Shown here: piece after piece, positions 1 to 20,153 of the stretch | Position numbering within the stretch: the first letter of the stretch is position 1 | Layout of the letters: each line of letters starts with the position of its first letter | Source of the DNA: a virus | IMG/VR virus record: IMGVR_UViG_3300021373_001468 | Coordinates: 1 to 20,153 of that record | Direction: 5' to 3' (one strand) | DNA length: 20,153 bases | Position numbers and translations under genes: made by a program | Notes under the pieces: model-generated | The model's input: the letters and a program-made list of their open reading frames with translations, nothing else | Database searches by the model: none | What the model was told of the DNA's origin: nothing

Positions 1-912
1 TTGTCTCAATTTATCTGCAAGTCTTTCTTCTATGTCTTCACCCATAACGAGTGTAGATAATTGATTGATTATGATTTGTAATGTGCTTGGACTCATTGCA
101 GATAGAGTTGCAAGTTGGTCTTTTGTGAGACCTTTTATTTTAGATAGTTTTTGTTGAACCCTTTTCTTATCGAGTTTTGCTTCTGCTAAGTCATCTCCCA
201 TTCTTAAGAATAGAGTTCCTTTCTTTTGTTTTTTGTCTGATACAGTCATTCCGACCATTCGTGCCATTTGATTGATAAGACTTACACCATCAGAAGGTCT
301 CTTAGAATACATAGTCTCCATTTTCTTTTGAATTTCTTTTGCGACTGTTCTAATAATTTGATGAGCAGGTGCTACGAGTTTGCCTTCTTCTAAATCATCT
401 AAATCAAAATCATTCTCTTCGATAATTTCTTTGTAATCTCTACCTAATACTTTTTTGACATCTCTCTGCAATTCTTTATATGCTTTGTTATCCATATTAC
501 TTGCATCAAAATCATCAATGGTATGATACAATCGATTCATCAAACTAACATATGCAGAATTAGACTTGAATTCTTTCTCTTTTTTTGAAAGAAGGTCATA
601 TGCTTTTTGTAATGCCTTTTTATCTTTTATGTTTCTTTTATTGAGAATTGCCTTTTCACCAAACATTCGTTTGAATTTCTTAGTGTGTTGAGATGGTTTA
701 GTCTCTGCACCAGCATCACCTGGTGCTGGTTTGTATGCCGCAGGATTATCATCGTCCATCTTAGCACCTTTTTTGAAGTGTGCATCTCTGGCTGCTTTTG
801 ATTTCTTACTTACACCTGAGAAATATTTTGAAGGTTGAGTTCCCTCACGGTCTTTGATATCTTTATCTTGTGCGACCTTTTTAGTTTCTAATATTTTCTT
901 TAGTAAGTCCAT
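1..912 (-). CDS. Conserved marine T4-like phage protein, 3' end outside window
   Basis: Open frame of 304 codons from ATG at 912 running off the window edge, so the C-terminus is missing. The N-terminal 75 residues contain KYFSGVSKKSKAARDAHF and, later, NPAAYKPAPGDAGAETKPS followed by a Lys-rich stretch. From memory this resembles a short domain of unknown function that recurs in cyanophage proteins (possibly the one catalogued as DUF5872; the number is not certain). The remainder is charged, helix-rich and Lys/Glu-heavy, with no catalytic motif I can name and no signal peptide or membrane segment. It lies directly downstream of the adenylyltransferase-kinase gene, with a T4-late-like box overlapping that gene's stop codon. 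There is no Shine-Dalgarno before the ATG. The frame is certain; the function is unknown. Confidence 0.8.
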   Translation of the reverse strand, partial: MDLLKKILETKKVAQDKDIKDREGTQPSKYFSGVSKKSKAARDAHFKKGAKMDDDNPAAYKPAPGDAGAETKPSQHTKKFKRMFGEKAILNKRNIKDKKALQKAYDLLSKKEKEFKSNSAYVSLMNRLYHTIDDFDASNMDNKAYKELQRDVKKVLGRDYKEIIEENDFDLDDLEEGKLVAPAHQIIRTVAKEIQKKMETMYSKRPSDGVSLINQMARMVGMTVSDKKQKKGTLFLRMGDDLAEAKLDKKRVQQKLSKIKGLTKDQLATLSAMSPSTLQIIINQLSTLVMGEDIEERLADKLRQ

Positions 913-917
913 GATAC

Positions 918-925
918 TATTTATG
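918..925 (-). promoter_or_regulatory. T4-late-like promoter box CATAAATA
   Basis: The minus strand reads CATAAATA, one mismatch from the T4 late consensus TATAAATA. The box overlaps the TAA stop of the upstream gene (923-921). With T4 spacing (-13 to -6), +1 falls at 912, exactly the A of the next ATG, and no ribosome-binding site is present. This implies a leaderless late transcript. The motif is seen; its use is inferred. Confidence 0.55.
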
Positions 926-2165
926 ATTTTTTACTTAGTAACTGTTGCTCTTTCCATTTAGTAGCAAGTTTGTTGCCAGGAAATGCTGAAGACCATGTAA
1001 GTAATTTGCTGTAAAGTTTGTTTGCTTTTTTTACCAATGTATCTAAGTCATCATCATTCATAACTTCTACAAAATCTTTTTTAAATATGCTTCTAAATGT
1101 TGCTACGTTCTTTTGTGCTTTGTCCCAATCTTTCTTTACAATTTCGGGTGGTAATTTTCTTGGTCTAGATTCATTTCTTTTTTGAGCATTGTCTAAACTT
1201 GTGTTAACATATACCATTTTACTTTCATATCCAATTGTATCAAGTAATTTTTTGTATTTCTTTATTTTACTTGCATCTGATGAGGTGGTGTCAAAAATCA
1301 TTCCAAGTCTACCCTCAATATAGTTATCCATATTCTTTGCAGTTAGTTTTTTTGCTTTTGCACGAATTGGGTCTACCTTTGTAAAGTCTGCACCCCTCAA
1401 ATCAAGTGAAAGACCTGCTTTCTTTAAACCGTTTTCAAATGCCTTATCTGTATTCACAACTTTAAGTCCTAAGGCATTCAAACCTAATTCTTTAACAACT
1501 GTAGATTTACCACTTCCTGGTCCACCTGATAGAAATACTGCTTTGAAAATACCAGGGTCATATACACCTTCAGTGATTAAATCTTCAATCATGTAATTAG
1601 GTAATGTCTCTTCGACTATACCCATGCCCTTTTTGACTGCTTTGAATAGTTTGAGTTTATCTGCATTACTACGAGTAGGAACACCTTCTTTGAAATTATC
1701 AAAGTCATTCTTTTCTGCATATGCTCTCATCTTAGATGCTGACATTCCTGAAACGTCATCTGAATCTGGGTCACGTTCTCCTGCAGATACTACATTAATC
1801 TCTTTAAAGTCATAAAACCCATGTCTTGCTTTTACACCATTGTATTTTTTGAGTAAATTATCAAACTCTCTGATTCTATCTGAGCCGACCATCATATTGA
1901 TTTTTTCGTAACCTTGATTTTGTAATTCGTTTGCGATATCGAATACTGTTCTTGCACTGACATCAGGCACACCAACTTTTTTACCAAAGAACTTTCTCAG
2001 AAATGATATCTTTTGTTTGTGATTAAGTGGATTCTTTAACTTATCGTTAGAGTGTGATGTGAATAGAAGTTTATCACCACCCAATTTTGCGAGTTTATTT
2101 ACAAGTAACTGATGACCTGTTGTTGGTGGATTAAATCTTCCAAATGTAAAACTTACTTCTTTCAT
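921..2165 (-). CDS. Bifunctional adenylyltransferase (NadM-like)-P-loop kinase fusion
   Basis: 414 residues. The N-terminal domain (about 1-180) is a cytidylyltransferase/NMN-adenylyltransferase fold: GRFNPPTTGH at 9-18 is the nucleotide-binding HxGH variant (TTGH), and SASKMR at 142-147 matches the family's second motif (ISxTxxR type). The C-terminal domain (about 207-390) has a textbook Walker A, GGPGSGKST at 214-222, NTD at 238-240, and an Arg-rich lid (R330, R334, R336), like the polynucleotide kinase/zeta-toxin kinase group. It could therefore make NAD or another adenylylated product and phosphorylate a nucleotide, RNA/DNA end or other substrate; the substrate is not deducible. I chose ATG at 2165 over the longer TTG start because the ATG sits in a TAATG overlap with the upstream stop, suggesting translational coupling to the ligase-like gene. 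Confidence 0.8.
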   Translation of the reverse strand: MKEVSFTFGRFNPPTTGHQLLVNKLAKLGGDKLLFTSHSNDKLKNPLNHKQKISFLRKFFGKKVGVPDVSARTVFDIANELQNQGYEKINMMVGSDRIREFDNLLKKYNGVKARHGFYDFKEINVVSAGERDPDSDDVSGMSASKMRAYAEKNDFDNFKEGVPTRSNADKLKLFKAVKKGMGIVEETLPNYMIEDLITEGVYDPGIFKAVFLSGGPGSGKSTVVKELGLNALGLKVVNTDKAFENGLKKAGLSLDLRGADFTKVDPIRAKAKKLTAKNMDNYIEGRLGMIFDTTSSDASKIKKYKKLLDTIGYESKMVYVNTSLDNAQKRNESRPRKLPPEIVKKDWDKAQKNVATFRSIFKKDFVEVMNDDDLDTLVKKANKLYSKLLTWSSAFPGNKLATKWKEQQLLSKKS

Positions 2166-3364
2166 TATTTGTCCCAATCTTTGGCAACTGTAAAGTTATT
2201 TAAACTGAACTCCATTCTGTCTACTAATTTTACTGCTTTACCTTCTTTATCAATTGCTACATAACCCTCTGGGTTCACTGTTTTGAATCCTGTATCTGTT
2301 TTTTGAAATGTACCAATACTCTTTACTCTGTTTAATGAATCTACAATTATCTTTTTAGATTCTATCAAACCTCTCTGAAAAATTGTCAATGCATCGATTG
2401 TTGTTTTAAGACTTCTTAATTCTCTGAGTGTTTGAACTTTGATTTCAGTCTTAAGTATCTTATGTTTCTCTGTCTTTAACTTTGCAATTACTTTCTCGTC
2501 AAAGTATTTATCGACATGATTTAGGTAGTCTTTGTACGATGGGTCAAATTTGCCTGACCTAATCTTTGTGTTCGCATATGTTTTATATGTGGCACCTGGC
2601 GCCTTTGACTGTAGCATTTTATTAATATCATTAAATGTTTGTAAATTTTTCTTAGTAATCTTTCTAAACGTTTTACCCACGACTGACAATGCTTTAGATA
2701 ATTTAACTGCCTCTTTTGCAGTCATTTTTCCTGTGCCAGAAACATCTTTATAAGATGCATCATCTACCCATACCTCTGAACTATTACCTAATGATGATGT
2801 ATCAACTCCAAACTTTGCTGACATATCTTGTAACGTGCTACCTGAATATGATGTATGAAATACTATGCCTAGTTTGGCATTCTCTATTTGATTGCCTAGT
2901 TGTGAACCTTTGAGTGCGGCATACGTAATTGTGTTGGGGGTAAAGGTAACGTAATCTTCCCCACTAATCTTCTTGTCTTTTTTATCTGAATCAGTAAACA
3001 TCAAGTCACCTTGAATGATGCCTGAATAGTTTAACTTGGATAGATATTTGAATGATTCGACAAACTTATCTTGTAAGTCTCCAGATAAATCGTCTTTGAT
3101 TTCTTGTTCTGTTGTGTAAAATTTTGGCTCTTTATTGAATAAAGATTTCTTTGCTATGATAAACTGATTCGTTTCTGGGTGTTTACCAACAAATAAAGCA
3201 GGAGCACCATCCCATTTTACAGTCATGTTAACACTTTTAGATACATTGCCCTTAAGCATATCCCTCAGTGACCTGAGAAAGTTTATAGATGCACGACCAC
3301 CATCTATACCATTGTTGATGATTTCGTCTTCTAAATGTTCTAAATGTAGATTTTTAACTGCCAT
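2165..3364 (-). CDS. KxDG covalent nucleotidyltransferase, DNA/RNA ligase-like
   Basis: 399 residues. K50-W-D-G53 within VKWDGAPALFVG matches motif I of the ligase/capping-enzyme superfamily, where the Lys is adenylylated. GIIQGDLMF (115-123) resembles motif III, GIVFHTSY (166-173) motif IIIa, PEGYVA (365-370) motif IV and AVKLVDR (377-383) motif V. The approximately 190 residues between IIIa and IV are unusually long and form a Lys-rich helical insert. Family knowledge says such enzymes seal nicks or join RNA; the exact substrate is unknown, and marine phage homologues are usually left as hypothetical. It is coupled by a one-base overlap to the adenylyltransferase-kinase downstream. Both a sigma70-like and a late-like promoter lie just upstream. 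The ATG start has no clear ribosome-binding site. I am fairly sure of the superfamily, less of ligase activity. Confidence 0.65.
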   Translation of the reverse strand: MAVKNLHLEHLEDEIINNGIDGGRASINFLRSLRDMLKGNVSKSVNMTVKWDGAPALFVGKHPETNQFIIAKKSLFNKEPKFYTTEQEIKDDLSGDLQDKFVESFKYLSKLNYSGIIQGDLMFTDSDKKDKKISGEDYVTFTPNTITYAALKGSQLGNQIENAKLGIVFHTSYSGSTLQDMSAKFGVDTSSLGNSSEVWVDDASYKDVSGTGKMTAKEAVKLSKALSVVGKTFRKITKKNLQTFNDINKMLQSKAPGATYKTYANTKIRSGKFDPSYKDYLNHVDKYFDEKVIAKLKTEKHKILKTEIKVQTLRELRSLKTTIDALTIFQRGLIESKKIIVDSLNRVKSIGTFQKTDTGFKTVNPEGYVAIDKEGKAVKLVDRMEFSLNNFTVAKDWDK

Positions 3365-3372
3365 AGTACTGT

Positions 3373-3401
3373 ATTATAACATTTCCAAAATGAAATGTAA
3401 A
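3373..3401 (-). promoter_or_regulatory. Sigma70-like promoter with inverted repeat filling the spacer
   Basis: Minus strand: -35 TTTACA (3401-3396), 17-base spacer, -10 TATAAT (3378-3373). A perfect 7-base inverted repeat, ACATTTC-attttg-GAAATGT (3398-3379), starts inside the -35 and ends right beside the -10, as expected of a repressor operator. Predicted +1 is about 3366, only one or two bases from the ATG at 3364. Confidence 0.65.
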
Positions 3402-3410
3402 GCTCAGTAC

Positions 3411-3418
3411 TATTTATG
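3411..3418 (-). promoter_or_regulatory. T4-late-like promoter box CATAAATA
   Basis: CATAAATA on the minus strand, same octamer as at 918-925 and 10517-10524. With T4 spacing, +1 is about 3405, giving a 40-base leader for the ligase-like gene. Together with the sigma70-like promoter at 3373-3401 this suggests the gene is expressed both early and late. Confidence 0.5.
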
Positions 3419-3431
3419 ATTTTTAAAAGAC

Positions 3432-3851
3432 TTATTCTGAAGGTTCAGATGATTCGGATTCAGCGGCAATCAATGTATCACATTGTGTGATTTCGTTTGT
3501 CCACTTTGTAATCATTTCTGCTTTAGTTTTTGCAACACCATCTATTGTAAAATTTTCATTTTCAAAATCTTGCCATGCTTCATAGAATGCAACATCATGT
3601 CCATCTTCTGATTCAGCAGTTACTGAAGAGTGATTGCTTCTCCAATCCGCCCAATATGCTGTAGCACCACCAGTTCCTATCCACTGCCAATACTTCCATT
3701 CAGAACTTCCATCTGCTTGATACTTAAATGATATGTTTAATTCATCTGAGGTGTCTTCGTAAAATCCTTTCCAGAATTCAGCAGTATCCTTTCTTTCTTG
3801 TAAAGTTAAAGTGTCACCTGTAGGCAAATCTAGATTATTAGTATATGGCAT
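3432..3851 (-). CDS. Unknown acidic phage protein
   Basis: 139 residues from an ATG preceded by ACGGAG at good spacing. The protein is acidic and rich in Trp, Tyr, Ser and Glu, ends in a Ser/Glu tail (ESESSEPSE), and contains the aromatic patch SSEWKYWQWIG near residues 49-59. There is no signal peptide, membrane span or known catalytic motif. It stands between a coiled-coil small gene and the ligase-like gene, with its own late-like box at 3879-3886, so a late (structural or packaging-time) role is possible. I do not recognise the family. The reading frame is supported by the ribosome-binding site, the clean intergenic gaps on both sides and codon use like its neighbours. Confidence 0.7.
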   Translation of the reverse strand: MPYTNNLDLPTGDTLTLQERKDTAEFWKGFYEDTSDELNISFKYQADGSSEWKYWQWIGTGGATAYWADWRSNHSSVTAESEDGHDVAFYEAWQDFENENFTIDGVAKTKAEMITKWTNEITQCDTLIAAESESSEPSE

Positions 3852-3878
3852 AAAAACTCCGTGATAATTTTATACTAT

Positions 3879-3886
3879 TATTTAGT
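3879..3886 (-). promoter_or_regulatory. T4-late-like promoter box ACTAAATA
   Basis: The minus strand reads ACTAAATA, identical to the box at 17515-17522. It overlaps the stop codon of the small gene 3882-4055. Predicted +1 is about 3873, leaving a 22-base leader with an ACGGAG ribosome-binding site before the ATG at 3851. Confidence 0.45.
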
Positions 3887-4055
3887 TTTTTGACAACGTA
3901 TGCCCAGAGATTTTTACTTCTATTCTGTGAATTTTTAATTTAAGATTGAGTACGAGTTTTTCATTCTTCTCTTTTTTGGCAACTCTTAACTCCTTTTTAA
4001 GATTGACCTTCTCTGTTAGAAGGTCAATAACTTCGTTCGGTTGTAATGCTTTCAC
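3882..4055 (-). CDS. Small Lys-rich coiled-coil protein, GTG start
   Basis: 57 residues beginning GTG-AAA-GCA, where the GTG shares its first base with the TAG stop of the upstream phosphatase gene (TAGTG), an arrangement typical of coupled translation. The translation starts VKALQPNEVIDLLTEKVNL and continues as Lys/Glu/Leu-rich sequence with heptad-like spacing of Leu, Ile and Val, so a short coiled coil is likely. It has no Cys, no membrane span and no recognisable family. It fills what would otherwise be a 200-base gap between two genes, and its stop overlaps the next late-like promoter box. A DNA- or RNA-binding accessory to the neighbouring phosphatase is possible but is only inference from position and charge. 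Confidence 0.55.
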   Translation of the reverse strand: MKALQPNEVIDLLTEKVNLKKELRVAKKEKNEKLVLNLKLKIHRIEVKISGHTLSKN

Positions 4056-4507
4056 TAGAAATCACCCTCTGCAACTTGAACACATGTAGTTCCTCTTTTT
4101 CTCCACATGTCGACAACTTTGTTTCTATCGTCAAAGACTACATCAATCTTTCCACCGAGTTCTTCAAACTTGTCTGCAAGTTCTGATTTGAATTCTGCAT
4201 CACATCTGAAATCGCCATTAGGTCTAAGGAAGACTCCTTTATGACCATCACCAATCCATTCTGAAATCTGTTTCTCAGTAACTTCTCTTTCTGATTCGTT
4301 TCTTGCAGAAAAGAATGCAACATCGTCACCTTGCTTAATGAATCTTTTTGCGATATCACAAACCCATTGAACAGGAGTATCATCTTCTGTTGCTTTTCTA
4401 AATGCATTCCAATCAGGTTTAAAACCTTTATCACCATTTACAAGATGTCTTCTATGTTCAACATCTGCGATGGTTCCGTCTACATCAAAAATTACTGTCT
4501 TTTTCAT
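4055..4507 (-). CDS. Stand-alone PNKP-type 3' phosphatase (HAD family)
   Basis: 150 residues. FDVDGT at 7-12 gives the two HAD-family aspartates (D8 nucleophile, D10). FFSARNE is motif II, and VVFDDRNKVVDMW near the end supplies the acidic motif IV. The last 30 residues closely follow what I recall of the phosphatase domain of T4 polynucleotide kinase-phosphatase (Pnkp/PseT), including the CVQVAEGDF-type ending. Homologues remove 3' phosphates from RNA or DNA ends. Here the kinase domain of T4 Pnkp is absent, so this is a domain-only version; a separate P-loop kinase lies at 921-2165. I chose ATG 4507 because the upstream extension is non-homologous and a consensus promoter ends just before this ATG. 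A nucleotidase of the same fold is the alternative. Confidence 0.8.
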   Translation of the reverse strand: MKKTVIFDVDGTIADVEHRRHLVNGDKGFKPDWNAFRKATEDDTPVQWVCDIAKRFIKQGDDVAFFSARNESEREVTEKQISEWIGDGHKGVFLRPNGDFRCDAEFKSELADKFEELGGKIDVVFDDRNKVVDMWRKRGTTCVQVAEGDF

Positions 4508-4513
4508 ACTATT

Positions 4514-4543
4514 ATTATACCAAAAAATGGCTGTTTCTGTCAA
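4514..4543 (-). promoter_or_regulatory. Near-consensus sigma70 promoter for the phosphatase gene
   Basis: Minus strand: TTGACA (4543-4538), 18-base spacer, TATAAT (4519-4514). Both hexamers are perfect consensus. Six bases separate the -10 from the ATG at 4507, so transcription should start at or within a base or two of the start codon. No ribosome-binding site is visible. Confidence 0.75.
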
Positions 4544-4545
4544 GC

Positions 4546-5973
4546 TTATTCTAGATATTCTGAACATATTTGATATGCTTCAGAACCAGTATAAGTTTGT
4601 GAATTACTCCTACATTCTTGCGTAGTTGTTGTTATACTAAACACCCATTCATTATTATAAAGTCTTTGATAATCACCACTGTAGAGATAAGTATTATTGT
4701 AATCTACATATTGCATTGTAGTTTCAAACGAAACTAAGTCATCATAAATGTTTTGAAAGGTGGTAGTATCTCTAAACTCAAAGAGATTCTCTAAATCATG
4801 GTCAAAATTATAGTTAGTTTCATTTGTAAAAAAGATATCAAATCTTTGTGTTGCTGAGAAGTTACTATAAAATCTGCCTACATCACCTTCAGTGTATGCT
4901 TTTCTACCTTCACCCAAAAATACTACCATATATGAAATACTATTGTCTTCAGTAATTTGTTCTATTGTAACTGGCATACCTTCTACAATATTGCCTTTTG
5001 AAATATATGTTATTGATGTATGAAAGTTAGCATGAGTCTGAATGTTTTCAAAAGTTGCTGTATATAAATCACCATTGCTGTCTATCAGATTACCGTTTGT
5101 ATCTACGACTAAATCTTGGACTCTGAATATCTCTTCTCTAAGAAAATTATCTGTTTCTGTTTGTCTGTCGACACCAATAACATTGATTGCAAGACTATCA
5201 AACTGAGTGTTTGTCATAATGTAATCTACAATACCGGCATCTATCTGAATCCTTAGTGTAGTGTTGTATTGATTTTCTAATGTTGCTAATACATCAAAAC
5301 CCGTTTGCATGAAGTCTACGAGTCTTTCTGCGATTGCTTGTTTTGTTGTATTGCCTGACTCGATATAGTCTTCATAAAAATAAGTTATGTCGACATCAAA
5401 TTTGTTTTGAAGTTCACCTGCTAAACCATTGAATTTAAATTTTAAATCCTCTTCAACTGCTTCGCCTTGTTCAGCACAACCTTCACTTACAGACATTTCC
5501 GGAGTTGCTACATCATTTAAATATGATGCAATGATTGTTGTAAAGGGTGTAATATTGCTTTGACTGTTATCATAAGGTATAAAATATAAATCGTATGCTT
5601 CTTCTACATAACCTCTGTCTTCGTCATAAGCACCGACAGGCACCTCTGCAATTCGAGGTCTATTATAAAAACAACTTGCAGTATAAGTTTCTATATGTTC
5701 AAACTGACTAGATTCCCAATAATAGCTATTTGTTTCATTGTCATATAAAGCACTAGGTTCATCTGTATCTTGTATAAAGTTGTAGTTCATGTCTACAAAT
5801 AGATTTGCACCTGAAATGTAACCATCGATAACTTTAGTATTTCCAAATGACGTGCTTGTTTGAGTAGGTGGTTGGGGAGATGATTCTATCTCTAAAACAC
5901 CAAGACTAACTGGTGAACTGCCTCCACATGCTGTAAGTAAAATTGTAAGTGTTGCTATAATATAATTTTTCAT
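4546..5973 (-). CDS. Large outer-membrane-type lipoprotein
   Basis: 475 residues. MKNYIIATLTILLTACGGSS is a bacterial lipoprotein signal with lipobox LTAC; Cys16 would be lipidated, and Gly at +2 does not signal inner-membrane retention, so outer-membrane placement is expected. VIDGYISGANLFVDMNYN (about 49-66) followed by QDTDEP resembles a beta-rich motif seen near the N-terminus of gammaproteobacterial surface lipoproteins. The rest is acidic, rich in Tyr, Asn and Thr, with scattered Cys and no enzyme motif I recognise. It starts within a 4-base ATGA overlap with the glycosyltransferase gene, so the two are probably co-translated. Phage lipoproteins of T5 Llp type block receptors against superinfection, but those are far smaller; that role here is only a guess. 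It may have come from a host. Confidence 0.8.
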   Translation of the reverse strand: MKNYIIATLTILLTACGGSSPVSLGVLEIESSPQPPTQTSTSFGNTKVIDGYISGANLFVDMNYNFIQDTDEPSALYDNETNSYYWESSQFEHIETYTASCFYNRPRIAEVPVGAYDEDRGYVEEAYDLYFIPYDNSQSNITPFTTIIASYLNDVATPEMSVSEGCAEQGEAVEEDLKFKFNGLAGELQNKFDVDITYFYEDYIESGNTTKQAIAERLVDFMQTGFDVLATLENQYNTTLRIQIDAGIVDYIMTNTQFDSLAINVIGVDRQTETDNFLREEIFRVQDLVVDTNGNLIDSNGDLYTATFENIQTHANFHTSITYISKGNIVEGMPVTIEQITEDNSISYMVVFLGEGRKAYTEGDVGRFYSNFSATQRFDIFFTNETNYNFDHDLENLFEFRDTTTFQNIYDDLVSFETTMQYVDYNNTYLYSGDYQRLYNNEWVFSITTTTQECRSNSQTYTGSEAYQICSEYLE

Positions 5974-7466
5974 TCTGTATAATCCGTAATTAATTTCATT
6001 CCGTAATCGTTGTTACCTTCAGGAATTTCTATTCCTTCTTTGAAGATAAGTCTGTTAGACTTAAATGGTTCGTAATCAACAAAGTGATGCCATCTTCCAT
6101 ATTTCCAAACAACTTTTGCTACGTCTGGGTGCATATCTGCCAACATCTGACTCTTGTTAATTGTTCCATCAGTGTTGTAACCTTCTTTGTTTATCTTGTC
6201 TGAGTTTTCTGCATGATAAAACTCTGATGTATTACCACCTGCAACTGTTTGTGTAGCAGTTTTGCCTTGAAGAAATGCATTGAACTGAACTGTACAATCA
6301 CCATCTTTCAATACTCTCAAACACAAATCAGTATCTTCGTTATATCTACCTCTCCATCTATGCTTACAATCATTTCTGATTAAAAGGGCAGAATAGATTC
6401 TTGTGTTTGCTACGTAAGGTGGTCTGTATAAATCTGATGGTACAAAGAATCTATATTGAGGACCAGCAACAGGAATGTTTTCATATCTATCAACGAAGTC
6501 TTCCATTGCTTTAAAACCTACACCACTTTCAAATCGTATTCTTTGATTGTTATGTAATCTATAGAAGTCTGCAATGTTATCATCAAAGACCCAATGTGAA
6601 GTTGCACCAAGTTCAATACTATGGTCCCATGCCCAATTTCTGGCACGACCAGGTCCATCACCATGATTACTAAATGGGGCAACTAATAGTTCAGCATAAG
6701 TAATTTTGAACTTTTCAAGTGCTTCTTCGTATTGTGTTTTCTCTTGTGGTTCAATCACAATGTAATGAGGTATCTTCATACGATTGAATGACTTAGAAGT
6801 AATCATTGAATCATATCTTGTCTTTGATACAATGTACATTGGATATTTTGGTAAATCATGTCTATCTGGTTGAATCCATCTCAGATTAAAATTCTTAGGG
6901 AATACTTTTCTTGGGTGCCAGATTGCTTTTGTTTTATCATTGTATGTTTCGCCAAGTCTATTCTGTAGTTCTTTATATGCCTCTTCAGTTCTTATTTTAA
7001 TTGTAATTGACCTGTAAGATTCTATCTGAGGTTGATTGAACGATGGCATATTTTGCCAATGAAGACTGTATCTATTTTCTCTCGACAAATCAGTTCTTGG
7101 TTGTGGTTGTCTTTTTGGTTTGGCAACCATTCGTGATGTGTCTGCGATTGTAATAGGTTGCTCGTAAGTATCACCGAAAAAGTTTGTGTTAGGGTCTGCG
7201 AGTGGAAAGTAAGTTGATGTTTGTTTTGTATCAATATACTGACCTAGTTTCTCACAAAGGTCTTTGAATGAATCTAAGTCTTGTATATGGACAATTAAAT
7301 GTTTGTAATTACCTTCTAGTTCAGCATCTGATTTAGGTATCTCAGGCAAAACTGAAGCAAACTCTTCACCGTCTTCTGTAAATTTATCCAGTGTTGCTTT
7401 GTATTCGTCTTTAATTCTACCTTCTTTATCTAGGTAGTTATCATATTGTGCTGATTCTTTTACCAT
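5970..7466 (-). CDS. Putative DNA-hypermodification glycosyltransferase (TAGT-like)
   Basis: 498 residues in two parts. The N-terminal half holds two copies of a short beta-alpha unit (about 57-93 and 152-186), each of the form hydrophobic strand, x-FKDL/YKEL helix, then TST-YFP or TKAIWHP. I recall this unit beside ParB-like and DNA-modification proteins of phages. The C-terminal half (about 205-480) has VFDDN (293-297), a DxD-like metal/sugar-nucleotide site, and RGRYNEDTDLCLRVLKDG (372-389), matching the GT-A glycosyltransferases described as TET/JBP-associated (TAGT/GREB1-like). Those enzymes add sugars to oxidised or hydroxymethylated bases. No TET/JBP or hydroxymethylase gene is in the window, so the acceptor is unknown. 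It sits 2 bases after gp41 and overlaps the lipoprotein by 4 bases. A protein or capsule glycosyltransferase is the alternative. Confidence 0.65.
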   Translation of the reverse strand: MVKESAQYDNYLDKEGRIKDEYKATLDKFTEDGEEFASVLPEIPKSDAELEGNYKHLIVHIQDLDSFKDLCEKLGQYIDTKQTSTYFPLADPNTNFFGDTYEQPITIADTSRMVAKPKRQPQPRTDLSRENRYSLHWQNMPSFNQPQIESYRSITIKIRTEEAYKELQNRLGETYNDKTKAIWHPRKVFPKNFNLRWIQPDRHDLPKYPMYIVSKTRYDSMITSKSFNRMKIPHYIVIEPQEKTQYEEALEKFKITYAELLVAPFSNHGDGPGRARNWAWDHSIELGATSHWVFDDNIADFYRLHNNQRIRFESGVGFKAMEDFVDRYENIPVAGPQYRFFVPSDLYRPPYVANTRIYSALLIRNDCKHRWRGRYNEDTDLCLRVLKDGDCTVQFNAFLQGKTATQTVAGGNTSEFYHAENSDKINKEGYNTDGTINKSQMLADMHPDVAKVVWKYGRWHHFVDYEPFKSNRLIFKEGIEIPEGNNDYGMKLITDYTE

Positions 7467-7468
7467 AA

Positions 7469-8848
7469 TTATACCTTAAAATCACTAAATTTAGAATGCT
7501 GACCTTTATCAAAGATAGGTGTATCAGTATTGTCACTACTGTCGATGAGTTCTTCTTGTGCATCTTGTTCAACATCATAGAATTTCATTCTGCTTCTGTC
7601 GACACCGATAACAAATCGTTTGAAGATTGTAGGGTCATTATATCTGTTCTTCAATTGTTTTACGACCATCTGGTCAAGTTCTTCAAGTTCTTCACTTGTA
7701 ATCAATGCAAACATTAAGTCTGCTGTTGCTGGTAGACCAAATGATTCTGAAGTATCTTCAAGACCAATGTCTGTAGAACCATAACCACTTCTTGTAGTTT
7801 GTGTTGCACTAACAATAGGCACATCAAACTCAACTGCAAGACCACGAAGTTCTTCAGCAATACTCTTAACGAGTGTATAAGAGTTTGCACCAGAACCAGG
7901 TCGTACTCTATGACTTGCACAAATATTTAGGTAATCAATAAAAATCATATCTGGTCTGAAATCTTTTTTGATATCAAGTTCTTGCAATAGATGTCTGAAA
8001 TGTCCAACATGAGCCGATGCAGTTGGGTATTCTTTGACAATCAGTTTGCCATTTGTTTTGTTTTTCAGTCTTTCAATCTTTGTTGAGAATTGTTTCTTAG
8101 ATAGACTAGGTATATCTTTGATTGGAATGTTTAGAGTGTTTGCATCGATTCTCTCTGCAATCTTTTCTTCTGACATTTCAAGTGTGAGATATAATACGTT
8201 CTTACCCATGAGTAAACATGATGATGCATGATGACACATAAACATAGATTTACCAACACCTGTACCTGCAAGTAGAATGTTGAGTGTCTTGTTAGGAAGA
8301 CCACCTTTCGTAATCTTGTTAAAGTATTCTAAATCAAATGGTATCTTTTCTTCTTCTGTATTGTAGAACTCAAATCTATCATCTGCATCTTCAATGACAT
8401 CGTGACCGATGTGAGTATCAAATGATACAGATAATGCATCTTTGAGAAGTTCTGGTATTTCACCTGTAGACCTTTGAGACTTCTTATCAATAACTTCGAT
8501 AGAATCCATGACTGCAATATAGATTGCTCTGTCTTTACACCATGATTCTGTTTCGTCAACTAACCATTCTTGTGGTGTATCATCTGTTGATGAAAACGAG
8601 TCCAACAGTTTTTTTGATGAAGCAACTATGTTATCACTAACAGTAGTCACTTTATCAAGGTTGATAAGAAGTGCTTCAACTGTTGGACTCTTGGTGTAAT
8701 TGTCGAAATAATCTTTTGTAAGATTAAATACTAATTTATCTGTTTGGTCTGTAAAGTATTCTTCTTTAAGAAAGGGTATTACCTTTCGAGTGAATTCTTC
8801 ATTCTGAATCAGATTCTTCAGTATTGTCTGTTCTATTCTTGTTTCCAT
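7469..8848 (-). CDS. 41: Replicative DNA helicase, T4 gp41 (DnaB family)
   Basis: 459 residues, close to T4 gp41 (475). The N-terminal helical domain ([13 protein letters not shown], then [18 protein letters not shown]) and the RecA-like core align by eye with gp41: [18 protein letters not shown], then Walker A GTGVGKS (195-201), [13 protein letters not shown], Walker [11 protein letters not shown], and SATQTTRSG as the Gln-containing H3 motif. It unwinds the replication fork 5' to 3' as a hexamer with a primase. I start at ATG 8848 (METRIEQ) rather than a TTG seven codons earlier, by fit with gp41. Even so it overlaps the uvsX 3' end by 50 bases. Gene order uvsX-41 matches T4-like phages. 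Confidence 0.93.
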
Positions 8849-9851
8849 ATTTAAAATAATCCTGTACAACTGTTTCTAATCTTTCCATAACTTCTGGTGT
8901 GAAGTATTTTTCTGGATTGTTATTGATTGTTTTACCGAACTCTGTTTTGCCATTCGGTAATTCAACTCTCGTTGATGCCTTCTTAAAGACACCACTTGCT
9001 AATGCTAGGTCAAGTAAACCATAATATCTGTCTAGACCTTTATCGTATGTCAATCTAACATCTACGATTCTGTTCTCTACAGTCAATCTACTTTTTGCAT
9101 TCTTACAGTGAATTATATTTCCAATAATTTCTGTTCCTTCTTTTTCTTTCTTCTTAGAAAGATAGATAATTGATGATGCGGCATATTTAAGACCTGACCC
9201 ACCACCCATTTCTTTTTGAGGGAACATTGAACCAATCACATCATAAGTATGATTCGTTACTATCATTGGCACACCAGCACGACCTAACTTAAGAGTAAGA
9301 ACTCTGAATGCACCTTTTGTGATTTGGGCACGAGTCATATCTTTAGTTTCTTTACCTTCTGCTGTATCTTCGATTTCTTTTGTAGTTGATAACATACCAA
9401 GTGAATCTAAGACAAACATCATTTTAGGTCTATCTTTCTCTGGTGTTTCAAGATATCTATCAAGAATATTGATTGCCTGATTTCTGAATTCTTGAACTGT
9501 TACTACAGGCACGATAACAATTCTACTTGAATCGATTCCTCTCTCTTCAATCATATCTTTTGTGATTGCAGATTCAGATTCGAAATACATTACTGCCGCC
9601 TCAGGATTATCTTCTAAGAACTGTTTGACCATTCCTAATGCAAAGAATGTTTTACCAGTTGCAGATTCACCTGCGATTGCTGTAATCTTGTTTGAAGGAA
9701 GTCCACCGTGTAGTGAACCACTTAATAAAGCATTGAAGATGTAAGAACCTGTATCAACAAAGGCATCTACATCTCCTGCGGCAACACCATCAGCAACGAC
9801 ATTTGCATATTCGTTACCTGTTGCTTTTACTAAATCATCTATAAATTTCAT
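8799..9851 (-). CDS. uvsX: UvsX recombinase (RecA family)
   Basis: 350 residues; T4 UvsX is 391. The first 50 residues end in [20 protein letters not shown], followed by Walker A GESATGKT (61-68), Walker [12 protein letters not shown], and the DNA-binding loop region [19 protein letters not shown] with [13 protein letters not shown] after it. The family forms ATP-dependent filaments on single-stranded DNA for strand exchange and recombination-dependent replication. The ATG at 9851 is chosen over a GTG two codons earlier because GAGG lies six bases before it. The gene has its own sigma70-like promoter and runs into gp41 with a 50-base overlap, so helicase translation is probably coupled to it. 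The C-terminus is acidic (NTEESDSE), as in RecA proteins. Confidence 0.93.
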
Positions 9852-9881
9852 AAGCACCTCGTTTCATAATTTATCTAGTCC

Positions 9882-9910
9882 AGTATACTAGCGTTTTATG
9901 AAAATTACAA
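9882..9910 (-). promoter_or_regulatory. Sigma70-like promoter for uvsX
   Basis: Minus strand: TTGTAA (9910-9905), 17-base spacer, TATACT (9887-9882). Predicted +1 is about 9875, leaving a 24-base leader with a CGAGG ribosome-binding site. A short inverted repeat CTAGT-N7-ACTAG overlaps the -10. Confidence 0.6.
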
Positions 9911-9918
9911 GAGGGTTT

Positions 9919-10074
9919 TTATTCTTCGTTTATTGAATCTTTTATTGAATCACATTTGGTGTGTTCTTTCATCATTTCTAAAAGAACTTTAACATTGGTT
10001 TCTAAGTGAATTATAAAACCGAATATTATTGCAATCATTAAAATATAAAAACAATCGATTGGAGATACAATCAT
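9919..10074 (-). CDS. Small single-pass membrane protein
   Basis: 51 residues from ATG 10074, which overlaps the TGA of the upstream nuclease gene as ATGA. The sequence starts MIVSPIDC and has one strongly hydrophobic span, FYILMIAIIFGFIIHL (about 9-24), followed by a charged cytoplasmic-type tail rich in Lys and Glu. It fills the gap between the nuclease and the uvsX promoter and ends just upstream of the uvsX -35. One membrane span plus a soluble helix fits small phage membrane regulators (holin/antiholin or superinfection immunity types), but a single span and 51 residues do not identify one. Existence is supported by the coupled start and the lack of internal stops; function is unknown. 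Confidence 0.6.
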   Translation of the reverse strand: MIVSPIDCFYILMIAIIFGFIIHLETNVKVLLEMMKEHTKCDSIKDSINEE

Positions 10075-10511
10075 AGTTCTACCGTTCCGTTTGCGACTAG
10101 AACATTTCTATTTTTTAAATGTTGTTCTGCTATTTCTTCTTTGTTGCCACCACCATAGTCAACTGCATGATTATCATCAATCATTTGCTGATTGATTGAA
10201 ATTTCTGTTTCGTAAACAGGATGTCCTTCGGCATAGTGAGCGAATATTTCACCAAGAATTCTACCAAACTTTCCTTTGTCGTGAGACATTAAAGATAATC
10301 TCTCAGCACCACTTAAAAGTTTCTTTAGATGAGCTTTTGATGCTTTACCAAATTTCTTTTCTACTAAGTCTCTTGTTCTAGATTCTGGTGTATCGATTCC
10401 CATCATTCTGACCCTTTGCTTTTTGTAGGTCATTCCAAATCCTAAATCGATATCAACATCTACTGTATCACCATCAACAACTTTTACAACTTTAATATTA
10501 TATTCGTACAT
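10071..10511 (-). CDS. Staphylococcal-nuclease-family thermonuclease
   Basis: 146 residues, nearly the length of mature micrococcal nuclease. VVDGDTVDVDIDLG (11-24) is the OB-fold calcium site region. RVRMMGIDTPES gives R35, D40, T41 and E43, the same numbers as in the staphylococcal enzyme, and GRILGEI supplies R84 as the counterpart of R87. All catalytic residues are present. Unlike the secreted bacterial enzyme there is no signal peptide, so it would act inside the infected cell, for example in degrading host DNA or trimming nucleic acids. It follows the DNA polymerase by 8 bases, with a late-like box overlapping the polymerase stop, and overlaps the small membrane gene by 4 bases. Confidence 0.88.
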   Translation of the reverse strand: MYEYNIKVVKVVDGDTVDVDIDLGFGMTYKKQRVRMMGIDTPESRTRDLVEKKFGKASKAHLKKLLSGAERLSLMSHDKGKFGRILGEIFAHYAEGHPVYETEISINQQMIDDNHAVDYGGGNKEEIAEQHLKNRNVLVANGTVEL

Positions 10512-10516
10512 ACTTT

Positions 10517-10524
10517 TATTTATG
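10517..10524 (-). promoter_or_regulatory. T4-late-like promoter box CATAAATA
   Basis: CATAAATA on the minus strand spans the stop codon of the polymerase gene. With T4 spacing, +1 is 10511, the A of the nuclease ATG; only AAAGT separates box and start. Same geometry as 918-925, which argues against chance, although the first bases are also constrained by the polymerase C-terminus. Confidence 0.5.
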
Positions 10525-13033
10525 CAAAGAAAGAATCTAAACTTGCTACTGGTTCTACATTCCAGTTAATTAAGTTTACAATGTTCTTTAATGGTTCTGT
10601 AAATGATTTATCAAACTGCATATCATAATCTATGAATCTATGTAAATCAAATTCTCTCGGTAAACTTGTAGTAAATGAAATGACATTCTCATTGATTGGA
10701 TTAGGTAATGTAAGATATGTGAAATGTACTTTGTCTGAGTTCTTAATCATTTCATATCTCATATCTAAGTTCTTTGAAGTCAAAAGATTATTGTATAATA
10801 GAGAACCTCTGACGTGAATCGGTGTTCCTTTCGCATAGATTGAATTAGGGTCTGAGTATTGAGCCAGACCTTTGCAACCTCTAGGGAATGCAACTTCTTC
10901 TGGTGGTAGATTTCTAAATTCTTTTCGTGCTGTCTCTACGAATTCCCACAAGTCTTGTTCAGTCTGAGTCATAACAACATTCAATGCTTCAGTAAGTTTA
11001 TTACGAACCCATTGTGGTGTTGATGACTTTGCAGTTTCGATACCCATCATTTTAAGTTTTGGTTTTGCTAAACGAACACCTTCGTTATCATAAACATTCA
11101 GAATGTATCTTTTCTTTGCAGTCCAGATACCTTTGTCTGCTATTACTTCTCTGCCCATTTGCATCTTTTGTTGAAATGCGTTTGTGTATTCTGCAAGTTC
11201 ATCAAAACCTTGTGCAAGAACTTTTTCTATTTCTACTTCTACTTTTGTTAAGAAGTCAATCACTTTGTCTTTTGGTGCATCTGGCATAATTTGATTTACA
11301 AATTTGTCCATTGTGATATAAACTGAATCAGTGTCCATTGCAATGACATAATCTTCATTGTCTGTTTTAAGAATCTTATTCAGATATTCATTGATTGTTT
11401 TCTCTGACCATTTGATAATCATTTGACCTGATGTTGTGATTGCTTCTGCTAAGTCAATACTAAAAAATGCGAAGTATTGATTTGCCATAGCACCATAGGC
11501 AGAGTTCAATGCAATCTTACGAACCATCTGATTATTGAATGCACGTTTGATAAGTGTATCAAGTTCTTTTTTACGTTTTGGGTCATCGCATGTCTGTAGT
11601 TCTTTTTGATACTCAATCATCTTACCTTTCCATTCTTTACGTTCTTCGTAGAATGTTTCCATCAGTTCTGGGAACATACCTTGCTTATCACGTGAAAATA
11701 GAACACCGTTTGGTGCAACTGTTGTATTAGTTTGTTTACAGTAAGATAAATCACATTCTTTGTTAAGTAATCTATCAACATTCACATCTTCTCTATGACC
11801 TCGAACAAGTTTCTCAGGTGAGATATTGTATTGCATAATGATATGTGGATATAGAGAGTTCAAATCAAAAGACATAACCCAATCATGACCACCAACTTGT
11901 GGTTCTTTGACATATGCACCTACGATAGGTTTCATCTTATCATTGCCAGATTTCAATCTCTGAGGTGGGGTTTGAATGCCTTGGTCTTTTAAGAAGTTGT
12001 ATATAATTGTTTCCCAATACTTCACTGTGCCGAACGTATCTTCATAGTTACATTTGGCAGTATATGCCTGAGACATTACAAGTTCCATAAACCCTAGTTT
12101 GTCATCAAGTTCTTCAACGAGAACTACGTCACGGACATTGTATTCTAAAAACTTTGCATAATCTTGTTTGTACAATGTATGAAGTGAGCCATATTCTGAG
12201 TAATCTAGTTTACCTTTGCCAAGCTCAACTTGAGCAATGTGTTCTAATCTATATGACTCTTGGTTAACGAATGTTTTCTTTCTGTAGATTTCAAGATAGT
12301 CAAGGACATTTATACCAACTAGGTCATAGACTTGTTGCTTCTGATAACCCATTGTAGTAAACTCACGAACATTCGTTTGATTCCATGGAGAAAGTTTTTT
12401 ATGCTCACCTTCACCTATTATTCTATCAATACGATTGCAAAGATAAGTGATATCAAAACTGTTTACATTCCAACCTGTGATAACATCAAAGTTTGATGTT
12501 CTCCAATACTTAATGAATTTTGTAAGTAAATCGAATTCGTTTGTGCAATCAACATAGATAACATCTGTTTTATTATGTTCCCATGGACCGATGCCGAAGA
12601 CTACAGTTTCTTTTTTGAATGGTTTGATTGAGATTGCATTGACTTTTTCAGATGCCAACATTGGTTCTGGAAAACCATTTTCACATTCACATTCTATATC
12701 AAGTGTTGCTATTCTAATTTTATTAAAGTCCCAATCAACATCACCTTGAAATCTATCTGATATGTAAGTGTAAAGATATTTGTCATAACCATGAATCTCA
12801 AAACCTTCAACACCATCATACTTCTCTCTAAACTTTCTTGCACCACCCATTGAGTTGAGTTCTACAACTTCTAAGTATCTGCCGTCTAAAGATTTGTAAG
12901 GTGTTTCACCTTTCTTTGAGGGAATGAAATGCTTTGGTCGATAACTGACCTGCAATTTCTGTTTCTTGTTTCCTTGATAACCTGTGACTAGAATCTTGTC
13001 ACGAGTACGTGCAACGTTAGTATAAAAATCCAT
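10520..13033 (-). CDS. 43: Family B DNA polymerase, T4 gp43
   Basis: 837 residues; T4 gp43 is 898. Proofreading exonuclease: Exo I LDIECE (D112, E114), Exo II GWNVNSFD (187-194), Exo III EYNVRD (297-302). Polymerase: motif A SFDLNSLYPHI (D390), motif B KIALNSAYG (506-514), motif C MDTDS (D567, D569). The protein ends SLDSFFA, resembling the C-terminal clamp-binding peptide of T4/RB69 gp43. It is the replicative polymerase, working with gp41 and the (unseen) clamp. ATG 13033 lacks a normal ribosome-binding site; a -10-like TATACT lies six bases upstream, and a 6-bp hairpin abuts the ATG. Complete, with no intein or split, unlike some marine phage polymerases. Confidence 0.96.
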   Translation of the reverse strand: MDFYTNVARTRDKILVTGYQGNKKQKLQVSYRPKHFIPSKKGETPYKSLDGRYLEVVELNSMGGARKFREKYDGVEGFEIHGYDKYLYTYISDRFQGDVDWDFNKIRIATLDIECECENGFPEPMLASEKVNAISIKPFKKETVVFGIGPWEHNKTDVIYVDCTNEFDLLTKFIKYWRTSNFDVITGWNVNSFDITYLCNRIDRIIGEGEHKKLSPWNQTNVREFTTMGYQKQQVYDLVGINVLDYLEIYRKKTFVNQESYRLEHIAQVELGKGKLDYSEYGSLHTLYKQDYAKFLEYNVRDVVLVEELDDKLGFMELVMSQAYTAKCNYEDTFGTVKYWETIIYNFLKDQGIQTPPQRLKSGNDKMKPIVGAYVKEPQVGGHDWVMSFDLNSLYPHIIMQYNISPEKLVRGHREDVNVDRLLNKECDLSYCKQTNTTVAPNGVLFSRDKQGMFPELMETFYEERKEWKGKMIEYQKELQTCDDPKRKKELDTLIKRAFNNQMVRKIALNSAYGAMANQYFAFFSIDLAEAITTSGQMIIKWSEKTINEYLNKILKTDNEDYVIAMDTDSVYITMDKFVNQIMPDAPKDKVIDFLTKVEVEIEKVLAQGFDELAEYTNAFQQKMQMGREVIADKGIWTAKKRYILNVYDNEGVRLAKPKLKMMGIETAKSSTPQWVRNKLTEALNVVMTQTEQDLWEFVETARKEFRNLPPEEVAFPRGCKGLAQYSDPNSIYAKGTPIHVRGSLLYNNLLTSKNLDMRYEMIKNSDKVHFTYLTLPNPINENVISFTTSLPREFDLHRFIDYDMQFDKSFTEPLKNIVNLINWNVEPVASLDSFFA

Positions 13034-13049
13034 GTAGTAAGTATACTAC
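13034..13049 (-). promoter_or_regulatory. Inverted repeat and -10-like element abutting the polymerase ATG
   Basis: The minus strand has GTAGTA-TACT-TACTAC, a perfect 6-base inverted repeat with a 4-base loop ending immediately before ATG 13033. It contains TATACT (13045-13040), a plausible -10, but the region 17 bases further up (TATTAA) is a poor -35. If transcribed, the hairpin would sit where T4 gp43 binds its own mRNA; if not, it may be an operator. Confidence 0.45.
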
Positions 13050-13054
13050 AAATA

Positions 13055-13294
13055 CTATTCGTTTAATAGTGACTTTTCTGTATATTCTGAAAAATGTTTT
13101 TTTACTACGTCTTTTAAATCTTCGTAATGAGCAATCTGCTCTAATTCTTTTTCGATTGTTTCAATATGGTCACCATGCTCTGCAACTCCTACTGAATTTT
13201 TGCATTGAACTAAAATGTTTGCTTTATGTTTTGCAATGTGACCATCTGCATGAGCAACTACACCTTTTAGAATTTCATTTGTCATATCTTTCAT
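13055..13294 (-). CDS. Small conserved-type phage protein
   Basis: 79 residues, starting MKDMTNEILKGVVAHADGHI; two bases after the stop of the preceding gene, with GAGGTGC upstream as ribosome-binding site (within the preceding gene's 3' end). It is His-rich in the first half (HADGHIAKHK, AEHGDHIE) and Glu/Lys-rich helical in the second. I recall similar His/Asp-rich short proteins next to replication genes of T4-like marine phages but cannot name a family. The His/Asp spacing could bind metal, though no defined motif is present. Position, immediately before the polymerase, suggests a replication-associated role, by context only. Confidence 0.75.
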   Translation of the reverse strand: MKDMTNEILKGVVAHADGHIAKHKANILVQCKNSVGVAEHGDHIETIEKELEQIAHYEDLKDVVKKHFSEYTEKSLLNE

Positions 13295-13296
13295 AA

Positions 13297-13593
13297 TTAA
13301 GCACCTCTTTTTTTGTTGCCAGTTGCAACTTTAAAATTAGTTTCTAATTGTGGTTTTGGTTCAAAAACTGTTTGTATTTGGTGTGCTTCAATGATAAACT
13401 CATAATCTTTTGCATAAGGAATCCATGGTGCAAAGTTTACATTCATCTGCCCATCTGCGGCATCTGTTATCATAATCTGTGGTTCTATAATTTCAACTGA
13501 ACCATCCTCTAACTCTTTACAGAATCCCATCAATACTTCTCTTGATGCAAGTCTTACACATAAGACTTTATAATCATCGTATACACTAAGCAT
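13297..13593 (-). CDS. Sm-like-looking conserved phage protein
   Basis: 98 residues. The N-terminus MLSVYDDYKVLCVRLASREVLMG, followed by an acidic turn, then SVEIIEPQIMIT, has the strand pattern of an Sm1-type fold (conserved hydrophobic strands, x-G-x, then D/N-bearing strand). A second beta-rich stretch NFAPWIPYAKDYEFIIEAHQIQTV follows. From memory, proteins with this MLSV...VLMG...PWIPY pattern are common hypotheticals in T4-like cyanophages. The C-terminus is short and basic (KVATGNKKRGA). An RNA-binding role would follow if the fold is right; this is inference from pattern alone. It overlaps the lysozyme gene by 8 bases and precedes the 79-residue gene by 2. Confidence 0.75.
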   Translation of the reverse strand: MLSVYDDYKVLCVRLASREVLMGFCKELEDGSVEIIEPQIMITDAADGQMNVNFAPWIPYAKDYEFIIEAHQIQTVFEPKPQLETNFKVATGNKKRGA

Positions 13594-14041
13594 TTCTTAC
13601 CATCTCCTGTAGTTCTACTGAACGTCTTCCTACTTGGCCGAACCATTTTGAATCTTCCATTTCAACTGCTACTTTTTCCCAATCGCATTCAACAACACCT
13701 TTCCACATGTTATTAAACTTACTGAATCTACTTCCACCTAAGTTGAAACACATGTTAACTAATACGTGTTGTATATTTTCGGGAAGTGCATAGAAGTCTT
13801 CTCCACCTTTTGACTCAAATAGTTTTATTGTTTCTTCTAAATGGTCTTGAAAATCATGAGCATAAACTTCATCTACTCTTTTTTGAGTGACTTCTGTTCC
13901 CTCAGGTTGACCAAACTCTGGGTCTGTTTCTCTGACTAAATGTCCTACACCAAATGTAAGGTAACCAAGTGAGTCTTTGTATATTTCTAAGACTTCGCCT
14001 TCGTGTCTTTTAATCTGTTCCTTCAATAGTTCTTTGTTCAT
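13586..14041 (-). CDS. T4-type lysozyme (endolysin, GH24)
   Basis: 151 residues; T4 lysozyme is 164. HEGEVLEIYKDSLGYLTFGVGH carries the catalytic triad E14, D23, T29 with the same spacing as T4 E11, D20, T26. Later VLVNMCFNLGG and WFGQVGRRSVELQEMV match the helical C-terminal lobe of the family. It cleaves the MurNAc-GlcNAc bond of peptidoglycan. No signal peptide is visible, so release would need a holin, and none is evident beside it. It is embedded in an operon with an unusually long 32-base overlap upstream and 8-base overlap downstream, so its translation probably depends on the upstream gene. A tail-associated lysozyme is unlikely because no other domain is fused. Confidence 0.9.
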   Translation of the reverse strand: MNKELLKEQIKRHEGEVLEIYKDSLGYLTFGVGHLVRETDPEFGQPEGTEVTQKRVDEVYAHDFQDHLEETIKLFESKGGEDFYALPENIQHVLVNMCFNLGGSRFSKFNNMWKGVVECDWEKVAVEMEDSKWFGQVGRRSVELQEMVRNA

Positions 14042-14339
14042 CGTTTATTTGTTCCTTAGATAATTGTTCTTTGAGAATCTCTTGTAAGATATCTCCCATA
14101 AGTTCTTGTAATTCATCATTATTTAGTAGTCCATTGATTGCTTCTTCTGTCTCTTCAACACCTTCAGGCAGTCTACGAATTGTTCTATCAAAGTTGATTT
14201 GTGGTTCACCTTCTACAAATTGTACTTTACCATATTGATACACTAAACCTTTGAATTCACCAGATATGATTTCAATACCTGCATCTTTTTCAAATGGGTT
14301 TTCTACAACTTGATATAATTTACCGAATAATTTATCCAT
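14010..14339 (-). CDS. Unknown phage protein with KOW-like N-terminus
   Basis: 109 residues. The first half, with GIEIISGEFKGLVYQYG and then VQFVEGEPQINFDRTIRRLP, is beta-rich and resembles a small SH3/KOW-like barrel (hydrophobic strand, G-x-FKG turn, strand). The second half is Glu/Leu-rich amphipathic helix (about 63-105), likely for oligomer contact. There are no catalytic motifs, no Cys, and no signal. It overlaps the acetyltransferase by 8 bases upstream and lysozyme by 32 bases downstream. I do not recognise a named family; the fold comment is by eye only. Confidence 0.7.
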   Translation of the reverse strand: MDKLFGKLYQVVENPFEKDAGIEIISGEFKGLVYQYGKVQFVEGEPQINFDRTIRRLPEGVEETEEAINGLLNNDELQELMGDILQEILKEQLSKEQINDEQRTIEGTD

Positions 14340-14760
14340 ATTTCCAAACCTTTCCTTTCATATTACCTTGTGACCAATTACAGTAACCAACTTCTTTCAT
14401 ACCAATCTTTTTGTAAAAAGAATTTGCTCTTGTGTTTTCTGCTCTAACAGTAAGATAAACAGTTCCTGCAAAATTAAAAAACTCATTAATAATATCTTTA
14501 GTTTTTCCGTTACCTTTATATCTATTAATAAGTTGATGTATTATATATGAGTCCTTTTCCACTCTAACATTTGAATCTCTTCCTATCATTCTGTTTTGTC
14601 TATTTTTATGAAATGTTATAACAACTTCATCTTGGTAAACACATTGTTCTCTATCGATTCTATTTCTAACATGTGATTTACGAACATGTGGGAACCATTC
14701 TTTATTTTCATGAAATATTTGCCAGACATTATTGAAGTCTGAATCGATTGCTAATTTCAT
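14332..14760 (-). CDS. GNAT-family N-acetyltransferase
   Basis: 142 residues, typical GNAT size. The C-terminal part reads VYLTVRAENTRANSFYKKIGMKEVG, the common GNAT ending in which Asn and Tyr after the fourth strand approach acetyl-CoA. INRYKGNGKTKDIINEF corresponds to the pyrophosphate-binding loop (Q/RxxGxG/A variant RYKGNGK). The substrate could be a protein, an antibiotic-like amine or a modified nucleotide; nothing in the sequence decides this. It starts in an ATGA overlap with the methyltransferase stop, so the two are co-translated. This makes a role related to DNA modification or to countering a host defence worth considering, as inference from context. Confidence 0.8.
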   Translation of the reverse strand: MKLAIDSDFNNVWQIFHENKEWFPHVRKSHVRNRIDREQCVYQDEVVITFHKNRQNRMIGRDSNVRVEKDSYIIHQLINRYKGNGKTKDIINEFFNFAGTVYLTVRAENTRANSFYKKIGMKEVGYCNWSQGNMKGKVWKYG

Positions 14761-16133
14761 GCAAAGAATTCTTCTAGTGTTGAAACTGCAACGTTCTTAA
14801 ATAAATCTACAGAGGTGTCTTTACTAAAACACCATACGTTTTCTATATACATCTTATCAAAGAATTCGTGTAATGCTTCTTGGTCAAACTCACCGTCTTC
14901 TGTTGCGAATACATTTTTACCTTGTGGTCGTTGCATGATTCTCATGCCAACTTGACCAATGAAATTGTTTCTTAACATATCAACGAGTTCATCACCTGAC
15001 CTATATCTTTTGTTTTTAATTTTAGGGTCTAAAATGTTTATCATTAATATGCCTGTATCACTAAGGGCATCAAATGATTTTTGTGAAACAGGTAAATAGA
15101 ACTCGTCTCTCCACTTTTCATATTCATTAAACTTTGCCCATGATTGGTCTTCTTCATGTTCACCACCTTTGTTGTATTCTTCAGTTGAGAAATATGGTGG
15201 AGATGTGAATGCACAATCGATTGGTGGTAATGTTTCGTATGGTAAGTTCTCTGCACCACATCTATAGATTGTAACTTTCTTTGAACCCTCTGATATAAAT
15301 TTATCATCTTCGAAATACATGTAAGGTTCGTTACCTGTTAGTATTTTTTCATATGCAACACATTGTTTTTTGTATTGTTCAAAGACATTTGGATTTGGGT
15401 CGCAACCATAATACTCATCTGCATTCGAAGTGTAGAAACCACAAAGTCTATCACCCCAACCACATGATGTATCTAAAATAGTTTTTGCTTGTGTAAGTTC
15501 ATAGATTGCTCTTGCGACATTTGGTTTGAACTGAGTTGCAACGTAAGTGCCTAATCTGAATGATGATATATAACTCTTCTCTGCAAGTTCACCACCTACT
15601 AATCGTTCTTCACCATCAATCTGAACTTTCTTAACACCGTTGATGCCCCTCCAAATCGGACCTAGACAACTCCATATTTCTTTTGCTGTCCCAGATTTGA
15701 AAACTTCTACAGGTGATTTGTAACCATAACTGCCACATGCGAGTCTTAAATGTTGATGAAAGTAATCACTTGCATCATTAAATGTATGAGTAGAATCAAT
15801 AACACCTAGTCCGTATTCATTGAAGTCATATTTGTAATCATCATATTTTTCTAAGACTTCTTTTTGTAAATCTTTAACTGCTGTTACATCACGGAATGGG
15901 TCTGAATCTTTGAGTGCGAGAAACATGTTTCTGTATCTCTCTTCAGAGATAATCTTCATAGGATATTCTGGTCTTTCAGTAGCAATAAATTTAGCAAGTG
16001 TTTCTCTAAAAAGTTCTTTGCCAAATTCATCGTTCAAACTTTGAAAGGTATGACTATCTAGGATAGGCACACCTCTCTCGTTTGTATTCTGTTTAAGAAC
16101 TTGGTATAGTTTATCCGACAAAGTCCTCACCAT
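14757..16133 (-). CDS. DNA (likely N4-cytosine/N6-adenine) methyltransferase
   Basis: 458 residues. SAM-binding motif I is DTSCGWGDRL (221-230), motif II acidic residue D245 in GCDPN, and catalytic motif IV is TSPPYF (310-315); the S/TPPY form is often found in N4-cytosine enzymes, but N6-adenine cannot be excluded. A 200-residue N-terminal region of unknown fold precedes motif I and may help recognise target DNA. No restriction endonuclease is adjacent, so it looks like an orphan methylase protecting phage DNA. It ends STLEEFFA, which resembles the polymerase's clamp-binding-like SLDSFFA tail. It overlaps peroxiredoxin by 23 bases upstream and the acetyltransferase by 4. ATG 16133 and the adjacent GTG are both possible starts. 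Confidence 0.85.
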   Translation of the reverse strand: MVRTLSDKLYQVLKQNTNERGVPILDSHTFQSLNDEFGKELFRETLAKFIATERPEYPMKIISEERYRNMFLALKDSDPFRDVTAVKDLQKEVLEKYDDYKYDFNEYGLGVIDSTHTFNDASDYFHQHLRLACGSYGYKSPVEVFKSGTAKEIWSCLGPIWRGINGVKKVQIDGEERLVGGELAEKSYISSFRLGTYVATQFKPNVARAIYELTQAKTILDTSCGWGDRLCGFYTSNADEYYGCDPNPNVFEQYKKQCVAYEKILTGNEPYMYFEDDKFISEGSKKVTIYRCGAENLPYETLPPIDCAFTSPPYFSTEEYNKGGEHEEDQSWAKFNEYEKWRDEFYLPVSQKSFDALSDTGILMINILDPKIKNKRYRSGDELVDMLRNNFIGQVGMRIMQRPQGKNVFATEDGEFDQEALHEFFDKMYIENVWCFSKDTSVDLFKNVAVSTLEEFFA

Positions 16134-16632
16134 CTTCCCAACCGCAACCTGTTAGTCCACCTGCTTGTAAACCTTGTAGAGTTCTTAGAACTTCTTTATG
16201 GTTTCTTCCAGTGTCTAGTGCATTGATTGAGGCATGTTGAATGACTCTGTTTTTGTCAAAGATAAAAGTTGCACGATAGCACACACCTTCTTCTTCGTTA
16301 ACGATACCTAATGCAGATGATAATCCAAGTCCACAATCAGCGGCAAGAGTATGTCTGATATTACCTATCAATTCATTCTCTTTTTTCCATGCTAATTTAC
16401 AGAACTCGTTATCACCACTTATTCCTATCACGTTTGCGTGGTCGACTAAAGTGTCGAAACCAGCAATCTCTGTAGGGCATATAAAGGTAAAGTCTTTTGG
16501 ATAAAAGTAAACTACTGACCAATCATGTTTTAATGGTTCATAGTTTTCTTCTACACTGACTCTCACAAATTCGTTGTTTTCGTTAATTCCTTGCAGTGAG
16601 AAAGCAGGAAATAAATCTCCAACTGATAACAT
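16111..16632 (-). CDS. 2-Cys peroxiredoxin (AhpC/Prx1 type)
   Basis: 173 residues, slightly shorter than cellular 2-Cys enzymes (about 185-200). The peroxidatic site is FYPKDFTFICPTE with Cys52 and the conserved Pro/Thr. The resolving Cys is probably Cys163 in LTGCGWEDGED, replacing the usual VCPxxW. The protein would reduce hydrogen peroxide or organic hydroperoxides using host thioredoxin or AhpF. It has a good ribosome-binding site (AAAGGAG, seven bases before ATG) and a strong sigma70-like promoter with an internal palindrome. It follows hsp20, suggesting a stress-protection pair, and overlaps the methyltransferase. Such auxiliary genes are unusual in phages and this one is likely host-derived. 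Confidence 0.92.
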   Translation of the reverse strand: MLSVGDLFPAFSLQGINENNEFVRVSVEENYEPLKHDWSVVYFYPKDFTFICPTEIAGFDTLVDHANVIGISGDNEFCKLAWKKENELIGNIRHTLAADCGLGLSSALGIVNEEEGVCYRATFIFDKNRVIQHASINALDTGRNHKEVLRTLQGLQAGGLTGCGWEDGEDFVG

Positions 16633-16662
16633 AATAATTCTCCTTTATATAAAGATACTCCC

Positions 16663-16691
16663 ATTATATTACAAACAGGAGTACCTGTAAA
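16663..16691 (-). promoter_or_regulatory. Sigma70-like promoter with palindrome between -35 and -10
   Basis: Minus strand: TTTACA (16691-16686), 17-base spacer, TATAAT (16668-16663). ACAGG-TACT-CCTGT (16688-16675) is a perfect 5-base inverted repeat beginning inside the -35. It may be an operator for peroxiredoxin or, as RNA, a weak terminator for hsp20. Predicted +1 about 16656; leader about 24 bases with AAAGGAG. Confidence 0.65.
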
Positions 16692-16700
16692 GAGAGTTTT

Positions 16701-17111
16701 CTACTTAATTTTGATAGATACTGGTTTATCTTCTTCAGGAATAACTCTTACCAGTTTGACATGTAGAATACCATCTTTCATGTCTGCACCACTGACTTCA
16801 ACATCATCTGCAAGTGTGAAACTTCTTTTGAAAGCTCTTGATGCAAGTCCTTTGTGGACAAAATCTTTTGAGTCTTCATCAAGTTTACCTTCGATGGTTA
16901 AAAGAGTTTTCTCTTTAGTGATTTCAATATCTTTCTTACCAAATCCTGCAACTGCAAGTTCAATGCAAAAGTTTTCTGCATCTTCTTGTACTATGTTGTA
17001 AGGTGGGTAATTAGTTTGAGTGTGATTTGATAGACGATTGAGTTCATCAAAGTATCTATCGAATCCAATTGTGAGTGGTCTGAATTGACCAAATATATCT
17101 AAATGAGTCAT
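16701..17111 (-). CDS. hsp20: Hsp20 small heat-shock protein
   Basis: 136 residues. A short N-terminal arm (FGQFRPLTIGFDRYFDEL) is followed by the alpha-crystallin domain: YPPYNIVQEDAENFCIELAVAGF, an IEITKEKTLLTIEG segment, HKGLASRAFKRSFTLADDV, and the DGILHVKL version of the conserved A-x-x-x-GVL motif. The tail PVSIKIK contains an IxI oligomerisation motif. This is the IbpA-like class found in most marine T4-like phages, where it probably helps fold or protect phage proteins. A strong SD (AGGAG) precedes the ATG. Upstream, 130 bases of predicted leader contain a stable stem-loop, raising the possibility of RNA-level control as in several bacterial small heat-shock genes. Confidence 0.95.
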   Translation of the reverse strand: MTHLDIFGQFRPLTIGFDRYFDELNRLSNHTQTNYPPYNIVQEDAENFCIELAVAGFGKKDIEITKEKTLLTIEGKLDEDSKDFVHKGLASRAFKRSFTLADDVEVSGADMKDGILHVKLVRVIPEEDKPVSIKIK

Positions 17112-17140
17112 ATTTTCTCCTATTATAGCAAGTTAATAAT

Positions 17141-17242
17141 CTTGACCCCTTTTGGGCATCAAGTAGTGTTGAGAACCGCGCTCTTTTGAAGATAGTTTTC
17201 CCGAAGGTCATACCCGAGCGCTTTTGAAGTTCTCGAACACTA
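17141..17242 (-). ncRNA. Structured leader RNA upstream of hsp20
   Basis: On the minus strand, TAGTGTTcGAGAAC (17242-17229) pairs with GTTCTCAACACTA (17176-17164): 13 base pairs with one bulged C. Inside it, GCGCTC (17221-17216) pairs with GAGCGC (17183-17178), enclosing a 32-base apical region with CCUUCGGG. A second hairpin, CTTGA..CCC-aaaa-GGG..TCAAG (17163-17141), abuts the first with no gap. The decamer-like CTTCAAAAG occurs in both strands of the internal loops. A sigma70-like promoter places +1 at the base of the first stem. This could be a 5' leader riboregulator or thermosensor for hsp20, or a stand-alone small RNA. It matches no Rfam family I can recognise. Confidence 0.6.
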
Positions 17243-17246
17243 GTAT

Positions 17247-17276
17247 ATTATATATGTCTTTTTACAAATTTTTCAA
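17247..17276 (-). promoter_or_regulatory. Sigma70-like promoter for the structured RNA/hsp20
   Basis: Minus strand: TTGAAA (17276-17271), 18-base spacer, TATAAT (17252-17247). Predicted +1 about 17240, at the first paired bases of the stem-loop RNA, giving a leader of about 130 bases before hsp20. Confidence 0.6.
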
Positions 17277-17295
17277 GTGGTTTTTGTAAAAAAAG

Positions 17296-17406
17296 TTAAA
17301 AAATTGACCTAACGACATTTTGTAGTCGTCCACATTTCATAAGTTCGTGTAGTTTGTCTGCTTGTGTCCTGAGATACGAGGCAGACAATGATGCAAATTT
17401 ACGCAT
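17296..17406 (-). CDS. 36-codon ORF with strong ribosome-binding site
   Basis: ATG 17406 is preceded by CAGGAGAT, a strong Shine-Dalgarno at seven-base spacing. The peptide begins MRKFASLSASYLRTQADKL and ends in VVRSIF before TAA. It is basic, with an amphipathic helical look and one Cys. It sits between the promoter region at 17524-17552 and the hsp20 promoter, with about 100 bases of leader in front. It might be a true micro-protein or a leader peptide. There is no recognised family, and at this length the ORF could arise by chance; the ribosome-binding site is the main support. Confidence 0.45.
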   Translation of the reverse strand: MRKFASLSASYLRTQADKLHELMKCGRLQNVVRSIF

Positions 17407-17482
17407 TTTTATCTCCTGTTATTTTTAGTAACTATCTGACAACTGGACTTCGATTTCTCTACTTACTCTTTGTGTCGTAATT

Positions 17483-17512
17483 GTTACATTTATGTTACAG
17501 TTTTGTAACATA
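17483..17512. repeat. Perfect inverted repeat with extra half-site, operator-like
   Basis: TATGTTAC-agtttt-GTAACATA (17491-17512) is an 8-base perfect inverted repeat, and a third half-site GTTACA lies at 17483-17488. On the minus strand it begins five bases after the predicted start of the promoter at 17524-17552 and overlaps the late-like box's start region. It fits a dimeric repressor operator; an RNA hairpin is the alternative, though no U-run follows, so it is not a typical terminator. Confidence 0.6.
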
Positions 17513-17514
17513 AG

Positions 17515-17552
17515 TATTTAGTCATTATACTAACCGAATACTATATTTGCAA
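17515..17552 (-). promoter_or_regulatory. Overlapping sigma70-like and late-like promoters
   Basis: Sigma70-like: TTGCAA (17552-17547), 17-base spacer, TATAAT (17529-17524), lying in the 3' end of the 68-residue gene. Late-like: ACTAAATA (17522-17515), identical to the box at 3879-3886. Both would transcribe the 36-codon ORF and possibly hsp20. The 17407-17482 stretch downstream shows no gene. Confidence 0.55.
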
Positions 17553-17736
17553 GACCTTTTTTGTTTCTTCTGACTATCTCGTTCTTAACCTTTTGTCTGA
17601 GTTTCGGTATCACTGGTTTATTATATGCTTCGATTAACTCTGAGTTAGATTTACACTTCATATACTCATGAACAGTTGTAACCTTCTTAGTGTTTCTGTC
17701 AACTTGTTTTGAGGTTTTTCCAAATTTTATAGGCAT
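17530..17736 (-). CDS. Small basic conserved-type phage protein
   Basis: 68 residues, very basic. It begins MPIKFGKTSKQVDRNTKKVT and ends in NEIVRRNKKGLANIVFG. From memory this N-terminal MPIKF..S..V.DR.T pattern followed by a helical segment and VRR is a recurrent small hypothetical in T4-like cyanophages. GGAG lies seven bases before ATG 17736, and a late-like GATAAATA lies at 17761-17768. The charge suggests nucleic-acid binding, which is inference. Its 3' end carries the -35 to -10 spacer of the next promoter. Confidence 0.8.
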   Translation of the reverse strand: MPIKFGKTSKQVDRNTKKVTTVHEYMKCKSNSELIEAYNKPVIPKLRQKVKNEIVRRNKKGLANIVFG

Positions 17737-17760
17737 GATATCTCCATAATTTAATAATGT

Positions 17761-17768
17761 TATTTATC
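17761..17768 (-). promoter_or_regulatory. T4-late-like promoter box GATAAATA
   Basis: GATAAATA on the minus strand overlaps the TAA stop of the upstream ORF (17766-17764). With T4 spacing, +1 is about 17755, leaving a 19-base leader that contains the GGAG ribosome-binding site of the 68-residue gene. Confidence 0.45.
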
Positions 17769-18369
17769 GTTTCTGGCATCCACTTTTTGCTCTTTGAATT
17801 ACGTTTAGATTATTACCAATAACCAATACCATAAATCTATTGGTTGAACGAATAGATGCGGCGTTTAAATTACCATGTTTTCTATCGTATTCTAGTGCTG
17901 GTGTTAATAATCCAAATTTATAAAAGAACAATCTTTCAGGTGTTGGATTTTCACCAAACAAGGGATTCGCTTCTTTAACACAATCATACTTTAAACCATA
18001 GATTGTTGACCAAACATCTAAAAATTGTAATGTAGTAAAAATTACCCAATCACCTGTAGAAGGTGGGTCAATCAGTTCCCAGTGGTGTGTATATTCGAAC
18101 CTTTTCGGATTTACCCTTAACAAGTATTCTGTCGACTTCAGTAAATGCTCTTGATGGACACTGTTGATATGTTCGTTCCGATAACAACACGTCCACCCCA
18201 TCATAATTTCTTGTTTGTCCCTCGAGTCTAGCACCAAGGTTGACGGCGTCTCCAATGACGGAATAGTCAAATCTAATTTCTGACCCCATGTTTCCGACAA
18301 TACATTCTCCTGTGCTAATGCCGATACCGACATTAATAGGAGGGAGATTGAGAGGAGATAGTTCTTCAT
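17764..18369 (-). CDS. Secreted/membrane protein overprinting the cyclase 3' end; start uncertain
   Basis: 201 residues if ATG 18369 is used. That start has AAGGA five bases upstream and encodes MKNYLLSISLLLMSVSALAQ, a convincing signal peptide with an A-x-A-type cleavage site. The first 302 bases lie in another frame over the cyclase catalytic-domain codons. The non-overlapping part (last ~100 residues) looks like a real family: STGDWVIFTTLQFLDVWSTI, then KEANPLFGENP and a Lys/Phe/Leu segment, similar to small membrane proteins of the LQxxDxxST...NPLxG type (DUF5658-like, from memory). Either the gene is a true overlap, or it starts at an internal or non-ATG codon near 18068 and the signal peptide is coincidence. 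The C-terminal half is believable; the N-terminus is not settled. Confidence 0.55.
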   Translation of the reverse strand: MKNYLLSISLLLMSVSALAQENVLSETWGQKLDLTIPSLETPSTLVLDSRDKQEIMMGWTCCYRNEHINSVHQEHLLKSTEYLLRVNPKRFEYTHHWELIDPPSTGDWVIFTTLQFLDVWSTIYGLKYDCVKEANPLFGENPTPERLFFYKFGLLTPALEYDRKHGNLNAASIRSTNRFMVLVIGNNLNVIQRAKSGCQKR

Positions 18370-19921
18370 TAAGTTCCTTGGTTGCCTCTAGTACTTCTAG
18401 AGCTGATTTTACGGCGAGTTCTGCATGGTCTTCACAATCAAGGGGTGCATTCCAAAATGCCATGATACAATCGCCCATATACTTATCTATGGTGCCTCTG
18501 TTATTTATTATTATTTTTGTTTGCATGTCTAAAAACTTGTTGATGAGTTCAACTAATCCCTCTGGGTCATCATTGTTCTTATATGCCTCAGAGATTGGAG
18601 TAAATCCACATATATCCATAAACATGAAAGTCATTTCTTTTCTTTCCCCACCTAATCTGAGTTTGCTAGGGTCTTTCTGAAGTTCTTCAACCATGTCAGG
18701 AGATAAATATTTCTGGAACTGCTTCTTAATTTGTTCTTTGAGTTGATACGTTACATAGTATTTGTTGAATGAAGCATGACCAAAAACAATCATTGAGGAC
18801 ATTGATGACAAGAAAGTATCGAAAAGAACGTACTCAGAAATCCAAATATAATAACCCCCACCCAATTGAAGTCCAATTATACTTAGACTCACTATCGCCG
18901 AAAGACTTGTGGGAAGTTTGTAAACCACTGCCAGAATTAATAAAAGCACTGCCAGTAGAACGACAACTTCAAGAAATTCAAGATAGTAGGATTGTTGTAT
19001 ACGAACTTCTTGCAAGACGGTTTGGATTAGGTGTGCTTGAACTTCATGAGGATACATTGTACCCACTGGAGTTGAAATTGGATTATTCAATCCCTCAGCA
19101 GTTAGACCCCATACTAGAACCTTGTTTGTAAAATCAGGTAATTCCTGAAGGTCACTTGCTGAAACACGATTGAAGTGATTCCAGTATGAAATCATAACAT
19201 CACTTGTTGGTGTTGTTTCAATAGGAGGTGCCTTTCCCATACGCACCCATTCTATACCTACTTCTTCTGTAACTTTAGTTTGATAACTCCCCATATCATA
19301 TAATGCTCTGAGAGTTTCTAATGCTAATGATGGATATACTTGTTCATTGGCATACACAAGCAATGGGGCACTTCTTATAGTCCCATCAAAATTAGACGTT
19401 CCTGAGACGGCTGGTGTTGCTACAGTAACACCTACACCGTAAGTATTGTTCTTTAATATATCTACAGGACTTGCTATTCCATCATATTGCCATATGGAAT
19501 CTTGAATCGAACCTCCTCCAAATGTACTTGTAGGGACAAATGGTGCCGAGCCAGTGTTTTTCTGATTAGTTGGCTGTGAGGATAAAATTGTTAATCTGTT
19601 GATTAAACCCTCTGCAAATAGCTCATCTTGGCCGAATCTATCTGGTTCAGTAAAGGCAATTGAGAAGACATGCGTAAGTGAAGGACTTGAGGAAAGTAGA
19701 ATCTCTCTATAGATATCTCTCGGCCATGGGAACTGACCATATTTTTCTAATGCTTTCTCATCGATATCTACTAGAACGATATCGTCTACGTGAACTTTTT
19801 CTTCTTGTTGATGTAGAAAGTCAAACCATGACCATGATATATTTTCTATGAAATACGGATTCCAAATCTTAAGACCAACTAATAGTCCTATTGTAACTAA
19901 AACAGTTTTCCAACTATACAC
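18068..19921 (-). CDS. CHASE2-transmembrane class III adenylate cyclase
   Basis: 617 residues from GTG 19921, overlapping the iscU stop by 8 bases. One N-terminal span (about 5-22) is followed by an extracytoplasmic CHASE2 sensor (about 40-310; VDDIVLVDIDEKALEKYGQF and FPWPRDIY are typical), then about three spans (315-390), a linker, and the cyclase domain (about 428-612). Metal aspartates D436 (FMDICGF) and D484 (YMGDCIMAFW), Lys480, Ser554 in the Asp/Thr adenine site (FDYSVIGDAVN), and transition-state N561 and R565 are all present, so it should make cAMP at the inner membrane in response to an external signal. Some 60-base blocks count 45-48% G+C against 37-38% in sampled polymerase blocks, hinting at later acquisition. 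Such receptors are cellular proteins and very rare in phages. Confidence 0.92.
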   Translation of the reverse strand: MYSWKTVLVTIGLLVGLKIWNPYFIENISWSWFDFLHQQEEKVHVDDIVLVDIDEKALEKYGQFPWPRDIYREILLSSSPSLTHVFSIAFTEPDRFGQDELFAEGLINRLTILSSQPTNQKNTGSAPFVPTSTFGGGSIQDSIWQYDGIASPVDILKNNTYGVGVTVATPAVSGTSNFDGTIRSAPLLVYANEQVYPSLALETLRALYDMGSYQTKVTEEVGIEWVRMGKAPPIETTPTSDVMISYWNHFNRVSASDLQELPDFTNKVLVWGLTAEGLNNPISTPVGTMYPHEVQAHLIQTVLQEVRIQQSYYLEFLEVVVLLAVLLLILAVVYKLPTSLSAIVSLSIIGLQLGGGYYIWISEYVLFDTFLSSMSSMIVFGHASFNKYYVTYQLKEQIKKQFQKYLSPDMVEELQKDPSKLRLGGERKEMTFMFMDICGFTPISEAYKNNDDPEGLVELINKFLDMQTKIIINNRGTIDKYMGDCIMAFWNAPLDCEDHAELAVKSALEVLEATKELNEELSPLNLPPINVGIGISTGECIVGNMGSEIRFDYSVIGDAVNLGARLEGQTRNYDGVDVLLSERTYQQCPSRAFTEVDRILVKGKSEKVRIYTPLGTD

Positions 19922-20153
19922 GTTTTGATTCCCAATCTTCTATTGCTTTTTTGATTGAGTCTTCTGCAAGAACTGAGCAGTGTAGTTTGATTGCAGGTAG
20001 TTCTAATATCTCTGCAATCTCTTTATCTTTAATTTGTTTTGCTTCTTCTATGGTTTTACCTTTGAGTAAATCTACAAATAGTGAACTACTTGCAATTGCA
20101 CTTCCACAACCATAAGTCTTAAACTTTACGTCTACTATCATTTCGTTTTCGTC
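19914..20153 (-). CDS. iscU: IscU/NifU-N Fe-S scaffold, 5' end outside window
   Basis: 79 codons to the window edge; the frame stays open, and comparison with IscU shows about 45-50 N-terminal residues are missing. VKFKTYGCGSAIASSSL and ELPAIKLHCSVLAEDSIKKA are hallmark IscU segments, giving two of the three cluster-ligating Cys (the counterparts of Cys63 and Cys106 in E. coli) and a variant LPPVK chaperone site (LPAIK). The first ligand Cys lies upstream of the window. IscU assembles 2Fe-2S clusters with IscS. An internal ATG near 20141 is not the true start, because homology continues above it. In a phage this would support Fe-S supply during infection. Confidence 0.9.
   Translation of the reverse strand, partial: DENEMIVDVKFKTYGCGSAIASSSLFVDLLKGKTIEEAKQIKDKEIAEILELPAIKLHCSVLAEDSIKKAIEDWESKRV

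Follow-up and report, generated by a model that had tools for sequence, protein, structure and literature searches.

A DUF6267 protein with a predicted ligase fold and its NMNAT-like partner in T4-like marine phages

The DUF6267 protein of a T4-like marine phage looks, in its structural model, like a member of the ligase (covalent nucleotidyltransferase) superfamily, and the gene that stays beside it encodes an NMNAT-like enzyme. We give an even chance to the reading that DUF6267 is an end-sealing adenylyltransferase that works with this partner and is often packed into the virion and delivered along with the DNA.

Results

Gene layout of the locus

The window, the whole 20,153-nt stretch of phage DNA analysed here, contains the three ORFs that an earlier note had described as an end-repair module. 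All three were present on the minus strand, with two further genes beside them:

1 to 912, minus strand: DUF5824-like protein, truncated at the edge of the window
921 to 2165, minus strand: NMNAT/PPAT-like HxGH-superfamily adenylyltransferase (residues 1-190) and PSTK/PNK-like P-loop kinase (residues 203-414) in one ORF, from profiles and folds
2165 to 3364, minus strand: DUF6267 protein, 399 aa, predicted covalent nucleotidyltransferase (ligase fold), from profile, model and motifs
3432 to 3851, minus strand: small uncharacterised protein whose gene lies immediately upstream of DUF6267; it is conserved in the clade (52 loci)
4055 to 4507, minus strand: predicted stand-alone PNKP-type HAD 3'-phosphatase, 150 aa, accessory and found only in the window's clade

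As read from the sequence, the domain content of the three ORFs is far beyond chance. The DUF6267 and adenylyltransferase-kinase genes have one base in common (TAATG), so translational coupling of the two is plausible. The adenylyltransferase-kinase ORF gives 414 aa from its ATG, or 418 aa from an alternative TTG at 2177; the phosphatase would have 170 aa if started at an upstream ATG (4567), but its homologues match from 4507. Over its N-terminal segment, the 1-912 protein is similar to a portion of the phrog_3041 cytidyltransferase family; other phages have a homologous segment fused to their NMNAT-like domain. A link from this protein to the virion protein SSZBM1_139, through a common DUF5824-like segment, did not hold up.

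The DUF6267 protein and the ligase fold

In a profile search, the 399-aa protein was identified as DUF6267 (PF19782) over the cut-off, along the entire profile (E 4.5e-99, 1-376 of 376). DUF6267 is a Pfam family of unknown function. The literature searched does not mention it; a 2016 survey of RNA repair (Burroughs and Aravind), which lay outside that search, might touch on the family.

The earlier note had taken this protein for a ligase-like enzyme, and structure prediction agrees: the AlphaFold model (pLDDT 84.9) has a ligase fold, and all 50 of the 50 PDB entries listed by VIA-align are RNA or DNA ligases. The best matches, all RNA ligases, reached Z 7.5-8.3 (RNA editing ligase 1 at the head of the list with Z 8.3, 194 aligned and 4.4 A; T4 Rnl1 with Z 8.0; T4 Rnl2 with Z 7.6), a level of about 8 that is also met by models without a clear match. 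Foldseek returned no match to the PDB at E<=0.001, and a verdict of "no known fold" from Foldseek only (carbonic anhydrases, rmsd 18 A) was rejected because ligases ranked top after re-scoring with VIA-align. Membership of the ligase fold rests on the composition of the match list and on the motifs, without a single strong match.

No sequence-level family match ties DUF6267 to ligases. A PDB sequence search with the DUF6267 profile gave chance matches only, and at E<=1 the window protein matched DUF6267 and one chance family only, PF01068 not being matched. None of 57 DUF6267 members matched PF09511 or PF09414 over the cut-off (one reached E 0.017 to PF09511), and the profile-profile comparison (hhalign) with T4 Rnl1 and Rnl2 profiles was not significant (E 0.03). 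Because such a match is lacking, the KxDG motif proposed in the earlier note was a non-trivial guess, and the motif is real: K50-W-D52-G53 is invariant across 57 diverse homologues, and K.DGAP occurs in 172 of 172 full-length sequences, alongside QGD in 171, EG[YF]V in 171 and K[LI]V[DN]R in 160.

Ligase-type motifs I, III, IV and V follow in order in DUF6267, with the predicted catalytic Lys50 in KWDG, QGD at 118-120, GIVFHT at 166-171, EGYV at 366-369, and K379. Naturally short relatives (24-29% identity) have lost most of an insert and kept K50, D52, G53, D120, E366, G367 and K379. The top profile match between DUF6267 and T4 Rnl1 consists of exactly motifs IV-V (EGYVAIDKEGKAVKL / EGYVAVMKDGSHFKI); at their ends, the structural alignments agree with this register to within one residue. 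Motif I is without the R/N that many ligases carry after KxDG, D takes the place of E in motif III, and of the two lysines of motif V one is retained.

DUF6267 resembles T4 RNA ligase 1 (PF09511), with which it has the motif IV-V match, and T4 RNA ligase 2/REL1 (PF09414) in its nucleotidyltransferase fold, its motif order I-III-IIIa-IV-V and its freedom from a motif VI/OB requirement. Unlike them, it has no sequence-level family match, substitutes D for E in motif III and is coupled to an NMNAT-like enzyme; it also has in the model a helical insert of about 120 residues (about 216-345) between motifs IIIa and IV, and no C-terminal domain. In the model, an OB domain or motif VI is absent, and motif V is followed by about 16-20 residues forming one helix.

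The adenylyltransferase-kinase and the phosphatase

The earlier note's P-loop kinase fused to an adenylyltransferase was borne out. The adenylyltransferase domain matched PF01467 (CTP_transf_like) over the cut-off (E 1.3e-4) and has NMNAT and PPAT folds as its structural matches (Z 13-14.7); the motifs alone are compatible with both. The kinase domain matched AAA_33 (E 6e-12) and Zeta_toxin (E 3.7e-11), and its nearest folds include PSTK (Z 13.9) and the C. thermocellum polynucleotide kinase (Z 13.2). Its Walker A motif (GGPGSGKS) and D240 are invariant. Where T4 Pnk has Arg three residues past the catalytic Asp (D35/R38), the kinase has F243 (NTDKAF vs NRDDYR). E199-G200, invariant in 29 sequences, forms a prohead-protease-like site between the two domains (DLITE|GVYDP); cleavage there is suggestive and is not claimed, as the strict pattern holds for just 26 of the 80 fused proteins.

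The phosphatase is, as the earlier note had proposed, stand-alone and of PNKP type. It belongs to PF25109 (HAD_PNKP; E 7.2e-26, residues 3-150) and begins with FDVDGT, the DxDGT catalytic motif. A search of the window with PF08645 (PNK3P) found nothing, since the right family is PF25109. The closest structure is Pnkp1 (4xrp, E 1e-11). It also matches T4 Pnkp (pseT; 1ltq, E 5e-9), to whose C-terminal HAD domain it is homologous over its full length. In T4 Pnkp a single chain holds both activities; here kinase and phosphatase are separate ORFs, with a kinase of PSTK/AAA_33 type and a phosphatase that relatives may lack.

Conservation of the locus

Almost every T4-like cyanophage has DUF6267: it was found in 364 of the 388 Synechococcus phage records with a T4-like capsid protein and in all 61 "Cyanophage" records. 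The gene lies just downstream of gp43-uvsX-gp41. The NMNAT-like gene follows within 3 kb downstream in 157 of 180 loci, and in S-PM2 the two are fused into one protein. Kinase fusion to the NMNAT-like domain was seen in 65/65 in the window's clade vs 1/61 outside it. Likewise, the phosphatase lies near DUF6267 in 21/55 flanks in the clade vs 0/66 outside; genome-wide it was present in 4/4 large clade members vs 0/15 other DUF6267 phages, and in one clade genome it is located elsewhere than the DUF6267 locus. The conserved core is therefore DUF6267 with the NMNAT-like enzyme. Of the three-gene end-repair module in the earlier note, the clustering stands (all three genes within 3.6 kb in this phage), whereas its conservation as a unit in relatives does not.

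The same orthologous gene pair is known in cyanophages as T4-GC190 ("cytitidyltransferase", a spelling not mentioned in the literature searched) and T4-GC71; T4-GC71 has no function assigned, and the GC190/GC71 pair is without kinase fusion and phosphatase.

Canonical ligases are scarce in these phages. PF01068 was absent from 17 of 19 DUF6267-bearing records, PF01653 from all of 14, and PF09414 or PF09511 from all of 19; T4, the positive control, was matched in every T4 ligase-family search made. By these searches, most T4-like cyanophages with DUF6267 lack gp30, Rnl1 and Rnl2. The exceptions DLP6 and S-CRM01 have DUF6267 and a canonical ligase together.

Capsid-targeting-like peptides

An N-terminal peptide resembling the capsid-targeting sequence of T4 was observed in 47/130 DUF6267, 48/106 NMNAT-like and 34/72 kinase proteins, and in 0/195 proteins of gp41, UvsX, polymerase and SNase; the phosphatase has none (0/16). 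These tags are similar to MKTYQEFIAE, the start of the T4 internal proteins IPII and IPIII. The occurrence of the peptide in many relatives suggests that the DUF6267/NMNAT-like set is probably carried in the head and ejected together with the DNA. T4 Alt, a packaged enzyme injected with DNA, is a precedent; unlike Alt and the T4 internal proteins, the proposed cargo here is a ligase-like/NMNAT-like set, in which packaging of DUF6267 is predicted.

NMNAT-like or cytidylyltransferase proteins have been detected in cyanophage virions (PMC3037559, PMC9146016, PMC10665884, PMC9602691). In S-SZBM1, whose genome has 4 tagged ORFs, the tagged protein S-SZBM1_140 (MRFRQFIIEA) is present in the virion, and DUF6267 (SSZBM1_141) was not among the proteins detected there. 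The strict tag was not found in HTVC008M. In Melnitz, DUF6267 and the neighbouring protein both bear a tag. In the window itself, neither DUF6267 nor the NMNAT-like protein starts with a tag, and we infer that these copies may be packaged as well.

Discussion

If DUF6267 seals ends, AMP would be transferred onto Lys50, followed by activation and sealing of nucleic-acid ends, most likely of RNA and less likely of DNA. It would act together with the NMNAT/PPAT-like adenylyltransferase encoded directly downstream and sometimes in the same polypeptide. The PSTK/PNK-like kinase, fused on in the clade, and the PNKP-type 3'-phosphatase, present in part of it, could first heal the 5' and 3' ends that are then sealed. 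The tagged set would lie inside the head, leave it with the DNA and be active at the start of infection. We infer the AMP transfer, the sealing, the substrate and the cooperation with the kinase and the phosphatase. A fuller version is put forward tentatively, in which DUF6267 represents a ligase family not recognised before, is carried by nearly all T4-like cyanophages instead of gp30, Rnl1 and Rnl2, is packaged and injected with its NMNAT-like partner by the T4-like peptide, and would seal, with cofactor recycling, before phage gene expression.

The pair could instead serve metabolism, the NMNAT-like enzyme (with a NadR-style kinase in the clade) making or restoring NAD+ or CoA-like cofactors, and DUF6267 AMPylating a protein or small molecule or binding a nucleotide as a regulator. 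NadR, an NMN adenylyltransferase-ribosylnicotinamide kinase, is the top Foldseek match of the adenylyltransferase-kinase protein and has the same two-domain order; nadR_NMN_Atrans matched at E 4.9e-5, the NMNAT and PPAT folds agree, and large phages often carry genes for NAD+ synthesis (PMC9503650). However, the kinase is nearer to PSTK/AAA_33 than to ribosylnicotinamide kinase, the curated NadR equivalog TIGR01526 scored far below threshold (22.7 bits vs a cut-off of 341), phages outside the clade almost never have the kinase fusion, and the motifs fit NMNAT and PPAT alike. Coupling to a ligase-fold protein also sets the pair apart from NadR, and we know of no NAD salvage system that includes such a partner. 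We consider the metabolic role unlikely.

Slightly less likely still, DUF6267 could be the replicative DNA ligase that T4-like marine phages seem to be missing, replacing gp30 to seal Okazaki fragments and recombination nicks. DNA ligases need an OB domain, and the roughly 16 residues past motif V leave no room for one in DUF6267. Its near universality, its position behind the replication genes, the absence of PF01068 in most records and the report of cyanomyoviruses without g30 (PMC2984593) all favour such a role, but RNA ligases are the best matches of the fold, a canonical ligase accompanies DUF6267 in DLP6 and S-CRM01, capsid-targeting-like tags ill suit a replisome enzyme, and the host ligase can substitute.

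The model of the earlier note, an operon of PNKP phosphatase, kinase and ligase that undoes the cuts of host anticodon nucleases in the manner of T4 Pnkp-Rnl1, is improbable. The note, which saw a possible counter-defence system here, did not have the capsid-targeting-like tags and the virion proteomics to draw on. All three predicted activities do lie together here and in about a third of close relatives, the kinase fold matches polynucleotide kinase, and the phosphatase is closest to Pnkp1, which is known from a bacterial Pnkp1-Rnl-Hen1 repair complex (PMC4411300). Against this, the phosphatase is missing from 34/55 clade flanks and from 15/15 other DUF6267 phages tested, is sited apart in one clade genome and is untagged while DUF6267, NMNAT-like and kinase proteins carry tags; moreover, the kinase is without an equivalent of T4 Pnk Arg38, and no tRNA gene was found in the window. 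An NAD+-dependent ligase whose NMN is recycled by NMNAT is attractive chemically, but with no LigA-type entry among the listed structures and PF01653 absent from the phages it was retained just as a version of the rival readings.

DUF6267 is among the commonest proteins of "unknown function" in a very abundant group of ocean phages. Naming it as ligase-type would provide a candidate for the ligase that T4-like cyanophages were thought to lack, and a function for half of a long-noted gene pair. The NMNAT-like enzyme in virions, an unexplained mass-spectrometry result, would become a testable idea, that tagged enzymes are delivered with the genome, and the capsid-targeting-like tag may be usable to predict other injected proteins of marine phages. 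If DUF6267 and the NMNAT-like enzyme are indeed packaged and injected, they would constitute a virion-delivered nucleic-acid repair system.

DUF6267 and the Ligase Superfamily

The 399-residue protein at 2165-3364 on the minus strand belongs to Pfam DUF6267, a family of unknown function (E 4.5e-99), for which NCBIfam holds no model and no paper naming it was found in the open-access literature. Relatives were gathered from IMG/VR, GTDB genomes and phage records. Across 57 diverse members, residues that never vary include K50, D52, G53, A54, P55, Q118, G119, D120, H170, Y173, E366, G367, V369 and K379, and they line up successively with ligase motifs I (KxDG), III (hGE, here QGD), IIIa, IV (EGYV) and V. 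Motif I (K.DGAP) is intact in 172/172 full-length members, QGD and EG[YF]V each in 171/172, and K[LI]V[DN]R in 160/172. Natural deletion has removed the helical insert and spared the motif residues: short homologs in Syn9, ACG-2014a and P-SSM2, which share 24-29% of their residues with the window protein, lack most of the IIIa-IV region yet retain K50, D52, G53, D120, E366, G367, V369 and K379.

The structure was modeled with AlphaFold2 from the 57-sequence alignment (pLDDT 84.9, pTM 0.74). Foldseek against the PDB gave no match at E<=0.001. When its top 1000 candidates were re-aligned with VIA-align 2, ligases accounted for 50 of the 50 entries listed, headed by RNA editing ligase 1 (Z 8.3, 194 residues, 4.4 A) and including T4 Rnl1 (Z 8.0) and T4 Rnl2 (Z 7.6); the remaining listed entries are mostly DNA ligases at Z 6-7. 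Since a Z of 8 taken alone does not rise above the background of models that match nothing clearly, the case for a ligase fold rests on the uniform ligase list together with the motifs. Both bear out the earlier description of the protein as ligase-like, and its fold very probably belongs to the ligase superfamily. In profile-profile comparison with T4 Rnl1, the best local match covers motifs IV-V (EGYVAIDKEGKAVKL vs. EGYVAVMKDGSHFKI) and pairs K379 with K240 of Rnl1, at an E value (0.03, vs. 0.08-0.51 in eight control profiles) that alone is not significant. The structural alignment to Rnl1, which ends at 392 on 252 or 391 on 251, agrees with the profile register within one residue, provided that the last stretch is ungapped.

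Only about 16 residues lie beyond motif V, thus the OB domain is absent from DUF6267. This domain is needed by DNA ligases and capping enzymes but is dispensable for Rnl1 and Rnl2, which DUF6267 resembles in this respect.

The gene g30 of T4 was reported missing from T4-like cyanophages, which would have either unrecognized distant homologs or none (PMC2984593). DUF6267 occurs in 364 Synechococcus phage records, vs. 388 with the T4-like capsid protein, and in 61/61 "Cyanophage" records. Among DUF6267-bearing records, some of which are fragments, PF01068 ligase was found in 2/19 (DLP6 and S-CRM01), Rnl2-type and Rnl1-type ligases in 0/19 each, and NAD-type ligase in 0/14 searched. This distribution is suggestive of DUF6267 as a candidate for the missing ligase, but falls short of proof because DLP6 and S-CRM01 carry both and the fold favors RNA ligases.

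Gene Order and Conserved Partners

The 20,153-base window derives from the virus record of a marine T4-like phage. On the minus strand, genes for DNA polymerase, a staphylococcal-nuclease-like protein, UvsX, gp41 helicase, a TAGT-type glycosyltransferase and a lipoprotein-like protein precede the three reported genes, whose ORFs were confirmed at 921-2165, 2165-3364 and 4055-4507.

Other features of the window
4546-5973, minus strand, predicted lipoprotein, 475 aa, LTAC lipobox
5970-7466, minus strand, TET-associated glycosyltransferase (PF20691, E 4.6e-42), adjoining replication genes
16111-16632, peroxiredoxin, near the NifU-like gene
16701-17111, Hsp20, near the NifU-like gene
18068-19921, minus strand, 617 aa, N-terminal CHASE2 sensor (PF05226, E 5.5e-31) and class III adenylyl/guanylyl cyclase (PF00211, E 1.8e-19)
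19914-20141, minus strand, NifU N-terminal-like Fe-S scaffold protein (PF01592, E 1.6e-25)

The position of the PF20691 glycosyltransferase beside replication genes suggests that the phage may have glycosylated hydroxymethyl-pyrimidine DNA. The predicted 475-aa lipoprotein, without a match in Pfam or PHROG, is kept within the clade between gp41 and DUF6267 (19 loci). A membrane-sensor nucleotide cyclase would be unusual for a phage, and the predicted CHASE2 cyclase could change host cyclic-nucleotide signaling.

DUF6267 ends in TAATG, its TAA stop codon sharing one base with the ATG of the downstream gene, and the two are therefore probably translated together. The product of that gene (921-2165) combines, as had been proposed, an HxGH-superfamily adenylyltransferase (residues 1-190; PPAT, NadM and NMNAT structures, Z 13-14.7) with a P-loop kinase (residues 203-414), a domain order matching that of NadR, the top Foldseek match. 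The closest matches of the kinase are O-phosphoseryl-tRNA(Sec) kinase (Z 13.9; TIGR03574, E 2.4e-9) and the polynucleotide kinase of C. thermocellum (Z 13.2). The domain may phosphorylate 5' ends, but its residues give no indication of this because the Arg located three residues after the catalytic Asp in T4 Pnk is missing.

An NMNAT-like gene lies <=3 kb downstream of DUF6267 in 157/180 loci with downstream sequence, phrog_455 spans both domains, and in S-PM2 they form one 591-residue protein. The older S-PM2 record (L004:6001-7780, NC_006820) splits this DUF6267-cytidyltransferase fusion into two CDSs, probably through a sequencing frameshift, since UniProt A0A0M6VVW4 is a single 591-aa protein. 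Within the window's clade (>=60% identity), the kinase fusion was found in 65/65, vs. 1/61 outside. The PNKP phosphatase occurs in 21/55 upstream flanks in the clade vs. 0/66 outside; genome-wide, with T4 as positive control, PF25109 was present in 4/4 large clade contigs and absent from 15/15 other DUF6267 phages tested. Thus, conserved co-occurrence, whose absence the earlier note named as refuting its three-gene module, is seen for the ligase-like/NMNAT-like pair, but not for the phosphatase.

Capsid-Targeting-Like N Termini

The T4 internal proteins IPII and IPIII both start with MKTYQEFIAE, a capsid-targeting sequence. Foreign proteins, too, enter the head when they carry this sequence, which is cut off as the head matures (PMC3012670, PMC10229621, PMC9958956). 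A tag of this type begins 47/130 DUF6267, 48/106 NMNAT-like and 34/72 kinase-bearing proteins, vs. 0.5, 0.2 and 0.1 expected from shuffled N termini, the tagged sequences being related and the counts hence not independent. The tag is missing from all 84 gp41, 58 UvsX, 20 polymerase, 33 SNase and 16 phosphatase sequences examined. In the window, neither DUF6267 nor the NMNAT-like protein starts with it, and HTVC008M lacks it in strict form; 36/63 distinct fused relatives from the window's clade have it.

In S-SZBM1, only four ORFs are tagged, one being the cytidylyltransferase S-SZBM1_140, which mass spectrometry detected in the virion; orthologs were reported in virions of other cyanophages (PMC3037559), S-CREM2 (PMC10665884) and S-SCSM1 (PMC9602691) among them, with the caveat from some authors that carry-over after CsCl purification is possible. 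DUF6267 of S-SZBM1 (SSZBM1_141) is absent from the S-SZBM1 virion protein list. Whether the family is delivered in virions across many lineages stands at about even odds.

The tagged ORFs of Melnitz include DUF6267 and its upstream neighbor. A Melnitz RimK-like ATP-grasp protein (L281:82-1131) also opens with a capsid-targeting-like tag (MTQKFSQFITEE) and is a candidate for another injected enzyme. Tagged proteins adjoining the DUF6267 pair at two further loci (L184:9445-10053, MKSFLQYLEE; L187:3213-3821, MKTFIQFLEE) have a DxDDT HAD-like start (IFDIDDTLFHT) and may be another packaged phosphatase.

The balance tips slightly toward DUF6267 sealing nucleic-acid ends, while a single healing-and-sealing pathway of phosphatase, kinase and ligase in the window phage is rather doubtful. 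The enzyme superfamily into which DUF6267 falls is known; the family and its architecture are new here, and the mode of delivery of the set would be unusual but is possible.

Follow-up and report, generated by a model that had tools for sequence, protein, structure and literature searches.

The leader of hsp20 on the minus strand of a T4-like marine phage fragment (20,153 bases from a virus record; this whole stretch is referred to as the window) is best read as two separate RNA elements: a ROSE-type RNA thermometer adjacent to the gene and, at the start of the leader, a structured element designated motif B. The probability that this two-element reading, including a working ROSE element, is right is estimated at roughly 0.7. 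The sequence makes it very probable that the 3' part of the leader is a thermometer of the ROSE type, and a temperature response of hsp20 translation would follow from this kinship. The features of the leader are listed below in the direction of transcription; all are on the minus strand.

17247..17276, minus strand: predicted sigma-70-type promoter, TTGAAA (17276-17271) and TATAAT (17252-17247) separated by 18 nt, 11/12 consensus matches
17164..17242, minus strand: motif B with its outer extension, from the fold, a covariance model and covariation
17242-17236/17170-17164, minus strand: outer extension of motif B
17234-17229/17176-17171, minus strand: helix P1 of motif B
17228-17222, minus strand: first loop of motif B, UUCAAAA, opposite G17177
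17221-17216/17183-17178, minus strand: helix P2 of motif B, GCGCUC/GAGCGC
17214-17211/17194-17191, minus strand: helix P3 of motif B
17210-17195, minus strand: variable inner part of motif B
17190-17184, minus strand: second loop of motif B, UUCAAAA, opposite G17215
17106..17165, minus strand: whole match to ROSE_3 (RF02523), 34.8 bits (gathering cut-off 43), E 1.3e-5
17141..17163, minus strand: ROSE hairpin I, CUUGAU-G-CCC-AAAA-GGG-GUCAAG, from the Rfam ROSE_3 alignment and covariation in 58 leaders
17117..17131, minus strand: core of ROSE hairpin II, anti-SD UUGCU (17131-17127) facing SD AGGAG (17121-17117), from the Rfam ROSE_3 alignment and conserved in phage hsp20 leaders
16701..17111, minus strand: hsp20, the controlled gene, a small heat-shock protein of 136 aa (Pfam PF00011, E 1e-16; PHROG 432, E 1.2e-42)

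The phage fragment and the fold of the hsp20 leader

The DNA polymerase of the window is ~47% identical to marine cyanophage polymerases, and its Pfam content comprises Hsp20, an AhpC/TSA peroxiredoxin, a B-family DNA polymerase, a RecA-type protein, a phage lysozyme and a CHASE2-cyclase. The hsp20 gene is a core gene of T4-like cyanophages (PMC3037559; PMC9004378), and no description of the regulation of phage hsp20 genes was found in the open-access literature. In the window, hsp20 is followed by the AhpC/TSA peroxiredoxin gene (16111-16632, minus strand), and in relatives by a different peroxiredoxin-like gene (L113:637-1191; L289:1980-2477), which suggests that hsp20 and its peroxiredoxin neighbours form a stress-protein cassette. 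Just upstream of the hsp20 promoter lies a small ORF of ~36 aa with its own SD (17299-17407, minus strand), and L289, L290 and L253 contain similar small ORFs at this position. The gene at 18068-19921 (minus strand) combines CHASE2 with an adenylate/guanylate cyclase catalytic domain, an unusual protein for a phage. A homologue is found in the matching place, upstream of hsp20, in L186 (JAAXIF010000105.1), a 121-kb contig that is binned as a Sphingobacteriales MAG and is a close relative of the window phage; L186 is probably either a misbinned virus or a clue to the host. The window also encodes a TET-associated glycosyltransferase (PF20691; 5970-7466, minus strand), pointing to DNA hypermodification.

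A first-pass annotation of the sequence had proposed a single promoter-led RNA structure in front of hsp20, consisting of a bulged stem with a nested stem and an abutting second hairpin, as a possible riboregulator or thermosensor. Folding reproduced these parts at the proposed location. The stem has 7 + 6 bp (UAGUGUU/AACACUA, one bulged C, GAGAAC/GUUCUC) and encloses the 6-bp helix GCGCUC/GAGCGC, and the second hairpin (CUUGAUgCCC-AAAA-GGGGUCAAG) directly abuts it. The suggestion that such pairing is unlikely by chance holds as well: the minimum free energy of the minus-strand leader (17242-17112) is -37.1 kcal/mol, compared with -25.2 ± 3.7 kcal/mol for shuffled sequences (z -3.2), none of 200 shuffles was as good, and relatives keep the pairs through two-sided changes. 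The absence of compensatory changes in relatives had been named beforehand as an outcome that would refute the proposal; such changes were looked for and are present. The structure is real and in place, then, and only its unity has to be given up, since the first stem and the second hairpin are parts of different modules, i.e., of two independent elements. Its 3' boundary shifts too: it had been placed 30 bases before the SD, but the hairpin ends at 17141, ~19 nt before AGGAG (17121-17117).

The 11/12-consensus promoter lies just upstream of the structure, and most relatives have a homologous promoter where their leader begins. The transcript start predicted from this promoter (~17241/17240) coincides with the first pairs of the outer stem. 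No intrinsic terminator (a G+C stem followed by a U run) is found on the minus strand in 17112-17276.

The ROSE-type element

A sensitive cmscan search over 17000-17400 gave a match to ROSE_3 along the full length of the model. The score of the window copy is below the gathering cut-off; among its relatives, L077 scores 45.0 bits, which is above the cut-off of 43, while L069, L037 and another leader score 41.3, 40.6 and 33.2 bits, respectively, and the isolate Melnitz-3 scores 34.1 bits. The anatomy of the element corresponds to that of ROSE. It is located in the 5' UTR, directly upstream of an Hsp20/IbpA gene (hsp20, 16701-17111, PF00011); its 3' hairpin contains a U(U/C)GCU sequence, here UUGCU, that pairs imperfectly with the SD AGGAG; and hairpin I provides one of the one to three further stable hairpins that are located upstream in ROSE elements. 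The U(U/C)GCU sequence is the hallmark of ROSE-like thermometers, and functional ROSE leaders with two hairpins and a length of ~62 nt are known in Pseudomonas (PMC3669281). The shortest clearly promoter-led phage hsp20 leaders have a length of ~61-77 nt.

This anatomy is widespread. Phage hsp20 loci were collected in protein searches (79, 80 and 26 loci, partly overlapping), supplemented with 13 from phage records, mostly isolates. Where the upstream sequence is long enough, nearly every phage hsp20 leader has UUGCU or UCGCU facing AGGAG behind a hairpin, and the core UGCYC...GRGGU is found in most of the leaders with ROSE-type anatomy. These include the leaders of the cyanophages S-CRM01, P-SSM4 and S-SM2, of the pelagiphages HTVC008M and Mosig, and of Melnitz; in S-TIM61 and P-HM2, as annotated, the ROSE anatomy is not clearly seen. 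Hairpin I covaries: across 58 leaders, two-sided changes were counted in 99 cells, compared with 32 ± 8 in shuffles, and 93.6% of the cells are paired, compared with at most 57% when the partners were slid.

For the SD of the window, an accessibility of 0.025 is predicted at 4°C, 0.058 at 25°C and 0.21 at 42°C, a rise that does not depend on the presence of motif B. Such predicted melting was rejected as proof of thermosensing, as it does not discriminate from shuffles: across 74 phage ROSE leaders, the nearest-neighbour accessibility of the SD is not below that of controls with a shuffled 5' part, being lower in only 41% of the leaders, and the SDs of some other genes in the window are predicted to be equally hidden as that of hsp20. 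Thus, the energy model by itself does not single these leaders out as thermometers, and the thermometer assignment rests on kinship and conserved anatomy. ROSE elements rely on non-canonical pairs that are outside the nearest-neighbour energy model. The earlier thermosensor proposal is therefore retained for the 3' hairpins, which form the ROSE-type element, and dropped for the big 5' stem, whose removal leaves the predicted accessibility of the SD unchanged.

Motif B and its competing explanations

The big 5' stem is a conserved RNA motif in its own right, which may act as a riboregulator. It is built in the order P1, C-UUNAAAA-G/C-G-G, P2 (GNGCNC/GNGCNC), C-G-G/C-UUNAAAA-G, P3 and a variable inner part, so that two identical 7x1 internal loops are placed in a pseudo-two-fold arrangement around the 6-bp GC helix P2. 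The UUNAAAA loop may be T-loop-like, which we take as a lead. The covariance model R1 matches the window at 17239-17166 with 66.3 bits, a match expected by construction, as the window is one of the 24 sequences from which R1 was built. In these 24 diverse sequences, 95.3% of the cells are paired, and 82 two-sided changes were counted, compared with 28 ± 4 after shuffling; the covariation score is 0.58, compared with 0.18 in shuffles and at most 0.13 in slid controls. Likewise, 161 two-sided changes were found in 60 distinct sequences (45 in shuffles) and 69 in a reduced set of 22 (21 in shuffles). All three helices covary. The second pair of P2 is A-U, C-G, U-A or G-C and its fifth pair U-A, A-U or G-C, without a broken pair, in a set for which complementarity in P2 was a requirement at collection; pairing in P1 and P3 was not selected for. 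Complete rebuilding of P1 is seen in L027, L100/L208, L120, L289, L306 and L315, among others. That UUNAAAA and the fixed bases of P2 are invariant is partly a result of the search patterns, but identical UUNAAAA loops are present in leaders that were retrieved by protein search alone, without a pattern. Half modules, in which P2 is capped by a short loop, were detected with the covariance model in L239, L242 and L294, and the inner part of the motif is freely exchanged among relatives. Rfam yielded no credible match to motif B, neither in the window nor in relatives, at E up to 10 or 1-3; membership of a known Rfam class of riboswitches, ribozymes or other RNAs was ruled out on these grounds, and no tRNA or tmRNA was found in the contexts of motif B.

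Pattern scans covered 2.9 million viral contigs, and chance matches without a second half were removed. Motif B occurs in only two contexts: it either opens an hsp20 leader, with ROSE following, or lies in the 3' UTR or terminator of gp32. The hsp20 leaders contain 56 distinct sequences, all with ROSE downstream. The gp32 copies come from another phage group and comprise 17 contigs with ~12 distinct sequences (e.g., L329:2006-2100, L318, L321, L327 and others). In 15 of the 17, the C terminus of gp32 was read directly, with motif B located 25-63 nt past the stop codon in the same orientation; of the remaining contigs, L332 was assigned to the gp32 context separately and L338 is nearly identical to L321. 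The identity of gp32 is indicated by matches to PHROG 224, single-strand DNA binding protein (E 4e-116 and 2e-113). In several of these 3' UTRs, the outer stem of motif B and a U run form an intrinsic terminator between convergent genes. Each of 13 phage records (35-140 kb) contains exactly one motif B by pattern, with two half sites on one strand, and none has a match to the control pattern; G018, another small record, corresponds to the L027 contig. The covariance model found the same single copies in the phage records, plus a half module in G005. With R1, seven isolate genomes contained no motif B apart from a weak match in S-SM2 (E 0.037), which lies within a coding gene and was rejected. 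A blastn search of 50,697 phage records, including sequenced isolates, yielded no credible copy. In 257 Gb of bacterial genomes, 12 matches to an 18-base pattern were found, which is about the number expected by chance (7-8 by hand estimate); among these, only L186, itself a phage contig, has both halves.

In relatives, hsp20 leaders are of three kinds: ROSE alone (~61-77 nt), motif B plus ROSE (~120-176 nt) and multi-domain leaders (~250-400 nt). Many related leaders lack motif B or contain unrelated 5' domains. Recognizable promoters are located just upstream of the outermost stem in all three kinds, and the predicted transcript start is near the foot of the first stem in leaders with motif B and in those with ROSE alone alike. 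One inner hairpin (AUAACAAACCAAU...GUAGCAAC) is enclosed by motif B in L101/L143/L289, and in L297 it sits immediately on the outer stem. The exchange of this hairpin and the position of the promoters speak for motif B and the remaining 5' domains being RNA modules of the transcript rather than DNA operators. Leaders of ~300-400 nt (L289:1090-1500, L226, L223, L221, L027, L295, L292, L331:3310-3600) contain several more structured-looking domains without a match in Rfam, examples being a repeated AAGGGNNA...GAUCGUAAGUGAAGAAAACCUACUA unit and a GGCUACCCAACAAAGGACUGGAGAUGGCAACAUC domain. In many phage hsp20 leaders, e.g., those of L024, L028 and L081 and of the isolates L190, L192 and L193, the T4 late-promoter-like sequence TATAAATA is found beside the sigma-70-type -10 box or replaces it, which suggests early and late starts at one stem; the window has the sigma-70-type site only.

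What motif B does is less clear than what it is. The chances are about even that it represents a new structured RNA class of T4-like marine phages, one that is protein-coupled or dimerising, controls mRNA fate and is one of several swappable domains ahead of ROSE. Somewhat less probable, though still the favoured role, is that of an mRNA-end element. As the motif is located at the 5' end of one message and at the 3' end of another and does not pair with the SD, protection or protein binding is more plausible than ligand-gated translation; the fixed loops and symmetric layout point to dimer recognition or a particular tertiary fold rather than to a simple stabilizing hairpin.

A related explanation is that motif B is a site for nuclease processing or protein binding, at which RNase III, a phage RNA-binding protein or another homodimer matures or silences the hsp20 and gp32 mRNAs. 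The pseudo-two-fold layout with identical half sites, the terminal position of the motif in two distinct phage messages and the hairpin-capped half sites in L239, L242 and L294 agree with this explanation, but no candidate protein was found and each genome has one copy only, which leaves it rather doubtful. The motif might also be part of one extended ROSE element, as an additional upstream thermometer hairpin that aids the folding of ROSE. As many as four hairpins are found in classical ROSE elements (PMC3669281; PMC4166951), and in hsp20 leaders motif B is always located upstream of ROSE. However, it is found without ROSE in gp32 3' UTRs, many leaders have ROSE without it, the predicted pairing of the SD is unchanged by it, and its loops are conserved far beyond the needs of a spacer hairpin, even if part of this conservation stems from the search patterns. 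An extended ROSE element is, therefore, improbable.

Similarly little credence is given to motif B as a ligand-sensing riboswitch or aptamer that provides a second input to the translation or transcription of hsp20. Its fixed internal loops between covarying helices do resemble a recognition site, and marine phages are known to use riboswitches, e.g., the glutamine riboswitch of Melnitz (PMC9004378). However, no alternative pairing with the SD or ROSE and no terminator were found in the leader, the copies in the 3' UTR or terminator of gp32 face convergent genes and have no downstream co-directional gene to control, the inner part is freely swapped, and there is no match in Rfam. That the repeat in motif B is a DNA element, i.e., an operator or a mobile repeat, is very improbable: a near-palindrome and a 16-base direct repeat are present, but the sites are located downstream of the predicted promoter or in the gp32 3' UTR in the sense of gp32, they are single-copy in each genome with a constant orientation relative to the gene, and RNA-type covariation is seen in P1 and P3, both outside the repeat. 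The switch suggested in the first-pass annotation, in which GUUCUC of the big stem alternately pairs with GAGAA of the SD, has a complementarity of 5 bp in its favour but hardly deserves further consideration, given that the fold with this pairing enforced is less stable by 12.6 kcal/mol at 25°C (-43.1 vs. -55.7), P1 is rebuilt in relatives (L027 AUAGUUC, L208 UUUGUGAC) without matching changes in the SD, and the conserved partner of the SD is UUGCU.

Proposed mechanism and relation to known systems

In the two-element reading, the hsp20 mRNA would begin at the foot of motif B and contain two independently folding RNA elements. Hairpin I would serve as a stable spacer of the thermometer. At low temperature, the UUGCU strand of hairpin II would loosely cover the SD AGGAG; warming would melt this pairing, and the phage chaperone would be translated mainly in the warm infected cell. 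Motif B would form a three-helix rod, with its UUNAAAA/G loops in a two-fold layout, that closes the 5' end of the hsp20 mRNA and, in other phages, the 3' end of the gp32 mRNA. It may shield the transcript from nucleases and/or offer a site for a two-fold symmetric protein.

If this is true, a ROSE element in front of hsp20 in cyanophages, pelagiphages and a methylophage would imply that the chaperone supply of marine phages is tuned directly to temperature, which would bear on infection as the ocean warms. Motif B, which covaries and is common to hsp20 5' ends and gp32 3' ends, is a candidate for a new class of RNA, and the related leaders, which reach ~400 nt, show the hsp20 leader to be a hotspot for the swapping of RNA domains. 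The literature search, which covered open-access full text, yielded no description of phage ROSE thermometers or of motif B; the latter, apparently an uncatalogued RNA fold, is the more novel part of the leader.

With ROSE (RF02523 ROSE_3 and the short ROSE of Pseudomonas ibpA), the window element shares its position in the 5' UTR of a small heat-shock gene, the bulged G in hairpin I and the U(U/C)GCU sequence facing the SD. In contrast to known ROSE elements, it is phage-borne, its hairpin II is AT-rich and weak, its score is below the curated cut-off, and in some phages motif B or other large structured domains (to ~400 nt) precede it. Stem-loops at the 5' terminus, as in ompA, are stabilizers of mRNA. 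The hsp20 leader resembles them in that the predicted transcript start is within the first pairs of a stable stem, whereas the internal loops of motif B are fixed and symmetric, and the motif occurs in 3' UTRs as well. The manA and wcaG RNAs (RF01745, RF01761) are likewise structured 5'-UTR RNAs of marine T4-like phage genes, and manA RNAs have been reported upstream of ibpA chaperone genes (PMC2864571); with a threshold as loose as E 10, neither family was matched in Rfam searches of the window and its relatives. The cIII thermometer of phage lambda is another temperature-responsive leader on a phage gene (PMC4166951). However, via two alternative folds, the cIII leader is open in the cold and occluded in the heat (PMC4166951), whereas ROSE opens on warming.
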